Below, in pieces: positions 1-64,000 of a stretch of 64,000 nucleotides of DNA. The notes below the pieces were generated by a model. The model made no database searches and was not told where the DNA came from. It saw only the letters and a program-made list of their open reading frames with translations. Position 1 is the first letter of the stretch, and each line of letters opens with the position of its first letter. Source of the stretch: Methanothermococcus okinawensis IH1. Its GTDB lineage: Archaea > AGJL01 > Methanococci > Methanococcales > Methanococcaceae. The translations under genes were made by a program, and so were the position numbers. Where the stretch lies: the NCBI RefSeq assembly GCF_000179575.2, contig NC_015636.1:1589495-1653494 (forward strand), given 5' to 3'.

Positions 1-872
1 CCAGAGTATATATTTTCGTTTCTATAATGGCATTTGCAATGACTTATTATCATTATATCCTCAGGTCTTATACCTATCAGAGCTCTACCACATTGACATT
101 TGTAATCCATATAAATATCTATTTTTCCATTGCTGAATATGTATTTTCCATTTTTTTCTTCAATATATCCATCCAACAAGTTTCTAACACCTGTAAATTC
201 TGCTACAAATTTATTTTTCGGTTTTTTAAGTATTTCATCAACGGTTCCTACCTGTTCAATTTTTCCATTTTTTATAATCGCAATGTGTTTTGCAAGGGCT
301 ATCGCCTCATTAAAATCATGGGTAACATGTATAATGGTAATATTTGATTTATTGTATATTTCCCTGAGCTCGTATAACAATTTTTCATGTATAAGCCTAT
401 CAAGTGAGCTCAGTGGTTCATCGAGAAGTATTACTTCTGGCTTTAATACAAGTGCCATTGCAAGGGCTACTCTTTGTTGTTCTCCCATACTAAGATTTTT
501 TGGATATCTGTCCAATAAATGTTCTATTTTCAATATTTTGCAGATATTTTTAATCATTTTTAGTTTTTCATTATTTTTCTCTTTTATACCAAATCCTATG
601 TTTTCTTTTACAGTTAAATGTGGAAATAAATATCTACCATTGCACATTGCAATTTTTCTTTCATTTATGGGCTTTTTAGTAATATCTTCACCGTTAAGAA
701 TTAATTTCCCTTCATTTGCCTTTCTAAATCCTGCTATTATTTCTAAAAGTGTGGTCTTCCCACTTCCACTTAATCCAAGAAATACAAAGTAATCATTATT
801 TTCTATTTTAAGATTATCGATTTTTAGTGTAAAGTTGTTTAATTTCTTTTTTAAATTTTGGATTTCAAGCAT
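1..872 (-). CDS. modC: Molybdate/tungstate-type ABC transporter ATPase (3' end cut by window)
   Basis: This is the ATP-binding subunit that powers oxyanion uptake through the adjacent permease. Reading leftwards from the ATG at 872, the protein opens MLEIQNLKKK and shows Walker A (GLSGSGKTTLLE), an ABC signature of the form LSMGEQQRVALA (LSMGE instead of LSGGQ), Walker B (VILLDEPLSSLD) and the switch histidine in IIHVTHDFNEA. After about residue 220 the sequence continues into a C-terminal extension that leaves the window, so the gene is partial. It follows the binding protein and permease on the same strand, which makes it the fourth gene of that operon. Molybdate versus tungstate cannot be decided from the sequence (WtpC is the alternative name). 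Confidence 0.9.
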   Translation of the reverse strand, partial: MLEIQNLKKKLNNFTLKIDNLKIENNDYFVFLGLSGSGKTTLLEIIAGFRKANEGKLILNGEDITKKPINERKIAMCNGRYLFPHLTVKENIGFGIKEKNNEKLKMIKNICKILKIEHLLDRYPKNLSMGEQQRVALAMALVLKPEVILLDEPLSSLDRLIHEKLLYELREIYNKSNITIIHVTHDFNEAIALAKHIAIIKNGKIEQVGTVDEILKKPKNKFVAEFTGVRNLLDGYIEEKNGKYIFSNGKIDIYMDYKCQCGRALIGIRPEDIMIISHCKCHYRNENIYS

Positions 873-1057
873 AATATCCCATTTTATAATTTAAATTTAA
901 ACCAATGGATGAGAAAAAGATAATAATAAATTAAGGTAATAATGCATAGGATAATAAAGATAATTCTATAATAAAGAAGGAAAATTAAATATTTATTTAA
1001 ATTTTAATTTTTTTAAATCTTTTTAATCTTTTATAGTAATTAAACTCTATTTCATTT

Positions 1058-1819
1058 TTATTTTCCGCATTCGCAGAATCTTTCAAGATTTAATATTTTT
1101 GAGACTCCTGCAACTGTTGTTCCATAAAATATTATTCTTTTATTGTATTTTTTTGCCATATCTAAAATTTCAAAGATTGTTCCATTTGCCGCGGTGCTTC
1201 CCGTAGATAATACAATATCTGAATTTTTTATTAGGTATTCATTCATATCGGCGTGATATATTACAATCCCATGTTTTATTCTTCCAATATTGTTAAAATC
1301 TAAATCTGTTGCCATTACATTTTCTTTTCCAAATGTATCTACCATCTGCTTAATTATTGCAGGATGGTATCCAATTATGCCAATTTTTATATTTGTTCCC
1401 AGCTCGCTTACAATATATTCAGAAAGTTTTTTTGCACATATTTCAGGCTCGTTTTTTATGCAGTGTTCTGTTTTTTCAGTAAGTCCCAAATATCTCATAA
1501 CGGCATTCAATGTTGCTATAACAAGCGGATTATAATCTGATTCTAATACCTCTGCAATGGTTCCTTTAAATTCCTTTAAATCCCCCGTAAATGCATCACC
1601 AACAGCCCCCTTAAAAAATGCCCTCAATAAAAACTCTTTACCATTTAGCAACGGATAATCACTTATTCTTGTTGTATCCAATTGCACATTTACGGGATGT
1701 GCTTCGATAGGTTCATTCAAAAGATTATTTTCTTCTACAAGTTTTTTAAACTCTTTTTTAAGGAGATTAAAGCTTTCAAAATTACTGTTTTTATTTTTAT
1801 TTTCATTCTCACGGTTCAT
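1058..1819 (-). CDS. DUF364 (putative heavy-metal chelation domain) protein
   Basis: A protein of about 253 residues with a DUF4213-like N-terminal part and a C-terminal Rossmann-like DUF364 domain, seen as IGIIGYHPAIIKQM, ATDLDFNNIG and VLSTGSTAANGT, ending with an FCECGK tail. DUF364 proteins are described as putative heavy-metal chelators; the reaction is unknown. A GTG lies 9 nt further upstream, but the ATG at 1819 is preceded by GGTGATAATT, so I use it. The start overlaps the permease stop by 11 nt, which implies translational coupling. Its position between permease and ATPase suggests a role in handling the imported molybdate or tungstate (inference). Confidence 0.8.
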   Translation of the reverse strand: MNRENENKNKNSNFESFNLLKKEFKKLVEENNLLNEPIEAHPVNVQLDTTRISDYPLLNGKEFLLRAFFKGAVGDAFTGDLKEFKGTIAEVLESDYNPLVIATLNAVMRYLGLTEKTEHCIKNEPEICAKKLSEYIVSELGTNIKIGIIGYHPAIIKQMVDTFGKENVMATDLDFNNIGRIKHGIVIYHADMNEYLIKNSDIVLSTGSTAANGTIFEILDMAKKYNKRIIFYGTTVAGVSKILNLERFCECGK

Positions 1820-2597
1820 AATTATCACCTATTTTAACTATTGTTTTTATTGAGAATATAATTAATACTGCAACTACAAGAAATATAAATGCCACTGAAA
1901 GTGCGAGCTCTAACTTACCCACAGATATATTTAGAAATACGGCAATAGGTAATGTCTCAGTTTTCATCTTTGTAGCTCCTGCAAGCATTAATGTGGCTCC
2001 AAATTCCCCTATACTCCTAGCCCATGCAAGAATCATACCTGCAAGAATGCCATTTTTTGCCATTGGTAATATTACCTTAAAGAAACTTTTTAGCCTGCTA
2101 ATTCCTAAACTCTGTGCTATATATTCGTATTTCTCATCTATACCTTCAAATACTGCTTTTGATGTTTTAATGATAAATGGAGTAGCAACAAAGAACTGTG
2201 CAACAATTATTCCTATTGGACTAAATATTATATTTATGATGCTTTCAGCAATTCCTCCAATTAGTGTATTTCCAAAGAACACGAGAAGAGCAAAACCTGA
2301 TATAAGTGGTGGAAGTATCACCGGCAAATCTACCAAACTATCTATTAATTCCTTTCCTTTAAAATTATACCTTGCAAGAGCATATGCAGAAGGAATACCC
2401 ACAATAGCACCAATTAATGTGGCAATTGATGCAGTCATTAAGCTAAGTTTTATGGCAAATTGAATTTCCTTTGAGAATATTGCCTCTTCAAGTGTTTCTA
2501 TGGATACTTTACCAACAATTGTTAGCACAGCAAATATTATAAATATAACAAAAATTGATAAAGCAGATAATGAAATAAATTTTAATAAATTTCTCAT
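1809..2597 (-). CDS. modB: Molybdate/tungstate ABC transporter permease
   Basis: A 262-residue integral membrane protein with about six hydrophobic segments. It carries the BPD-type permease coupling region, seen around YIAQSLGISRLKSFFKVILP and the AWARSIGEFGATLMLAG stretch, which is characteristic of ModB/WtpB/CysT-type permeases. It forms the channel through which oxyanion delivered by the binding protein enters the cell. It lies 98 nt downstream of the binding-protein gene and overlaps the DUF364 gene. The length is normal for ModB. Confidence 0.92.
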   Translation of the reverse strand: MRNLLKFISLSALSIFVIFIIFAVLTIVGKVSIETLEEAIFSKEIQFAIKLSLMTASIATLIGAIVGIPSAYALARYNFKGKELIDSLVDLPVILPPLISGFALLVFFGNTLIGGIAESIINIIFSPIGIIVAQFFVATPFIIKTSKAVFEGIDEKYEYIAQSLGISRLKSFFKVILPMAKNGILAGMILAWARSIGEFGATLMLAGATKMKTETLPIAVFLNISVGKLELALSVAFIFLVVAVLIIFSIKTIVKIGDNYEP

Positions 2598-2695
2598 ATT
2601 ATCCCTAAATTTTATATTATTTTATTTTATTATTGTAATAATACATATTTACATAATATTGCCCTCTATATCTCCATTAAATTATTATACTTTAT

Positions 2696-3484
2696 TTATT
2701 CTACCACTTCATATCCGTATTTTTTAAATATCTCTTTTCCCTTGGTATTTACAAAATCATAAAATAATCTTGCATTTTTCTTATTTTTGGTTGTTTTCAA
2801 TATTGCAATAGGCACCGTCTTAATTATATTGTATTTTGGATTTATTGGAATAATATTCACCTTATCTTTATCCTCTATTGCATCAGCCCTCCAAACCACT
2901 CCGGCATCAACTTGACCAAGCTCGACATAAATTAAGGTCTGTTTTACAGTGGCACCTTTAACAACGGTGTTATTTTTTATTCTTTTGGTTATGTCAGGAT
3001 GGTCTTTCTCTGCCTTAGATAATATCTTATTAAATGTTCTTCCTATGCAATTATCTTCATCATTAAGAGCTAATTTTATTCCTGGTTTTCCCAAATCTTC
3101 AAGTGATGTAATATTTTTTGGATTTCCTTTTTTAACTACAATTACTGGAATATGTTTTGTTATATTGGCAACCTCTGTAATATAGCCCTTTTTATTCAAT
3201 TCATTAACATAGAAATATGTACCAGGCATAAATATATCTCCTTTATTTGATGCAAGGACCTTAGAATAAAGTAGTCCGCCTCCAGCATAGTCATAATTAA
3301 CTTTTATGTGGTATTTTTTTTCAAATTCCTTTCCAATTTCATCCATGGGTTGTTGCAGTCCTGCTCCAACATAGGCATGAATGGAAGCCTCATTGGTGCC
3401 ATTATTTTCTTTTTCAGTGCATCCCGATAAAGTTAAACCTATTATTGTCAAACCCATTGCGACTATAATCCATATTTTTTTCAT
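2696..3484 (-). CDS. modA: Molybdate/tungstate ABC transporter substrate-binding lipoprotein
   Basis: A 262-residue exported binding protein. The N-terminus is a lipoprotein signal: Met-Lys-Lys, a hydrophobic core and a LSGC lipobox near residue 21, followed by a Glu/Asn-rich tether. The mature part has the periplasmic-binding fold of the ModA family, with AYVGAGLQQPMDEI at its start and YVELGQVDAGVVWRADA near residue 190. It captures molybdate or tungstate outside the cell for the adjacent permease and ATPase. At this length it is closer to ModA than to the longer WtpA proteins, but the ion preference is not visible. It is the first gene of the operon and lies directly behind the operator-like palindrome at 3513-3526. 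Confidence 0.9.
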   Translation of the reverse strand: MKKIWIIVAMGLTIIGLTLSGCTEKENNGTNEASIHAYVGAGLQQPMDEIGKEFEKKYHIKVNYDYAGGGLLYSKVLASNKGDIFMPGTYFYVNELNKKGYITEVANITKHIPVIVVKKGNPKNITSLEDLGKPGIKLALNDEDNCIGRTFNKILSKAEKDHPDITKRIKNNTVVKGATVKQTLIYVELGQVDAGVVWRADAIEDKDKVNIIPINPKYNIIKTVPIAILKTTKNKKNARLFYDFVNTKGKEIFKKYGYEVVE

Positions 3485-3512
3485 AACCTCACCATTATAT
3501 TTTATTATTAAA

Positions 3513-3592
3513 GGAAGTATATTTCCGTTATAATATACAATATAAGGAAGTATTATTCTCGTTAAAAACTATTGATTTATAATATATAAAGT
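3513..3592 (-). promoter_or_regulatory. Promoter and operator-like repeats before modA
   Basis: Read towards modA, a TATA-like stretch (CTTTATATATTATA, about 3578-3591) is followed by two copies of a GGAAGTAT element at 3513 and 3546, 33 bp apart. The gene-proximal copy is part of the near-palindrome GGAAGTATATTTCC (3513-3526). If transcription starts about 25 nt after the TATA box, the elements sit at or just after the start, where a repressor would act. The regulator and ligand are inferred (oxyanion-responsive) and not shown by the sequence. Confidence 0.45.
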
Positions 3593-3842
3593 TTTTGGTA
3601 ATAACTAATTTTGCAATTATATTATATTAATTATAATATAAAAAATTAACTATTATAAATTACATAATATTATTATAAATAAATATAAATATTTGAATTA
3701 ATACCCATATAATAGGCAATATAAAATATATAAGAATATATAAATATATAAAAATATTTAAAATAAAATTATAAAATTATAAAATTAGATAATTAGAATA
3801 ACAATTAGAACATAATAATAAAATCAGAATATATAAATATAA

Positions 3843-5414
3843 TTAAACAACTCTTCCAGTTATGGACCTTCTACCATATCCTGTTATTTTAACATCCACA
3901 AAGCTTCTAAGTTTTAAATCTTTTCCTATTATTCCAACCAATATAGGATAGCTTCCAAACTGTCGCCCAAAATAAAGAGCATCTTTTTCTTTTATCTTAT
4001 TGGATAATGAAGGATTTTTTGAATCTTTTTTCATAACTTCAACAAATACATCTTTTAATACAGTTCCCTTTGGAATTACCCTTTTTAACATTGCATTGTC
4101 GATTTCTTTTCTAATTTTTTCCTTAAAGCTCAAAAATAATTTTTTTCTTTTATTTGCTTTTTTGACGTCTTTTACACTTATATCTGTGCCGAAGAATGGA
4201 ACAACCTGCCTTATATTTATCCTTCTTATCATATAACCCTCATCATATATTTGTTTTAAATAATTATAATTTATATTAAATGTTTCCTTTGTTTCTCCCT
4301 TTAATCCAAATAATAGGTTTATACCTGGAAGTAAGTGTGGAAGACCGCCTGAGCTCCTACTACCACCTATTTCATTTAATATTTTTACAGCCTTTAAAAC
4401 ATCCTCGGGAGTAGTTAATAGGTTATTCTTTTTAATAACATTCTCATCAAAACTTTCAACACCAAAAGCCGCAACATTTCCTCCTGTGCAGTATTTAACA
4501 AGTATTTTTGCAATTTCTCTACTTTCATTTTCATGCCTTGCTATCACCGCAGGATTTGCATTGTCTATATGCAATACCTCAGGTTTGATGTTGTTGCGTA
4601 TGCCCTTAAACAATCTTTCAATAGCCTCAACATTTGGTTTTGGCACCTCATCTTTTTCGCCATCCTTGGCTTTGTAGGAAAAAATACAGGGCTGTCTTCC
4701 TATTCTATAATATCTTACGCCGTTTAAATACAATTCTTTAACCTCATCTACAATATCCTTTTCATCCCTATATACTGGACTCCCAAATCTTCTCGGTTCT
4801 GTGCAAAAGCTACATCCTCCGCTTATATGTCTTGAACAACCCCTGTATGTTTCAATTTCTGCAATGATATAAGGATAATTGGGATGCTGTTTTACAATTT
4901 TAGCCCCTCTAATTGCAAATTCCCTTATTTGACTGTAATATCTTAATTTCTCAGGATTTATTTTTTCAATGCTGAAATTATTTTCAATTAAATCGTACAA
5001 GGTTAATTCAAGGTCTCCACTTGCTACAATATCAAAGAAATATTTAAGGTTTTTTTCATCCTTTATTTTTCCACCTTCTCTCGATGAACCAAATTTTGTT
5101 GCAACAGGACCTCCCAATATCTTTAATCCTCTAAAATCATATAAAATTGATACAATTTCTTTTAATGTTGCAGGATTTGCATTTAAATATTTTCCAGGTG
5201 TATGAAATCCACAAATTGCAATAACTGCATCAAATTTATTAAAATCAAATCCTTTTTTAATCTCTTCCCTTAATTTATCGATAGTTATATAATGCACATC
5301 ATAGTTATATTTGTAAAGAACGCCTGCTGTATATCTTGGATAGGTTCCTATATATGGTGGAACCCCAAGTCCAGCAGGTTCATCGGTATAACCATCGAGT
5401 ATTAAAAATTTCAT
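3843..5414 (-). CDS. Radical SAM protein with C-x7-C-x2-C cluster motif and TRAM-like tail
   Basis: A 523-residue radical SAM enzyme, counted from the ATG at 5414 preceded by GGTGATATT. A longer frame to 5471 exists but has no ribosome-binding site and runs through a duplicated leader. The N-terminal ~170 residues resemble a B12-binding-like region (MKFLILDGYTDEPAG, ILGGPVATKFG). The cluster motif is ETYRGCSRHISGGCSFC, with seven residues between the first two Cys instead of the usual three. The SAM-binding core follows (FGVESFDENVI, LLFGLKGETKETF). The last ~60 residues look like a TRAM-type RNA-binding domain (VDVKITGYGRRSITGRVV), which points to an RNA substrate. The exact reaction is unknown to me. 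Confidence 0.8.
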   Translation of the reverse strand: MKFLILDGYTDEPAGLGVPPYIGTYPRYTAGVLYKYNYDVHYITIDKLREEIKKGFDFNKFDAVIAICGFHTPGKYLNANPATLKEIVSILYDFRGLKILGGPVATKFGSSREGGKIKDEKNLKYFFDIVASGDLELTLYDLIENNFSIEKINPEKLRYYSQIREFAIRGAKIVKQHPNYPYIIAEIETYRGCSRHISGGCSFCTEPRRFGSPVYRDEKDIVDEVKELYLNGVRYYRIGRQPCIFSYKAKDGEKDEVPKPNVEAIERLFKGIRNNIKPEVLHIDNANPAVIARHENESREIAKILVKYCTGGNVAAFGVESFDENVIKKNNLLTTPEDVLKAVKILNEIGGSRSSGGLPHLLPGINLLFGLKGETKETFNINYNYLKQIYDEGYMIRRINIRQVVPFFGTDISVKDVKKANKRKKLFLSFKEKIRKEIDNAMLKRVIPKGTVLKDVFVEVMKKDSKNPSLSNKIKEKDALYFGRQFGSYPILVGIIGKDLKLRSFVDVKITGYGRRSITGRVV

Positions 5415-5505
5415 AATATCACCATTGTTTTGTTCAAAACGAACAAAGTGAGTTTTGAATTTTTCGACCAACCATCAAGTATAATAGTTTCATAGTATCA
5501 CCATT
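5390..5505 (-). repeat. Duplicated start region flanking a hairpin insert (radical SAM gene)
   Basis: The stretch 5390-5426, which contains the gene's ribosome-binding site, ATG and first eight codons, recurs in degenerate form at 5470-5505 with about eight substitutions and one indel. The 43 bp between them contain GTTTTG-TT-CAAAAC and the longer inverted pair TTCAAAAC/GTTTTGAA. The distal copy keeps GGTGATACTATG but is out of frame because of the indel, so it looks like a dead duplicate start. Similar arrangements occur at 29549-29678 and 53511-53583. Confidence 0.65.
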
Positions 5506-5613
5506 AGTAAGAATATCTATAATTATCATAATAAAAATAACCATAATGTTCAAACTAACTATATAATATTATTAAAATAAAATAATAATCTTAAATTTTT
5601 ATTATATACTAAA

Positions 5614-5678
5614 AAACACCTGTGATGAATAAATGTTTCTGATAAAATATGATGAACCGTATGAGCTCTGAGGTGTTT
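5614..5678 (+). ncRNA. C/D box sRNA (2'-O-methylation guide)
   Basis: All boxes of an archaeal C/D guide RNA are present in order: C box GTGATGA (5622-5628), D' box CTGA (5639-5642), C' box ATGATGA (5649-5655), D box CTGA (5668-5671). A perfect 7-bp terminal stem AAACACC/GGTGTTT (5614-5620 with 5672-5678) closes the molecule. The D guide is 12 nt (ACCGTATGAGCT) and the D' guide is 10 nt (ATAAATGTTT). By the N+5 rule the D guide would direct methylation of the fifth base (C) in a target reading AGCTCATACGGT. I have not identified the target. The gene ends 64 nt before pdxT and may be co-transcribed with it. Confidence 0.85.
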
Positions 5679-5742
5679 ATTATTTTTTATTATTTTTAGT
5701 AAAATTTTTATTTTGATATTAATAATATAGTATGGTGAAAGT

Positions 5743-6306
5743 ATGAGTATGATAATAGGTATATTAGGTATCCAAGGAGACATTGAGGAGCACGAAGAAA
5801 TGGTTAAAAAAATAAACTGCACTCCAAAAAGAATTAGAACACCCGCTGATTTAGATGATATTGACGCCCTTATTATTCCAGGTGGAGAAAGCACCACCAT
5901 GGGCAAACTTATGAAAAAATATGGTTTTATTGAAGCTTTGAAAAAATCTGATTTTCCAATATTGGGAACATGTGCGGGTATGGTATTACTCTCGAAAGGA
6001 ACTGGAAGGGAACAACCACTTTTAGAGTTAATGGACATAACCATTAAAAGAAACGCCTATGGAAGCCAGAGAGAAAGTTTTGAGGAAGATATTGAATTGG
6101 ATGGAGAAAAAGTCCATGCGGTATTTATCAGAGCTCCTATTGTAGATAAGATATTAAACGATAAAGTTAAAGTTATAGCAAAAGAGGGAGATAATATTGT
6201 TGGTGTAGTGGAAGGTAAATACATGGCAATAGCATTTCACCCGGAACTCTCTGATGATGGATATAAGGTTTATAAATATTTCCTAGATAATGTTGTTGGA
6301 AAATAA
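5743..6306 (+). CDS. pdxT: Pyridoxal 5'-phosphate synthase glutaminase subunit
   Basis: A 187-residue class I glutaminase that releases ammonia from glutamine for the PdxS synthase in vitamin B6 synthesis. Visible motifs are [14 protein letters not shown] at the N-terminus, the oxyanion strand [11 protein letters not shown], the nucleophile Cys in [12 protein letters not shown] (about residue 80) and the His/Glu pair in AIAFHPELS (about residues 168-172). GGTGAAAGT precedes the ATG at 5743. The partner pdxS is not in this window. The length matches the family. Confidence 0.97.
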
Positions 6307-6332
6307 AACCTAAAAAATATATAAATTAATAT

Positions 6333-9300
6333 TTATTTCTTCAATTCGGTGTATTTTTCAATATATTCATCTATAACCTCTTTATCTACCTTATCTTTTA
6401 TATTTAATGATTCAAGAAGGTTTATAAGGTATTCCTTAACTGCTGGATACTCGGATTCTTCAATATAGTCCATAATCTTCTTAACGATTTTACTTAGAAG
6501 TTTTTTGTCTTCATGTATATACTGGCAGAGCCTTAGAATATCCACAGCTTTCTTAAATATTATCCATGGCTGGTCTTTATCGATATTCATGATAGTATCT
6601 AAAAATGCATATGCAACATCCTTATCACATTCAATAAATTTATTTTTTAATAGATATTCCAAAGCCTCAATAATTTCTGATTTAACATAGATGGATACAT
6701 CACGCTGTAAGAATTTTTTTATGACTATCAATGTGGATTCATCCCCGGGATTATTTATTAAGTTATTTTTCAACCAGTTATCTTTTTTCAGTGCTATTTC
6801 TTCAAGCAATATCAATGCTTTTTCCGATAATAACTCATACCCTTCTAACGAGGCTAATTTTGATAATATATTATATAGATTGGTTAATAACAATTCATTC
6901 AATGGATTATCATTTTTGGAAATTTCTTCAATTAACAAATCCAAAGCCATTATCTTTAAAATTACCATATCTTCATAGTTAAGTATTTGGATAATGGTTT
7001 TTACAATATCGTTAATACTATTGCACCCCATACATTCAAAACTATTCTTTGTAGGAATATATATTATTTTACTGTAATACTCCCATTCTATATTTTTATT
7101 TATATTTATATTTTCAACTTCAAGATTAAACGGGTGTTCTTTTAGATATTCCATTAATTCTCTTTTTTCTTTAATTATGCTCCTACTTTCAGGTTCATTC
7201 ATTTTTTCAAGTATGGATAATGAAAGATTGATATTTTCCTCTGCTACATATTCGTATATTACTAATTCTTTAACCCTATTTAACAATCTATTGCTTATTA
7301 TAAATCCCTCATTAACAAAACTATATAATATTTTTAATTGAGTATTTCTTATTTTAAAGACAGGTTCTCTAATAATACGATATATTATATCCTCCATATC
7401 TTGTGGTAATATAGGATATTTTGATAAATAATCTTTAATAATTTTTTTAGCTGTTTCAGATTTGTCTTTCAATCCAATTATCTCTGGAAGGATAAATATA
7501 ATTTCTTTATAGATATTATTTTCAAAGGCTTTTAAAATCATTTCAATGGAATTATAATCTCCTTTTTTAATATGACGATTTATACCAATTTTAGCAAGTA
7601 ATATAATGGATTTCCTCGTTTCAGGAAATTTTAAATATTTTTTAATTAAATCAACCTGTTCTGTGATGGATTTACTATTGTAATCTAAAAATTCTATATA
7701 TTCTGGGTATTTAATCAACAAATTATCCAATAATTTTTTGCTAATATTCCTTACAAATCTGTGTCTATCCGTTAAATATTTTGTCATAATCGCTGAAATA
7801 ATATTTTTTTCAACTTCTTCTTTTTTAAGAATATTTGGAAAATTCTCTATCAATATATTATAAAATAACAAATATTCAATTCGATTTCCGAAATACCAAT
7901 CATCAAATAAATATGTGGATTTAACAAATACATTATTTGGAATTTTATTATTTAACTCAACATTCATTCTCAATAGCCATAGTCCCATATTTCTTACTAA
8001 ATATACATTATCATAAAGCATATCATTTATCAAATCAAATTTACGAGACCCATAACTAGGTCTTATATATATTAAATTACCCAAATATTTTCCAGCATAG
8101 TATCTATCCAACCAATTTTTTCTTTTCATGTTGATATACAACGATTTAATCAATTTTTGAAACTCTGATATATCCATATCTTCAAGTTCTTTAATAATTC
8201 CTATATCAAAATTAGGAGAACATGTTGCCGAGAAACATTCGTATCTTTTTAATTCATATGCTAAGTATAATCCATTGTAATAACACAAATGCCCCTCATT
8301 CATTATACTTTTTAAATCAATTTTATCAACAATTTCAAATACTTTACGCTTAATATATTCTGATTCTGTGTTTTTAAATAGATAATACAATATTTCAAGA
8401 GAAAATCCTTTTATAACATATTTATCATTAAAATTTTTTAAAATCCTATTAAAGAACATATCCAAATATTCATCCTTAATATGTAGTTTGTCAAACAATA
8501 TTAATCTTTTAAATAAAAACATAGAAGATAGTTTAACCATCCAACTTGGATTATCAAATGATGCTATTATTTTATCCATTAATTGATTGCTTAATTCCTT
8601 ATTTTCTTCCAATATTTGACATAAAACATCACTATGAATGTGTAATGTTGCCATTATCATGGATTTTATCAAATATTCTTCTTCGTCGTTCAGTGCATTT
8701 TTTATAACTTCTAACAGTTCTTCTTTTGAAACCATTTCTTTAAAATAGAGATTATATAACCATTTAAGAAATTTGTAGCGGTCTGACTTCTTAAAGTTAA
8801 AGTTATTGAAAGTATTATTACGATGCTTTAAATACACCATATAATATAGGTTAATTAGGTAGTTTTTATCCAATGTTTTAAATTCTTCGAGGATTTCAAT
8901 GGCAAGCACTTGAAGTATTTTATATCCATATCCATTAGACACCAATACAATTTCAGGGAGGGTATTTGTTAAATGCTCTGGGGTGATTGTTGATATTAAC
9001 CCCAAAGATACCATGGCATAAGTTACCTCATAGGGATTGGATGAATAAAGTTTTAAAGATAATGAATGTATATACCTTACAATAGTATTCACATTCAATG
9101 AGTTTATAATTTGTTTAGCAAATTCTGATGTTGTAGTATTTGGAGAATTAGCCCAAAAATACAGTAAAACAAATATATCTTCATTAATAATGTGATGGTC
9201 TAAAACAAGTTTCTTTATAGAGTTCATTAAATTTATTCTCGTAACCAAGTTATTATCCTGAGCTAATTTTATAATCTGTTCCTCTAACTTCTTAATTTCA

Positions 9301-9416
9301 TTGGCATTATTAATATAACTTAATATCCTTGCAGCTTCAGATTTCTTTTTCCAATCCAATTCACAATATTCCTTAAATAATTTTGAAAGTTCTTCCTTTG
9401 ATGCATCTCTGTCCAT
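6333..9416 (-). CDS. Giant HEAT-like repeat protein, copy A
   Basis: A 1027-residue protein made almost wholly of amphipathic helices of HEAT/ARM character (for example ARILSYINNANEI, AMVSLGLISTIT, VLAIEILEEF). It has no signal peptide, membrane segment or catalytic motif that I can see. The ATG at 9416 follows a good AAGGAGAT Shine-Dalgarno. It is a tandem paralogue of the next gene upstream. Residues about 7-184 and 250-405 are encoded by DNA identical to that copy, whereas the segment between them and the whole C-terminal ~620 residues have diverged. The iterated hexamer GAGCTC, common in the rest of the window, does not occur in this gene, which hints at a separate origin. Function unknown; a superhelical scaffold is the structural inference. 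Confidence 0.75.
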   Translation of the reverse strand: MDRDASKEELSKLFKEYCELDWKKKSEAARILSYINNANEIKKLEEQIIKLAQDNNLVTRINLMNSIKKLVLDHHIINEDIFVLLYFWANSPNTTTSEFAKQIINSLNVNTIVRYIHSLSLKLYSSNPYEVTYAMVSLGLISTITPEHLTNTLPEIVLVSNGYGYKILQVLAIEILEEFKTLDKNYLINLYYMVYLKHRNNTFNNFNFKKSDRYKFLKWLYNLYFKEMVSKEELLEVIKNALNDEEEYLIKSMIMATLHIHSDVLCQILEENKELSNQLMDKIIASFDNPSWMVKLSSMFLFKRLILFDKLHIKDEYLDMFFNRILKNFNDKYVIKGFSLEILYYLFKNTESEYIKRKVFEIVDKIDLKSIMNEGHLCYYNGLYLAYELKRYECFSATCSPNFDIGIIKELEDMDISEFQKLIKSLYINMKRKNWLDRYYAGKYLGNLIYIRPSYGSRKFDLINDMLYDNVYLVRNMGLWLLRMNVELNNKIPNNVFVKSTYLFDDWYFGNRIEYLLFYNILIENFPNILKKEEVEKNIISAIMTKYLTDRHRFVRNISKKLLDNLLIKYPEYIEFLDYNSKSITEQVDLIKKYLKFPETRKSIILLAKIGINRHIKKGDYNSIEMILKAFENNIYKEIIFILPEIIGLKDKSETAKKIIKDYLSKYPILPQDMEDIIYRIIREPVFKIRNTQLKILYSFVNEGFIISNRLLNRVKELVIYEYVAEENINLSLSILEKMNEPESRSIIKEKRELMEYLKEHPFNLEVENININKNIEWEYYSKIIYIPTKNSFECMGCNSINDIVKTIIQILNYEDMVILKIMALDLLIEEISKNDNPLNELLLTNLYNILSKLASLEGYELLSEKALILLEEIALKKDNWLKNNLINNPGDESTLIVIKKFLQRDVSIYVKSEIIEALEYLLKNKFIECDKDVAYAFLDTIMNIDKDQPWIIFKKAVDILRLCQYIHEDKKLLSKIVKKIMDYIEESEYPAVKEYLINLLESLNIKDKVDKEVIDEYIEKYTELKK
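8202..8669 (-). repeat. Identical block 2, copy A (pairs with 11504-11971)
   Basis: This 468-bp stretch matches 11504-11971 with no difference or indel that I could find by eye (constant offset 3302). It encodes the KSMIMATLHIHSDVL to ATCSPNFDI part of the HEAT-like proteins. The flanking DNA is clearly diverged on both sides, as expected for gene conversion between tandem copies. Confidence 0.85.
8865..9397 (-). repeat. Identical block 1, copy A (pairs with 12236-12768)
   Basis: This 533-bp stretch matches 12236-12768 with no difference found by eye (constant offset 3371). It encodes the N-terminal ~178 residues after the first few codons. The two start codons and their 5' flanks differ between the copies. 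Confidence 0.85.
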
Positions 9417-9577
9417 AATATCTCCTTATATATTTATATATATTTATATAATAATATGATGGTGAATTTACAACAATATATCATTACAATTATAATTCTT
9501 ATTTAACATTATAATATCAAAATAATATATCAATAATTGTATTATTATATTTAAATTAAACTATAAAAAATGTAAGA

Positions 9578-12500
9578 TTACAAATTTTTATTTTCAAATT
9601 CAAGAAGTTTTTCAATAACCTCCTCATTAAGTTCTACAATATTGGGTCCACCCATCTCCAACAATTTTTTTAAATAAATAATTAAATAGTCCTTTTTTTC
9701 TTCTTCTTCCATGATATCCATATAATCTGTAAATTTCTTGATAAGGTCATCTAAAAGTTTCTTATCCGTTTGTATATATTGACATGAAAAAATGATATCA
9801 ACTGCATTTTTAAACACTGCCCATGGTTGATTATTATCTATATTTAATATAATATCTACAAAGGTGTATGCCATATCCTTATTGCAAACGATTAATTTAT
9901 TTTTTGATGCATATCCTAAGAAATTCAAAATTTCTATTTTAACACGGGCAGATATGTTTTCAGTTAAGATATATAATATATTGTTTAAAGAATTTTGAGA
10001 ACCCGCATAATCCTTGAAATAATCTATCAAACTATTTTTTAACCAATTATCACGCCTTAAAGATAATTCTTCTAATAACATTAATGCTTTTTTTGATATA
10101 AAATTATATCTTTTATTTACGTATAGTTTTAATAATATAGGCAATATTTCGTCATTATCCAATAATGCATTTAACAATTCTTCATTTTTAGAAATCTCTT
10201 CAGTTAATAAATCTATAATCTTTATCTTCAAAATTACTAAATCTTCAATATTGAGTAACGGTATAAGTGTTTTTACAGCATTATTTAGATTATCTTCTGT
10301 AAATATGTCAAGTATTCCAATTGTGGGGATATATGTTATTTTAATGCAGTATTCCTTCCAATCGGCTTTTTCTAACTCTAAATCTCTTATTGATGTTTTA
10401 AAATATAGCGAATTTTCCATATACTCCATTAATTCTTTTTTTTCCTTAATTATACGCCTACTTTCAAAATCATTTATTTCTTCAAGTATGGATGATGCAA
10501 TATTTAGGTTTTTTTCACTAACGCATTCATATATTACTATTTCTTTGATTTTGTTTAATAGTTCATAGCTTATTATAATTCCTTCCCTAACAAATGCCAA
10601 TAATCTTTTAAGTTTATAAGTTCTAATTGAGATTATTGAGTCGTTAATATTATGAAACAACTGTTTTTCTAAATTTTTTGGAAGTTTTGGATACTTATTT
10701 TTAAATGTATCCACTATCTTTTTAACTATATTGGATTTTTCTTTTATCTGTATGAGCTCATATAAGATATAACTTATTTCTTCATAGGTATTTTCGTCTC
10801 CATCAAATATTTTTTTTAAAGCTATTTCAATAGTGATATAATCTCTTTTTTTAATATAATATTTTAATCTTGTTTTAATAATTATAATTACAGCTTTTCT
10901 TAATTCGGGAACTTTCCAACATTTTTTAAGTAATTCAATTCTTTCAGGAATTGATAAATGATAATAATTTTTAAAAGATTCAAATTCTGGATAATTACAA
11001 GATAATCGTTTATTATTTAACAACATTATACATATATCCTTTACAAATTCATTTTTATCTGTTAGATATCTTGAAGTTATTGCTGAGATAAGTCTTTTTT
11101 TAAGACTTTGGTTTTCTAAAAGATGTGGAAAACTTTTTAATAATGTGTTGTAGAATAACATGTATTCAATCCTGCATTCATAATACCAGTCGTCCAATAA
11201 CGATATTGATTTGATAATAACATCCATTGGTGGTTCAATACCTAACTCCGTAGTCAGTCTTAATATCCAAATCCCCATGCATCTTGTAATATAGTTATTA
11301 TCATCCAATAATGTGTATATTATATCCAATATATTTGATGCATGGCCTGGTCTAGTGTATATCAAATTACCTAGGTATTTTCCAGCATAGTATCTATTTA
11401 ACCATCCGCTAAGCCAGTATTTTTGTTTCACAGATGCATTAATAGACTTGATTACATCATGATATTCAGCAATACTCAGGGTGTTAAATTCACCTATCAG
11501 GGTTATATCAAAATTAGGAGAACATGTTGCCGAGAAACATTCGTATCTTTTTAATTCATATGCTAAGTATAATCCATTGTAATAACACAAATGCCCCTCA
11601 TTCATTATACTTTTTAAATCAATTTTATCAACAATTTCAAATACTTTACGCTTAATATATTCTGATTCTGTGTTTTTAAATAGATAATACAATATTTCAA
11701 GAGAAAATCCTTTTATAACATATTTATCATTAAAATTTTTTAAAATCCTATTAAAGAACATATCCAAATATTCATCCTTAATATGTAGTTTGTCAAACAA
11801 TATTAATCTTTTAAATAAAAACATAGAAGATAGTTTAACCATCCAACTTGGATTATCAAATGATGCTATTATTTTATCCATTAATTGATTGCTTAATTCC
11901 TTATTTTCTTCCAATATTTGACATAAAACATCACTATGAATGTGTAATGTTGCCATTATCATGGATTTTATAAATACATCGTCATCAATATTTAACATTG
12001 TTATCAAATTTACAATAGAATTATTGGATATCCGATTATTGGTATTAACACAATTTAACATAGTCATTAAATTTAAAATGTCTTTTTTACTTATATTTTT
12101 CTTAAAATATATATACAACACATATTCAAGTAAATCACTTTTTTTATTTATATGCGTGATATCAAAATCGTCATATTTAACCTGATTATTATTATATAAA
12201 TCATAAATCGAAAAAATGACTTTATTAAAAAGATATTTATCCAATGTTTTAAATTCTTCGAGGATTTCAATGGCAAGCACTTGAAGTATTTTATATCCAT
12301 ATCCATTAGACACCAATACAATTTCAGGGAGGGTATTTGTTAAATGCTCTGGGGTGATTGTTGATATTAACCCCAAAGATACCATGGCATAAGTTACCTC
12401 ATAGGGATTGGATGAATAAAGTTTTAAAGATAATGAATGTATATACCTTACAATAGTATTCACATTCAATGAGTTTATAATTTGTTTAGCAAATTCTGAT

Positions 12501-12787
12501 GTTGTAGTATTTGGAGAATTAGCCCAAAAATACAGTAAAACAAATATATCTTCATTAATAATGTGATGGTCTAAAACAAGTTTCTTTATAGAGTTCATTA
12601 AATTTATTCTCGTAACCAAGTTATTATCCTGAGCTAATTTTATAATCTGTTCCTCTAACTTCTTAATTTCATTGGCATTATTAATATAACTTAATATCCT
12701 TGCAGCTTCAGATTTCTTTTTCCAATCCAATTCACAATATTCCTTAAATAATTTTGAAAGTTCTTCCTGCATCATCTTTTCATACAT
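9578..12787 (-). CDS. Giant HEAT-like repeat protein, copy B
   Basis: A 1069-residue paralogue of the downstream gene, 161 bp away in the same direction. It starts at the ATG at 12787 behind AGGGGACTTTT. It shares identical DNA blocks encoding residues 7 to about 183 and 272 to about 427. Between them lies a Lys/Asn/Ile-rich segment (88 codons) that replaces a different 65-codon segment in copy A. The C-terminal ~640 residues align with copy A only at protein level, with many substitutions. Helical repeats dominate throughout; I see no enzyme motif, signal or membrane segment. Only one GAGCTC (near 10754) occurs in 3.2 kb. Function unknown; an adaptable binding scaffold is inference. Confidence 0.75.
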   Translation of the reverse strand: MYEKMMQEELSKLFKEYCELDWKKKSEAARILSYINNANEIKKLEEQIIKLAQDNNLVTRINLMNSIKKLVLDHHIINEDIFVLLYFWANSPNTTTSEFAKQIINSLNVNTIVRYIHSLSLKLYSSNPYEVTYAMVSLGLISTITPEHLTNTLPEIVLVSNGYGYKILQVLAIEILEEFKTLDKYLFNKVIFSIYDLYNNNQVKYDDFDITHINKKSDLLEYVLYIYFKKNISKKDILNLMTMLNCVNTNNRISNNSIVNLITMLNIDDDVFIKSMIMATLHIHSDVLCQILEENKELSNQLMDKIIASFDNPSWMVKLSSMFLFKRLILFDKLHIKDEYLDMFFNRILKNFNDKYVIKGFSLEILYYLFKNTESEYIKRKVFEIVDKIDLKSIMNEGHLCYYNGLYLAYELKRYECFSATCSPNFDITLIGEFNTLSIAEYHDVIKSINASVKQKYWLSGWLNRYYAGKYLGNLIYTRPGHASNILDIIYTLLDDNNYITRCMGIWILRLTTELGIEPPMDVIIKSISLLDDWYYECRIEYMLFYNTLLKSFPHLLENQSLKKRLISAITSRYLTDKNEFVKDICIMLLNNKRLSCNYPEFESFKNYYHLSIPERIELLKKCWKVPELRKAVIIIIKTRLKYYIKKRDYITIEIALKKIFDGDENTYEEISYILYELIQIKEKSNIVKKIVDTFKNKYPKLPKNLEKQLFHNINDSIISIRTYKLKRLLAFVREGIIISYELLNKIKEIVIYECVSEKNLNIASSILEEINDFESRRIIKEKKELMEYMENSLYFKTSIRDLELEKADWKEYCIKITYIPTIGILDIFTEDNLNNAVKTLIPLLNIEDLVILKIKIIDLLTEEISKNEELLNALLDNDEILPILLKLYVNKRYNFISKKALMLLEELSLRRDNWLKNSLIDYFKDYAGSQNSLNNILYILTENISARVKIEILNFLGYASKNKLIVCNKDMAYTFVDIILNIDNNQPWAVFKNAVDIIFSCQYIQTDKKLLDDLIKKFTDYMDIMEEEEKKDYLIIYLKKLLEMGGPNIVELNEEVIEKLLEFENKNL
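11504..11971 (-). repeat. Identical block 2, copy B
   Basis: Partner of 8202-8669. The identity stops abruptly at both edges: downstream sequence switches to copy-specific DNA after GGATTTTAT, and upstream before TATATCA. Confidence 0.85.
12236..12768 (-). repeat. Identical block 1, copy B
   Basis: Partner of 8865-9397. The shared DNA ends six codons after the start of each gene, so each copy keeps its own promoter, ribosome-binding site and first residues. Confidence 0.85.
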
Positions 12788-12961
12788 AAAAGTCCCCTAT
12801 TATTTTTTAAAAGATTAAATAAATATATATGTATGTGTAAAATAATAGATGTATATAATATCTTAATTCGATGTCGATATATGTTATTATTCATTATAGT
12901 ATAGTTTTTATACATCTTAAACTTTTTTTTGCAGGTATATATGTAGGTAATTGGTGATAAT

Positions 12962-13714
12962 TTGACTAAAATAATAGCAATAAGTGGAAAAGGCGGCACT
13001 GGCAAAACTATGTTTTCTACATTACTTGTAAAGGCATTATCAAAAAAGACCCATAACATGCTTGTTGTTGATGCTGACCCTGATTCGAACCTGCCTGAGA
13101 CACTTGGAGTTGAAGTAGAACTAACTATTGGAGACATTAGGGAAGAATTGAAACAGTTAGTAGCGGATGATAAATTACCTGCGGGCATTTCAAAACAGGA
13201 TTATTTACTGGGAAAAATATATGAGATTATAGTAGAAACAGAGAATTTTGACTTGCTTGTTATGGGAAGACCAGAAGGAAGCGGATGTTATTGTAGTGTA
13301 AATAACTGGTTAAGGCAAATTATAGATAATCTTGCAAAATCTTACGATTATGTAATTATAGATACAGAGGCAGGATTGGAGCATTTGAGCAGAAGAACAA
13401 CTCAAAATGTAGATACAATGATAGTGGTTAGTGATGCTTCTAAGAGAGGATTGGGGACTGCCAAAAGAATAAAAAAACTTGCTAATGAACTTGAAATAAA
13501 ATTTAAAGAGATATATGTTGTTGCAAATAAAGTAAATGATGAAAACAAAGATATGGTGGAAAAAAACGCCAAAGAATTGGGATTAAATTTGATAGGAAAA
13601 CTTCCTTATAATGAAGAAATATCAAAATACGATTTAATAGGCAAACCTTTGTTTGATATAGATGAAAATAATGAAGTTTATAAAAAGGTCGAAGAAATTG
13701 CTAAATCGCTATGA
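12962..13714 (+). CDS. cooC: CooC-type nickel-insertion ATPase (MinD/ParA fold)
   Basis: A 250-residue P-loop ATPase. It has the deviant Walker A KGGTGKTMFSTLL, the VVDADPDSN switch, and the GRPEGSGCYCSVN segment whose Cys-x-Cys pair near residues 110-112 is the hallmark of CooC/AcsF proteins. These dimerise through that pair and help load nickel into CO dehydrogenase or acetyl-CoA synthase. The start is the TTG at 12962, preceded by GGTGATAAT. No CODH gene is in the window, so the client enzyme is inferred from the family. Confidence 0.9.
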   Translation: MTKIIAISGKGGTGKTMFSTLLVKALSKKTHNMLVVDADPDSNLPETLGVEVELTIGDIREELKQLVADDKLPAGISKQDYLLGKIYEIIVETENFDLLVMGRPEGSGCYCSVNNWLRQIIDNLAKSYDYVIIDTEAGLEHLSRRTTQNVDTMIVVSDASKRGLGTAKRIKKLANELEIKFKEIYVVANKVNDENKDMVEKNAKELGLNLIGKLPYNEEISKYDLIGKPLFDIDENNEVYKKVEEIAKSL

Positions 13715-13794
13715 TATTATTATATATATGAATAAAACAAAATTTTATATATTAAGGCATATATAATATTAAAATCATTAACTATGGTGATACA

Positions 13795-14037
13795 GTGGTA
13801 TCTGAAAATATAAAAAAAACCATTGAAGAAGTTAGAGCTCAGGCTCAAAAAGAAGGAAGATATATTGAATTAGTATCCACAGTGGAGTATTTGATAAACC
13901 TTATAGAACCAGGTAAAAAAGAAATATTCCAAAAGGCTTTGGAAGATGCGGAAGATATGGATGATGTGAATGAAATATTGGATGCATTGAAATTACAAAT
14001 CGGAGCTCAGGGGGCTAAAAAATTATTAAAATTATAA
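13795..14037 (+). CDS. Conserved small helical protein, unknown function
   Basis: An 80-residue, charged and probably all-helical cytoplasmic protein (MVSENIKKTIEEVRAQAQKE to LGAQGAKKLLKL-like C-terminus) without Cys or membrane segment. The GTG start at 13795 has GGTGA four nt upstream. It follows the CooC gene by 80 nt on the same strand and could share its transcript. I do not recognise a family. Confidence 0.7.
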   Translation: MVSENIKKTIEEVRAQAQKEGRYIELVSTVEYLINLIEPGKKEIFQKALEDAEDMDDVNEILDALKLQIGAQGAKKLLKL

Positions 14038-14169
14038 AAATAAATTATAATGAATAAAAATTAATTAAATAAAAATCGTAAATATATAAATTATAAAATT
14101 AGTAAAATTAAAATCAATACTTCTTTTTTAACATTTTAATATTTTAATGTTTTTTATTATTCTAAATAT

Positions 14170-14595
14170 TTAGTTATTTAAGGATATTAATATAATTCCA
14201 ACAATTATTAATACTATCCCAAATATTTGGAAATGGGATAAATGCTCTTTTAGAAAAACCACTGCCAATATTGTAGTAATTGCTGGACCTATTGATGATA
14301 GTGGCACAACTATACTTGCTCTTCCTTTATGAAGGGCGTAATATAATAGAAGTGAGCCTACCACAACCATTACAGCAGAAATTACACCATATAAAAGTAT
14401 TTTTCCGTGAAGTTGGTATATTTTTTGAGGGTCTTTTAAAATTATAACTACACACAATACTATACCAACGATATTTACTATTATCCACTGCAAAAATGGG
14501 TCTTTTTCAGATACTATCTTTGCAAAAAATGTGCCGACACCATATAAAAATGCTACAATAAGTCCAGCTATGATTTCGTTGATATTTACCACCAT
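14170..14595 (-). CDS. Single-domain EamA/DMT-family membrane transporter
   Basis: A 141-residue protein with five predicted membrane helices. It ends with a typical EamA half: VVPLSSIGPAITTILAVVFLKEHLSHFQIFGIVLIIVGIILISL. Full-length DMT exporters carry two such halves; this is a one-half member that presumably dimerises. The substrate is unknown. No clear ribosome-binding site precedes the ATG at 14595, so it may be leaderless. Confidence 0.85.
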   Translation of the reverse strand: MVVNINEIIAGLIVAFLYGVGTFFAKIVSEKDPFLQWIIVNIVGIVLCVVIILKDPQKIYQLHGKILLYGVISAVMVVVGSLLLYYALHKGRASIVVPLSSIGPAITTILAVVFLKEHLSHFQIFGIVLIIVGIILISLNN

Positions 14596-14747
14596 TTATT
14601 ATACATTAAATAAATTAAATAAATTAAAATTAATATAATGATAAAATAAAAATAAAATAGTAAATTATATACTTTAAAATATTATGTTTTATTTTTTAGT
14701 TTAAGTATCTATGTATTTAAGCATATAATTATTTAATTATTTATGAA

Positions 14748-16319
14748 TTATAAGTCAATAATCTTAGCATCCTTAATATTCTCAAGTTTTTTTAGTTTTT
14801 CTATAACTTCATCTGGAATCATATGGTCCACATTAAGAACCATTATACTTTCTCCACCAGGTTCTTTTCTTCCAACCTGCATTCCTGCAATATTTACCCC
14901 ATAATCCCCAAGTAATAAACCAACTTTACCAACCATGCCTGGTCTATCTATATGCTTAATTACACATATAATTCCCTCTGGTTTTATATCCACTTTATAT
15001 CCGTTTATCTCTCGAAGAACGGGGTTTCCATCTACCAATGACCCAACTATTGAAATTTCTTCTGTTTTTCCTTTTGCCACAATTTTTATGGCATTTCCAT
15101 ATTCACTTTCTGATATAGTCCCTTCCACAATTTTTATATTTCTATTTTTTGCTATTGTAGGTGCATTTATTAAATTAACTCCTGCAAGTAATATGGGTGA
15201 TAAAATTCCCATTAAAAATGACCTTTTTACCATCTCTGTATCTTCTTTTGCGAGCTCACCCATGTATGTTAATTCTACTTTTTCTATCGATTTATCCAAT
15301 AATTGAATTATCATATTTCCTATTTTCTCCGACAGTGCCATATATGGTTTTAATTTGCTCATTTTCTCCATAGGTAGCATAGGGAGATTTACAACATTTT
15401 CAGCAGGTTCTCCATTCAATATCTTTACAACCTGTTCTGCCACTATTGTTCCTGCACTTTTCTGAGCTTCTACTGTTGATGCCCCTTGATGCGGTGTTCC
15501 TATTACATTGTTTAGTGTTAATAATGGGTTATTTTTTGGTGGTTCCTGTTCAAATACATCAAGTGCGGCACTTCTTATTTTTTTATCTTTTAATGCTTCA
15601 TAAAGCGCATTCTCATCAATTAATCCTCCTCTTGCACAATTTACAATTATGGCGTTCTTTTTCATTAATGAAATCTGTTCTTTACCAATGATATGTTTGG
15701 TTTTTGGTGTTAATGGGACATGCAATGTAATAAAATCACTTACTTTACATAATTCATTTACATCCATTAATTTTATACCCATATTTTTTGCAACCTCCAC
15801 TGGAATGTATGGGTCATAACCTACAATATTCATTCCAAAAGCCTTAGCTCTTTTTGCCACCTGCTGTCCAATTCTTCCCAATCCAATAATACCAAGGGTT
15901 TTACTGTAGAGCTCTACACCCTTGAATGATTTTCTATCCCATTCTCCTCTTTTTAATGAGGCCGTAGCTTGGGGAATATTTCTTGCAGCTGAGAGCATGA
16001 ATCCTATTGTTAGCTCGGCTACTGATACCGATGAGGCATCTGGTGAATTAACCACAATAATTCCTTTTTCAGTTGCTGCCTGTAAATCAACATTATCTAC
16101 TCCGACACCTGCCCTTGCAATAACCTTTAATTTTTTAGCTACATCAATTATTTCTTTTGTAAGTTTTGTTCCACTTCTAATAACTATGGCATCGGCATCT
16201 TTTATCTTTTCTTTTAACTCCTCTGGCGTTAAACCCGTAGCTATCTCTACATCACCAACATTTTTTAATATTTCAACTGCATCTTCATGAATAGCATCAG
16301 TTATTAGTATCTTTGGCAT
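14748..16319 (-). CDS. serA: D-3-phosphoglycerate dehydrogenase
   Basis: A 523-residue type-1 PGDH that oxidises 3-phosphoglycerate in the first step of serine synthesis. The N-terminal substrate domain carries VIRSGTKLTKEII and RAGVGVDNVDL. The NAD-binding motif is LGIIGLGRIGQQVAKRA (about residue 142). The catalytic Arg lies in NCARGGLIDE and the His in GTPHQGASTVEAQ. An intervening ASB domain and a C-terminal ACT domain follow (HIDRPGMVGKVGLLLGDYGV), the usual site of serine feedback. The length is normal for the family. Confidence 0.97.
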   Translation of the reverse strand: MPKILITDAIHEDAVEILKNVGDVEIATGLTPEELKEKIKDADAIVIRSGTKLTKEIIDVAKKLKVIARAGVGVDNVDLQAATEKGIIVVNSPDASSVSVAELTIGFMLSAARNIPQATASLKRGEWDRKSFKGVELYSKTLGIIGLGRIGQQVAKRAKAFGMNIVGYDPYIPVEVAKNMGIKLMDVNELCKVSDFITLHVPLTPKTKHIIGKEQISLMKKNAIIVNCARGGLIDENALYEALKDKKIRSAALDVFEQEPPKNNPLLTLNNVIGTPHQGASTVEAQKSAGTIVAEQVVKILNGEPAENVVNLPMLPMEKMSKLKPYMALSEKIGNMIIQLLDKSIEKVELTYMGELAKEDTEMVKRSFLMGILSPILLAGVNLINAPTIAKNRNIKIVEGTISESEYGNAIKIVAKGKTEEISIVGSLVDGNPVLREINGYKVDIKPEGIICVIKHIDRPGMVGKVGLLLGDYGVNIAGMQVGRKEPGGESIMVLNVDHMIPDEVIEKLKKLENIKDAKIIDL

Positions 16320-16736
16320 GAAATCACTCTCTTTTTAATTTTATTTGCCTCTTTTATTAATATTATCTTTAACATACTCAATATATAAAATATTCATAAC
16401 TATAAAATTCTTTTTTTATAAAAATTCTTTTATGTATATTGTGTTATATATTCATTATATTCATTATTTTCTATCATTATTTCTATTATTAAATTTCATA
16501 CAGTATTTAGTATTTGGATTATTTAAATATTAATCTAAAATAAAATAAAAGATTAATATTAAATATATTAAGGATAATTTAGATATGGATATAACATTTA
16601 TAATTTGGACATGACATTTAATGTAATTATCATTCTTATTTATGATAAATCTGATAACATGAATAATATATTTTTATAATATATAATTTAAAATATAATT
16701 TAAAATTAAAATTATTAACATTATAATGGTGAGAAA
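16320..16736 (+). other. Divergent intergenic region serA/carA
   Basis: A 417-bp very A+T-rich spacer between the divergent serA and carA starts. TATA-like stretches occur around 16670-16690 (towards carA). GGTGA for carA is at 16726-16730. I see no convincing RNA gene, repeat or ORF. Confidence 0.5.
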
Positions 16737-17804
16737 TTGTATGGAATTTTAGTTTTAGAAGATGGAACAGTTTTAAAAGGAAAAGGATTCGGTGCTGAAA
16801 AGGAAGTTTTAGGGGAACTGGTATTTAACACAAGCATGACTGGTTATGTGGAAATACTCACAGATCCATCATATAAAGGACAGATTATTACAATGACTTA
16901 TCCATTGGAAGGGAATTATGGTGTAAAAGAATTATGGTTTGAATCGGATGGTGTAAAGGCAGAGGGATTTATTATAAAAGATTTAACTGGAAATGAATTA
17001 GATGAGCTCCTAAAAAAATATAATATTCCAGGATTGTATAATATAGATACAAGATTTATTACAAAAAGAATAAGGTCTAAGGGTGTTGTAAGAGCTCTGC
17101 TAAAAACCTCATCAAAACCTATTGATGATTCAGAAATTGAAAAGTATATTGAAAAGGCTAAAAACCATAAGGATTTGTCCGAAATTGATTTGGTGTCTGA
17201 GGTATCAATAAAAGAACCTGTAATCCATAAGGCAAAAAATGAAATAGCTAAATGTGTTTTAATAGACTGCGGTGTCAAAAAAAGTATAATAAATTGTTTA
17301 TTGGAAAGGAACTGCACAGTAATTAGTGTGCCTTATAATACCTCAGCAGAAAAGATATTATCATATAATCCAGACTTTGTATTGGTATCAAATGGTCCGG
17401 GTGACCCGAGCTCTGTTAAAGAAACAATATCCACTGTAAAGTCCTTAATAGGAAAAGTGCCTGTTACAGGTATATGTTTAGGTCATCAAATCATTACATT
17501 AGCACTCGGTGGTGAAACCTATAAAATGAAATTTGGACATAGGGGCGGAAACCAGCCAGTGAAGAATTTAGATAACGATAAAGTATATATTACATCTCAA
17601 AATCATGGATATGCTACAAAGAGAGAATCTATGCCGAAAGATGCAGAAATATTTAATATTAATCTAAACGACAACACGGTTGAAGGTTTAAAAATAAAAG
17701 ATAAAAATATACTGTGTGTTCAATACCATCCAGAAGCTGGACCAGGTCCCCACGATGCAAGGTTTTTATTTGATGAGATGATTAAATTAGGGTTAGAAAA
17801 ATAA
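16737..17804 (+). CDS. carA: Carbamoyl-phosphate synthase small (glutaminase) subunit
   Basis: A 355-residue glutaminase feeding ammonia to CarB for carbamoyl phosphate, the precursor of arginine and pyrimidines. The N-terminal CarA domain has [18 protein letters not shown]. The glutaminase domain shows [11 protein letters not shown], the nucleophile Cys in [10 protein letters not shown] (about residue 245) and the His/Glu in [12 protein letters not shown]. The start is a TTG at 16737 placed after GGTGAGAAA. carB is not adjacent here. Confidence 0.97.
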
Positions 17805-17826
17805 ATTTATTATTTTATTTATTTTA

Positions 17827-18759
17827 TTATTCGTAATACATACCAATATTACTTTTTTCAGTTTCACCAAAACCTTTTCCAATGCCGTATCCTAAGTCAT
17901 AAACCATATTGGACATCATGCTAAAAATTCCAGCAGGTTTTGATGGTGTGTATTCCTCAGTTTTGGGATTGCTTATATTTGCAATCTTTGCCGTTATATT
18001 TATAGCATCCTCTTCTGTTCCTACGGCATCAACAAGTCCAACTTTTTTGGCGTCACTACCCGAATATATTCTACCATTGGCAGCCTTTAATGTTTCATTT
18101 ATTGTCATATGTCTGTTTTCTGCAACCCATTTAACAAAATCCATATAGGTTTCATTTATCATCTTTTCCAAACAGGCCTTTTCCTCAGGCGTCATAGGTC
18201 TGTATGGCGAACCAATATCTTTATACTTTCCAGCCTTTATAACTGTTGCATTTATACCAAGTTTTTTCATAAGCCCGTAATAATGGATTACATCCATTCT
18301 AACCCCAATACTACCCACAATAGAGTGTTTTTCAGCCACAATATAATTTGCAGGTGCAATAGTCATATAAGCCCCAGATGCCCCAAGCGTTTCAATATAA
18401 GCCACAACAGGTTTCTTCTTAGAAACCTCTTTAACCTTTCTTGCAAGTTTTTCGCTTGCTATAACCTCCCCACCAGGACAATTTACCTTTAAAAGTATTG
18501 CTTTGATATTTGGGTTATTTTCTGCATCATTTAGAGCTCCTATGTAATCATTAACATCAGGGTTATTATTACCAAATAATCCAGATGAACCCGAATTTTT
18601 TAAAACAAGCTCATTATCAATATTTATTACGGCAATATTTCCTTCGGATTTAAAATTTAATATATTATCGGAGCTCGGCACTAAAAGCAAACCTATTGCT
18701 ATAACCACCATAATCATTAAAATAAATAAAATGCCTACTATGAGATATATCTTTTTCAT
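17827..18759 (-). CDS. sppA: Signal peptide peptidase SppA-type membrane protease
   Basis: A 310-residue serine protease of the S49 (SppA) family. One N-terminal membrane anchor (MKKIYLIVGILFILMIMVVI) is followed by the protease domain: VNCPGGEVIASE, the nucleophile Ser in ETLGASGAYMTIAPA (about residue 127), the SIVGSIGV motif and a Lys in VIKAGKYKDIGSPYRPMT that serves as the general base in archaeal SppA. It degrades leftover signal peptides in the membrane. It converges with carA across 22 bp. Confidence 0.92.
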   Translation of the reverse strand: MKKIYLIVGILFILMIMVVIAIGLLLVPSSDNILNFKSEGNIAVINIDNELVLKNSGSSGLFGNNNPDVNDYIGALNDAENNPNIKAILLKVNCPGGEVIASEKLARKVKEVSKKKPVVAYIETLGASGAYMTIAPANYIVAEKHSIVGSIGVRMDVIHYYGLMKKLGINATVIKAGKYKDIGSPYRPMTPEEKACLEKMINETYMDFVKWVAENRHMTINETLKAANGRIYSGSDAKKVGLVDAVGTEEDAINITAKIANISNPKTEEYTPSKPAGIFSMMSNMVYDLGYGIGKGFGETEKSNIGMYYE

Positions 18760-18852
18760 AACATCACACTATCTATTACATAATAGTACATACTTCATAT
18801 TATTATACTCACGTCAAATTTTAATAAATTAATATATAAATATAATATAAAT

Positions 18853-19476
18853 TTATAATATTCTGTATGTTCCTGTTTTAGGCTCGTATATTTCTCCATC
18901 ATCAATTAACTCTCTTAATATATCATCGAGTTCTTTTTCATCAATATTTAATTTCTCAACCAATTCTTCATAGGTTATTTCATCATTTTCATTTATAATA
19001 TTTAGTATTTTATCCTTTGGGGATTCTTCTTCGCTGTAAATATCTTCCAATACCTCATCAGCCATGGGATTATCACTTTTTTCACCACCTTCATACTGTG
19101 ATGCAGATTCTTCATCCTCCATATATTTTCTTGTTTTTTCTATTTCAAGAGCTCGCAATTTTTTCCATTTTTCTTTATTATCATTTCTCTTTTTATACAC
19201 TTCCAATGCAACATATTTTGAACCGTCATATTCTCCTACTCTACCTATAACATCTAAAAAATCCCCCTCTTCAATATCTTCTGCTTTTTTTTCAAAATCT
19301 TTAATAACCACGCCATCCAATTCAAAGGATATGATGGTTGAAATTGCTATATTTTTTACTTTCCCCAATAATCTAACCCTATGTATTCTTTTACCATCTA
19401 TTATTAGTGCCTTTTCATTAACCTCATTATTTAAAAATTCCTCAGGATATATCTTATATGCTGTCCATCTTGCCAT
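18853..19476 (-). CDS. RPA-associated OB-fold / winged-helix protein (COG3390-like)
   Basis: A 207-residue protein. An N-terminal OB-fold (MARWTAYKIYPEEFLN, HRVRLLGKVKNI, EEGDFLDVIGRVGEYDG) is followed by an acidic linker and a C-terminal winged-helix (ITYEELVEKLNIDEKELDDI, GEIYEPKTGTYRIL). This layout matches archaeal RPA-associated proteins, including the 32-kDa-type RPA subunit of Thermococcales, that bind single-stranded DNA with RPA. I chose the ATG at 19476 because GGTGAAAACA precedes it; an ATG 12 nt upstream has no such site. The RPA link is from the family, not from neighbours. Confidence 0.75.
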   Translation of the reverse strand: MARWTAYKIYPEEFLNNEVNEKALIIDGKRIHRVRLLGKVKNIAISTIISFELDGVVIKDFEKKAEDIEEGDFLDVIGRVGEYDGSKYVALEVYKKRNDNKEKWKKLRALEIEKTRKYMEDEESASQYEGGEKSDNPMADEVLEDIYSEEESPKDKILNIINENDEITYEELVEKLNIDEKELDDILRELIDDGEIYEPKTGTYRIL

Positions 19477-19652
19477 TGTTTTCACCATAATTATTTAATT
19501 ATTTAAATTAATTAATTGTTAATATTTTAATATAATTTGTTATAATCAGTTTTATATTATTTTAATTACATATTATTACATATTATTTATACACCATAAT
19601 TTACATTATTTTAATTATTATTTAATATATTTACCTTTAATTATCTCATTAC

Positions 19653-20513
19653 CTATTTGATATTATATCCTTTAATAATATGTCTTATCCTTTTGCCAGT
19701 TTTTATTTCATAAGTTTTTAACATAAGTCCTGAATCTTTTATTTTATCCATTACGGCTTTTCTTCTTTCCATAGGTTTATGTGGGAACATCAATGCAATC
19801 AATCCGCCTTTATTTAGATGATTTACTCCTTCTTCAATGATTTTTAAAGAAAATTCTTCACCATATTTTCCACCACCTATGAGCTCTATATCTGTGGCAT
19901 GAGCTCCGCCAAAACTTCGTTTTGATGGAACAGAATTGGAGTCATAAAATGGGGGATAGGATATTATTAAATCAAATTTTTTATGGGTGAGGTTAGTTAT
20001 ACCTTTGATTATTTTATTATTTGAATTAATTACCATTATATAATTGTTTAGATTATTTTTTAAGGTATTTTCATTGGCTATATTTATATATTCCTTTACT
20101 GTCTCTGTTGCATAAATATTACAGTGATAGTATTTTGCCATTATGATGGAGATTATAGCAGAGCCTGTTCCAATTTCCAAAACTGTTTTTATTGGGTGAT
20201 GGTTATTATTGTCGTATTTGATATTTTTAACATTTTCTTTAACTATATCATTATTTGCGTTAAGTATATCCTTATTATAGTTTTCAAATACATTCTTAAC
20301 AAATAAGTATCGATTTATCGGTGTAGGAATAAGTGCATCTTTATGAAATTCCATGTTTAAGCCAAATAGATATTTTAAAATTGTTTTATTGTATAAATAC
20401 AGTGCTTCTTTATTTTTAAAATTTAGTTTAGCTTTTCCATTTTTATAAAAAACATATTTTTGTAATTCTCTGTTTAACTTCACTGCATCTTCTATTTTTA
20501 ATCCTAATTCCAC
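19653..20513 (-). CDS. SAM-dependent N6-adenine-type methyltransferase (RlmF/METTL16-like)
   Basis: A 286-residue methyltransferase. It has the SAM motif VLEIGTGSAIISIIMA (about residue 110), the YATETVKEY acidic strand, and the catalytic tetrapeptide in LIISYPPFYDS, followed by FGGAHATDIELIGGGKYGEEF. The PPF form and the GGxxxE-type loop resemble the RlmF/METTL16 group that makes m6A in structured RNA. The substrate cannot be read from the sequence. An Asn-rich insertion lies at about residues 85-105. Confidence 0.75.
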   Translation of the reverse strand: MELGLKIEDAVKLNRELQKYVFYKNGKAKLNFKNKEALYLYNKTILKYLFGLNMEFHKDALIPTPINRYLFVKNVFENYNKDILNANNDIVKENVKNIKYDNNNHHPIKTVLEIGTGSAIISIIMAKYYHCNIYATETVKEYINIANENTLKNNLNNYIMVINSNNKIIKGITNLTHKKFDLIISYPPFYDSNSVPSKRSFGGAHATDIELIGGGKYGEEFSLKIIEEGVNHLNKGGLIALMFPHKPMERRKAVMDKIKDSGLMLKTYEIKTGKRIRHIIKGYNIK

Positions 20514-20794
20514 AATTTCACCTTAATGATGTAATAAGTATAATTAAAAATAAAAAATAAATAAAATTAAAATAAATAAAATTAAAATAAATAAAGTAAA
20601 TTAAAAAGTAAATTAAAGTAATATAATATAACTATTAAAATAATAGTAGATTAAAAAATATAAATAAAACGATAAAAAATAAAATAATAGTTGTAGTTAA
20701 TAATTAATAATAAAATAAAATAATTAACATTAATAATTACTTAAATAATTATTTAATATTTAATAGTAAATTTAAATTAAAATTGGTGGTAATA

Positions 20795-21985
20795 TTGCAA
20801 TTTGTCCATATATCCGATAATCATCTTGGATACAGACAGTATAACTTGGATGAAAGGGAGAGAGATTTTTACAATTCATTTAATGAATGTATAAATAAAA
20901 TAATTGAGATAAAACCAGATTTTGTAATCCACAGCGGTGATTTATTTGAAAGCCCAGAACCATCAATTAATGCAATTTACACTGCAATGGAGGGATTTAA
21001 TAAATTAAAAAGATACAATATACCTATTTATATTATCCACGGCAATCATGATTTACCAAAGAGGAGCTCCAAAGGTTCGCCATTTAGAATATTAAAAGGT
21101 GTTTTAGGGGATAGTTTAAAAACTTTTAGCAATAAAAAATATCATATTTTTAGAAAAGGTAATGAGGAGATATTTATTGGGGGCTCTGATTTTACCTATA
21201 AAAGTAAAATAAACAATCTTTTTGAAGACTATAAATTAATAGAAGAGAAATCAAAACAGTATAATAAAAAAATATTGTTATTTCATCAAAGTGTATATTC
21301 CTATTCAAATTTACCTATGTATGAGCTCCAACTTAACAATTTTCCAAAAGGATTTAACTATTACGCAGGAGGGCATATTCATCAGAGAATTCTTAAACCA
21401 GTAAATAACAATATAGATTGTCCAAAAGAAAAAAATGGAACAAATAGCGTTTTTGCATACAGCGGTTCCACAGAAATTAGGTCTTATGATGAATATAGAG
21501 ATTATGAGAATGATGGAAAAGGATTTTATTTGGTGGATATGAGTGGAGGAGATTTTGATAAATCGGATGTTAATAAAATAGACATAAAAGTGCATAAAAT
21601 AGACATAAAATGCAGAGATTTTATAATTGATAAAAGGATTGAGGATAAAGATGATTTTGAAAGTTTTATGGATGAACTAAACTCAAAATCAAATCCTGTT
21701 GTAATAAGCAGTGTTGTTAAAGAATTTTTTGGGCATTTACATAGTATTTTAGCAAAAAAAGCACTTTATAGCAGATTATCCATTAGTGAACCTGATATAG
21801 AAAATGCCATCATTGATATTCAAAACAAAAATATGGATGAATTGTTTAAGGAATTTCTTAAAAGCAAAAATTATGATATAGATTTTGTATATGGGATATA
21901 TAATGAGGTTTTAAATGATAAAGACCTTTACTCTTGCCTTGATGAATATTTTAAAAAAATAATAAATGGCAATAATGCGACATGA
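20795..21985 (+). CDS. mre11: Mre11 DNA double-strand-break repair nuclease
   Basis: A 396-residue manganese-dependent nuclease, partner of Rad50. All phosphoesterase motifs are visible: ISDNHLGYRQYN, HSGDLFESPEPS, IIHGNHDLPKR, LLFHQSVYSYS and YYAGGHIHQR. The reading frame opens at 20783, but GGTGGT (20785-20790) then lies inside it, so the TTG at 20795 is the likely start. This matches the N-terminus of other Mre11 proteins, which begin directly before the FVHIxDNHLG motif. The gene is followed by rad50 after 72 nt. Function: 3'-5' exonuclease and endonuclease at DNA ends. Confidence 0.95.
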   Translation: MQFVHISDNHLGYRQYNLDERERDFYNSFNECINKIIEIKPDFVIHSGDLFESPEPSINAIYTAMEGFNKLKRYNIPIYIIHGNHDLPKRSSKGSPFRILKGVLGDSLKTFSNKKYHIFRKGNEEIFIGGSDFTYKSKINNLFEDYKLIEEKSKQYNKKILLFHQSVYSYSNLPMYELQLNNFPKGFNYYAGGHIHQRILKPVNNNIDCPKEKNGTNSVFAYSGSTEIRSYDEYRDYENDGKGFYLVDMSGGDFDKSDVNKIDIKVHKIDIKCRDFIIDKRIEDKDDFESFMDELNSKSNPVVISSVVKEFFGHLHSILAKKALYSRLSISEPDIENAIIDIQNKNMDELFKEFLKSKNYDIDFVYGIYNEVLNDKDLYSCLDEYFKKIINGNNAT

Positions 21986-22057
21986 AAATAAGCTATAAAA
22001 CGGTAAATAAAACGAATAATAAAATTTATAAATAAAATAAATAGAATCGGTGGAATA

Positions 22058-25051
22058 ATGATTATAAAGGCTATTAATATTAGAAATTTTAGAAGTCATA
22101 AGAACACTCAAATATCTTTTGATAAAGGGATTACCACCATAATAGGTCATAATGGAAGCGGGAAATCATCGATATTTGAGGCCATGAATTATGCACTGTA
22201 TGCAAGAGGTAGTGTAAGCAATGTCAATATTGATGATTTAATAAAGAGGGGAACTAATCAATTTTTAATAGAGCTCCTATTTGAGATTGGAGGTAATACC
22301 TATAAAGTTGTAAGAGGAAGGGGCAAGGGAGGAAACATAGATAGATTATATATAAATAATAGCCTTTATGCTGAAACCAACAGTGAAGTGAATAATAAAA
22401 TAAAGGAAATACTTGGAATAGACCATAAGGTATTTTTAAATGCAATTTATATAAAACAGGGCGAGATTAACAGTCTTATAAATTTAAGACCTGCCGAGAG
22501 AAAGAGACTTATTGGGACACTTCTCGGTATTGAAAGGTATGAAAAGGTATGGGGAGAGATGGGGAATGCTATTGGTGAATTTAGCCGTAAATTGGAATAT
22601 ATAAAAGGAGAGTTAAAACAAATCGATGATATAAAAGATAATATAAAACATATAAAAGAAGAAATAGATGAAAAAGAAAAGGAATTAAAGATATTGAAAA
22701 ACAACTATATACATATTGAAAAGTTAAAGAAAGAAAAGGAAGAGGAATTAAAACAGTATGATAAAAAAGAAAAGGAATTTAACGATTTAAATAATATATT
22801 GAGAGAAACGGAACATAAAATAGAGAGTCTTAAAAATGAAATTGATAATTTAAAAAATGATATTAAGGATATTAAATACAAAAACAAGATTTTAATGGAA
22901 AATAACGAAGGATATAATAAATATATTGAAATTGAAAAGGAATTAAATGAGTTATCCAACAAAATTGAGTCTTATAAAAAATATTACGATAAATTCAATA
23001 AATTAAACGGTAAGAAGGAAACTTTGGAGGATAATTTAAAGAAAATTAATGAGAATTTAAAAAACCTTAATCCAGAAAATAAAGATATTGATACGATAAA
23101 TAAAGATATTGAAAGTATTAAAGGAGAGTTAGAAAAACTACATAATATTATGGAAAAATTAATGGAATTAACAGAATTAAATAAAAAATTGGATGAATTA
23201 AATAAAAATAAGGAAGAAATAGATAAGAATAAAAAATATTATGAAGAATATATCGATATAGCTAAAAAATTGGATGAATTGAGTAAAAAACTTGTAGTAT
23301 TTGAAAAATTAAAGGAAAAGAAGAAAAACATAAACTCTCAAATAGATAGCTTGAAGAAGAAAAAGGAGGAGCTCCTAAAAGACCTTACCAATTTTGATGA
23401 AATAGAGAAAAAAATAAATGCCGAAAATGAATTGGTAAAAGAGCACGATGACTTAACGGAAAAAATAACGAATCTCACCAAATTAATTACCGAGAAAGAT
23501 ACTAAAATAAAGCAGATAAAGGATGCCATAAAAAAACTTGAAGAAACAGATAATAAATGTCCAGTTTGTCAGTCAGATATTGATGAGAATAAAAAGGCGG
23601 AGCTCCTAAACACATACCACAGCAATATTGAAAAAGAATTAAAACAGTTAAAAAAACTTGAAAAAAAATATAATGATTACAATACTAAATCAAAAGAACT
23701 AAATAATAATATTAATAAAATAAACAAATTAAAAGCTAAATATGGTAAATTAAAGGAAAAAAAGGATAATTTAGATAATATAAATAAAGATTTGGATAAT
23801 TATATAAATGAGTTATATGAGCTCCGTAAGGAAATTAGCAGATATGAAAACATTGAAAAAGAAATCAAAGATTTAGAAAAGAAAAAAGATTATTTAGAAA
23901 AATATTATAATAAATATAACTTTTGCGTGGAGTATTTAAAAAATACAAATGAAAAAGAGCTATTAAATAATAAAAATAATCTTTTAAAAATAATTGGTAA
24001 TTACGATAAAACAAAGGTAAATAATAAAGAAAAGGAGTTAAATAATAATTTGGAGAAATTAAAGGATATTTTAAGGTTAATAAATGATAAAATAAATAAA
24101 GAGGAAGAGCTAAAAAATATCTCAAAAGAAATAGAGAAAATACAGAAAAAGGCAGAGAATTACATTGAATTGAATAGAAAAAAATCAGAGATGGAAAAGG
24201 AAATGGAACTGTATAAAGAACCTTATAACACCTATAAAAATGCCATTGCAGTGCTTGAAAATTACTCTAAAAAATATAAAACAGACATTAATAAGCTTGA
24301 AAATACCGTAAATGAGATTATAACCGATAAAAATGAAGAGTTAAACACACTAAACAATAGTAAAAACAATATTTTAGAAAAAATCGATAATTTGGATTAT
24401 TATGATAAAACCTACCATGATAAATTGAAAGAGAATTATGAAAAAATATCTAATAAATTAAATGATGCAAATAATAAAATTGTAGAGGTAAAGTCATATT
24501 TAAATTCTAAAACTGAGCTCCTACAAAATTATGTAAATAATCTAAATAAATTACTGAATAAAGAAAAAGAAAAGGAACGGTTGGAAAAATATATCGATTA
24601 TTTAAAAGATATAAGAGAGAATGTCTTTTCGAAGAACGGATTTCAGCAGTATTTAAGGGAAAAATATATTCCACTTATTCAAAAATATACCAATGAGATA
24701 TTCAATGAGTTCGAGCTCCCTTACAGTCATATCCAAATTAAAAATGATTACGATATAATAGTGGATGAGCTCCCAGTAAAAACTTTAAGCGGTGGAGAGC
24801 AGATAGCAGTATCTCTTGCCCTTAGGCTTGGAATATCAAAGGCTGTATGCAATAATTTACAATGTATAATATTGGATGAACCTACGGCATTTCTTGATGA
24901 AGATAGGCGTAAAAAACTGTTAAATGTCTTTGGGAATATAAAAACTATCTCACAGGTTTTTGTTATATCTCACCACAATGAACTGGAACAGGTGGCAAAT
25001 AATATTATAAATATAAAGAAGATTGGAGAAGACTCTGTAATATACGATTAA
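22058..25051 (+). CDS. rad50: Rad50 DNA repair ATPase
   Basis: A 997-residue SMC-like ATPase of the Mre11-Rad50 complex. Walker A is GHNGSGKSSIFEAM (about residue 34) and the Q-loop region IYIKQGEINSL follows. Two long Lys/Glu/Asn-rich coiled coils flank the zinc hook CPVCQSDI (about residues 501-504). The C-terminal lobe has the signature VKTLSGGEQIAVSLALRLG, Walker B LQCIILDEPTAFLDEDRR and VISHHNELEQV. ATP binding closes the dimer on DNA and the hook tethers ends. The length is normal. Confidence 0.97.
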   Translation: MIIKAINIRNFRSHKNTQISFDKGITTIIGHNGSGKSSIFEAMNYALYARGSVSNVNIDDLIKRGTNQFLIELLFEIGGNTYKVVRGRGKGGNIDRLYINNSLYAETNSEVNNKIKEILGIDHKVFLNAIYIKQGEINSLINLRPAERKRLIGTLLGIERYEKVWGEMGNAIGEFSRKLEYIKGELKQIDDIKDNIKHIKEEIDEKEKELKILKNNYIHIEKLKKEKEEELKQYDKKEKEFNDLNNILRETEHKIESLKNEIDNLKNDIKDIKYKNKILMENNEGYNKYIEIEKELNELSNKIESYKKYYDKFNKLNGKKETLEDNLKKINENLKNLNPENKDIDTINKDIESIKGELEKLHNIMEKLMELTELNKKLDELNKNKEEIDKNKKYYEEYIDIAKKLDELSKKLVVFEKLKEKKKNINSQIDSLKKKKEELLKDLTNFDEIEKKINAENELVKEHDDLTEKITNLTKLITEKDTKIKQIKDAIKKLEETDNKCPVCQSDIDENKKAELLNTYHSNIEKELKQLKKLEKKYNDYNTKSKELNNNINKINKLKAKYGKLKEKKDNLDNINKDLDNYINELYELRKEISRYENIEKEIKDLEKKKDYLEKYYNKYNFCVEYLKNTNEKELLNNKNNLLKIIGNYDKTKVNNKEKELNNNLEKLKDILRLINDKINKEEELKNISKEIEKIQKKAENYIELNRKKSEMEKEMELYKEPYNTYKNAIAVLENYSKKYKTDINKLENTVNEIITDKNEELNTLNNSKNNILEKIDNLDYYDKTYHDKLKENYEKISNKLNDANNKIVEVKSYLNSKTELLQNYVNNLNKLLNKEKEKERLEKYIDYLKDIRENVFSKNGFQQYLREKYIPLIQKYTNEIFNEFELPYSHIQIKNDYDIIVDELPVKTLSGGEQIAVSLALRLGISKAVCNNLQCIILDEPTAFLDEDRRKKLLNVFGNIKTISQVFVISHHNELEQVANNIINIKKIGEDSVIYD

Positions 25052-25067
25052 TATTTTTAGGGATAGA

Positions 25068-25466
25068 ATGATAAAGATAATACCAGATACAAATTTTTTA
25101 ATATACGCCATTAAGCACAATATAAATATAGATTACGAGCTCAGTAGGTTCTCAAGTAATTATGAAGTAATAATACTAAGCTGTATAATGGAAGAATTGG
25201 AAAAACTCAAAACTAAATTAAAGGGTAAAGAAAAATTTTCCATAAATATATTACTCTCTTTGATTAAAAAATATAAAACAGATGACTACAATATTGGAAA
25301 ATATGCCGATGAAATAATAATCAATTATGCTAAATATCAAAAGGATAAGGGTAATAAAATAGTAATATGCACAAATGACAAAGAATTAAAAAGAAAACTT
25401 ATGGAGATGGGTATTCCTATAATAGTTGTTAAGCAAAAAAATTATTTTGAGTTGAGGGAAATTTAA
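25068..25466 (+). CDS. PIN-domain nuclease (Fcf1/Utp24-like)
   Basis: A 132-residue PIN-domain protein. Acidic positions are visible in IIPDTNFLIYAI (Asp), the MEELEKLK helix (Glu) and ICTNDKELKRKLMEMGI (Asp), consistent with a Mg-dependent ribonuclease. The pattern is close to the archaeal Fcf1/Utp24 type proposed for rRNA processing. It starts 16 nt after rad50 and is therefore probably in the mre11-rad50 transcript. The physiological substrate is not evident, and no antitoxin gene is adjacent, which argues against a VapBC module. Confidence 0.8.
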   Translation: MIKIIPDTNFLIYAIKHNINIDYELSRFSSNYEVIILSCIMEELEKLKTKLKGKEKFSINILLSLIKKYKTDDYNIGKYADEIIINYAKYQKDKGNKIVICTNDKELKRKLMEMGIPIIVVKQKNYFELREI

Positions 25467-25602
25467 AATTTAAAATCTAATAAATATAATAAATTTGATA
25501 TTTAATAAAAATATTTAATAAATGTTAAATAGTATCTGCATATATTTCATTATAAATGATATATATCAAAAAATATAGAAATATAAAAAAGTTGGTGATA
25601 TA

Positions 25603-26658
25603 ATGGCTGTAATTGATTATTTAAAAGAATTATCCACAGCAGAAGGTATTTCAGGAAGGGAAGATAATATAAGAAATATAATGGAAAAAGAACTTAAAAA
25701 ATACTGTGATGAAGTATATACCGATAAACTTGGAAACTTAATAGCAAAAAAAGGAAATAAAGGACCTAAAATAATGTTTGCAGCACATATGGATGAAATT
25801 GGATTAATGGTTAAATATATTGATGAAAACGGATTCTTAAAATTTACAAAAATAGGTGGAATAAACGACCAGATGCTTTTGAATCAGAAGGTAATTGTCC
25901 ATACAGATAAAGGAAATATAGTAGGCGTTTTAGGTTCAAAACCACCACATAAAATGAAAGAGAGTGAAAGAAACAAATTAATAAACTATGAGGATATGTT
26001 TATAGATATTGGGGCAAAAAATAGGGAAGACGCTCAAAAAATGGGTGTAGAGATAGGTTCATGGATTTCATTTAAATCAGATTTTGACGAGCTCGGTAAT
26101 AATAGGGTTTCCTGTAAATCATTTGATAACAGGGCAGGATGTGCCGTTTTATTGGAAGTTGCAAAAGAATTAAGTGAAAAGGAATTAAACTGTCAGGTGT
26201 ATTTCGTTGGAACTGTTCAGGAAGAGGTTGGATTAAAGGGTGCAAGAACATCGGCTTTTGGCATTAATCCAGATGTGGCATTTGCACTCGATGTAACAAT
26301 ATGTGGAGACCATCCAGGTATAAAACTTGAAGATGCTCCTATTGAATTGGGAAAAGGTCCAGCAGTAGGTATAATCGATGCTTCGGGAAGAGGTTTAATT
26401 GCTCATCCAAAGGTTTTAAAAATGGTAAAAGAGGTATCAAATAAGTATAATATATCTGTTCAGTATGAGGTTGGAGAAGGAGGAACAACAGACGCTACTG
26501 CAATATATCTAACACGAGAAGGTATTCCTACGGGAGTTATTTCAGTTCCTTCCAGATATATACATACACCTGTTGAGGTAATTGATACCAAAGATTTAAA
26601 TGAAACTGTTAAGTTGGTGAGCTCCTGTATTAAGGAATTACCTAACTATTTCCAATAG
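25603..26658 (+). CDS. M42-family metalloaminopeptidase (TET-type)
   Basis: A 351-residue dinuclear zinc aminopeptidase. Metal ligands appear in [11 protein letters not shown] (His, about residue 66), [13 protein letters not shown] (Asp), [12 protein letters not shown] (the catalytic and ligand Glu pair), [12 protein letters not shown] (Asp) and [10 protein letters not shown] (His). M42 enzymes form dodecameric TET complexes that finish peptide breakdown after the proteasome. GGTGATATA precedes the ATG. Confidence 0.93.
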
Positions 26659-26667
26659 GGATATACT

Positions 26668-27354
26668 ATGAAGATGATAATAACAAGATTAATTACCTAT
26701 CCTACTGCCTATGTTATGTGGGGAGGAATGATGTGGTATTCCCAAATAATTTCCCCCTTTGATTTTACTTCTTATTTACATTATATCCCATTATGCAATG
26801 CCAATTTTTATCATCTTCTTCAAACTTCGCCCTATTTTTTAATAGAGTTTTTTAGAATAATTTATTTGTATTCATTTACATTTTGCATAGTTGGAGGAAT
26901 TGGTTATTATTTAATTGTAAAAAGGGATTATCTAAAATCAGATGTGATATTAATAGATATTGCACTTGGATGGCTTATAGCAGGTTTGATATATACCTTT
27001 TTTGTAGTTCAATCTCCATTTCAAGTTGGTGTTGCTAATGATTTAACGCATGATAGTTTATTGTGGATATTTACAAAGCCCACCTATGAAATTCCTTCCT
27101 TACATACGGCATATTCTGTTCTTATGGCATTGCATTTTAAGGATGAAAAAAGTAAGATAAAATATTTATTTTATGCACTTGGCATATTAATTCCAATATC
27201 TACATTATTTATGGGACAGCACTGGATAGTTGATGTAATTACTGGAATAATATTTGCATATATTCTTTATAAATTGCCTAAAAATATCCATTTAAGGATA
27301 CATGATGCTATTAATGTGTTATCTGGATGTTATGGAATTAAAAAAATAAAATAA
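26668..27354 (+). CDS. PAP2-family membrane phosphatase
   Basis: A 228-residue protein with about six membrane helices. It carries the PAP2_3 active-site motifs IPSLHTAYSVLMALH (motif 2 His) and MGQHWIVDVITGIIFA (motif 3 His/Asp). Such enzymes release phosphate from lipid phosphates or transfer lipid head groups; the substrate here is unknown. The ATG lies 10 bp after the peptidase stop, with AGGGATA as ribosome-binding site, so the two genes are probably co-transcribed. Confidence 0.85.
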   Translation: MKMIITRLITYPTAYVMWGGMMWYSQIISPFDFTSYLHYIPLCNANFYHLLQTSPYFLIEFFRIIYLYSFTFCIVGGIGYYLIVKRDYLKSDVILIDIALGWLIAGLIYTFFVVQSPFQVGVANDLTHDSLLWIFTKPTYEIPSLHTAYSVLMALHFKDEKSKIKYLFYALGILIPISTLFMGQHWIVDVITGIIFAYILYKLPKNIHLRIHDAINVLSGCYGIKKIK

Positions 27355-27437
27355 AATATAAAATAAAATATAAAATAAGAAGGAAAATAAAAAATAAATA
27401 TAAAAATTAAAAAAATAAAAATAAAATAAGTGAAAAT

Positions 27438-27929
27438 ATGGAAAAAATTAAACCTGATACAAAAGGTATAGCCTGGACATGTTTAATGTGTGGAAAGTGT
27501 TGTGATTCTCCAACAGTAACAAAAAAGGACATAGCAAATATAAGCGGATATTTAAAAATACCTTTTGAAGAAACTGTTAAGAAATATTTAACATATTTTG
27601 ATGGCACATACGGTGAATTAAAAGAGGTTAAAGGCAAATGTATATTTTTAAAGGATAATAAATGCTCCATATATAAGGTAAGACCTTTAATTTGTAGGTT
27701 AAGACCTTATTCTCCACAGTTAAAAAATGGAAAATTAATATTAACCTACGATGGATGGTTTTTAAATAATTGTCCAGGTTTATTTATTGGTAATTTACCT
27801 GTTGAAGAGGAATATTTAAAATACGGAGCTCTTGTTGTTAAATATTTAGGAGAAGAACAACCTACGCCTGATGAATTATTTAAAAATTTTAAAAAAAGAA
27901 ATAAAAAATTAAATAAAAAGAATAAATAA
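27438..27929 (+). CDS. YkgJ/CxxCxxCC-type Fe-S or zinc cluster protein
   Basis: A 163-residue protein with the family signature CLMCGKCC near residues 15-22, followed by CIFLKDNKCSIYKVRPLICR, which supplies three more Cys and the conserved RP. It is a small cytoplasmic protein whose cluster is thought to be Fe-S; the activity is unknown. The C-terminus is a Lys/Asn-rich tail. Confidence 0.85.
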   Translation: MEKIKPDTKGIAWTCLMCGKCCDSPTVTKKDIANISGYLKIPFEETVKKYLTYFDGTYGELKEVKGKCIFLKDNKCSIYKVRPLICRLRPYSPQLKNGKLILTYDGWFLNNCPGLFIGNLPVEEEYLKYGALVVKYLGEEQPTPDELFKNFKKRNKKLNKKNK

Positions 27930-27940
27930 TAAAATAAATA

Positions 27941-28273
27941 TTAGCAAAAGGTTCTGTTTGAAATTGGAATGCATAATGTCTTGCCACAGTTGGGACATTT
28001 AATTACTACCTTCCCGAGCTCGTAGTTTGATTCAAAAGGCTTCTTACAATAAGGGCAAAGCCATATTCTTTTGGATGTTTTTTTACATTCCCCAATTTCT
28101 CCCACTGTTGGGTATTTTTTATAGGTAATTTCGCTATCTTTTTCTTGGTATTTGAAGAACATTTTTATCATATTTAGGTAGAGCTCTACCGCAGATTTTT
28201 TTATGCAGTCATCCCCACCACATATTGGACATTTCATATTTTTAATTATCTTTTTAGTCTCTTCGTCCATCAT
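27941..28273 (-). CDS. Zinc-ribbon protein, unknown function
   Basis: A 110-residue protein with three Cys pairs: CPICGGDDC near the N-terminus, LCPYCKKPF in the middle and KCPNCGKTLC near the C-terminus, consistent with one or two zinc ribbons. Two adjacent ATG codons follow GGTGAT, so the start is either 28273 or 28270. It converges with the YkgJ gene. It may bind nucleic acid or protein; nothing more can be said. Confidence 0.7.
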   Translation of the reverse strand: MMDEETKKIIKNMKCPICGGDDCIKKSAVELYLNMIKMFFKYQEKDSEITYKKYPTVGEIGECKKTSKRIWLCPYCKKPFESNYELGKVVIKCPNCGKTLCIPISNRTFC

Positions 28274-28368
28274 ATCACCTTAAAATTTATAAATAAAATT
28301 TATAGATAAAATTAAAAGATAAAATTAATAATAAGTTAAAATAATTAATAATTAATAATATTAAAAAA

Positions 28369-29550
28369 TTAAGCCGCAGATACGATTTTTATTATATCTC
28401 CATCTTTTAATTCGTGGTCTGCACCGATTCTTATCTTCTTTCTTGCATCAACGGCATATATAAATTTATTTCCTATATCGGTATGTATTTTAAATGCTAA
28501 ATCCTTTGCAGTAGTTCCTTTTTTTACTAAATAAGCATCTGGAAGAACATTTCCTTTTTTATCGCAGTATTTGTTTTCATCTTCTACGGGATAAACTACT
28601 ATCATATTTAATAGGTCAAAATATGCCCTGTTTAGGAGTTCCTGTATGCCTGTTCCATTATGTTTTTTTAAGTATTCTTTCATATAGTTTAAGGCATTTT
28701 TCTGTGCATCATTTAATGATTCACTTATTATTTCAAAATCATTATTAGCTCTGTCGTATTTAATAATGCCTGCCTTTTCAGCCCTTTTTAATGCGAGCTC
28801 TATCTCCGCCGATGTGGGTATTACAATATAATCTTTAAAGGCTTCTTTTAATTTTTTAATATTCTCTTCTGCACCGGGATAGTCTGCCTTGTTTGCAGCT
28901 ATAAGCATAGGTTTTGAAAGTTTTCTAAGGGTTTTTGCTAAATTTAATAGCTCATCATCAGTCCATTTTGTAGGGTTATCGTTTAAATTACAAATAGCAT
29001 TTATAACCTGTTCTTCTGAGATATTAAGACCGCTTAATTGTTCTGCAATTAATTTTGCAGTATTTTTTTGTTGATGGGCCTTTCTTGATAGTTTATCCCA
29101 GTTTTTAGTAAGTATCCCATAAATCCACATGTCGAGCTCATCCAATAAAAATTTAACATCTTCCACGGGGTTGTGATTTTCGGTTGGATTACCTTCTAAA
29201 TCAGTTTTACCGCTTGCATCTACAACCACTATAAAAGCATCAGCCTGCCTTAAATCATCCAAAAACTTATTTCCCATACCTTTTCCTTTATGTGCTTCTG
29301 GGACAAGCCCAGCAACATCTATTATTTCAACAGGTATGTATCTTATACCGTTAATACATTTTGAATTGTTTGGATTACATTGAACGCCCAACTCTTTACA
29401 GGGGCATGGGGAAGTTACAAATGATGTTCCAATATTTGGGTTTATTGTTGTAAATGGATAATTTCCAATATCTGCGACTTTTTCAGTCATTGCATTGAAT
29501 AAAGTTGATTTTCCTACATTTGGTTTTCCTACAAGTCCTAATATTGCCAT
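28369..29550 (-). CDS. Obg-like/YchF-type GTP-binding protein with TGS domain
   Basis: A 393-residue translation-associated GTPase. G1 is GLVGKPNVGKSTLFNAM, followed by NYPFTTINPNIG, G3 VEIIDVAGLVPEAHKG and G4 AANKADYPG (about residue 218). The C-terminal ~80 residues form a TGS domain (AKDLAFKIHTDIGNKFIYAV, IKIVSAA). The form with four Cys between G2 and G3 (CPCKELGVQC...C) matches the archaeal subgroup. It binds ribosomes in related organisms. Its 5' leader is duplicated (29549-29678). Confidence 0.93.
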   Translation of the reverse strand: MAILGLVGKPNVGKSTLFNAMTEKVADIGNYPFTTINPNIGTSFVTSPCPCKELGVQCNPNNSKCINGIRYIPVEIIDVAGLVPEAHKGKGMGNKFLDDLRQADAFIVVVDASGKTDLEGNPTENHNPVEDVKFLLDELDMWIYGILTKNWDKLSRKAHQQKNTAKLIAEQLSGLNISEEQVINAICNLNDNPTKWTDDELLNLAKTLRKLSKPMLIAANKADYPGAEENIKKLKEAFKDYIVIPTSAEIELALKRAEKAGIIKYDRANNDFEIISESLNDAQKNALNYMKEYLKKHNGTGIQELLNRAYFDLLNMIVVYPVEDENKYCDKKGNVLPDAYLVKKGTTAKDLAFKIHTDIGNKFIYAVDARKKIRIGADHELKDGDIIKIVSAA

Positions 29551-29678
29551 TTTTTCACGCTCTTTATTTTTATTAGTGAAAAAATTCGAAATCTTCTGAT
29601 TTCGATTATTTTTTCGACCTCCGGGAGAAAAAATATAAAATCTTTGATTTTATGTATTTTTTCACGCTCTTTATTTTT
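29549..29678 (-). repeat. Duplicated leader with two perfect hairpins (GTPase gene)
   Basis: The 23 bp directly at the start codon (29549-29571) recur exactly at 29656-29678. The 84 bp between them hold two perfect short hairpins: TCGAAATC-TTCT-GATTTCGA (29586-29605) and ATAAAATC-TTT-GATTTTAT (29635-29653). They also contain a GGTCGAAAAA segment that recurs in the insert before the radical SAM gene at 5414. Confidence 0.75.
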
Positions 29679-30032
29679 TAATTATTTATTATTTTATTGA
29701 TGAATGGGATATTGTGATTATATGAATAATAAATGATAATTAAGATATTAAACATATCAAAAATATATCATTAATTACATTATATTTATCTATATATAAA
29801 TCCGGTGGAAAATGGAAAGAATTATATTAAAATGTTTCAAAATTCTACGGTTCAAAGAGGGCAAAAAATAATCTGTCATTTATCGTAAAAAATTAGATAT
29901 ATAATATAAAATATATGGCAAAATTATAAAAAAATAGATAAATACTGCTAAAAAATAATAAAATATAAATAATAATAAAATAATTAAATAATAAATAAAA
30001 ATGGAAAAATAGAATTTATATTTATATTATAT
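29679..30032. other. Gene-free region between GTPase leader and radical SAM gene
   Basis: This A+T-rich spacer has a less A+T-rich patch at 29800-29870 that contains GGTGG, an ATG and a 19-codon frame ending at 29871, plus GGTTCAAAG. The frame is too short and unsupported to call a gene. The rest is low-complexity A/T. Confidence 0.4.
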
Positions 30033-31340
30033 TTACATTAAATAATCACTTAACATATCATTCTTTTTCAAATACTTCAAAAACTGTATAGGCTTATTGT
30101 AATTTTTTAGTAAATTCCCGAGCTCAGCACCACCACGACATAAAACACACTGGATAACCATAGCGTTAAAATTCTCATAATTTACTTTTACATTGGATTT
30201 TCTTAGGGATTTCTCAATATACTTTATATTATTTTTTGATTCTAAATTAAATGGTTCGTTTTCAAATTCAGAATAGGGTTTTGGAATAAATGGATTTACG
30301 CTTATTTCCACCTTTCTAAAATTCTTTTTGATGTTTTTGGATAATGTTATTATCTCTTCAATATCCTCTTTGGTTTCAGTTGGTAGTCCAACCATATAGT
30401 ATAATTTTATCTTATCAATTTTGTTATTTTTTGCAATATCCAAAGCATTTGAAATATCTTCATAAGATATGTCCTTTTTTATATATTCTCTTAATCTCTC
30501 GCTTCCTGCTTCGGGTGCTATTGTAAGGGTTTTGAGATTGAGTATTTTTAGGAGCTCATCTTTTATAGTATCTGCCCTTAACGATGATGGAGATATTGAA
30601 ATATTTTCATTCTTTTCTTTAATGTATTGGCATAACTCAATTATATGTTTATAATCTCCAACAGATGGGGATATTAACGCAATTTTATTTGTTTTTGTAT
30701 GCTTTAAACCTTCATCTACAAGATACTTTAAGTCATCAAGTTTTCTAAATCTCGGCGGGTAATATATGCTTTTTGCCATACAAAATTTGCATCTTCTCGG
30801 GCATCCCCTACCTATTTCAAGCAAAAAGGCATTCCCATAAGCACCAGATGGATGAGTAAATTGGTTTGTTGGATAATCCTCTGTGGTTATTTTTTTTGGG
30901 TAAATTCGCTTTATCCTTCTAAAATCTTCTTTATTTACCCCATCAAATTTTGGATAATATACTCCATCCAAATCAGTTTTTCCATGTATGAGCTCATGCA
31001 TAATATTCGTGCCTTCAATTTCACCAATTACAAAGGCATCAAAAAAATTGGCTAATGGTAAAGGATTTGCCATTGCACAGGGACCGCCACCTATAAAAAT
31101 AGCATTTGGGTTGTTTTGTCTTAATTTAGTTATTATATTGACCACATTAAAATAATCGTTTTCATATTGGAGTGTGATAATTATGGCGTTGTTATTCCTT
31201 ATCTCTTCGTAATTTTCAATAAAATACATATTGCAATTTATATCGTGGTATTTATTTAAATGATAATATAAGATATGCATAGCTAAGCAGGATATGCCCC
31301 CTTTAAATTTGTTTGGATAAATTAGAGCTACATTTTTCAT
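30033..31340 (-). CDS. Radical SAM protein with B12-binding-like N-terminal domain
   Basis: A 435-residue protein. The first ~130 residues form a cobalamin-binding-like Rossmann region (VALIYPNKFKGGI, FIGGGPCAMANPLPL, FVIGEIEGTNIM). The radical SAM motif is GRGCPRRCKFCMA (C-x3-C-x2-C), followed by the SAM-binding LTIAPEAGSERLREYI and KLYYMVGLPTETKEDI. Cys also occur late in CVLCRGGAELG. This resembles the broad class of archaeal B12-binding-domain/radical SAM enzymes of unassigned substrate. An in-frame GTG nine nt upstream is possible; the ATG at 31340 is preferred from its MKNVALIYPNK-type N-terminus. Confidence 0.85.
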   Translation of the reverse strand: MKNVALIYPNKFKGGISCLAMHILYYHLNKYHDINCNMYFIENYEEIRNNNAIIITLQYENDYFNVVNIITKLRQNNPNAIFIGGGPCAMANPLPLANFFDAFVIGEIEGTNIMHELIHGKTDLDGVYYPKFDGVNKEDFRRIKRIYPKKITTEDYPTNQFTHPSGAYGNAFLLEIGRGCPRRCKFCMAKSIYYPPRFRKLDDLKYLVDEGLKHTKTNKIALISPSVGDYKHIIELCQYIKEKNENISISPSSLRADTIKDELLKILNLKTLTIAPEAGSERLREYIKKDISYEDISNALDIAKNNKIDKIKLYYMVGLPTETKEDIEEIITLSKNIKKNFRKVEISVNPFIPKPYSEFENEPFNLESKNNIKYIEKSLRKSNVKVNYENFNAMVIQCVLCRGGAELGNLLKNYNKPIQFLKYLKKNDMLSDYLM

Positions 31341-31500
31341 AAATACCACAAATTAATCACTCACCTAAATAATTAGAATAAATTATATAATATATATAAA
31401 ATTATAAATTAATAAAATTATATAAAAAATATAAAAATAAATTTAGAATTTAAATTATAAAATTATAAATTCAATAATATTGTTATATCATTAAAAAAAG

Positions 31501-31560
31501 CGGTGTCAGCTCGCCCATCTTTCATCATAAATCAGAAGCTACTCCGGTCATCATCCACCA
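31501..31560 (-). ncRNA. C/D box sRNA (2'-O-methylation guide)
   Basis: Read on the minus strand, the element shows C box ATGATGA (31554-31548), D' box CTGA (31535-31532), C' box ATGATGA (31528-31522) and D box CTGA (31509-31506). A perfect GGTG/CACC terminal stem closes it (31559-31556 with 31505-31502). Both guides are exactly 12 nt: CCGGAGTAGCTT (D') and AAGATGGGCGAG (D). The N+5 rule predicts methylation of U in AAGCUACUCCGG and of the second C in CUCGCCCAUCUU; I could not assign the target RNAs. The patch is markedly G+C-rich within A/T-rich DNA, lying between the divergent radical SAM and thiL genes. Confidence 0.92.
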
Positions 31561-31654
31561 AAAGTATATTATAAAATACTGATATATATAGTTATTGAAT
31601 AATAAAATAAAATTTTATAATAATTAATAATTAGGTGTAATATTAGGTGAGCTC

Positions 31655-32671
31655 GTGAATACTAATAGGGATAATAGAAATAAAAGTAATAAAAATAATA
31701 TAAAAAATATTATGGATGAATTAGATATTATAAAAACGATATTTAGCAACATAAAATATACAGGAAATGCTGTAAAATCTATTGGAGATGATTGTGCAGT
31801 TTTTAAATTGGGAAATCAGTATTTAACAATTACAACAGACATGATGTTTAAATCTACACATTTTCCAGAGATTTTAACTCCATTTCAAATTGGTATGAGA
31901 GTAATTACGGCGAATGTATCAGATATAGCTGCAATGTGTGCTAAACCTTTGGGAATTGTGGTTTCAATGGGTTTTGATTATCCAAAAAAGGCATTTATAG
32001 AAGAACTTATAAGAGGGATGGATTTTATAGCAAAGGAATATGAATGTCCTATTGTTGGGGGGGATACAAACAAATCAAAGGAGCTCACCTTGTGTGGAAC
32101 TGCCTTTGGGATTACGGATAACCCAGTATATAGGGAAAATGGAGAAATTGGGGATGATATAGTAATTACAAATAATATTGGAAGGGTTTATTGCGGGTTT
32201 AAAATACTTGAAATGAAAAATAAAGGAATAATCAATAAAAATACTTTTAAAAATCTTTTAAATGAATATCCGAGCATTGTAAAAAAATTAACTGAACCTA
32301 AGGCAAGAGTTAAAGAGGGAGTGGCTATAAATAAATACATCACTTCCTGCTGTGATATATCGGATGGTCTTGGAAAGGATTTAAAATATATGGGAAACTT
32401 TGAAATATCTTCAAAAAAACTTTTAAATGCTGTTCCAAAGGATGTGGTAGAATTTTGCACTAAATTTGATTTAAATCCAGTAGATGTAGCTTTAAATAGT
32501 GGTGAAGAATGGGAGCTCCTATTCACAACAAAAAGATATAATAATGTCGAGGAGGAGCTCAGCAAGTTAGGCACTAAATCAATAAAAATAGGAAAAATTA
32601 TAGATAATGGATGTTATATAGATGGTAATACATTTAAATTTGGAGGGTATGTTCATAGGTGGTCTAAATAA
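31655..32671 (+). CDS. thiL: Thiamine-monophosphate kinase
   Basis: A 338-residue kinase that phosphorylates thiamine monophosphate to the diphosphate cofactor. PurM-like fold motifs are SIGDDCAVFKLG, TTDMMFKSTHF, VSDIAAMCAKPLGIVVSMG, IVGGDTNKSKELTLCGTAFG and CDISDGLGKDLKYMG. The start is a GTG at 31655 after GGTGAGCTC. An Asn/Lys-rich N-terminal extension of ~20 residues precedes the conserved MDELDIIKTIF. It is followed immediately by the archaeosortase gene. Confidence 0.95.
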   Translation: MNTNRDNRNKSNKNNIKNIMDELDIIKTIFSNIKYTGNAVKSIGDDCAVFKLGNQYLTITTDMMFKSTHFPEILTPFQIGMRVITANVSDIAAMCAKPLGIVVSMGFDYPKKAFIEELIRGMDFIAKEYECPIVGGDTNKSKELTLCGTAFGITDNPVYRENGEIGDDIVITNNIGRVYCGFKILEMKNKGIINKNTFKNLLNEYPSIVKKLTEPKARVKEGVAINKYITSCCDISDGLGKDLKYMGNFEISSKKLLNAVPKDVVEFCTKFDLNPVDVALNSGEEWELLFTTKRYNNVEEELSKLGTKSIKIGKIIDNGCYIDGNTFKFGGYVHRWSK

Positions 32672-32772
32672 CAAATTCAAAAAATAATATTAAATTTCTT
32701 ATTAAGTATTTTCTATTTTGTATTATTCTATTTTTAATTTTAAGACCTTTTGGGGATAAATTAATAAACCTT

Positions 32773-33976
<1,204 letters not shown>

Positions 33977-34093
33977 TAAAATAATAGATAGAAAAAGAGT
34001 AAAAATAAGTAATAATAAAATAAATAAAATGAAATAAATAATAATAAAAAATGACACTAAAAGAAATAATAATAATTAAGAAAATGGGAAAAT

Positions 34094-35137
34094 ATGGACA
34101 ATATGGACAACGATATTGTTATCATAGATGGCAGTTATTTAGAAGGGGGAGGTCAAATCGTTAGAACAGCGGTTTCACTATCTGCAATAACACAAAAACC
34201 TGTTAGAATAATAAATATAAGAAAAAAACGGAAAAATAGAGGGCTTGCTCATCAACATGTGGCATGCATTAAGGCAGTTAAAAAACTGTGCAATGCTGAG
34301 GTAGATGGTCTTTATGTGAGCTCTGAAACTTTGGAGTTTTATCCAAATAAGGTAGTTTCAAAGGATTTTAAGATAGATGTTGAAACAGCGGGTAGTGTTT
34401 CATTGGTAATACAGACACTTTTACCTTTGGCTCTTGTAATAGATAAGCCTGTAAATGTAATTATAAAAGGTGGAACCAATGTAAAAAATGCTCCACCAAT
34501 AGATTATGTTAAAAATATTACCTTAGATATATTGAGTAAAATGGGATATTGTGGTAATGTCGATATAATTAAAAGGGGATTCTATCCAGAAGGAGGAGGG
34601 GAGGTTAAATTAAAAATAAGGCCATCGACATTAAAACCTGTGGATTTAGTGGAGCTCACCAATAATAAGTATGTTGAAGGCATAGTTTTTAACCAGAATT
34701 TAGATGAAAGTATTTCAAAGAGAATTAGAAAATCTGCAACAGATGTGCTTATGAAAAACGGCTATATGGCAAATATAAAAATAGAAAACACAAAAGGCAT
34801 ATCCACGGGTGTTGGGATATTTTTAAAATGTGGAACAGTAGGAGCTCAGTGTTTAGGTGAAAGGGGTTTAAGGTCTGAAATGGTTGGAAAAATTGCAGTG
34901 GAAAATTTATTAAGTGAAATAAAAACAGGCATGGCATTGGATAAATACATGGGAGACCAGATAATACCCTTTTTATATTATTCCAAATCCACTGTTGGAG
35001 TTTCTGAGATTACAAACCATACTTTGACAAACATATATGTGGTTGAAAGATTTTTGGATGTGAAATTTAATATCTCAAAATACTGCAAAAATAATTGCAA
35101 CGGATATTTGATAAAATGCGATGAGAATAAGCAATAA
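34094..35137 (+). CDS. rtcA: RNA 3'-terminal phosphate cyclase
   Basis: A 347-residue enzyme that converts RNA 3'-phosphate to 2',3'-cyclic phosphate with ATP. The family start [44 protein letters not shown] and [18 protein letters not shown] are all visible. [16 protein letters not shown] and [12 protein letters not shown] follow, with the adenylated active-site His expected in [15 protein letters not shown] near the C-terminus. Two ATG codons nine nt apart open the frame. Its neighbour archease belongs to the same RNA-repair theme. Confidence 0.96.
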
Positions 35138-35222
35138 TTAGGGAATATTTTAAAAAATAATAATAATAATATAGTTAAAATAATTAATAATTAAATAATA
35201 ATTATGAAGTAATGGTGGAAAC

Positions 35223-35699
35223 ATGTTTGAATACTTTGAAACTATGGCAGATATGGGTATTATTGCCCGAGGAGATACACTTGAAGAGGCGTTTAAGGAA
35301 TCTGCAAAAGCATTATCTAACCTGATGGTAAATCTAAATACCGTTGAAAAGAAAATTAAAAGGAAAATCGAAGTAAATTCCGAGGATTTATACAGTTTGT
35401 TATATGATTTTTTAACGGAGCTCCTAATAATAATGGATAGTGAGCAGTTGGTATTTTCAGATTTTGATATTAAAATATATAAAAAAGAAGGAAATAATAA
35501 TGATAATGAACATGGCAAAGAACATGATAAATACAACTCAGAAAACGAAAAATATATTTTAAAATGTGTGGCTTATGGTGAAAAACTAAATAAAGAAAAA
35601 CACGAAACTAAGGAAGAGGTAAAAGCCATAACATACCATAAAATGGAAATTAAAAAAGAAAATAACGAATATGTTATAAAATATATTGTAGATTTGTAA
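35223..35699 (+). CDS. Archease (RtcB ligase activator family)
   Basis: A 158-residue archease: [23 protein letters not shown] at the N-terminus (metal-binding Asp), [22 protein letters not shown] in the middle and [25 protein letters not shown] at the end. Archease makes the RtcB tRNA ligase multiple-turnover. About 20 residues of Asn/Glu/Lys-rich sequence (residues 85-107) are inserted relative to the usual ~140-residue family. It lies 85 nt downstream of rtcA, and rtcB is not in the window. Confidence 0.93.
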
Positions 35700-35746
35700 T
35701 ATTTAGATTTATAAAATTTAAAGATTTATAAAATTTTGGTGAGCTC

Positions 35747-38140
35747 ATGTATATTACTCATCCATTTATTAAACCAAATACTATGGAATCAAGGATATAT
35801 CAGCAGGTAATTGTTGCAAATGCTTTAAAAAAGAATACATTGTGTGTTTTAGGAACTGGTCTTGGAAAAACTGCAATTGCAACATTAACAATTGCTGGAA
35901 TGCTGTCAAAAAAAGATGGAAAAGTATTAATTGTAGCTCCATCTCGTCCATTGGTGGAACAGCATTACAATAGTTTAAAGAACTTTTTAAACATCGATGA
36001 GGATAAAATAATAGTTTTAACTGGAAAAATAGCACCATCAAAAAGAAAAAAAATGTGGGAAGAAGGACAAATATTTATAGCTACGCCACAGATTGTGGAA
36101 AACGATATTGTAGCAAATAGGGTCAATACCAATGATTTTATGCTTCTTATCGCCGATGAAGCACATCATACAACAGGAAATCATTCTTATACATTCGTAG
36201 CATCGGTATTTAGAAATAAGGCTCATGTTCTTGGATTAACGGCTTCTCCGGGGTCAAATATTGATAAGATACTTGAAATATGTGAGAATTTGGGGATTGA
36301 ACATGTGGAAATTAGAACATACGACGATGCAGATGTGAGGGATTATGTAAAAACCGTTAAATTGAGACCTGTAAAGGTGGAACTACCAAAGGAATATGAG
36401 GAATGTATTAATTTACTTAGAAGTGCTTTCAAAGAAAGGTTAAAAGTGCTTAGAGACAATAAAATAATTTATTCTACTAACATAAATAAATCGGAGCTCC
36501 TAATGCTTCAAAAGAAAATTATGACCATACCTGATAACTCAAAATATGAGCTCATAAAAATGGCTTCCGAAGCTATAAAACTTGATTATGCTATTGAAAC
36601 TTTGGAATGTCAGGGAAAGGATGCATTTTTAAACTATTATGAAAGACTTGGAAGTCAAAATACAAAGTCTGCAAAGGCTGTTGTAAGGGATAGTAAGGTT
36701 TTAAAAGCGGTGTATAAATTAAGAACTTCTGAAATTGAACATCCTAAAATGAAAAAACTTGTTGAAATTGTTAATAGGATATTAAATAAAAAAGATGAAG
36801 ATAAAAATCAAAATAAGAAAGAAAATAATAAGGAAAAAATAATCATATTTGCACAATATAGGGATACCGTTGATAAAATCGTAAAAACTCTTGAATCAAA
36901 TGGCATAAATGCAATACCTTTTGTTGGGCAATCAAACAAAGATGGAAAAGGAATGTCTCAAAAGAAACAGGTTGAAGCTGTTGAAAAATTCAAAAATGAC
37001 GATAATATAAATGTTTTAGTATCTACGAGCGTATCTGAGGAAGGTATTGACATAATAAGTGTAAATAATGTGATATTTTATGAGCCTGTGCCTTCTGAAA
37101 TAAGGTTTATACAGAGGAGAGGTAGAGCTTCCAGAGGTGAAGGTGGAGAATGTATTATTTTAATTACTAAAAATAGTAGGGATGAGGGCTATTATTGGTC
37201 TGCAATAAATAAAGAAAGAAAGATGAAGAATATTTTAAAGGATATGCAAAATATATTGAATAAAAAACTTGAAGAAAAATACAGGGATAAATACATTGTT
37301 GAAGATAGAAATTCCCTTGATTACATAATAAACAGAGAAGATAATAAAGAAAGTGATAACGAAATTTATAAGGGAACCTATAAAGAAATTAACGAAGGAA
37401 ATGAAATAAATGATAAAAAAGAAGTAAATAAAATAAATAAAAATATAAGTAAGAATGAGGGTATAAATAAAAATGAAAGTATAAATATAGAACCTAATAC
37501 AGATATCAATACTCAAAAACCTATAAAAATAGTAGTGGATAATAGGGAAAAAATTGTAAGTAGGTATCTATTTGACAGAGCAGAGCTAACGTTTAAAAAT
37601 CTTGAAAATGGGGATTACATAGTAAGCGATAGAGTAATTGTAGAGCGAAAAACTGCTGAGGATTTTGAGAGCTCTATAATAGATAAGAGATTATTCAAAC
37701 AATTAACGGATTTAAAAAAGTATGAGAGACCAGTTTTAATCATTGAAGGTAATAATTATTTTAGGTTATCTGAAAAAATAGTAAATGGTGCAGTAATTTC
37801 CATAATACTCGATTTTAATATCCCTGTGGTATTTTCAAAGGATGCAGAAGATACTGCAAACATATTAATAAAGATGGCTGAAAGGGAGCAGTTAAGGTCT
37901 AAAAGAACAGTATCTATAAGAACAGGAAAAAAACCTATGTCATTGAGGGAAAGACAGAGATTTATAGTCGAAAGTTTTCCAGATGTTGGACCATTAACTG
38001 CTGAGAACTTACTTATGAAATTTGGCACTATTGAAAATATTGTGAATGCTCCCGAGGAGGAGCTCCGAGAGGTTGAAGGTATTGGGGAAATAATGGCGAA
38101 AAAGATAAAGTCAGTTTTAACTGAAAAATATGAAAAATAA
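35747..38140 (+). CDS. hef: Hef: fork-structure helicase/nuclease (FANCM/XPF type)
   Basis: A 797-residue protein. An SF2 helicase domain shows Walker A LGTGLGKTAIATL (about residue 38), LIADEAHHTTGNH (about 133) and motif VI IRFIQRRGRASRGEGG (about 450). A low-complexity Asn/Lys/Glu/Ile-rich linker spans about residues 515-585. The XPF-type nuclease follows with VIVERKTAEDFESSI (about 632) and tandem helix-hairpin-helix motifs at the end (FPDVGPLTAENLLMKFG, EVEGIGEIMAKKIKSVL). Hef unwinds and cuts stalled replication forks. The start ATG at 35747 follows GGTGAGCTC. Confidence 0.96.
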   Translation: MYITHPFIKPNTMESRIYQQVIVANALKKNTLCVLGTGLGKTAIATLTIAGMLSKKDGKVLIVAPSRPLVEQHYNSLKNFLNIDEDKIIVLTGKIAPSKRKKMWEEGQIFIATPQIVENDIVANRVNTNDFMLLIADEAHHTTGNHSYTFVASVFRNKAHVLGLTASPGSNIDKILEICENLGIEHVEIRTYDDADVRDYVKTVKLRPVKVELPKEYEECINLLRSAFKERLKVLRDNKIIYSTNINKSELLMLQKKIMTIPDNSKYELIKMASEAIKLDYAIETLECQGKDAFLNYYERLGSQNTKSAKAVVRDSKVLKAVYKLRTSEIEHPKMKKLVEIVNRILNKKDEDKNQNKKENNKEKIIIFAQYRDTVDKIVKTLESNGINAIPFVGQSNKDGKGMSQKKQVEAVEKFKNDDNINVLVSTSVSEEGIDIISVNNVIFYEPVPSEIRFIQRRGRASRGEGGECIILITKNSRDEGYYWSAINKERKMKNILKDMQNILNKKLEEKYRDKYIVEDRNSLDYIINREDNKESDNEIYKGTYKEINEGNEINDKKEVNKINKNISKNEGINKNESINIEPNTDINTQKPIKIVVDNREKIVSRYLFDRAELTFKNLENGDYIVSDRVIVERKTAEDFESSIIDKRLFKQLTDLKKYERPVLIIEGNNYFRLSEKIVNGAVISIILDFNIPVVFSKDAEDTANILIKMAEREQLRSKRTVSIRTGKKPMSLRERQRFIVESFPDVGPLTAENLLMKFGTIENIVNAPEEELREVEGIGEIMAKKIKSVLTEKYEK

Positions 38141-38177
38141 AAAGTAAATATTAAAGTTATAAATATTTGGTGATATA

Positions 38178-38816
38178 ATGGGGATTTTTAAATATTTTAA
38201 AAAGTATAATTTAGATAAATTTACTTTAAAAACTGTTCAAGGGGTTGTATGGGTGGCTTTGTTGTGGTTATCACTGATTATTGGCGATAAATTAAAATTT
38301 TTGTTTAATATTAATTCACCAGCTATTGCTTTAATAGGTTCTTTAATTGTAATAGTTTCAATATTTGGTTTGGGTATTTTATATATCAAAATTATTAAAA
38401 AATGCTATTCCAGTAATTCTTTTGATAAGGGTATGTTTTTAATAAATAAATGGGCATTATATCCGTTAAAATGGTATATATTTTGGATTTTAGTTTTTAT
38501 GGGTATTTGTATGTTATTTCTCTTATATGATAATGGCATAATCACACTTCCAGAATATATAAATAATGTTCCTATGGGCAAAATTTTTATAGCGGGGGTT
38601 CTATCTCCAATTTTTGAATTAATACCAGTAAAAATAAATTTTTATGAAAATGGAGTAAGTATTGGGGGAAATAATTATAGCTACAAAAATATTGAGATTT
38701 TGGAAAAAGGAGATAAAAAGATAATAACGATAAACAATATTCCTTATATAATATTTGATAGAAATAAAGATATTAATTATACATTTGGATTAAATAATAT
38801 AAATATATTGAGGTAA
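38178..38816 (+). CDS. Membrane protein with C-terminal PH-like domain, unknown function
   Basis: A 212-residue protein with about four hydrophobic segments between residues 18 and 140 ([66 protein letters not shown]). A soluble tail of short beta strands follows ([40 protein letters not shown]) and resembles a bacterial PH domain. It lies 37 nt after hef and 5 nt before aroD, so it is part of that transcript. I know no function. Confidence 0.7.
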
Positions 38817-38821
38817 AAGAT

Positions 38822-39478
38822 ATGATTTGCATTCCTGTAATTGATAAAAATGTGGATGAGGCATTAAAAAGTGCAGAAAAAGCTTTAAAAGTTGCTGATA
38901 TTGTGGAATTTAGGGTAGATATGTTAAAAAATGTAAATAAAGATGATATAATAAAAATGGCAAAATATCCATCAATTATTACAATAAGGGCAGATTGGGA
39001 AGGTGGAGCATATAGTGGAGATAATAACAAAAGAATAGAGTTATATAAAACTGCAATTGAAAATAGTGCTAAATTTATAGATGTTGAATTAAAAGAAGAA
39101 AAAAATAAAGAACTCGTTAAATTTAGAAATGATACAAATTCAAAAACTAAAATTATTATATCACATCATGATTTTGAAAAAACACCAGATTATGATGAGC
39201 TCCTAAAAATCGTTAAAAAAGAACTTGAAATTGGAGATATTGCAAAGTTTGCCACAATGGCTAAATCTAAAAAGGATGTTTTGAATATTTTAAAGATTGT
39301 AAATGAGTTCGAAGGCAAAATAATAGGCATAGGCATGGGTGAAGAGGGTAAATTAACGAGAATTTTAGGGGTAGATTTTGGCAGTATATTAACATTTTCA
39401 TCCATGGAAGGTAGGAGCTCGGCACCTGGGCAGGTTGATGTAGTTAAGTTGAAGAAAATATGGGAGCTCTTAAAGTAA
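38822..39478 (+). CDS. aroD: 3-dehydroquinate dehydratase, type I
   Basis: A 218-residue TIM-barrel enzyme of the shikimate pathway. Visible motifs are [12 protein letters not shown] (substrate-binding Glu/Arg), [13 protein letters not shown], the catalytic His in [14 protein letters not shown], the Schiff-base Lys in [12 protein letters not shown] (about residue 142), and [18 protein letters not shown] at the end. The length is right for the archaeal type. It begins five bases after the membrane-protein stop. Confidence 0.95.
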
Positions 39479-39591
39479 AGTATAGTTTATTTTTTATTAT
39501 ATAAAAATATTAAGTTATTATTTATTATATGTTATCCCTGTAAATATTACTTATTTTTTTATTATATTGATTATTTAATTTTTATTTTTTA

Positions 39592-39622
39592 AAATACCTT
39601 TAATCTATCCGTCGTAAATCAC
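39592..39622 (+). repeat. Leader direct repeat, copy 1
   Basis: A 31-nt motif opening AAATACCTTTAA and ending TATCCGTCGTAAATCAC, found again at 39770-39800 with two mismatches (29 of 31 identical), 178 bp apart. Confidence 0.85.
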
Positions 39623-39769
39623 TAAAATTTTTAGTATAATTAATATATTTATATAAATAGAATTATAGAGATTTTTAAGAGATTTTTTATATATTGTGTT
39701 ATTTTTAATCCTTCCTTGTAAATTTTTTAGATTTTAAAAAAATATCAATTTAATATCTTTTATATTCCT

Positions 39770-39800
39770 AAATACCTTTAAATTATCCGTCGTAAATCAC
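39770..39800 (+). repeat. Leader direct repeat, copy 2
   Basis: The second copy of the 31-nt motif, ending about 52 bp before the TATA box of the CRISPR leader. It is the most G+C-rich part of an otherwise A/T leader, which suggests a protein-binding site or a duplicated leader segment. Confidence 0.85.
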
Positions 39801-39906
39801 CCTTAAAACTATATAAATAACAAAAATCAATGTGATTCGAGATTCGAAAAGTTTATATAGGGGTAATGCAAAGGTATTTTACATAAAATAAGAAAAATTT
39901 TGAACT

Positions 39907-42900
39907 GTTAAAAATCAGACCATTGATGGATGGAAATCGCAATAATGGAGCTCAGGCAGACATCTACCAATATGGTTAAAATCAGACCATTGATGGATGG
40001 AAATAAAAATTACCCCCTTGAAAAAAATATGCAAACATGCAAACCGAGTTAAAATCAGACCATTGATGGATGGAAATTGAAATACGCAGATACTCCTATT
40101 ATTTGTATATCTCCGTTAAAATCAGACCATTGATGGATGGAAATTTGCCTTTTCTATCAGGGCCTCTATTTCTGTAAATTGTTAAAATCAGACCATTGAT
40201 GGATGGAAATTGGAAGCCACAGCAAAATATGGGTTTGCTGGTAAAGTGTTAAAATCAGACCATTGATGGATGGAAATTAAAAATAGCAGGATATGATAAA
40301 AATAATGCACCCAATCGTTAAAATCAGACCATTGATGGATGGAAATCATTTATGGAGACGCCACAGAGCATAAAAATGAAAGCTGTTAAAATCAGACCAT
40401 TGATGGATGGAAATTCAATTTTGATAATCAAGCAATACATATAAAGGTTAAAATCAGACCATTGATGGATGGAAATAATTATAATGAGGTTAGGGAAGAG
40501 GCTTATTCTCTTTGTTAAAATCAGACCATTGATGGATGGAAATCATACATTTTCGATAATAAAACAAGTGGAACAGTAAAGTTAAAATCAGACCATTGAT
40601 GGATGGAAATTTATTATAATTTAATAAGTGTAGGATGTGGTTTTCCAAGATAGTTAAAATCAGACCATTGATGGATGGAAATTATATTATAGAATGCCCT
40701 AATTCTATGCATTCTTTATCGTTAAAATCAGACCATTGATGGATGGAAATTGTTCTTTAAAGCGACTTCGCCCGATTCGTGGTATTGGGTTAAAATCAGA
40801 CCATTGATGGATGGAAATCTTATCTATCGATTTAGATAAGGTTATTGGAAAAGTTAAAATCAGACCATTGATGGATGGAAATCTGTAAATGACTTTATAA
40901 TCCCCGTGTGTTCCATAGCGTTAAAATCAGACCATTGATGGATGGAAATTAGTTAATAGTTAAGGGTTCTATCTATTGGAATATATTTCCGTTAAAATCA
41001 GACCATTGATGGATGGAAATAAAGAGGTATCTTTCAACTCAGGAAGTTCATTTGCAGGTTAAAATCAGACCATTGATGGATGGAAATAGAGATAAAACAG
41101 GATTAAATCCTTTTCTATACAAAAGTTAAAATCAGACCATTGATGGATGGAAATTTTAGGAATCCTGATGACTTTGCAGACGACTATGAAGTTAAAATCA
41201 GACCATTGATGGATGGAAATTATACTAATATCTTAAAAAAAGAATATAAATATATGTTAAAATCAGACCATTGATGGATGGAAATATACCATTTCGTTAT
41301 TTTATACCGTCCTGCTGCTACCGTTAAAATCAGACCATTGATGGATGGAAATATGTGAGGAAATACGAAAAGAGGAATACGGCAAAATCAGTTAAAATCA
41401 GACCATTGATGGATGGAAATTCAAAAAGGGCAAAACATCATGGAAATGGAATTCAAAGTTAAAATCAGACCATTGATGGATGGAAATAACAGATAAAACG
41501 GTTGCGGTAAGAGAAATTGCAAAAATGTTAAAATCAGACCATTGATGGATGGAAATATAACATATCAATAGTAAATAATGAATTTTATAATGCGTTAAAA
41601 TCAGACCATTGATGGATGGAAATTCTCTTAAAGCAGATAAAAACTCATCAGCAGGGATTTGTGTTAAAATCAGACCATTGATGGATGGAAATAAAGTAAA
41701 AACGGGGGCGTATTACATTTTACATCAAAGTTAAAATCAGACCATTGATGGATGGAAATTCTTTCATTTTTTTAGAGAGGGATGATAATACCATATCGTT
41801 AAAATCAGACCATTGATGGATGGAAATAAAAAGAGCTTTAAGGTATTTATACAGAAGTTTAAGAAAAATGTTAAAATCAGACCATTGATGGATGGAAATT
41901 TTTATAGTCAATATCTGAATTTATTAAGTCTTTTAACTGTTAAAATCAGACCATTGATGGATGGAAATTTTTTTACAAAGCACCAGTCTAAACAACATAC
42001 GACCTAGTTAAAATCAGACCATTGATGGATGGAAATAAAAAGAGCTTTAAGGTATTTATACAGAAGTTTAAGAAAAATGTTAAAATCAGACCATTGATGG
42101 ATGGAAATTTTTATAGTCAATATCTGAATTTATTAAGTCTTTTAACTGTTAAAATCAGACCATTGATGGATGGAAATTTTTTTACAAAGCACCAGTCTAA
42201 ACAACATACGACCTAGTTAAAATCAGACCATTGATGGATGGAAATATTACACTCTATGACACTCGATGCGACATAGGAAACAGTTAAAATCAGACCATTG
42301 ATGGATGGAAATCATATTTTAACATCTTTTATAGTTATATTCTTTTTGCGTTAGTTAAAATCAGACCATTGATGGATGGAAATATATACTGGGAAAATGT
42401 GGATGGTGTGTATTATATCGTTAAAATCAGACCATTGATGGATGGAAATCAAATATTTTAGTTTCAATACTTTCTGGTGGAATATGTTAAAATCAGACCA
42501 TTGATGGATGGAAATTTCTTGCATCTTTGCTATACGAAAAAGAGCAAGAAAGTTAAAATCAGACCATTGATGGATGGAAATGAGATGGATATACCTATTC
42601 TATATATTTATATATTCTAAATAGTTAAAATCAGACCATTGATGGATGGAAATGTTTTTCATTAAGATAGTAAGAAACCTTGAAGGGTTAAAATCAGACC
42701 ATTGATGGATGGAAATCTCAATAATGAGGTGGGGGTGTTTTGTGGAGATAAGTGTTTTGTTAAAATCAGACCATTGATGGATGGAAATAATGGTTCAAAG
42801 GTGTTTGATTTCTTTGATGATTTTAATGAAGTTAAAATCAGACCATTGATGGATGGAAATGGACATAAGAAGTTCTTTTCTTTCAATGATAAAATTTGTT

Positions 42901-44338
42901 AAAATCAGACCATTGATGGATGGAAATTATTTAGATACTATTTATTGAATACAAAACGAATAGTTAAAATCAGACCATTGATGGATGGAAATAACTTTTT
43001 TAACAATCCACATAACATAATGTCCATTGTTAAAATCAGACCATTGATGGATGGAAATGAAAATAATTGTGCCTAAAATCATTAAGCGCTTCATTTAGTT
43101 AAAATCAGACCATTGATGGATGGAAATACGTGTTCAAATATATTCTAAAATCCTCTTTCTATGAGTTAAAATCAGACCATTGATGGATGGAAATTTGATG
43201 GATGGCAATGATGAGGTTAATCCTCGGAGCCTGTTAAAATCAGACCATTGATGGATGGAAATAGATGGATATTTACTTACAAATGTGTTTTTTGAAAGTT
43301 AAAATCAGACCATTGATGGATGGAAATTGTCATTAAAGGAGCTTGTAGATAATAAGTTAATACGTTAAAATCAGACCATTGATGGATGGAAATTCATGTT
43401 TATTATATCTTCTTTTACATAATCGTAGAGTTAAAATCAGACCATTGATGGATGGAAATTATCTTTTACTATATTATAATATATTATACAGCTGTGTAGT
43501 TAAAATCAGACCATTGATGGATGGAAATTGGAGGGCATATTAGATTTTGGTAGTTATTATATTATGTTAAAATCAGACCATTGATGGATGGAAATTTTTT
43601 TAATATTTTCATTTTCTTCAACCTCTTTTTTAGTGTTAAAATCAGACCATTGATGGATGGAAATGTTTGTTCATTAGTCCCATCCGTGACCTTTAAGTAT
43701 AAAGTTAAAATCAGACCATTGATGGATGGAAATTAATAATATGTTTTTTTTCCTCTCTTTCAGTTATGTGGTTAAAATCAGACCATTGATGGATGGAAAT
43801 AAACAGACTGAAAAGATTGCAAATATTATTAATGAGTTAAAATCAGACCATTGATGGATGGAAATCATTTTATATTAACAACATTGGCATTATTGATGAT
43901 AGGTTAAAATCAGACCATTGATGGATGGAAATCAACATGAGGCGGTTAATAATTTTATAAACACATATAGTTAAAATCAGACCATTGATGGATGGAAATT
44001 TAATATATCATCATTTATATTCTTTCTTTTTTGCCCGATATGCGTTAAAATCAGACCATTGATGGATGGAAATGGCAACAAGATAGATTTCTCAAACAAT
44101 TTTACAAACGTTAAAATCAGACCATTGATGGATGGAAATTCATATTATATAAGATACCCCTCAATGTTGTGGATAGTTAAAATCAGACCATTGATGGATG
44201 GAAACTTAAATGTAAGTAAATTTAATGTTAAAATTGATTATAGTTAAAATCAGACCATTGATGGATGGAAACTATAATTTTATTTAAAAAATATAATAAA
44301 ATTAAAAAGTTAAAATCAGACCATTGATGGATGGAAAT
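39907..44338 (+). CRISPR. CRISPR array, 66 repeats and 65 spacers
   Basis: I located 66 copies of a 30-nt repeat that starts GTTAAAATCAG, has ACCATTGATG in the middle and ends GATGGAAAT. Start-to-start spacing is 62-74 bp, so spacers are 32-44 nt, mostly 36-39. The first repeat (39907-39937) has one extra A in the A-run; repeats 64 and 65 end in C instead of T, as expected for the leader-distal end. The repeat resembles those of other Methanococcales. Leader and degenerate end agree on plus-strand transcription. No cas gene is in the window. Short reading frames through the array are repeat artefacts. Confidence 0.99.
41798..42215 (+). repeat. Tandem duplication of three repeat-spacer units in the CRISPR array
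   Basis: The 209-bp block 41798-42006 (repeats 29-31 with their spacers) is followed at once by an identical block 42007-42215 (repeats 32-34). All three spacers match base for base. This is an unequal-recombination or slippage duplication between repeats, not new spacer uptake. Confidence 0.95.
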
Positions 44339-44389
44339 ATTTATTTGTGATTAATAATTATAAAAAAAGATAGAGAATAAGGGGAGCAT

Positions 44390-45038
44390 ATGGAAAAATC
44401 TGAACGAAACAAAATTTAGAACTAATTTCTAAAGGCGATAGGATTAATATTAATTATGATATTTCGAAGTACCTGCAGACGAAATTGTTTTTATCAACTA
44501 TCAGCTAAAAATCAAAAAATCAATATTAAACTATAGGTCTCATTTAATTGGCGTGTTAAGAGTCGTAGATAATAAAAAGAAAATCTTTGATATTACAATA
44601 GAAGATATTCCTCTACAAAACTTCGAAAAACCTCTTTATGAAATAAAGAAAGAGCTGGAGAATATAACCGGCAAAAACTGGCAGATAATACAACCTACCC
44701 ATGAGATAATAATAAAGAGAACAGACATTAATGAAAATGAATTTCTGGGTAATTTAGTAAAAAATACAAATATAGCAGAAAAAACAGATAGTCCCAATTT
44801 AAGGAGAAGTTCAGAAAGTGAAATGACAGATAGTTTATTACAAACATTGCAGGAAGTGTCTTCAAATTCTACTGTACAAAAGGGAGTAATATATTTTATA
44901 CTTGGAATTATTGCCATTGTAATAATTTACTCATTGGCTGAAAAAATTATCATAGTCATGTTACTAATCTTGACAATATATGCACTCATCAAATACTTGC
45001 AAGATGAAAGTTCAAGAACTTCAAAACGGAAAAGATAA
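44390..45038 (+). pseudogene. Frameshifted gene for a C-terminally membrane-anchored protein, inside the CRISPR locus
   Basis: An ATG at 44390 behind GGGGAGCAT opens a frame that stops after nine codons. Protein-like sequence then continues in a second frame (KQNLELISKGDRININYD, about 44407-44460) and a third (FEVPADEIVFINYQLKIKKS onward, about 44463). The third frame stays open to 45038 but has no good start until the GTG at 44553, which lacks a ribosome-binding site. The C-terminal part has a Ser/Thr-rich linker and two membrane helices (VIYFILGIIAIVIIYSLA, IIIVMLLILTIYALIKYL) and a basic tail. I read it as one gene broken by at least two frameshifts. Family unknown; the beta-rich N-terminal half might be PH-like. 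Confidence 0.6.
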
Positions 45039-45090
45039 TTTCATTTTTGACCGTCTCCATTTTACCATGGATATATTGCAAATGGGATTG

Positions 45091-45185
45091 GTTAAAATCA
45101 GACCATTGATGGATGGAAATTATCTTGTATTACCATTCCAAACAAGGTTTTCAGAGTTAAAATCAGACCATTGATGGATGGAAAT
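45091..45185 (+). CRISPR. Detached two-repeat CRISPR unit
   Basis: Two perfect 30-nt repeats (45091-45120 and 45156-45185) of the same sequence and direction as the main array enclose one 35-nt spacer. They are separated from repeat 66 by 752 bp that carry the broken membrane-protein gene. This is either an insertion that split the array or a recombination remnant. Confidence 0.95.
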
Positions 45186-45220
45186 ATAATATATAAAAAA
45201 GTGATTAATTAATTTAATTT

Positions 45221-45730
45221 TTATATTAAACCTTCATGACCTGTGATAATCTTCTTTTTTAAACTTTTTATTTTTTTTAGAGTATTCAGAGCGAGCTCCT
45301 CATCAATATTTAACTTTGGTTCAATATCTTTTAAAATGTTATCTTTCAAGGGAGAAGCATCGCCAACAACTATATAATCCTCATATATCACTGAAATACT
45401 ATCCTCTGTATGCCCAGGGGTTTCTATAATTTTTATTTCATCATCATCGAGCTCCTTATAATTGTAATATGTAATGATTTTTGCATTTTTAAATAAATCG
45501 TTATTTTCCACATGGTCCCAATGGTCATGGGTATTTATAACTATATCAATATCTTCTGGTGTTAATCCTAATTTGTTTAGTTCTTTTATAATTAAATTCC
45601 TTTTATCCCTTGTAGCAGTATCTACTATTATATTGTGCTTCTTTGTTTTTATAAATGTTACAGAAGAAGAAGCCTTTGTTACTTTATTGCCATCTCTTAC
45701 TAATATTCCATCGTAAAGGACTTTTATCAT
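45221..45730 (-). CDS. Metallo-beta-lactamase-fold hydrolase
   Basis: A 169-residue small MBL-fold protein. The zinc motif is VINTHDHWDHVENN (H-x-H-x-D-H, about residue 65) and later ligands lie in IETPGHTEDSISV, VVGDASPL and ITGHEGLI. The frame reaches 45754, but GGTGATAAT precedes the ATG at 45730, which I take as the start. Substrate unknown; glyoxalase II-like or RNase-like activity cannot be told apart at this size. Confidence 0.88.
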   Translation of the reverse strand: MIKVLYDGILVRDGNKVTKASSSVTFIKTKKHNIIVDTATRDKRNLIIKELNKLGLTPEDIDIVINTHDHWDHVENNDLFKNAKIITYYNYKELDDDEIKIIETPGHTEDSISVIYEDYIVVGDASPLKDNILKDIEPKLNIDEELALNTLKKIKSLKKKIITGHEGLI

Positions 45731-45905
45731 ATTATCACCATATTTACAATACATAATATTTTTACATAATTTTATATGATTTAAATTTATTTATAAGTAT
45801 ATATATGTAAATATATAATTTAATTTAATATTATCAAAACCTATAAAAAATATTATCAAACATAGTTATTATGGTTTAGGTATAATAAAAATCTAAGGTG
45901 AAAAA

Positions 45906-46877
45906 ATGGTAAGTGTAAATCTAAAAGCCCTGCCAATTGTTGAGGAAATGATTAATAAAAAAAGAGATTTAAATATTGATGTAATAAAACTTGAAAATGG
46001 AGCAACTGTTCTTGACTGTGGAGTTAATGTAAGCGGTAGTTTTGAAGCAGGAAAAGCCTATACAAAAGTATGTTTGGGTGGATTGGCACATGTTGGAGTT
46101 AGCATAAATGGAACATTAAATGACGAGTTGGTATTGCCTTGTGTTAAGATAAAAACTGCTCATCCAGCAATAGCAACATTAGGAGCTCAGAAAGCTGGGT
46201 GGAGTATTAAAGTTGGTAAATATTTTGCCATGGGTTCAGGTCCTGCAAGAGCTCTTGCAAAAATGCCTAAGGCTACTTATGAAGAGATAGGATATGAAGA
46301 TGATGCAGATATTGCTATATTATGTTTAGAATCATCAAAACTTCCAAATGAAGAAGTTGCAGAGTATGTTGCTGAAAAATGTGGTGTTAAGACCGAAAAT
46401 GTATATATGTTGGTAGCTCCAACAGCATCCTTGGTAGGTTCAATACAAATCAGCGGTAGAGTTGTAGAAAATGGAACTTATAAAATGCTTGAATTCCTTC
46501 ATTTCGATGTAAATAAGGTTAAATTTGCAGCAGGAATTGCCCCAGTTGCACCAATTGTTGGTGATGATTTGGTTATGATGGGAGCTACAAACGACATGGT
46601 TTTATACGGTGGAAGAACATACTATTATATAGAAAGTGATGAAAACGATGATATTGAAGCTTTATGTAAAGCATTACCTTCCTGCTCATCATCAGACTAT
46701 GGAAAACCATTTTTAGAGACCTTTAAAGCTGCAAACTACGATTTCTATAAAATAGACAAAGGTATGTTTGCACCAGCTATTGTTGTAATAAATGACATGA
46801 GAACAGGAAAACTTATGAGCTCAGGCAAAACTCATATAGAAGTAATTAAAAAATCATTAGGTTATAAAGAATTATAA
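45906..46877 (+). CDS. mch: Methenyl-tetrahydromethanopterin cyclohydrolase
   Basis: A 323-residue enzyme that interconverts N5-formyl- and N5,N10-methenyl-H4MPT in the CO2-reduction branch of methanogenesis. Family stretches visible are VILENGATVLDCGVNVSGSF-like N-terminus (residues 24-45), KVCLGGLAHVGVS, SGPARALAKMPKATYEEIGY, VAPTASLVGSIQISGRVVE and NDMVLYGGRTYYY. The length is standard. It has its own upstream A/T promoter region and GGTGAAAA before the ATG, and is probably monocistronic. Confidence 0.98.
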   Translation: MVSVNLKALPIVEEMINKKRDLNIDVIKLENGATVLDCGVNVSGSFEAGKAYTKVCLGGLAHVGVSINGTLNDELVLPCVKIKTAHPAIATLGAQKAGWSIKVGKYFAMGSGPARALAKMPKATYEEIGYEDDADIAILCLESSKLPNEEVAEYVAEKCGVKTENVYMLVAPTASLVGSIQISGRVVENGTYKMLEFLHFDVNKVKFAAGIAPVAPIVGDDLVMMGATNDMVLYGGRTYYYIESDENDDIEALCKALPSCSSSDYGKPFLETFKAANYDFYKIDKGMFAPAIVVINDMRTGKLMSSGKTHIEVIKKSLGYKEL

Positions 46878-46973
46878 TTAAGAAATTATTATATTATATA
46901 AAAATAGTAGATAATTATAGTAAAATAATAAAATAGAATAATAAAAAATCTTTTTTAATTTTTTAATTTTAAA

Positions 46974-48056
46974 TTATTTTTCATCACCTAATGGAACAAT
47001 ATTTTTCTCTTCAAATCTTATAAATTCTTCCCAATACTTTTTGCATTCACACTCACTATTCAGAGCTCCTTCAATTAGTGATAAATCCTGTGTAATTGTA
47101 AAATCATTGAGTATCTCTTTTAATTTATAGTTGCATTCACAACCTATTTTATTATGAGCTCCTCTACTTGATGGTATTCCTGCTGTATCACACATGATAA
47201 GTTTGTCTAAATTTTGAGATTTCACTTCTTTTAGTATTTCCAAAACACTCCATAAAAATGGTGGTCTATATTGATTTTTTTTCCATAAAACTTCTGTTAA
47301 TGTTCCTTTATGGATAGTGGCTGGACAGTAGGATATCCTACTAACCCCCATATTTATACACTCATTTGCAGAATGTATTGAATCAATTATAGCCTGTTTT
47401 TCAGTGATGAATAGTGGTTTTATTAATAAATATGCTTTTATTCCTACATTATATTTTTTGGCAGTTTCTATTGCCTTTTTAATATCATCTATTGACACGC
47501 CCTTATGAATCGATGTATTCCTTATTTTCTCATTTAAGGTTTCTATCCCTGTTCCTATTTCTACATTTATATTATTATCCACATAATCTCGTATTATTTT
47601 TAAGTTATAGTCATTTATAAACTCAGGTCTTGATTCAACAGCTATCTCTTTAATAGGGAGCTCATTTAGTTTTTTAAATATATGTTCCTTGGCATCTTTT
47701 GGAACCTCAAATTCATCTAAAAAACTACCAGATGTAAATAATTTTATGGAATATTTTTCTGGATTTTTTAATATTTCTTCCCTATATTTATTTAAAGCAT
47801 ACTCAAATTGATTTATGATGTTCTCAGCACTTATTTTTATAGGCGAGCTATCCATTAAATAGCTACACATCGTGCATCCGCCACTTTCGTATGCCCATCT
47901 ACAACCAACAGTTCTCAATATAATTGTTATGCTTTTTCCAATGGATTTATCCAAAAATACATCGTCTTGAATCCATGTTGCTATTGGCATGTTTGGATTT
48001 TTCTTTTTTCTCCTTTTTAAATATTTATTTCTTAATTTTTTTAAATAAGATTCCAT
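46974..48056 (-). CDS. raSEA: Archaeosine-biosynthesis radical SAM protein (RaSEA-like)
   Basis: A 360-residue radical SAM protein with the cluster motif GCRWAYESGGCTMCSY (C-x8-C-x2-C), followed by LFTSGSFLDEFEVP, EIAVESRPEFIND and GIETLNEKIRNTSIHKG. This is the pattern of the TIGR01210 family, to which RaSEA belongs; RaSEA completes archaeosine (G+15) in tRNA together with ArcS. Four further Cys near the C-terminus (GCECNYKL, SECECKKYW) may bind another metal. ArcS is not in the window. The unusual Cys spacing differs from the C-x3-C-x2-C of the radical SAM protein at 30033. Confidence 0.8.
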   Translation of the reverse strand: MESYLKKLRNKYLKRRKKKNPNMPIATWIQDDVFLDKSIGKSITIILRTVGCRWAYESGGCTMCSYLMDSSPIKISAENIINQFEYALNKYREEILKNPEKYSIKLFTSGSFLDEFEVPKDAKEHIFKKLNELPIKEIAVESRPEFINDYNLKIIRDYVDNNINVEIGTGIETLNEKIRNTSIHKGVSIDDIKKAIETAKKYNVGIKAYLLIKPLFITEKQAIIDSIHSANECINMGVSRISYCPATIHKGTLTEVLWKKNQYRPPFLWSVLEILKEVKSQNLDKLIMCDTAGIPSSRGAHNKIGCECNYKLKEILNDFTITQDLSLIEGALNSECECKKYWEEFIRFEEKNIVPLGDEK

Positions 48057-48213
48057 TTTATCGCCAAATTTTTTAATATTATATTATATATGGAAAGTAA
48101 GTATTTATTAATCATTATTATAACATAAAATTCAATAAATAATAAATCAATAATAATAAATAAATTAAAATATATAAAATAAATACGATTATATGTTAAA
48201 TTTTATAAAAACA

Positions 48214-48228
48214 TAAGTTATATATACC
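48214..48228 (+). promoter_or_regulatory. Strong TATA-type promoter for the gene at 48312
   Basis: TAAGTTATATATACC shows a purine-rich BRE-like element and a consensus archaeal TATA box. The expected start is near 48250, giving a leader of about 60 nt before the GGTGAGGGA ribosome-binding site. Confidence 0.5.
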
Positions 48229-48311
48229 AATAATATTTTATATTGTAGCTATTAAATATAAATAGATATGTTTTATAAGAAGGCATAATATAAATTTTTG
48301 AAGGTGAGGGA

Positions 48312-48728
48312 ATGAACATATCCGGAGCTCAGGGGAAAACATTGACTTCTGAATACAAAGATGGAATAGTTACATTAACATTAACTAATGAAGATAATGA
48401 AGAGATAGAATCTGTAAATATGGATAAAGAGACTACTTCATTGTTGATTGCCCTTTTAAACAGTGGTGTAATAACCGCAGAAAATATAAACAAAAAATTC
48501 AAAAGAGAAGGCATAAAATTACAGAAAATACAAGATGTAGGAACTTGTTTTGCTAATGAAGGTAGCAGAATCTCAATAGCAATACTTCCAGCAGATGAAA
48601 AAAGAACAGCATCGATATTGGTAGGATTCCATAGAGAAGATAAGCACTCGTCAATAATTGTAAAACCAAAGAGAGCCGCTTATTTAAGCATGATATTGAC
48701 AAAAATTATTATTTCAAATATTGAATAA
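48312..48728 (+). CDS. Conserved archaeal protein of unknown function
   Basis: A 138-residue soluble protein with alternating beta strands and charged helices (GIVTLTLTNEDNEEIESVNM, TTSLLIALLNSGVITAENINKKF, RISIAILPADEKRTASILVGFHRED, SSIIVKPKRAAYLSMILTKII). It has a single Cys, no membrane segment and no motif that I recognise. It has its own good promoter and a strong ribosome-binding site, so it may be well expressed. It is the only plus-strand gene between RaSEA and the TIM-barrel gene. Confidence 0.75.
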   Translation: MNISGAQGKTLTSEYKDGIVTLTLTNEDNEEIESVNMDKETTSLLIALLNSGVITAENINKKFKREGIKLQKIQDVGTCFANEGSRISIAILPADEKRTASILVGFHREDKHSSIIVKPKRAAYLSMILTKIIISNIE

Positions 48729-49016
48729 AAAATTATTTTTCTTTTTTAGAATTTTATTATTTATTTAGTTTTATTTATTAGTAGTTCTATTTATTATTTT
48801 ATTATTTAGCATTATTACTTGTTTTTATTTATTTTAATTTATTTTATTTCTTTCATTGTCCTATCTTTGTTAATTTTATTTTCTATTTTCCGATATAATT
48901 ACATATTTTTAACAATATAATCTAAAAATTTAAATTTATAATATTAATTAGTTTAATAATAATGTTTATATAATCTAATAGATAATATTAAAATAATAGC
49001 ATGGTTGGTGATTTTT

Positions 49017-49715
49017 ATGCTCGGTGTTTGCATGCGTTCAAAATTGGGGAAAATTCCCTGCATTTCTATCGGAAATTTGGTTCAAAATCGATATATGACT
49101 TTTAAGCATATTGATTGGGGACTTCATTATTACCCAAAGATAATAAAAAACAAATCTATTATAGGATTTCATGCACCAATAGTTAATTTAGGGGATAAAA
49201 AAGATAAATCTAAAACCTGTTTAATGACTTTAAAAAATATAATTGATGAAATAAAAGGATACAATTATTTGACAATCCATTTGCATAATGGAAAGGAACC
49301 AGATAAAGATACTTTAATAAATAATCTTTCAGAAATAAGCGATTATGCAAAAAAGAACAATATAAAATTATGTATTGAAAATTTAAGAAAAGGATTTTCA
49401 TCAAATCCAAATAATGTAATTGAAATGGTCGATATTTGCAACTGCAATATAACCTTTGATATAGGCCATACTGATTACAAATATAGGGATGAATTTATCG
49501 ATATATTTTCCAACAGGATATATAATGTCCATGTGTATGAGCTTGAAAAGGATAAGATTGGACATATTGCACCAAATAATTTGGATAATTTAAGATCTGT
49601 TTTGGATAAATTATTAGATAATAAATGCGATTTTTGGCTTATTGAACTTATGAAACTAAATGAAATTATATATACAAAAAATCTTTTGGAAGATTATTTG
49701 GATAATCATAAATAA
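49017..49715 (+). CDS. Xylose-isomerase-like TIM-barrel protein
   Basis: A 232-residue AP-endonuclease-2/sugar-isomerase-like TIM barrel. Motifs: GFHAPIVNL, YLTIHLHNG, KLCIENLRKGFSSNPNN (metal-ligand Glu), NITFDIGHTDYK (Asp/His) and NVHVYELEKDKIGHIAP. These supply a typical set of metal ligands, but the substrate is unknown. The frame can begin at a TTG at 49005; GGTGATTTTT before the ATG at 49017 decides the start. A PP-loop protein and apgM follow on the same strand. Confidence 0.8.
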   Translation: MLGVCMRSKLGKIPCISIGNLVQNRYMTFKHIDWGLHYYPKIIKNKSIIGFHAPIVNLGDKKDKSKTCLMTLKNIIDEIKGYNYLTIHLHNGKEPDKDTLINNLSEISDYAKKNNIKLCIENLRKGFSSNPNNVIEMVDICNCNITFDIGHTDYKYRDEFIDIFSNRIYNVHVYELEKDKIGHIAPNNLDNLRSVLDKLLDNKCDFWLIELMKLNEIIYTKNLLEDYLDNHK

Positions 49716-49869
49716 TGAAAAGATTAACTTAAAAATAATTATATTAAAATGCTTTAAAATTAAAAAATAAGATAATATTATAATTAAAATAAAAATTAAA
49801 CTAAAAAATAAAATAATGATAAAAATAATAGCAAAATAAGAATATTAAAAAATAAATAACGGTGAAATC

Positions 49870-50718
49870 TTGAATATAATTAGTAATTATACATGTATGG
49901 ATAATGGTAATTTTATCGATTTCAAAAAATCATTTAAAAAAACAAATCTTTCAAAAGAAACTATGGATATAATTAATAATAAAGGCATAAATTTGGAAAA
50001 TATAACAATTGGGGAATTTTCAGGGAGGGATAGTGCCGCAGCAATAATAAAAGCCATGGAAAGTGAGGAAATAAATGTTGTTCTTCCAATAGTGGCATTT
50101 ACTGGAACAGATTATGGGGATATAAACATATTTTATAAAAATTGGGAGATTTTAAACAGGAGAATTAATCAGATATATAAAAATAAAACTCTTTTACCGC
50201 TTCATTTTATGTTTGAACCAAAATTATGGAATGCCCTTAATGGTAGATTTGCAGTAGAGATACTAAAAAAATATAATTATTATACGCCATGTATTGGATG
50301 TCATGCTTATCTAAGAATTATAAGAATACCACTTGCAAAACAGTTAAGCGGGAAAATAATAAGTGGTGAAAGAATTCATCACAATAATGATTTTAAAATC
50401 GACCAGTTCAAAGAAGTTTTAGAGATATATCATAAATTATGCAATGATTTTGATGTAGAGCTCCTATTATCTGTAAAGGATATATTGGACGGAGATAGGG
50501 TAAAAGAGATTATAGGCTACAAATGGGAGCAGGGCAAAAATCAATTCTCATGCGTATTCAGCGGAAATTACCGAGATAAGGATGGCAAAGTTATCTTTGA
50601 TAAAGAAAACATATTAAGTATATTAAATGAATTTACATATCCATCATCGGTTGAAATTATAAAAAAAGGCTATGAAGGGGATTTTAGATATATTGAGATT
50701 GTAAAAAACTTTATTTAA
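49870..50718 (+). CDS. PP-loop ATPase-like protein (adenylation/thiolation type)
   Basis: A 282-residue protein with a modified PP-loop, GEFSGRDSAAAIIKAM (SGRDS instead of SGGxDS, about residue 55). A Cys pair occurs in YYTPCIGCHAYLRIIRIPLA (about residue 140) and a late ISGERIHHNNDF. PP-loop enzymes activate a carboxyl, carbonyl or amide group with ATP, often in tRNA sulfur chemistry; this family's substrate is unknown. The start is a TTG at 49870 with GGTGAAATC upstream. It sits between a TIM-barrel protein and apgM, 32 nt before the latter. Confidence 0.75.
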   Translation: MNIISNYTCMDNGNFIDFKKSFKKTNLSKETMDIINNKGINLENITIGEFSGRDSAAAIIKAMESEEINVVLPIVAFTGTDYGDINIFYKNWEILNRRINQIYKNKTLLPLHFMFEPKLWNALNGRFAVEILKKYNYYTPCIGCHAYLRIIRIPLAKQLSGKIISGERIHHNNDFKIDQFKEVLEIYHKLCNDFDVELLLSVKDILDGDRVKEIIGYKWEQGKNQFSCVFSGNYRDKDGKVIFDKENILSILNEFTYPSSVEIIKKGYEGDFRYIEIVKNFI

Positions 50719-50750
50719 AATTTTAGAAATTTTTTAATTTTGGTGATGTC

Positions 50751-52052
50751 ATGAGAACTATATTAATATTACTCGATGGGTTGGGCGATAGGAGCTCGGA
50801 AGTTTTAGGCGGAAAAACACCACTTGAATATTCCAAAACTCCAAACTTGGATAAACTTGCAGAAAAAGGCATGAGTGGACTTATGGTTCCATATAAGGAA
50901 GGTATTCCATTGGGAACTGAGGTTGCCCATTTTTTACTATGGGGGTATTCTCTTAATGACTTTCCTGGAAGGGGAGTTATTGAGGCACTTGGGGAAGATA
51001 TGGAGATGGAGGATAGTGCCATCTATTTAAGGGCATCCCTTGGATTTGTAAAATCTGATGAAAAAGGCTATTATGTGGTAGATAGAAGAACAAAAGATAT
51101 ACCAACGGATGAGATAAATAAATTAGTAGATGCACTACCAAATCTTGTTGATGGATATGAATTTGAATTAAAATATTCTTATGGTGTGCATTTTATATTA
51201 AAGATAAAAGAAGAAAATGGATGGATTTCTGATAGAATTTCTGATTCTGACCCATTTTATAAAGATAGGCATGTGATGAAAGTACTGCCTGTAAATGAAT
51301 TGTGTAAAAATGACATGGAATATAGAAAAGCAGAAAGCACATGCAATGCATTAAATAAATATCTCCTAAAATGTCATAAAATCCTTGAAAACCATGAAAT
51401 AAATATTAAAAGAAGGAGAAAACAAAAACAACCTGCAAACTTTCTTTTAACAAAATGGGCTGGAAAATATAAGGATATTACTTCATTTAAAGAAAAATGG
51501 GGCATGAAGGGAATTATTATAGCAAATAGTGCTGTTTTTAAAGGACTTTCTAAACTTTTGAAAATGGATTATATGGCTATTGGAGACTTTGAAACTGCAA
51601 TAAATACTGGAATAAAGTTAATGGATTATGATTTTGTCCATATTCATACAAAAGAAACAGATGAAGCTGCCCACACAAAAAATCCTATGAATAAGGTTAA
51701 AGTAATTGAAAAAATTGATAAATATTTAACCCCACTATTAGATATTAATTTGGATGAAAATTTGATAGTAATCACAGCCGACCACTCTACACCTTCTGTT
51801 GGGGGGCTTATTCATTCTGGGGAAAGCGTTCCTATTATGGTTGTTGGAAAAAATGTTCGATTTGATGAGGTTAATAAATTTAACGAAATAGCATGTTCAA
51901 AAGGTCATTTAAGGATATTTTCAAAAGATTTAATGAATGTTATTTTGAACTATACTGACAGAGCTCTGCTCTATGGTTTGAGAAGTGGGAGCTCCCTTTT
52001 AAGATATATTCCAAATGATGATGATATTGAGCATTTAAAAGATAATATGTGA
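50751..52052 (+). CDS. apgM: 2,3-bisphosphoglycerate-independent phosphoglycerate mutase, archaeal type
   Basis: A 433-residue alkaline-phosphatase-superfamily mutase interconverting 3- and 2-phosphoglycerate in glycolysis and gluconeogenesis. Visible: ILLDGLGDRSSEVLGGKTPLEY with the metal-binding Asp, LGTEVAHFLLWGYSLNDFPGRG with the nucleophilic region, DFVHIHTKETDEAAHTKNP, VITADHSTPSVGGLIHSGESVPI. All metal-ligand His/Asp segments are present. Slightly longer than typical. GGTGATGTC precedes the ATG. Confidence 0.95.
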   Translation: MRTILILLDGLGDRSSEVLGGKTPLEYSKTPNLDKLAEKGMSGLMVPYKEGIPLGTEVAHFLLWGYSLNDFPGRGVIEALGEDMEMEDSAIYLRASLGFVKSDEKGYYVVDRRTKDIPTDEINKLVDALPNLVDGYEFELKYSYGVHFILKIKEENGWISDRISDSDPFYKDRHVMKVLPVNELCKNDMEYRKAESTCNALNKYLLKCHKILENHEINIKRRRKQKQPANFLLTKWAGKYKDITSFKEKWGMKGIIIANSAVFKGLSKLLKMDYMAIGDFETAINTGIKLMDYDFVHIHTKETDEAAHTKNPMNKVKVIEKIDKYLTPLLDINLDENLIVITADHSTPSVGGLIHSGESVPIMVVGKNVRFDEVNKFNEIACSKGHLRIFSKDLMNVILNYTDRALLYGLRSGSSLLRYIPNDDDIEHLKDNM

Positions 52053-52056
52053 AAAA

Positions 52057-52462
52057 ATGCCAAATTCTTATGCCCATTTGGTTTTTGGAAAATTATTTTT
52101 GGAGGTATTGGGAAAAAATAAACATAAAATCAAAAACATCGATTTAGATAACTTTTATTTTGGTTGTATAATTCCAGATATAAATCACATATCAAATATA
52201 GAAAGAAGAATTACGCATTTTTATGATGCCAATATCTTCGAATTCTTTGAACCAAAAAGTAGGGTAGAATATTCCTTTTAATTATTTTGAAAAATATATT
52301 TTAAATGGTAATTGTGATTTACTAAAAAAATTAAATATAAGCAAAAAATTATGTGAGGAATGGAAAAAAAGATGCATAAAAGGTGAAATTAAATCTAAAA
52401 ATAAAAATAACACCTATAAAAAACTTATAGAAGAATTTTTAAATCTTATAGTTTATTTTTAA
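52057..52462 (+). pseudogene. Decayed zinc-hydrolase-like gene (phospholipase C/metal-hydrolase fold)
   Basis: The intact first part reads MPNSYAHLVFGKLFLEVLG and GCIIPDINHISNIERRITHF and resembles the N-terminus of zinc-dependent phospholipase C-like proteins. It ends at 52281 (74 codons). A +1 frame then continues without break from 52280 to 52462 (NYFEKYILNGNCDLLKKLNI onward, 60 codons). Joined, about 135 residues remain, which is shorter than the family, so an internal deletion is likely as well. The start lies five bases after the apgM stop. Confidence 0.6.
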
Positions 52463-52573
52463 AATAGCTTCTTTTTTGATATTAAATAAAACTTCATTTT
52501 TTTTAAATCTTTTTTATTGTGGATTTCAGAAATTATATGTCATCGATATATGGTTATTTACATTATATGGCTA

Positions 52574-52638
52574 TGTCAAATTATAACAAAAATTATATAT
52601 ATAAAAAAGAGCTTATTTATATTGTAAATAATTTGACA
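52574..52638 (+). promoter_or_regulatory. Promoter framed by a perfect 10-bp inverted repeat
   Basis: TGTCAAATTA (52574-52583) and TAATTTGACA (52629-52638) are exact inverses, 55 bp apart in phase with about five helical turns. Between them lies TATA box ATTATATATATAAA (52592-52605). The right arm would overlap the transcription start. The arrangement suggests an operator at the head of the oxygen-defence island. The gene behind it uses an AAAGGAGGGG Shine-Dalgarno instead of the usual GGTGA. Confidence 0.6.
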
Positions 52639-52676
52639 ATAAATAAAAATTAAAAATTAAAAAGGAGGGGAATAAT

Positions 52677-52991
52677 ATGAAAAATGAAGTCTTTGTAGGA
52701 GAAGGAATGAAGTATGTTAAGGAGGATTGTCCAGACTTATATGATGCCATTGTTAAATTAAACGATGCAGTATATACTGGGAGGGTATTGGATTATAAAA
52801 CCCAAAAATTAATGGCAATTGGTATTGCAGCAGCAAGTGGAGATACAAATGCTACTGAAAAGCAGATGAGAAGTGGAATGGCTGAGCTCGGTATAACAAA
52901 AGATGAGATATGCGATGTATTGAGGGTAGTATTATTAACATCAGGTATGCCACCATTTACAAAGGCCATGAAAATATTATACGAATTATAA
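52677..52991 (+). CDS. Carboxymuconolactone decarboxylase/AhpD-like protein
   Basis: A 104-residue single-domain protein of the CMD family: GEGMKYVKEDCPDLYDAIVKLNDAVY, QKLMAIGIAAASGDTNATEKQMRSGMAELGITKDEICDVLRVVLLTSGMP. The AhpD-type C-x2-C active site is absent (SGDTNATEKQM at that place), so it is not a classic alkyl-hydroperoxidase. Its place directly before superoxide reductase suggests a redox-stress role (inference). Confidence 0.85.
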   Translation: MKNEVFVGEGMKYVKEDCPDLYDAIVKLNDAVYTGRVLDYKTQKLMAIGIAAASGDTNATEKQMRSGMAELGITKDEICDVLRVVLLTSGMPPFTKAMKILYEL

Positions 52992-53012
52992 CCTTATTTT
53001 TTAATTATTTGA

Positions 53013-53026
53013 CGAAATTCGAACGA
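53013..53026 (+). promoter_or_regulatory. CGAAATTCG palindrome upstream of superoxide reductase
   Basis: A compact CGAA-x-TTCG palindrome followed by GAACG stands out in the A/T-rich gap before the superoxide reductase gene, about 100 nt from its start. It could be an operator for a redox regulator of the MsvR type, whose sites contain TTCG/CGAA, but spacing differs from what I recall. Confidence 0.35.
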
Positions 53027-53121
53027 TTAAATATTTATTTAGTAAAGCACATAATAAATAATTAGTCAGTTGGAATTAAAACTATATTAGAACTATATTA
53101 ATCCATAATGGAGGGAACAGT

Positions 53122-53478
53122 ATGAGTTGCATTGATGCAAAAACTATGGTGGAAGGAACTGATTTTGAGAAAAAACACACACCAATGATTGAGTGCAAGG
53201 ACACAGTAAAGGCAGGAGAAATTTTTGAGGTCAAAATCCACACCGCAGGAGTTGAACATCCAATGGAGGATGGACATTTTATTCAATTCATAGGACTTAG
53301 AATGGGAGACTTACCTTTGGCAAGAGTAGATTTAACGCAGTATGCTAAACCAGAGGTGGTATTTTACATAAAAGCACCATCAGAAGGTCATGAAGGTAGT
53401 GTAATGAAATTAACCTCCTATATGTATTGTAATTTACATGGTATTTGGAAATATGAAAAAGAAATAAAAATAGAATAA
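53122..53478 (+). CDS. Superoxide reductase (neelaredoxin type)
   Basis: A 118-residue one-iron superoxide reductase that reduces superoxide to peroxide without releasing oxygen. The [Fe(His)4Cys] ligands are visible: His in EKKHTPMIE, two His in GVEHPMEDGHFIQF, and Cys and His in MYCNLHGIWKY. The desulforedoxin domain of the two-iron type is absent. Rubredoxin, encoded next, is the expected electron donor. AGGGAACAG precedes the ATG. Confidence 0.96.
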   Translation: MSCIDAKTMVEGTDFEKKHTPMIECKDTVKAGEIFEVKIHTAGVEHPMEDGHFIQFIGLRMGDLPLARVDLTQYAKPEVVFYIKAPSEGHEGSVMKLTSYMYCNLHGIWKYEKEIKIE

Positions 53479-53510
53479 AAATGAAATATAAACTAAAATA
53501 AAATAAAATC

Positions 53511-53583
53511 GGTGATACTATCTGCTAAAAATCAAGAGATTTTTAGACTAATATCGCCTAAAAATAAAAATTGGTGATACTAT
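53511..53583 (+). repeat. Duplicated ribosome-binding/start region with hairpin (rubredoxin gene)
   Basis: GGTGATACTAT at 53573-53583, which carries the ribosome-binding site and the first two bases of the start codon, recurs at 53511-53521. The flanking AAAAT(C/T) is also shared, giving 16 of 17 matches. The 51-bp insert has the perfect hairpin CTAAAAATC-AAGA-GATTTTTAG (53525-53546). The upstream copy is followed by C instead of G, so its start codon is lost. Confidence 0.75.
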
Positions 53584-53737
53584 GGCGAAATACAAATGTA
53601 TGTGTGGATGGATATACGATGAGGACAAGGGAGAACCTTCTCAAAATATAGCGCCTGGAACAAAATTTGAGGACTTACCCAATACATTTAAATGCCCACA
53701 GTGTGGCTTACCAAAAAGTGCATTTAAAAAGCTCTAA
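53582..53737 (+). CDS. Rubredoxin with C-x-C-G knuckle
   Basis: A 51-residue rubredoxin: MAKYKCMCGWIYDEDKGEP at the N-terminus, APGTKFEDLPNTFKCPQCG later. The C-terminal knuckle is the standard C-x2-C-G (Cys38, Cys41). The N-terminal knuckle has only one residue between the Cys (Cys6, Cys8), a deletion relative to normal rubredoxins. Aromatic core residues are kept. It probably feeds electrons to superoxide reductase, FprA or rubrerythrin. Ribosome-binding site GGTGATACT. Confidence 0.93.
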   Translation: MAKYKCMCGWIYDEDKGEPSQNIAPGTKFEDLPNTFKCPQCGLPKSAFKKL

Positions 53738-53760
53738 ATTTTAAATAAAATGGTGAAAAT

Positions 53761-54018
53761 ATGTTGATTGAAGTAATTACCTCTCCTCAATGTCCTCACT
53801 GTCCCGCAGCTAAAAGGGTAGTTGAAGAAGTTGTAAAAAAGGTAAGTTGTGATGATATCGAAGTAAAATATATAGATGCAACAGAAGACGAAGGAACTGT
53901 GAAAAAATACAATATAATGGCGGTTCCAACTATCGTTATAGATGAAGAGGTAGCATTTATAGGGGCTCCTTCAAGTGAAGAGTTGGAAAAATATCTAAGA
54001 GAAAAATTAAATAGGTGA
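53761..54018 (+). CDS. Glutaredoxin/thioredoxin-like small disulfide protein
   Basis: An 85-residue thioredoxin-fold protein of the short archaeal type. The active site is TSPQCPHCPAAKRV (Cys-Pro-His-Cys) near residues 11-14, and the cis-Pro follows in IMAVPTIVIDEEVAFIG. It likely reduces protein disulfides or the nearby peroxiredoxin; the reductase partner is not seen. GGTGAAAAT precedes the ATG, and the ferritin ribosome-binding site overlaps its stop codon. Confidence 0.93.
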   Translation: MLIEVITSPQCPHCPAAKRVVEEVVKKVSCDDIEVKYIDATEDEGTVKKYNIMAVPTIVIDEEVAFIGAPSSEELEKYLREKLNR

Positions 54019-54026
54019 ATATACCT

Positions 54027-54542
54027 ATGATTAAAGACAATATCCTCAAAGCTTTAAATGAACAGATAAATAAAGAGTTCTTTTCGGCATATCTGTATTT
54101 ATCCATGTCTGCTTATGCAGAATCCATAGGATTGAAGGGATTTGCCCAGTGGCTTAAAGTCCAATATCAAGAGGAGCTCGACCATGCCATGAAATTTTAT
54201 AACTATGTTATAGAAAGGGGAGGTAAAATAGAATTGGAGGCCATAGATAAGCCAAAAAATGAATGGTCATCAATATTGGAAGTTTTTGAAGATGGATATA
54301 AACATGAGCAGTTTATTTCAGAATCTATCAATAACATAATGGATTTAGCAGTTTCTGAAAAGGATTATGCTACAATAAACATGCTTCAATGGTTTATAGA
54401 TGAGCAGGTTGAGGAGGAATCTTCATTTTTGGAAATTGTGGATAAATTAAAGTTATTAGATGGGGACAGAAGAGGTCTGTTTATGATTGATAAAGATTTG
54501 GGACAAAGGGTTTATATTCCATTAATTGCTCAAAATCAATAA
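54027..54542 (+). CDS. Ferritin
   Basis: A 171-residue non-haem ferritin storing iron in a 24-mer shell. Ferroxidase-type Glu/His are visible in NEQINKEFFSAYLYLSMSAYA, KVQYQEELDHAMKFYNYV and INMLQWFIDEQVEEESSF. A GTG at 54015 is in frame, but GGTGA at 54013-54017 marks the ATG at 54027. It removes free ferrous iron that would drive Fenton chemistry, which fits the neighbourhood. Confidence 0.95.
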   Translation: MIKDNILKALNEQINKEFFSAYLYLSMSAYAESIGLKGFAQWLKVQYQEELDHAMKFYNYVIERGGKIELEAIDKPKNEWSSILEVFEDGYKHEQFISESINNIMDLAVSEKDYATINMLQWFIDEQVEEESSFLEIVDKLKLLDGDRRGLFMIDKDLGQRVYIPLIAQNQ

Positions 54543-54554
54543 ATTGGTGAAAAT

Positions 54555-54740
54555 ATGACTTGGTGGAAATGTTCCAACTGTGGATATGTATTTGAGGCTG
54601 AAAAACCGCCTGAAAAATGTCCAAATTGCGGTGAAAAATGTACTTTTTATGATGTAACCTGTTATACTCCTGAATGTGGATGTAAAGGTTATGACCCAAA
54701 ATTAGTTGGAAGGCCTACAAATAAAGAGAGTAAGTTATAA
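54555..54740 (+). CDS. Rubredoxin-like Cys-rich small protein
   Basis: A 61-residue protein: [32 protein letters not shown] forms a rubrerythrin-type rubredoxin domain with two C-x2-C pairs. It is followed by [13 protein letters not shown], which adds three Cys. The extra Cys-rich tail suggests a second metal site or a variant cluster. Probably an electron carrier; function not established. GGTGAAAAT precedes the ATG. Confidence 0.88.
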
Positions 54741-54836
54741 TTAATAATAAAGAAAATACAAAGAAAAGGAAGTAAATTATAATAAATCTAAATTAAATAT
54801 TATATTAAAAAAATAAAAAAATATAGGAGGGAAATT

Positions 54837-55517
54837 ATGTGCGAAGATGTATGTTTCATTGGAGAATCTAAAATGCCAGTAATAGGTGAGAAATTTCCTG
54901 AGGTAGAGGTTAAAACTACACAAGGAACTATAAAATTACCAGAACATTTTAAAGATAAGTGGTTTGTTTTATTCAGCCATCCTGCGGACTTCACCCCAGT
55001 TTGCACAACAGAGTTTGTGGCATTTCAAAAAAGATATGACCAATTCAGGGAGTTAAATGCTGAATTAATAGGATTAAGTATAGACCAGGTGTTCAGCCAT
55101 TTAAAATGGATTGAATGGATAAAAGATAATTTAGATGTTGATATTGAATTCCCTGTAATAGCTGACGATAGGGGAGAATTGGCTGAAATATTAGGTATGG
55201 TAAGTCCATATAAAGGAAATAATACAGTTAGGGCAGTATTTGTTGTAGATGATAAGGGAGTTATTAGAGCAATATTGTATTATCCACAGGAAACTGGAAG
55301 AAATATAGATGAAATAATAAGACTTGTTAAAGCACTTCAAACTTCCGATAAAGGAGTAGCACTTCCAGCCAACTGGCCTAACAATGATATATTTGAGGAT
55401 AAGGTAATAGTTCCACCTGCTTCCACAGTTGAAGAAATGAATAGTAGAAAAGAAGCAGCTAAAAGAGGAGAAATAGAATGCCTTGATTGGTGGCTTTGCT
55501 GTAAGAAGTTAGAATAA
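54837..55517 (+). CDS. Peroxiredoxin (archaeal Prx6-like)
   Basis: A 226-residue thiol peroxidase. The peroxidatic Cys is in [13 protein letters not shown] (Cys56 from the first ATG), with [42 protein letters not shown] and two Cys in the C-terminal [11 protein letters not shown], as in archaeal 2-Cys-like Prx6. The first ATG follows TAGGAGGGAAATT; a second ATG 36 nt later ([10 protein letters not shown]) also has GGAGA in front and matches the usual family start, so the N-terminus is open. Confidence 0.95.
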
Positions 55518-55652
55518 ATTATAATAATAAAATATAAATTTTTCTTTTATTTTTGGTAATAACTGTTTAATAAAAATAATAGTAGTTTTAATATTTATAT
55601 CAATTTTTAATTAATAATTATTGCAAATAACCGCTAAATTAGGAGAGATATT

Positions 55653-56240
55653 ATGAAAGAAACCATTACAAATTTGATAAAGGCATATATCGGGGAAAGT
55701 TTGGCTAGAAATAGATATACATGCTATGCCAAGATAGCAAAAAGTGAAGGATATGAACAGATTTCGGAAATATTTCTATTAACCGCAGAAAATGAAAGAG
55801 AACATGGTAAATGGCTGTTTTATTTAATCACTGAATTAAAAAAGAAATATAATATCGGTGGAGATTCTTTAAAAGTAGATGATATTGAAGTTCCAGTTGT
55901 TTTAGGGAATACTGCTGAAAATTTGAAGGCATCTATTGAAGGGGAACATTACGAAAATACTGAAATGTATCCTACATTTGCTGAAATAGCAGAAAAAGAA
56001 GGATTAAACGATATTGCAGAACGGCTGAGAGCTATTGCAATTGCAGAGAAGCATCATGAGGAAAGATTCAAAAAATTATTAAAAGAAATTGAAAATGAAG
56101 CAGTATTTAAGAAAAATAAAGAAGTTGAGTGGGTATGTAGGAAATGTGGGTATGTTCATGTTGGAGAAGAGCCACCAAAAGAATGTCCATCATGCAGTCA
56201 TCCAACCAAATATTTTGAAATATTATGTGAAAAATATTAG
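55653..56240 (+). CDS. Rubrerythrin
   Basis: A 195-residue peroxide-reducing di-iron protein. The four-helix domain carries ExxH sets in GESLARNRYTCYAKIAKSEGY, TAENEREHGKWLF, IEGEHYENTEMYPTFAEIAEKEG and AIAEKHHEERFKKLL. The C-terminal rubredoxin domain shows WVCRKCGYVHVGEEPPKECPSCSHP. Electrons come from rubredoxin and peroxide is reduced to water. AGGAGAGAT precedes the ATG. Confidence 0.96.
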   Translation: MKETITNLIKAYIGESLARNRYTCYAKIAKSEGYEQISEIFLLTAENEREHGKWLFYLITELKKKYNIGGDSLKVDDIEVPVVLGNTAENLKASIEGEHYENTEMYPTFAEIAEKEGLNDIAERLRAIAIAEKHHEERFKKLLKEIENEAVFKKNKEVEWVCRKCGYVHVGEEPPKECPSCSHPTKYFEILCEKY

Positions 56241-56279
56241 ATTTAATAAAAGTTTAATAAGATATTATGGGGCTATAAT

Positions 56280-56630
56280 ATGAAAAATGCGTTTTTAATA
56301 TTTTCTTATATGCACAATAATAAACCGAATATGGCAGTAATGATGCATGTATTGCTATTTGCTAAGGAGATGAATGAGAAGGGGGATAATGTGAAAATAA
56401 TATTTGAAGGGGAAGGAGTTAATTGGGCTAAGGACTTACTAAATGAAGACCATCCATTGTCAAACCATGCTAAACCACTACTAAATAATTTTGTAGTTTG
56501 CGAAGCTTGTGCAAACATGTTTGGTGTATTGGATGATATAAAAGGCAAACTAAATATTGAAAATGATTTATTTGGCCATATAAGTTTAAAAAAATATCTG
56601 GATGAGGGTTATAATATAATAGAATTTTAA
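56280..56630 (+). CDS. DsrE-family protein
   Basis: A 116-residue DsrE/DsrF-fold protein. FLIFSYMHNNKPNMAVMMHVLLFAKEMNEKGDNVKIIFEGEGV is the typical start, and VVCEACANMFGVLDDI holds two Cys that could carry persulfide. DsrE proteins move sulfur; here it stands between rubrerythrin and FprA, and a SufBC pair follows downstream, so a role in sulfur delivery is plausible but not shown. Confidence 0.85.
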   Translation: MKNAFLIFSYMHNNKPNMAVMMHVLLFAKEMNEKGDNVKIIFEGEGVNWAKDLLNEDHPLSNHAKPLLNNFVVCEACANMFGVLDDIKGKLNIENDLFGHISLKKYLDEGYNIIEF

Positions 56631-56727
56631 TTTTATTTTATTTACTTTATTTATTTTATTTATTTATTTTATTTTAATTCGAGTTAATTAAATAATTTAT
56701 TCTAATTAAATATTTTTGGTGAGATAA

Positions 56728-57906
56728 ATGGTTGTTAAAATAAAAGAGGGAGTATATTGGGTAGGTTCAGTAGATTGGGAAGTTAGAGAATTCCATGGAT
56801 ATGAAACTTCAAAAGGGAGCTCCTATAATTCATATATAATAAAGGATGAAAAAAATGTTTTAGTTGATTCTGCAAAACATTATATGTTTGAAGAACTTAT
56901 CGATGGCATTAAGTCTGTAATCGACCCAAAGGATATTGATTATATAGTGGTAAATCATGCCGAAAAAGACCATAGTGGATGTATAGGAAAACTCGTTAAA
57001 TTAACCGGTGCAAAGATTATTACGAATGAAAAAGGAAAGGAAGATTTAGAGCTCCAATTTAATACAGAAGGTTGGGAATTTATAATAGTGGATACAGGAG
57101 ATGAGATAAACATTGGAAAAAGAACTTTAAAATTCATAAGAACTCCAATGCTTCATTGGCCCGATAATATGGTTACATACTGCATTGAGGATAAAATTTT
57201 ATTTTCCAACGATGCATTTGGACAGCATGTAGCAACATCGGAAAGATTCGACTATGAAGTTGAAAATATCGGAGAACTTTTTGAAGATGCTAAGGAATAT
57301 TTTGCAAATATATTATTGCCCTACAAAATGCTTATACCAAATACTGTAAATGCCTTAAAAGATTTGGATATTGAATATATTTGCCCATCCCACGGTGTTA
57401 TATGGAAAGAACATATAGACGAAATATTAAACAAATATGTGGAATGGTCATCAGAAGAATGCAAAAATAAGGCTGTAATAGCTTACAGCACCATGTATAA
57501 CTCCACCAAAAAAATAGCACATGCCATAGGAAATGGACTTTCTGAAAGTGGCGTCGAAGTAAAAATTTATAATATATCCAATACACCAATGAATACAATA
57601 ATGAGAGAGATATTGGATGCAAAATATGTATTAATAGGTTCTCCAACATTAAATTCAAATGTCTATCCACCAGTTGCAATGTTTTTAGCATATATGGAAG
57701 GATTAAATCCAGCAGATGGAAAAATAGCAGCGGCATTTGGCTCTTATGGATGGATGGAGATAGCAACAGATATTATAAAAAAATCTTTTGAAAAATTAAA
57801 CTTTAAAATTGTTGAAGATGAATGTTTAAAATGTAGATTTGTTCCAAAGGAAGATTATCTCAAAATGTGCTATGAATTTGGAAAAAAACTATCCAAAATT
57901 AATTAA
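56728..57906 (+). CDS. fprA: F420H2 oxidase, A-type flavoprotein
   Basis: A 392-residue flavodiiron protein that reduces O2 to water with F420H2 in methanogens. The MBL-like domain supplies the di-iron ligands: VNHAEKDHSG (H-x-E-x-D-H), TPMLHWPDNMVTY, SNDAFGQHV and CPSHGVIWKEH. The C-terminal flavodoxin domain (from about residue 250) shows AYSTMYNSTKKIAHAIG and GSPTLNSNVYPPVAMFL, FGSYGW. GGTGAGATAA precedes the ATG. Confidence 0.96.
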   Translation: MVVKIKEGVYWVGSVDWEVREFHGYETSKGSSYNSYIIKDEKNVLVDSAKHYMFEELIDGIKSVIDPKDIDYIVVNHAEKDHSGCIGKLVKLTGAKIITNEKGKEDLELQFNTEGWEFIIVDTGDEINIGKRTLKFIRTPMLHWPDNMVTYCIEDKILFSNDAFGQHVATSERFDYEVENIGELFEDAKEYFANILLPYKMLIPNTVNALKDLDIEYICPSHGVIWKEHIDEILNKYVEWSSEECKNKAVIAYSTMYNSTKKIAHAIGNGLSESGVEVKIYNISNTPMNTIMREILDAKYVLIGSPTLNSNVYPPVAMFLAYMEGLNPADGKIAAAFGSYGWMEIATDIIKKSFEKLNFKIVEDECLKCRFVPKEDYLKMCYEFGKKLSKIN

Positions 57907-58065
57907 AAAATTTTAAAAAGAAATTTAAAAAATTAAAATCAAAAAAAATATATAATATAATGAAAATAATAGATATACAATAAAAAAATATAAAAAAATA
58001 TAAAAAAATAAAATACAAAAGAATATAAATAAATAAAAATATCTTGCAGAAAAGAGGGATAAATT

Positions 58066-58353
58066 ATGATAACAACAAACCATCCATTGTATGAGGCATT
58101 GAAAGATATTCAAGATTTTAAATTAAAATTAGTTGAATTTTTTAAGGATAAGGATGTATTTCCAATAAAAAATAAAACTGAATTAGCAAATGCACTGCCT
58201 TGTGGTATTTCATTACCTTGTGGAGATATTGAAGCGGGAGAATTGGTTAAATTAATGACTGATGCAGATTTTCCAATAAAAAGCCCTGATGATTTGGCAA
58301 TGAAATTATCCAATAAATGCGTAATTGAAAAACAAGAAAAGAAAGAATTATAA
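58066..58353 (+). CDS. Small conserved protein of the FprA region, unknown function
   Basis: A 95-residue soluble, mostly helical protein. Its mark is a pair of LPCG motifs in NALPCGISLPCGDIEAGELVKLM (about residues 44-53) followed by SPDDLAMKLSNKC. The repeated half motif (FPIKNKTELANALP... and FPIKSPDDLAMKLS...) suggests an internal duplication. The Cys could be redox-active. I do not know the family. Ribosome-binding site AGAGGGATAA. Confidence 0.75.
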   Translation: MITTNHPLYEALKDIQDFKLKLVEFFKDKDVFPIKNKTELANALPCGISLPCGDIEAGELVKLMTDADFPIKSPDDLAMKLSNKCVIEKQEKKEL

Positions 58354-58418
58354 AATATTTTTATTTTATTTTTATAGTATAATTAATTCATTCATTTATA
58401 TATTTAGTTGGTGAAATA

Positions 58419-59015
58419 ATGAAAATCTTTGGTATAAGTGGAAGTCCAAGATTACAGGGCACTCACTATGCGGTGAATTACGCACTAAATTATTTAAAAG
58501 AAAAAGGATGCGAAACTAAGTATTTTTCAGTAGCGGGAAAAGAAATAAATTTCTGCAAACACTGTGATTACTGTATAAGAAAAAAAGAGGGCTGTATCTA
58601 TAAGGATGACATGAATGAAGTTTATGAAAATTTAATATGGGCTGATGGTATAATAATGGGAGCTCCGGTTTATCAGGGAAATATCACCGGGCAGTTAAAA
58701 ACATTAATGGATAGATGCAGGGCAATAGTTGCTAAAAATCCAAAGGTTTTAAGTGGTAAGGTTGGAATGGGCATAGCTATTGGAGGAGATAGGAATGGAG
58801 GACAGGAGATAGCTTTAAGAACAATTCACGATTTTTACATCATTAATGAGATGATTCCAGTAGGTGGAGGTTCATTTGGTGCAAATTTAGGTGCTACATT
58901 ATGGTCAAAGGACAAAGGCAAAGAGGGTATTGTAGAGGATAAAGAAGGATTGAGGGTTTTAAGAAAAACATTAAATAAATTTTTAAATAGAGTATCTGAA
59001 TTTAAAAAAGCATAA
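58419..59015 (+). CDS. Iron-sulfur flavoprotein (Isf family)
   Basis: A 198-residue flavodoxin-fold electron carrier. The FMN-binding start is GISGSPRLQGTHYAVNYAL. The compact cluster motif FCKHCDYCIRKKEGC is C-x2-C-x2-C-x6-C, the Isf signature for a [4Fe-4S] cluster. GAPVYQGNITGQLKTLMDR and GGDRNGGQE follow. Isf proteins reduce O2 or peroxide with ferredoxin electrons in methanogens. The archaeoflavoprotein gene next to it strengthens the call. Confidence 0.94.
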   Translation: MKIFGISGSPRLQGTHYAVNYALNYLKEKGCETKYFSVAGKEINFCKHCDYCIRKKEGCIYKDDMNEVYENLIWADGIIMGAPVYQGNITGQLKTLMDRCRAIVAKNPKVLSGKVGMGIAIGGDRNGGQEIALRTIHDFYIINEMIPVGGGSFGANLGATLWSKDKGKEGIVEDKEGLRVLRKTLNKFLNRVSEFKKA

Positions 59016-59126
59016 ATAAAAAATATATAATAAATATATAGGATTATATTGACATACTGAAATATTATAAGTTTCATTAAATTTAATGAATATATTTTAG
59101 TTAAAATAATTAAAAAAGGTGATTTT

Positions 59127-59684
59127 ATGGTAAAAATCGCATGGGGCATTACAGGATGCGGAGATAAAATAGAGGAAATAGTTAAATTAATGATTGATTT
59201 AAAAAATAAATATAATTTGGATATTGATATATATGCATCAAAAAGTGCCAAAGTTGTTTTAAAATGGTATAAACTCTGGAATTTGTTAATAGATGAGTTT
59301 TATGATATAAGGGTTGAAGTAGATGCAAATTCTCCCTTTTTGCCGGGAAAACTTCAAACTGGAAAATATGATATATTTATTGTAGCTCCAACTACTGCAA
59401 ACACCGTAGCAAAGGTGGCACATTGTATTGCCGATACCCTTATTACAAATTCAATTGCTCAGGGTATTAAAGCTAAGGTTCCAACATATATATATCCGCC
59501 AGATAATAAAATAGGAGAGATTGAAACAATAATTCCCGGTGGAAAAACTTTAAAGTTATATATTAGAAAGGAAGATGTAGAAAATGTTAATAAATTAAGA
59601 AAGATGAATGGCATAACGGTCTTGGATAGTGTGGATGAAATTAAAGATGTTATTCTGAAATATGTTAAAAGTGAGAAAAGTTAG
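59127..59684 (+). CDS. Archaeoflavoprotein AfpA-like
   Basis: A 185-residue flavoprotein of the phosphopantothenoylcysteine-decarboxylase-like fold: VKIAWGITGCGDKIEEIVK, GKLQTGKYDIFIVAPTTANTVAKVAHCIADTLITNSIAQG. This agrees with the AfpA family, FMN proteins that receive electrons from ferredoxin and pass them to iron-sulfur flavoprotein. The adjacent Isf gene supports it. Dihydromethanopterin reductase DmrX is the related alternative. Confidence 0.85.
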   Translation: MVKIAWGITGCGDKIEEIVKLMIDLKNKYNLDIDIYASKSAKVVLKWYKLWNLLIDEFYDIRVEVDANSPFLPGKLQTGKYDIFIVAPTTANTVAKVAHCIADTLITNSIAQGIKAKVPTYIYPPDNKIGEIETIIPGGKTLKLYIRKEDVENVNKLRKMNGITVLDSVDEIKDVILKYVKSEKS

Positions 59685-59744
59685 AAATAGGGAATAACTT
59701 TGATATGTATTTCATGTCACTTTTAAAATAAGAAAGGTGATTAA

Positions 59745-60485
59745 ATGTTAAAAATTGAAAACTTATGTGTTAAAATAGGGGATAAGGAAGTTTTAAAAGA
59801 TATTAATTTAAATATTGGCGTTGGTGAAACGCATGTTTTATTTGGTCCAAATGGAGCAGGTAAATCTACATTGATAAATACCATATTGGGAAATCCAAAA
59901 TATGAGGTTGTAAAGGGCAGTATTTATTTTAAAGGAAAGGATATTACCAACATGCCAATGTATGAGAGGGCAAAACTTGGAATGGGCATATCATATCAAA
60001 ATCCGCCAGCAATTCCCGGAGTAAAGTTGAAAAATCTTCTAAATATTATCTCAAATAGAGAATGGAATGAAATTGAAAAGATGGCTGAAATATTGAATTT
60101 TAATGATTTTCTTGAAAGAGAAGTAAATGTTGGATTTTCGGGTGGTGAAGCAAAAAGGTCTGAGATACTCCAAATATATGCTCAAAATCCAGATTTTATC
60201 ATGTTTGATGAGCCCGATAGCGGTGTAGATGTGGAAAATGTGGAATTAATTGGAAACCTCATAAACGAATTACTCGATAAAAATAAAATACCAAGTGATA
60301 GAGAAAAATCTGGTTTGATAATCACACACATGGGGCATATATTAAACTTTATGGATGTAGATAGAGCTCATGTTCTCTATGATGGAATTATAGCTTGTTC
60401 AGGTCATCCAGAAGAAATCCTTGACAACATAATTGAACATGGATATGAGAGGTGTGTAGAATGCTATCAAAAGAAAAAGCATTAA
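59745..60485 (+). CDS. sufC: Fe-S cluster assembly ATPase SufC
   Basis: A 246-residue ABC-type ATPase of the SUF machinery. Walker [32 protein letters not shown], signature [15 protein letters not shown], Walker [19 protein letters not shown] and the switch His in [13 protein letters not shown]. It drives cluster assembly on SufB, whose gene overlaps its 3' end by 25 nt. Confidence 0.96.
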
Positions 60486-61681
60486 AAATAAAGGAAACCG
60501 CTGAAAAATATAGAAATGTTCCAGCACCATACGGAGAAGATATAAATCTTGAAGAATATAAAATAGAAAAAGATGGCATATCAATAGATTCATTGACTGA
60601 GCTCGACCAAGAGTATAAATCCGAACTTGAAAATATAGGTATCGATATTGAGGAGAAGAGCTCAGCAGGTTCATACTTGCAAATAAATAATAAGGCAGTT
60701 TATTCAAAAACATATTCAAACATTGAAATGATGCCAATTTCCGAGGCTCTTAAAAAATATGATTTGGATGATTACTTTTGGAATCTTGTTGAAATTAAGG
60801 ATAAATACACAGCAAGAGTAGCATTGGAATTAACAGAAGGATTTTTCATAAGAGTTCCAAAGGGTGTTAAGGAAACTATACCACTTCAAACATGCCTTTT
60901 AATTGGTGAGGAGAGCTCATCTCAAAATGTTCATAATATCATCATTGTTGAAGAAGGGGCTGAATTGAATGTGATTACTGGATGTGCAACTTCTCCACAT
61001 GTAAAATCAGGTCTTCATATTGGAGTTTCTGAATTTTATGTAAAAAAAGATGCAAAATTAACATATACTATGATACATGACTGGGGCGAAAATGTCCATG
61101 TTAGACCGAGAACTGGCGTATATGTTGAAGAAAATGGGATATTCATAAATAATTATGTGGTATTATCAAAGGTTAAATCTATCCAAAGTTATCCAACAGT
61201 CTATTGTGCAGGTGATAACTCAAAGGCAACCTTTCAAACTGTGGCTTATGGTAAAGGAAACTCAAAGATGGACATGGGAACAAGGGCTATATTATCGGGA
61301 AAAGGTAGCAGTGCAGATATGATTTCAAGAACTATTGTTGTAGATAATGCTGAAATAATAGCAAGAGGTCATCTCGTTGGAGAAAGTGAAGATGTAAAAG
61401 GACATTTGGAATGTAGAGGTTTAATTTTATCGGATAATGCACATCTTCATGCAGTTCCTGAATTAGAGGCTAAAAAAACAAACCTTGATTTATCGCATGA
61501 GGCAGCTGTTGGAAAAATTGCAGAAAATCAACTAATGTATTTAATGTCAAGGGGTTTAACAGAGGACGAGGCCACTTCATTGATTATAAAAGGATTTTTA
61601 AGCGTAGATATATCGGGACTTCCCCCAAAACTTGCAAAATCTGTTGAGCAAATAATGGATATGACTCTTGATGGATTGTAA
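60461..61681 (+). CDS. sufB: Fe-S cluster assembly scaffold SufB (SufBD family)
   Basis: A 406-residue scaffold. Characteristic stretches are [85 protein letters not shown]-like segment near residue 320 and [27 protein letters not shown]. It forms the minimal archaeal SufBC system with the overlapping sufC. A GTG at 60452 is in frame; GGTG plus spacing favours the ATG at 60461. Confidence 0.95.
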
Positions 61682-61900
61682 TTATTAATACTCATTATTT
61701 CAGTATATCCATTTTATAGGTCTATTTTATATTTTATCCATATTTCATATTTTTGTAATTATTTTATCGTAAAATAAAAACTTTTATTTTTAATGTATAA
61801 TTTAAATAAAGACTGAAAAATATATAAAAATATATAAAAATTGGATGATAATGTGTAGATAATAAAATAATAAAAATATAATAATAAATTATGGGATAAA

Positions 61901-63607
61901 ATGGAATTTACAGATACAATAATAAATTTTCTAATGAAAAATAATATAAAAACAGTTTTTTCATATCCTGGGGAACAGATTTTTCCATTATATAATAAAT
62001 TAAATGAATCACCAATAAAAAATATAATGGTCAGACATGAACAGGGAGCTCTGCACATGGCTGATGGGTATAGTAGAATTACAAATCATATTGGAGTATG
62101 TTTAGCAACTGCGGGTCCTGGTGCTACAAATTTGATGACAGGCATTGCCACAGCATATAAGGACTCCTCATCTGTAATAGCCATCACTGGAAGATGCATG
62201 AGAAAATATATAAATAAAAATTATTTTCAAGAAATACCTTTGGATTTTTTAAATATATATAAAGGATATTTTATGAATAAACCAGACATAGGTTATTTCA
62301 TAAATGCATTTTCTGAAACTTTAAATAATAAAAAACCTATCCATTTAAATATTCCAAGTGATATTCTTAAATCAAAGGTAAAGTGTCTCACTGAATATGA
62401 CAATAATAATGACGGCATATATAACAATACCTATAATAAATACAATAGATATAATAACAGTAAAAATAATAAAAATAATGATAAAAATAACAACTATCAT
62501 AAAAATGAGGATAAATTAGGATATAAGGATATAAAAGGTAAAATAATTAAAAAACATATTAATATAAAAGATATTAAAAAACCTTTGTTGCTTATAGGTC
62601 AAGGTATTTATGGAACATTATCCTACAATGATATGAGTAATATAAATAATATATTGAAGGAATGCAATATTCCAATTGCAACAACCTATCCTGCAAGAGG
62701 TGTTATTGACGAAAATTATAAGAATTGTTTAGGTTTAGTTGGAAGAAGGGGAACATTTATAGCAAATAGATATATCGTGGAAAGCGATGTTATATTTTCA
62801 ATTGGTGTAAGCCTTTCATACAACACCATACCTGAAAGTATTAGGGATAAAGTTTTAAAAAAAGTAATTAATTTGGACATTAAAATTAATGATTTAAGTG
62901 ATATTAAGAACTTAATTGATGGATTAAATGAGTTATACAATGATAGTTCATTAAATAATAGCAATAAGGTTATGACTACCAATACCAATAATATCAATAA
63001 TTATTATAATAATTGTGATAATAACAATACAAATAAGGATAATAAAGGTAATATTCCCAATATTAATAATAGTCTAAATTTTAAATTAGGGGATTACTCT
63101 TCAAAAATCAAAGAGATACTATATAATTTACCCAATGATTCAATAATTACCACAGATGCTGGAAATCATACAGTCTTTGTATCATTATTAAAAAAATGTG
63201 TAATTCCAAGAAATATTATATCATCTCATAGCATGGGAACTATGGGATTTGGGCTTCCCGCTTCGATTGGAGTTAAATTTGGATGTTTGGATTATAATAT
63301 CGATAGGGAGGTAATTTCCATCAATGGTGATGGCGGTTTCCAGATGAATATGCAGGAGCTCGCAACAGTATCAGAAAATAATCTAAAAATACTTATTATA
63401 ATAATGAAAAATAGTAGATTAAATGTATTTGGTAATATAAAAAATCCAGATTTTAATAAAATAGCAGATGCCTACGATATTGATAATGTTTATATAGAAG
63501 ATATCGATGAAATAGGAGGAAATATAAAATATTATTTAAACAATAACAAACCTTATCTTATGGTAGTTGAATGTGAAAATGAGGGGCTACCTAAACCTTT
63601 TATTTAA
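61901..63607 (+). CDS. Thiamine-diphosphate enzyme, acetolactate-synthase-like, with Asn-rich insertions
   Basis: A 568-residue ThDP enzyme. The PYR domain has FSYPGEQIFPLYNKL and the cofactor-activating Glu in VRHEQGALHMADGYSR (about residue 48), then ATAGPGATNLMTGIATAYKDS. The ThDP-binding motif near the end is SINGDGGFQMNMQELATVSE...LIIIMKNSRLN. It resembles acetolactate synthase large subunits, but the FAD-binding features are weak and the substrate is unproven. Two long Asn/Lys/Tyr-rich low-complexity stretches interrupt it (about residues 165-205 and 345-390), an unusual feature in this family. Confidence 0.88.
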   Translation: MEFTDTIINFLMKNNIKTVFSYPGEQIFPLYNKLNESPIKNIMVRHEQGALHMADGYSRITNHIGVCLATAGPGATNLMTGIATAYKDSSSVIAITGRCMRKYINKNYFQEIPLDFLNIYKGYFMNKPDIGYFINAFSETLNNKKPIHLNIPSDILKSKVKCLTEYDNNNDGIYNNTYNKYNRYNNSKNNKNNDKNNNYHKNEDKLGYKDIKGKIIKKHINIKDIKKPLLLIGQGIYGTLSYNDMSNINNILKECNIPIATTYPARGVIDENYKNCLGLVGRRGTFIANRYIVESDVIFSIGVSLSYNTIPESIRDKVLKKVINLDIKINDLSDIKNLIDGLNELYNDSSLNNSNKVMTTNTNNINNYYNNCDNNNTNKDNKGNIPNINNSLNFKLGDYSSKIKEILYNLPNDSIITTDAGNHTVFVSLLKKCVIPRNIISSHSMGTMGFGLPASIGVKFGCLDYNIDREVISINGDGGFQMNMQELATVSENNLKILIIIMKNSRLNVFGNIKNPDFNKIADAYDIDNVYIEDIDEIGGNIKYYLNNNKPYLMVVECENEGLPKPFI

Positions 63608-63740
63608 TTAAATAAATTAACTTAAATAATAATAATTTAAAATGATGATGATTTTAAAGTTAATCAAGGTATTAAATAAAAAAATAATTAAAAATTAAAA
63701 AAATAAATAGAATTAAATTATTACCAATGGAGGAATAAAC

Positions 63741-64000
63741 ATGGATGAATTATTTAAAACACTAACAAGCAATATGCACTTTAATGCAACGGCATTAAGT
63801 GATAAAACATGGAATCAAAATTGGAGAGTTCCTGAGGGGCTTATATCAATAATCGGATTAAAAAATGGAAAAAGTCCAGTTTTTTATTATGGTGTTACAA
63901 AAAACTGTAAAGAGAATTATGTGCTGAAAAAAGGGATTTCTGACAATAAAAATAAATTTATAAACGCAAGACTTTACTTTAAATTTGATAGAGCAGATAT
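63741..64000 (+). CDS. Unknown protein, 3' end cut by window
   Basis: An open frame of 86 codons runs off the window. It starts at the ATG at 63741 behind TGGAGGAATAAAC, a good Shine-Dalgarno. The sequence opens MDELFKTLTSNMHFNATALS, followed by WNQNWRVPEGLISIIGLKNG and FYYGVTKNCKENYV. I see no signal peptide and do not recognise a family from this part. Confidence 0.7.
   Translation, partial: MDELFKTLTSNMHFNATALSDKTWNQNWRVPEGLISIIGLKNGKSPVFYYGVTKNCKENYVLKKGISDNKNKFINARLYFKFDRAD

Follow-up and report, generated by a model that had tools for sequence, protein, structure and literature searches.

Evidence for recurrent, segment-limited gene conversion between two old HEAT-like paralogues of Methanothermococcus okinawensis and its relatives

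Introduction

Concerted evolution of prokaryotic protein-coding paralogues has been reported to be rare and to concern mostly conserved core genes. Long-lasting, recurrent cases have been described for 26 genes, seven of which are archaeal: mtmB, mtmC, mtbB, mtbC, mtrA, glnB and the archaeal histone gene (PMC6053082). The family dealt with here is not included in that set. In the Methanococcales and Methanomicrobiales, mtrA-1 and mtrA-2 are old paralogues subject to recurrent conversion limited to one domain, in a study that also covered M. okinawensis IH1; the reason proposed for the conversion is that shared interfaces within one complex are kept matched (PMC4632066). Gene conversion has also been described as a means of equalising the genome copies of polyploid archaea (PMC11276520).

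The present work deals with a 64,000-nucleotide stretch of M. okinawensis IH1 (assembly GCF_000179575.2, contig NC_015636.1, positions 1,589,495 to 1,653,494 of the forward strand), hereafter the window; coordinates are given within it unless a genome is named. It contains two large neighbouring paralogues, A and B, in which stretches of identical DNA alternate with strongly diverged DNA. Relatives are designated by genome numbers (G022, G028 and so on), and their family members by p1 when related to A and p2 when related to B.

Results

The locus and its protein family

Both genes lie on the minus strand, with B preceding A in the direction of transcription. ORF A (6333-9416) encodes a predicted alpha-solenoid (HEAT-like) protein of 1027 aa and ORF B (9578-12787) a paralogue of 1069 aa. 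Both frames are intact and each has unique flanks, in a near-complete genome of two replicons (1,662,525 and 14,930 bp). The pair is bordered on the side of A by a PdxT-like glutaminase gene (5743-6306, plus strand) and on the side of B by a gene for a CooC-like P-loop ATPase (12962-13714, plus strand). These two conserved genes were considered as partners of A and B and rejected: since both stay in place in genomes where A and B are missing, they are landmarks and not partners. Elsewhere in the window, a large CRISPR-like array (39907-44340) holds at least 51 copies of the repeat GTTAAAATCAGACCATTGATGGATGGAAAT and includes a 209 bp tandem duplication (41788-41996 and 41997-42205, 98% identical) that corresponds to a duplicated run of spacers. 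A match to the C/D-box sRNA sR2 (RF01139, 54.7 bits) was found on the minus strand at 31504-31558.

The term HEAT-like, applied to both proteins by a first-pass annotation of the DNA, is appropriate for the family, 10 of its 19 members matching Pfam HEAT_2 (best 1.3e-10); A and B themselves fall under the Pfam cut-off. The family has no Pfam matches beyond those at the level of the repeats. No NCBIfam model scored above its own cut-off for either protein, and the PADLOC defence models gave no match. An archaeal HEAT-repeat protein with a known structure, 2db0, is matched by the family profile at E=6e-6 and at the level of the repeats only. An AlphaFold (AF2) model, weak and built from an alignment of the window proteins and one fragment only, is nearly all-helical with a mean pLDDT of 63. 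In Foldseek it comes closest to CAND1, importins and other HEAT/ARM solenoids, with TM-scores below 0.2 for nearly all matches. These results support the prediction of a HEAT-like solenoid and nothing finer. A literature search on the function of the family returned nothing relevant.

Two identical blocks within diverged genes

Block 1 covers 533 bp (8865-9397 in A and 12236-12768 in B, coding nucleotides 20-552 of both genes, residues 8-184 approximately of A). Block 2 covers 468 bp (8202-8669 in A, coding nucleotides 748-1215, residues 250-405 approximately; 11504-11971 in B, coding nucleotides 817-1284). The identity that the first-pass annotation had perceived in these blocks is exact: both are maximal exact matches with zero mismatches. 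Outside them the two genes are about 50-70% alike, and at the block edges identity falls straight from 100% to this background. The segment between the blocks measures 195 bp in A (8670-8864) and 264 bp in B (11972-12235) and differs as strongly as had been claimed (pN 0.39, pS 0.67). Third-position identity amounts to 1.00 in the blocks, 0.41 in the inter-block segment and 0.52 in the 3' part, with corresponding dS values of 0, 1.7 and 1.4. The 3' parts (6333-8201 in A, residues 406-1027 approximately; 9578-11503 in B) are likewise strongly different and sharply delimited, with the nuance that they still align at about 45-48% amino-acid identity and are therefore homologous and diverged, not unrelated. 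All of these features lie on the minus strand.

In a codon-permutation test of A against B the best segment scored 811, the maximum of 1000 permutations being 177; no comparable excess was obtained for orthologue pairs between genomes. Neither GC nor GC3 is elevated in the blocks of M. okinawensis, where GC-biased conversion is thus not apparent; in G022, GC3 is slightly raised in block 2 alone (0.40 versus 0.30-0.34 in the C part). A stretch of about 35 bp in block 2 of A (query nt 29-62) recurs at the same coordinates in matches of 81% to some seven or eight other genomic sites. These matches probably represent an element recurring elsewhere, with a chance resemblance to the block.

Orthology outside the blocks

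The tree of the C part joins A to the p1 copies from G028 and G022 (86/87). B is joined to the p2 copies from G028, G022 and G027 (99/99). A forced clade of A and B is rejected (AU test, p=4e-6), as is a forced clade of p1 and p2 of G022 (p=2e-33). Synteny matches this tree: A and p1 stand beside pdxT, B and p2 beside the CooC-like ATPase gene. The order in M. okinawensis is pdxT-A-B-CooC, and G033 carries a single family copy between pdxT and the CooC-like gene. In G028, p1 and p2 are separated by about 836 kb; in G022, p1 (by pdxT) and p2 (by CooC) are found on different contigs. Taken together, the C-part tree and the synteny indicate that A and B are old orthologous lineages, issued from a duplication that predates the split between okinawensis-like and G022/G028-like species.

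A third arrangement of the flanks, devoid of both A and B, is displayed by G030 (L085, L096), where CooC lies by c26 and pdxT by c17. Breakpoints of rearrangement between species thus fall at the sites of A and B. When G030 was included in the comparison, the rearrangement that separated p1 from p2 could not be reduced to a simple inversion.

Homogenisation of the same blocks in relatives

The corresponding segments are also homogenised in other genomes. Between p1 and p2 of G022, DNA identity reaches 93-96% in the block 1 core and 94-100% in block 2, versus 31-60% elsewhere, and dS is 0.18 and 0.07 in blocks 1 and 2, respectively, and saturated elsewhere. By comparison, dS between orthologues of G022 and G028 is 0.9 or more. 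The G022 tracts identified by segment search correspond to okinawensis residues 11-82 and 259-377, each lying within one of the tracts of okinawensis itself, 7-184 and 250-405 (p about 0.012 for random placement). The right edge of block 1 varies with the lineage, lying at residue 184 in okinawensis and at residue 82 in G022. In G028, p1 and p2 are 82-83% identical in the block 1 core and 67-83% in block 2; the synonymous sites of block 2 are saturated, its proteins are 76-78% alike versus 30% elsewhere, and no recent conversion is seen. Tandem pairs of the family in Methanococcus show no blocks of raised identity.

In trees of the blocks, copies cluster by genome and not by orthologue, and orthologue clades are rejected for block 2 (p=8e-5 and 1.5e-4) and for the block 1 core (p=0.013 and 3e-4). 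The C parts of G022 and G027 differ by a dS of 0.33; since the block dS within G022 is lower, conversion in G022 came after the split from G027, and therefore also after the physical separation of p1 and p2. In the block tree, the copies of G022, G028 and G027 all cluster apart from those of okinawensis, which implies at least one earlier round of conversion. Paralogues of one genome are thus closer to each other than either is to its orthologue, at synonymous sites as well, after a duplication that predates speciation, and the process recurs: in okinawensis, in G022 and in an older round common to G022, G028 and G027. The proposal that chosen parts only had undergone recent gene conversion is accordingly borne out, the same parts having been converted again in other species. 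The MAG contigs of G026 and G027 stop inside blocks and that of G029 just past block 1, which is suggestive of the effect expected of exact repeats on short-read assembly. In L095 (G029:C6), a fragment resembling a TnpB-type transposon protein (2491-2958) lies by pdxT at the expected start of A, and the contig ends soon after.

Evolutionary rate of the blocks

Among unconverted relatives, mean amino-acid identity is 23% in the block 2 region and 33-37% in block 1, as compared to 34% and 27% in the first and second halves of the C part. Between A of okinawensis and p1 of G028 (L004), dN is 0.57 in block 2 and 0.49 in the C part. Between genera, conservation of the block 1 core is somewhat above average (dN 0.26 versus 0.49), and the length of the inter-block segment, like its sequence, varies throughout. 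Block 2 is identical between the paralogues, yet it is among the fastest-evolving regions of the family between species. Because the region is fast in unconverted relatives, its identity in A and B is not mere conservation.

Distribution of the family

Among 36 genomes of the order, the family is limited to the Methanococcaceae and is patchy within them. In G023, pdxT immediately adjoins the CooC-like gene, with neither A nor B in between. Cleanly empty sites for p1 (c26-pdxT) and p2 (CooC-c17) alike occur in G024, G025 and G032, which form one clade next to G028 and G022/G027. G030 lacks A and B as well. A and B are accessory genes. As two unlinked genes are absent together, this distribution suggests that A/p1 and B/p2 function jointly, the independent losses being few, as one clade only has the arrangement with separated genes.

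Other members were encountered. That of G035 (L057, G035:C1:553000-572999, 6658-9668) is split into two reading frames with further stops and is a decaying copy. A more distant relative of about 981-1024 aa, outside the pair, occurs in G015-G020 (e.g. G017:C1:514016-514597 and G016:C2:337648-340512).

Discussion

The block trees, the dS values and the synteny point very strongly to recurrent, segment-limited ectopic gene conversion between A and B, a form of concerted evolution. The process may be summarized as follows. A pair of HEAT-type solenoid paralogues arose before the divergence of okinawensis-like from G022/G028-like species, and ectopic conversion has since repeatedly rewritten the same two N-terminal segments by copying one gene onto the other, the latest round in M. 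okinawensis leaving no difference in either block. The short segment between the blocks and the C-terminal 60% have gone on evolving as two separate lineages. As the most likely reason, A and B would act in one accessory system in which their N-terminal surfaces must fit either each other or a common partner that changes fast. Tracts of conversion would be retained where they keep these surfaces matched, and those that erase the specialised C-terminal parts would be lost.

Taken as a whole, this explanation, which couples recurrent block conversion with selection for matched N-terminal surfaces in one accessory system, is the one that we favor, and we regard it as somewhat probable. The functional reason for the conversion, namely matched surfaces within one system, is put forward more tentatively and falls a little short of probable. 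Counting against the selective step are G028, without recent conversion, and the Methanococcus tandem pairs, without blocks; in addition, the more conserved block 1 core is open to a purely neutral feedback, and the right edge of that block depends on the lineage.

Such a neutral feedback is a serious possibility, although we consider it improbable on balance. Conversion needs identity: segments that are still similar would keep converting while those that have drifted would escape for good, and the blocks would be functionless leftover islands of an identical duplication. The sharp edges, the tract extents that vary by lineage, the loss of conversion in G028 once the copies had diverged and the moderate conservation of the block 1 core between genera all agree with it. 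The process itself is also known, from the equalisation of genome copies in polyploid archaea (PMC11276520) and from mtrA in M. okinawensis itself (PMC4632066). However, leftover islands should be the slowest-evolving parts of the genes, whereas few regions evolve as fast as that of block 2 in unconverted relatives. Moreover, at least two lineages have kept these two islands despite deep divergence and the genomic separation of the copies.

The mosaic had also been taken as a possible sign of cassette-like exchange within a diversifying recognition scaffold, with the blocks as a constant framework and the other segments as exchangeable recognition modules, in the manner of antigenic variation. 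The layout within one genome and an inter-block segment that is variable in every relative would fit, but this alternative is very improbable. The search for further silent cassettes that had been recommended returned neither cassettes nor extra block copies in the M. okinawensis genome, where only A and B are present. The segments outside the blocks follow old orthologous lineages with strong support and are not shuffled alleles; the process makes the copies alike, not diverse. On the scale of species, the presumed roles of uniform blocks and variable segments are largely reversed, given the rate of block 2.

An assembly collapse had been named as a refuter of the mosaic. Perfect identity over 1 kb in total, as read from an assembly, could indeed result from repeat collapse or consensus copying; this is nevertheless very unlikely, as independent assemblies show homogenisation of these blocks with real substitutions, at 93-100% or 72-83% identity, and as the intact frames and unique flanks belong to a near-complete genome of two replicons. 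Purifying selection alone, without DNA exchange, could account for the block proteins of G028, which stay similar at saturated dS, but it deserves hardly any credence in view of synonymous sites that are identical in okinawensis and nearly so in G022, and of blocks that evolve between species about as fast as the rest.

Beyond recurrent conversion and matched surfaces, a bolder reading may be voiced, which we regard as doubtful. In a two-protein accessory solenoid system, selection might use ectopic conversion as a coordination device, so that a fast-evolving binding surface of the two proteins changes in lock-step between species, each successful change being copied across, even between genes far apart in the genome, and the effector ends remain distinct.

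Comparison with known systems

The all-helical solenoid architecture predicted by the model resembles that of HEAT/ARM scaffolds such as CAND1, importins, the condensin HEAT subunits and archaeal 2db0, and no specific relation follows from a low-confidence model and a sequence match at the repeat level. The closest precedent is the mtrA pair, with which A and B share an old paralogy, a limited converted region, a paralogue-specific remainder and the same proposed reason. In contrast to A and B, mtrA encodes a core conserved enzyme subunit, forms a tandem pair and has one converted domain; A and B are accessory, have two blocks, one of them in a fast region, and conversion has continued after genomic separation. 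As in the genes of the wider prokaryotic set (PMC6053082), the A/B paralogues of several species resemble each other more than either resembles its orthologue, and synteny proves the orthology; unlike A and B, the archaeal genes of that set have known core functions. Four features are new with respect to known cases of conversion: two separate blocks are affected, the genes are accessory, a converted region evolves fast, and the process persists after the copies have been separated in the genome. The pair marks a Methanococcaceae family whose two members are probably functional partners, and constitutes a clean natural experiment on what limits conversion tracts, a recombination threshold or selection for matched interfaces.

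What the first reader, a model, noticed from the sequence alone, without database searches (positions are those of the whole stretch)
31501..31560. C/D box sRNA with two exact 12-nt guides between divergent genes
Box spacing is ideal, the terminal stem is perfect and the G+C-rich patch stands out. Both guides predict specific 2'-O-methylation sites by the N+5 rule.
Basis: seen in the sequence. Interest (0 to 1): 0.6.

Follow-up and report, generated by a model that had tools for sequence, protein, structure and literature searches.

The report
Guide RNA that modifies archaeal ribosomes
This is a real but ordinary archaeal small guide RNA, conserved across a whole order of methanogens, that most likely directs methyl groups onto the catalytic region of the large ribosomal RNA.

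Summary
On the MINUS strand, 31559-31502, lies a textbook archaeal C/D box sRNA: stem GGUG/CACC, C AUGAUGA, 12-nt guide, D' CUGA, 4-nt spacer, C' UGAUGA, 12-nt guide, D CUGA. It reaches Rfam's cut-off for sR2 (RF01139, 54.7 bits). Orthologues lie in 34 of 36 Methanococcales genomes, with covarying stem, TATA box and T-run.

Imperfect targets lie 120 nt apart in 23S domain V. The D guide forms 10 continuous pairs (two G-U), N+5 = C2630 (E. coli C2558, A-loop helix). The D' guide pairs 11 of 12, N+5 = U2510 (E. coli U2438). D pairing survives guide changes in 22 of 24 genomes; 29 of 3000 shuffled guide pairs do as well. Expression and methylation are untested. The one oddity: the D' guide stays imperfect at the same place throughout the order, and recurs at the other guide position in Micrarchaeota.

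The parts
31583..31590 (-). TATA-like element TATATATA, 36 nt before box C; puts a start site near 31560
   Evidence: Sequence; TATA-like matches cluster at -39 to -35 of box C in 31 order-wide loci, 26 of 45 matches
31556..31559 (-). 5' arm of terminal stem, GGUG
   Evidence: Pairs with 31502-31505; covaries in 34 orthologues
31548..31554 (-). box C, AUGAUGA
31536..31547 (-). D' guide CCGGAGUAGCUU; predicted target 23S 2506-2517, N+5 = U2510 (E. coli U2438)
31532..31535 (-). box D', CUGA
31522..31527 (-). box C', UGAUGA
31510..31521 (-). D guide AAGAUGGGCGAG; predicted target 23S 2626-2635, N+5 = C2630 (E. coli C2558)
31506..31509 (-). box D, CUGA
31502..31505 (-). 3' arm of terminal stem, CACC
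31493..31499 (-). T7 run, likely terminator
   Evidence: Sequence; T-run of 5 or more within 30 nt in 30 of 31 loci

Best explanation
An independently transcribed archaeal box C/D sRNA (Rfam sR2 family) on the minus strand. Inferred mechanism: L7Ae binds the C/D and C'/D' kink-turns, Nop5 and fibrillarin assemble on it, and the two guides pair with two 23S segments 120 nt apart in domain V. The D guide sets 2'-O-methylation at C2630 (E. coli C2558, 3' strand of A-loop helix 92), the D' guide at U2510 (E. coli U2438). Shown here: anatomy, conservation, stem covariation, complementarity. Inferred: transcription, protein binding, methylation, and any chaperoning of the peptidyl transferase region.
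For: Rfam sR2 above gathering score; box pattern 1 in the window, 0 of 100 shuffles; 34 of 36 genomes of the order, 27 of 27 good ones; stem arms GGTG/CACC 20, GGCG/CGCC 13, TGCG/CGCA 1 of 34; promoter and T-run; D guide 10 continuous pairs and D' guide 11 of 12, 120 nt apart in own LSU; N+5 paired in 24 of 24 (D') and 22 of 24 (D), with G/A next to box D always opposite U; joint null 29 of 3000.
Against: No perfect target. The D' run of 7 is reached by 291 of 300 shuffled guides, the D run by 33 of 300, the D total score by 134 of 300. Methanocaldococcus-type guides on the own rRNA: 137 of 3000 shuffles reach their joint score. By total score one tRNA site (7) beats the D site (6). The D' duplex has a central defect in every genome, and base 1 is unpaired in 11 of 24. 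The nine-consecutive-pair criterion of PMC4644070 is not met by either own guide. No expression or methylation data.
Confidence: 0.8

Rival explanations
1. A real C/D box sRNA, but its D guide acts on 16S rRNA (1259-1266, CUCGCCCA, N+5 = C1263) rather than on 23S helix 92.
For: Eight continuous Watson-Crick pairs in register in the own SSU; duplex energy -15.0 against -16.2 kcal/mol for the 23S site.
Against: The motif is absent from 10 of 24 SSUs (all Methanocaldococcus-type) and mispaired next to box D in 5 more, while the 23S site pairs in 22 of 24. No partner site for the D' guide close by was found.
Confidence: 0.1
2. A real C/D box sRNA whose D' guide only anchors (chaperones) the RNP on 23S, or acts on an RNA not scanned, so that only the D guide directs methylation.
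For: The D' duplex keeps a defect at position 8 or 9 in all 24 genomes with both partners, with 6-8 continuous pairs. Guides with a non-productive interaction are described in PMC4644070 (section read). SRP RNA, RNase P RNA and mRNAs were not scanned.
Against: N+5 is paired in 24 of 24, and pairs resume beyond the defect; the exact 12-mer complement exists nowhere else in the own genome.
Confidence: 0.25
3. A chance arrangement of boxes, or a decayed gene.
For: Expression is untested.
Against: 0 of 100 shuffles; kept in 34 of 36 genomes with stem covariation while the flanks differ.
Confidence: 0.01

Closest known systems
Rfam RF01139, sR2 (archaeal C/D box sRNA)
   Same: Scores above the gathering cut-off over the full model, 1-57 of 57; same box layout; control genomes that ring are M. 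jannaschii and S. acidocaldarius.
   Different: Guide letters differ from the Rfam consensus, notably at the 3' end of the D' guide, and a 2-nt gap lies in the D guide; only 15 of 36 orthologues pass the cut-off.
M. maripaludis C/D box sRNAs of Dennis et al. 2015 (PMC4644070)
   Same: Same order, and same class of RNA; domain V helices 90-93 are a methylation hotspot there (section 7 read).
   Different: That paper sees no guided site in the A-loop of M. maripaludis; the site predicted here is in the stem just below the loop. Its supplement was not read, so whether this sRNA is one of its seven is not known.
C/D sRNAs with the same guide in Micrarchaeota MAGs (L142, L143, L149-L153)
   Same: Same ten-letter guide next to a CUGA box; same 23S site in the 4 of 7 genomes with an LSU found.
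   Different: The guide sits in the C'-D interval, and the partner guide is unrelated: in 3 of 4 LSUs its best or joint-best site is the P-loop (N+5 at E. coli G2251), not the A-loop helix.

Membership tests
Archaeal box C/D sRNA | Boxes C, D', C', D in order with guides of about 12 nt | tested here: met
   kept in orthologues
Archaeal box C/D sRNA | Terminal stem closing a C/D kink-turn | tested here: met
   Four pairs, paired in 34 of 34, two of them through changes on both sides
Archaeal box C/D sRNA | Guide complementary to stable RNA through N+5 | tested here: met
   Imperfect but conserved: D 22 of 24, D' 24 of 24 paired at N+5; the nine-consecutive-pair criterion of PMC4644070 is not met in the own genome (D has 8 Watson-Crick pairs flanked by G-U, D' has 7)
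Archaeal box C/D sRNA | Binds L7Ae, Nop5 and fibrillarin; directs 2'-O-methylation | not testable with these tools
   Needs an experiment
Rfam RF01139 sR2 | Score at or above the gathering cut-off of 42 bits | tested here: met
   54.7 bits; 42.5 bits in the genome search
Rfam RF01139 sR2 | Same guides and targets as the other members of the family | not tested
   Alignment shows guide differences from the consensus; the targets of the other members were not looked up

The most novel reading that the evidence does not exclude
The D' guide CGGAGUAGCU is kept imperfect by selection: a central defect in its duplex with 23S AAGCUACCCCGG (A-C mismatch in most genomes, a U bulge in a subgroup) is maintained across an order and recurs in Micrarchaeota at the other guide position with another partner guide. 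The defect would tune product release, or the guide would serve folding of the peptidyl transferase region rather than methylation, and guides would move between positions and partners over long evolutionary distances.
Probability: 0.2. Interest if true: 0.45.

Novelty: new member of a known kind. Interest (0 to 1): 0.22.

Why it matters
[quoted passage not shown] PMC4644070 counts only 7 C/D sRNAs in M. maripaludis, so one kept in 27 of 27 good genomes of the order is probably important. If the persistent duplex defect is selected, it bears on how guide-target strength sets turnover.

Tried and rejected
Exact targets: AAGCTACTCCGG occurs only at the sRNA itself in the own genome. CTCGCCCATCTT was not searched genome-wide; in own SSU, LSU, two of three 5S and 37 tRNAs the D guide has no 12-pair site. 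tRNA targets: no tRNA gave a longer in-register run than the rRNA sites, though by total score one tRNA (L082) reaches 7 against 6 for the chosen D site; I preferred the continuous run through N+5 next to box D and its conservation. One search scanned two rRNA loci (L013, L015) in the wrong orientation and with flanks; one search replaces it. The 16S site was considered and ranked second. A target for the replaced D guide of G030-G032 was sought in two LSUs (G030, G032) without a convincing hit. A search for perfect-match guides beyond the order could not be made: the phylum search returned the same 36 genomes, and the one genome-contig scan had used a pattern that fixed the A, so the sharing of the mismatch with Micrarchaeota is partly ascertained. 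Literature listings: U2438 one paper, C2558 two, Micrarchaeota with snoRNA one, none on archaeal guides by its title; searches listed nothing on these two sites.

Full report
What is there. Read on the minus strand, window 31559-31502 is GGUG-G-AUGAUGA-CCGGAGUAGCUU-CUGA-UUUA-UGAUGA-AAGAUGGGCGAG-CUGA-CACC. All four boxes match consensus, both guides are 12 nt, and the terminal stem is four perfect pairs. The pattern (box C, guide, D', spacer, C', 12 nt, D) occurs once in the window and in 0 of 100 dinucleotide shuffles. Rfam at curated thresholds gives one match in the whole window: sR2, RF01139, minus strand, 54.7 bits against 42. A permissive scan of the surroundings lists 16 other families of archaeal C/D RNA on the same strand, all below their cut-offs.

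Setting. It lies between a radical SAM protein gene (minus; Pfam Radical_SAM) and a gene with the AIRS domain that I read as thiL (plus; the domain is, the gene name is recalled). A TATATATA stands 36 nt before box C and a T7 run follows the stem. In 31 order-wide loci, TATA-like matches cluster at -39 to -35 of box C (26 of 45 matches), and a T-run of 5 or more follows in 30 of 31 (three of the 34 orthologues, G030-G032, were not given to that call). In 7 of 31 loci both flanking genes lie on either side of the sRNA; in 2 more only thiL is found; in the other 22 neither is found in the loci of at most about 3 kb. So the gene is not tied to its neighbours.

Who has it. The family search finds sR2 in 34 of 36 genomes of the order, 27 of 27 of those at least 90% complete and at most 5% contaminated; the two misses are 81% and 54% complete; 15 of 36 pass the Rfam cut-off. 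A pattern of TGATGA, a free gap, the core GTAGCT and CTGA gives the same 34, one place each, and none for the reversed control.

Covariation. In 34 orthologues the stem arms are GGTG/CACC in 20, GGCG/CGCC in 13 and TGCG/CGCA in 1: every pair is kept, two of them through changes on both sides. These are few independent events, but with the conserved boxes they leave little doubt that this is a structured RNA.

Targets. Both guides were scanned, with a Watson-Crick pair required at N+5, against own SSU, LSU, two of three 5S and 37 tRNAs. The D guide's best run is 10 continuous pairs (two G-U) at LSU 2626-2635, N+5 = C2630. The D' guide's best total is 11 of 12 at LSU 2506-2517, N+5 = U2510, with A opposite C at position 8. 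By the matching sequence in E. coli K-12 23S these are C2558 and U2438. Shuffled guides that reach the observed value: D' run 291 of 300, D' total 8 of 300, D run 33 of 300, D total 134 of 300. Both guides together within 150 nt: 29 of 3000; for Methanocaldococcus-type guides on the own rRNA 137 of 3000. Single-genome statistics are therefore modest. What strengthens the D target is evolution: in 24 genomes with sRNA and both target regions, the D guide is paired at N+5 in 22, and the variable base next to box D is G or A opposite U, always a pair; G001 has a further G opposite U. The two exceptions (G030, G032) carry a different D guide, as does G031, for which no LSU was found. G011 has only a partial LSU without the regions and was not counted. 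The rival 16S site is absent from 10 of 24 SSUs and mispaired next to box D in 5 more.

The D' guide. It is paired at N+5 in 24 of 24, but its duplex always has a central defect: A opposite C at position 8 in 22 of 24, or in a subgroup (2 of these 24, 6 of all 34 sRNAs) a guide one base longer, which ViennaRNA pairs over 12 bases with one bulged U. Base 1 is unpaired in 11 of 24. In PMC7089733 (passages read) an optimum of 8-10 pairs, credited there to Yang et al. 2016, and an effect of the pair next to box D on product release are described, so an imperfect 12-pair duplex need not be defective. Whether the defect is selected or merely inherited cannot be told here.

Beyond the order. An exact scan of GTDB contigs for TGATGANCGGAGTAGCTNCTGA gave 15 stretches: 7 with the same whole architecture as here, 7 in which the unit is the C'-D half of another sRNA (6 titled Micrarchaeota, 1 titled Euryarchaeota), and one in the bacterium Cesiribacter, which chance could give by my own estimate of about 0.5. 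In 7 of 7 of the second kind a guide ending in YTCCAG(A/T) before CTGA stands upstream, in L150 with a longer spacer. An LSU was found for 4 of these 7; all 4 have AAGCTACCCCGG; in 3 of 4 the partner guide's best or joint-best site is the P-loop, N+5 at E. coli G2251. The scan says that it may leave out records, and its pattern fixed the A at position 8, so this is a sample and not a survey.

Literature. From PMC4644070 (abstract, sections 7, 9 and 16, and passages) I take the N+5 rule, the nine-pair criterion, the domain V hotspot, and that M. maripaludis has 7 C/D sRNAs with no guided site seen in its A-loop. In that paper E. coli U2552 is the first and C2556 the fifth loop base, so C2558 is in the stem below; the statements are compatible, but the paper does not confirm the site. 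Of PMC7994747 I saw the abstract and passages. The roles of L7Ae, Nop5 and fibrillarin are established knowledge of this class.

Verdict. A real, conserved member of a known RNA class with plausible, testable targets.

Noticed in passing
L142, L143, L149, L150, L151, L152, L153: C/D sRNAs of Micrarchaeota-type MAGs carry the same guide CGGAGUAGCU in the C'-D interval; their other guide ends in YUCCAG(A/U) and in 3 of 4 LSUs best fits the P-loop, N+5 at E. coli G2251.
   Followed up: partly
L108, L109, L110 (G030-G032): Three genomes of one related genus keep the D' guide but have a wholly different D guide, UUUUGAUCCUA; no convincing 23S target in the two LSUs scanned.
   Followed up: partly
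L012 (G008:C63): A second, weaker sR2-like C/D sRNA with other guides (20 bits, below cut-off) in a genome of the own genus.
   Followed up: no
window 32773-33183: Short exosortase-family membrane protein (Pfam Exosortase_EpsH), whose reading frame overlaps the start of an RsmB/F-type rRNA methyltransferase gene at 33140-33976.
   Followed up: no
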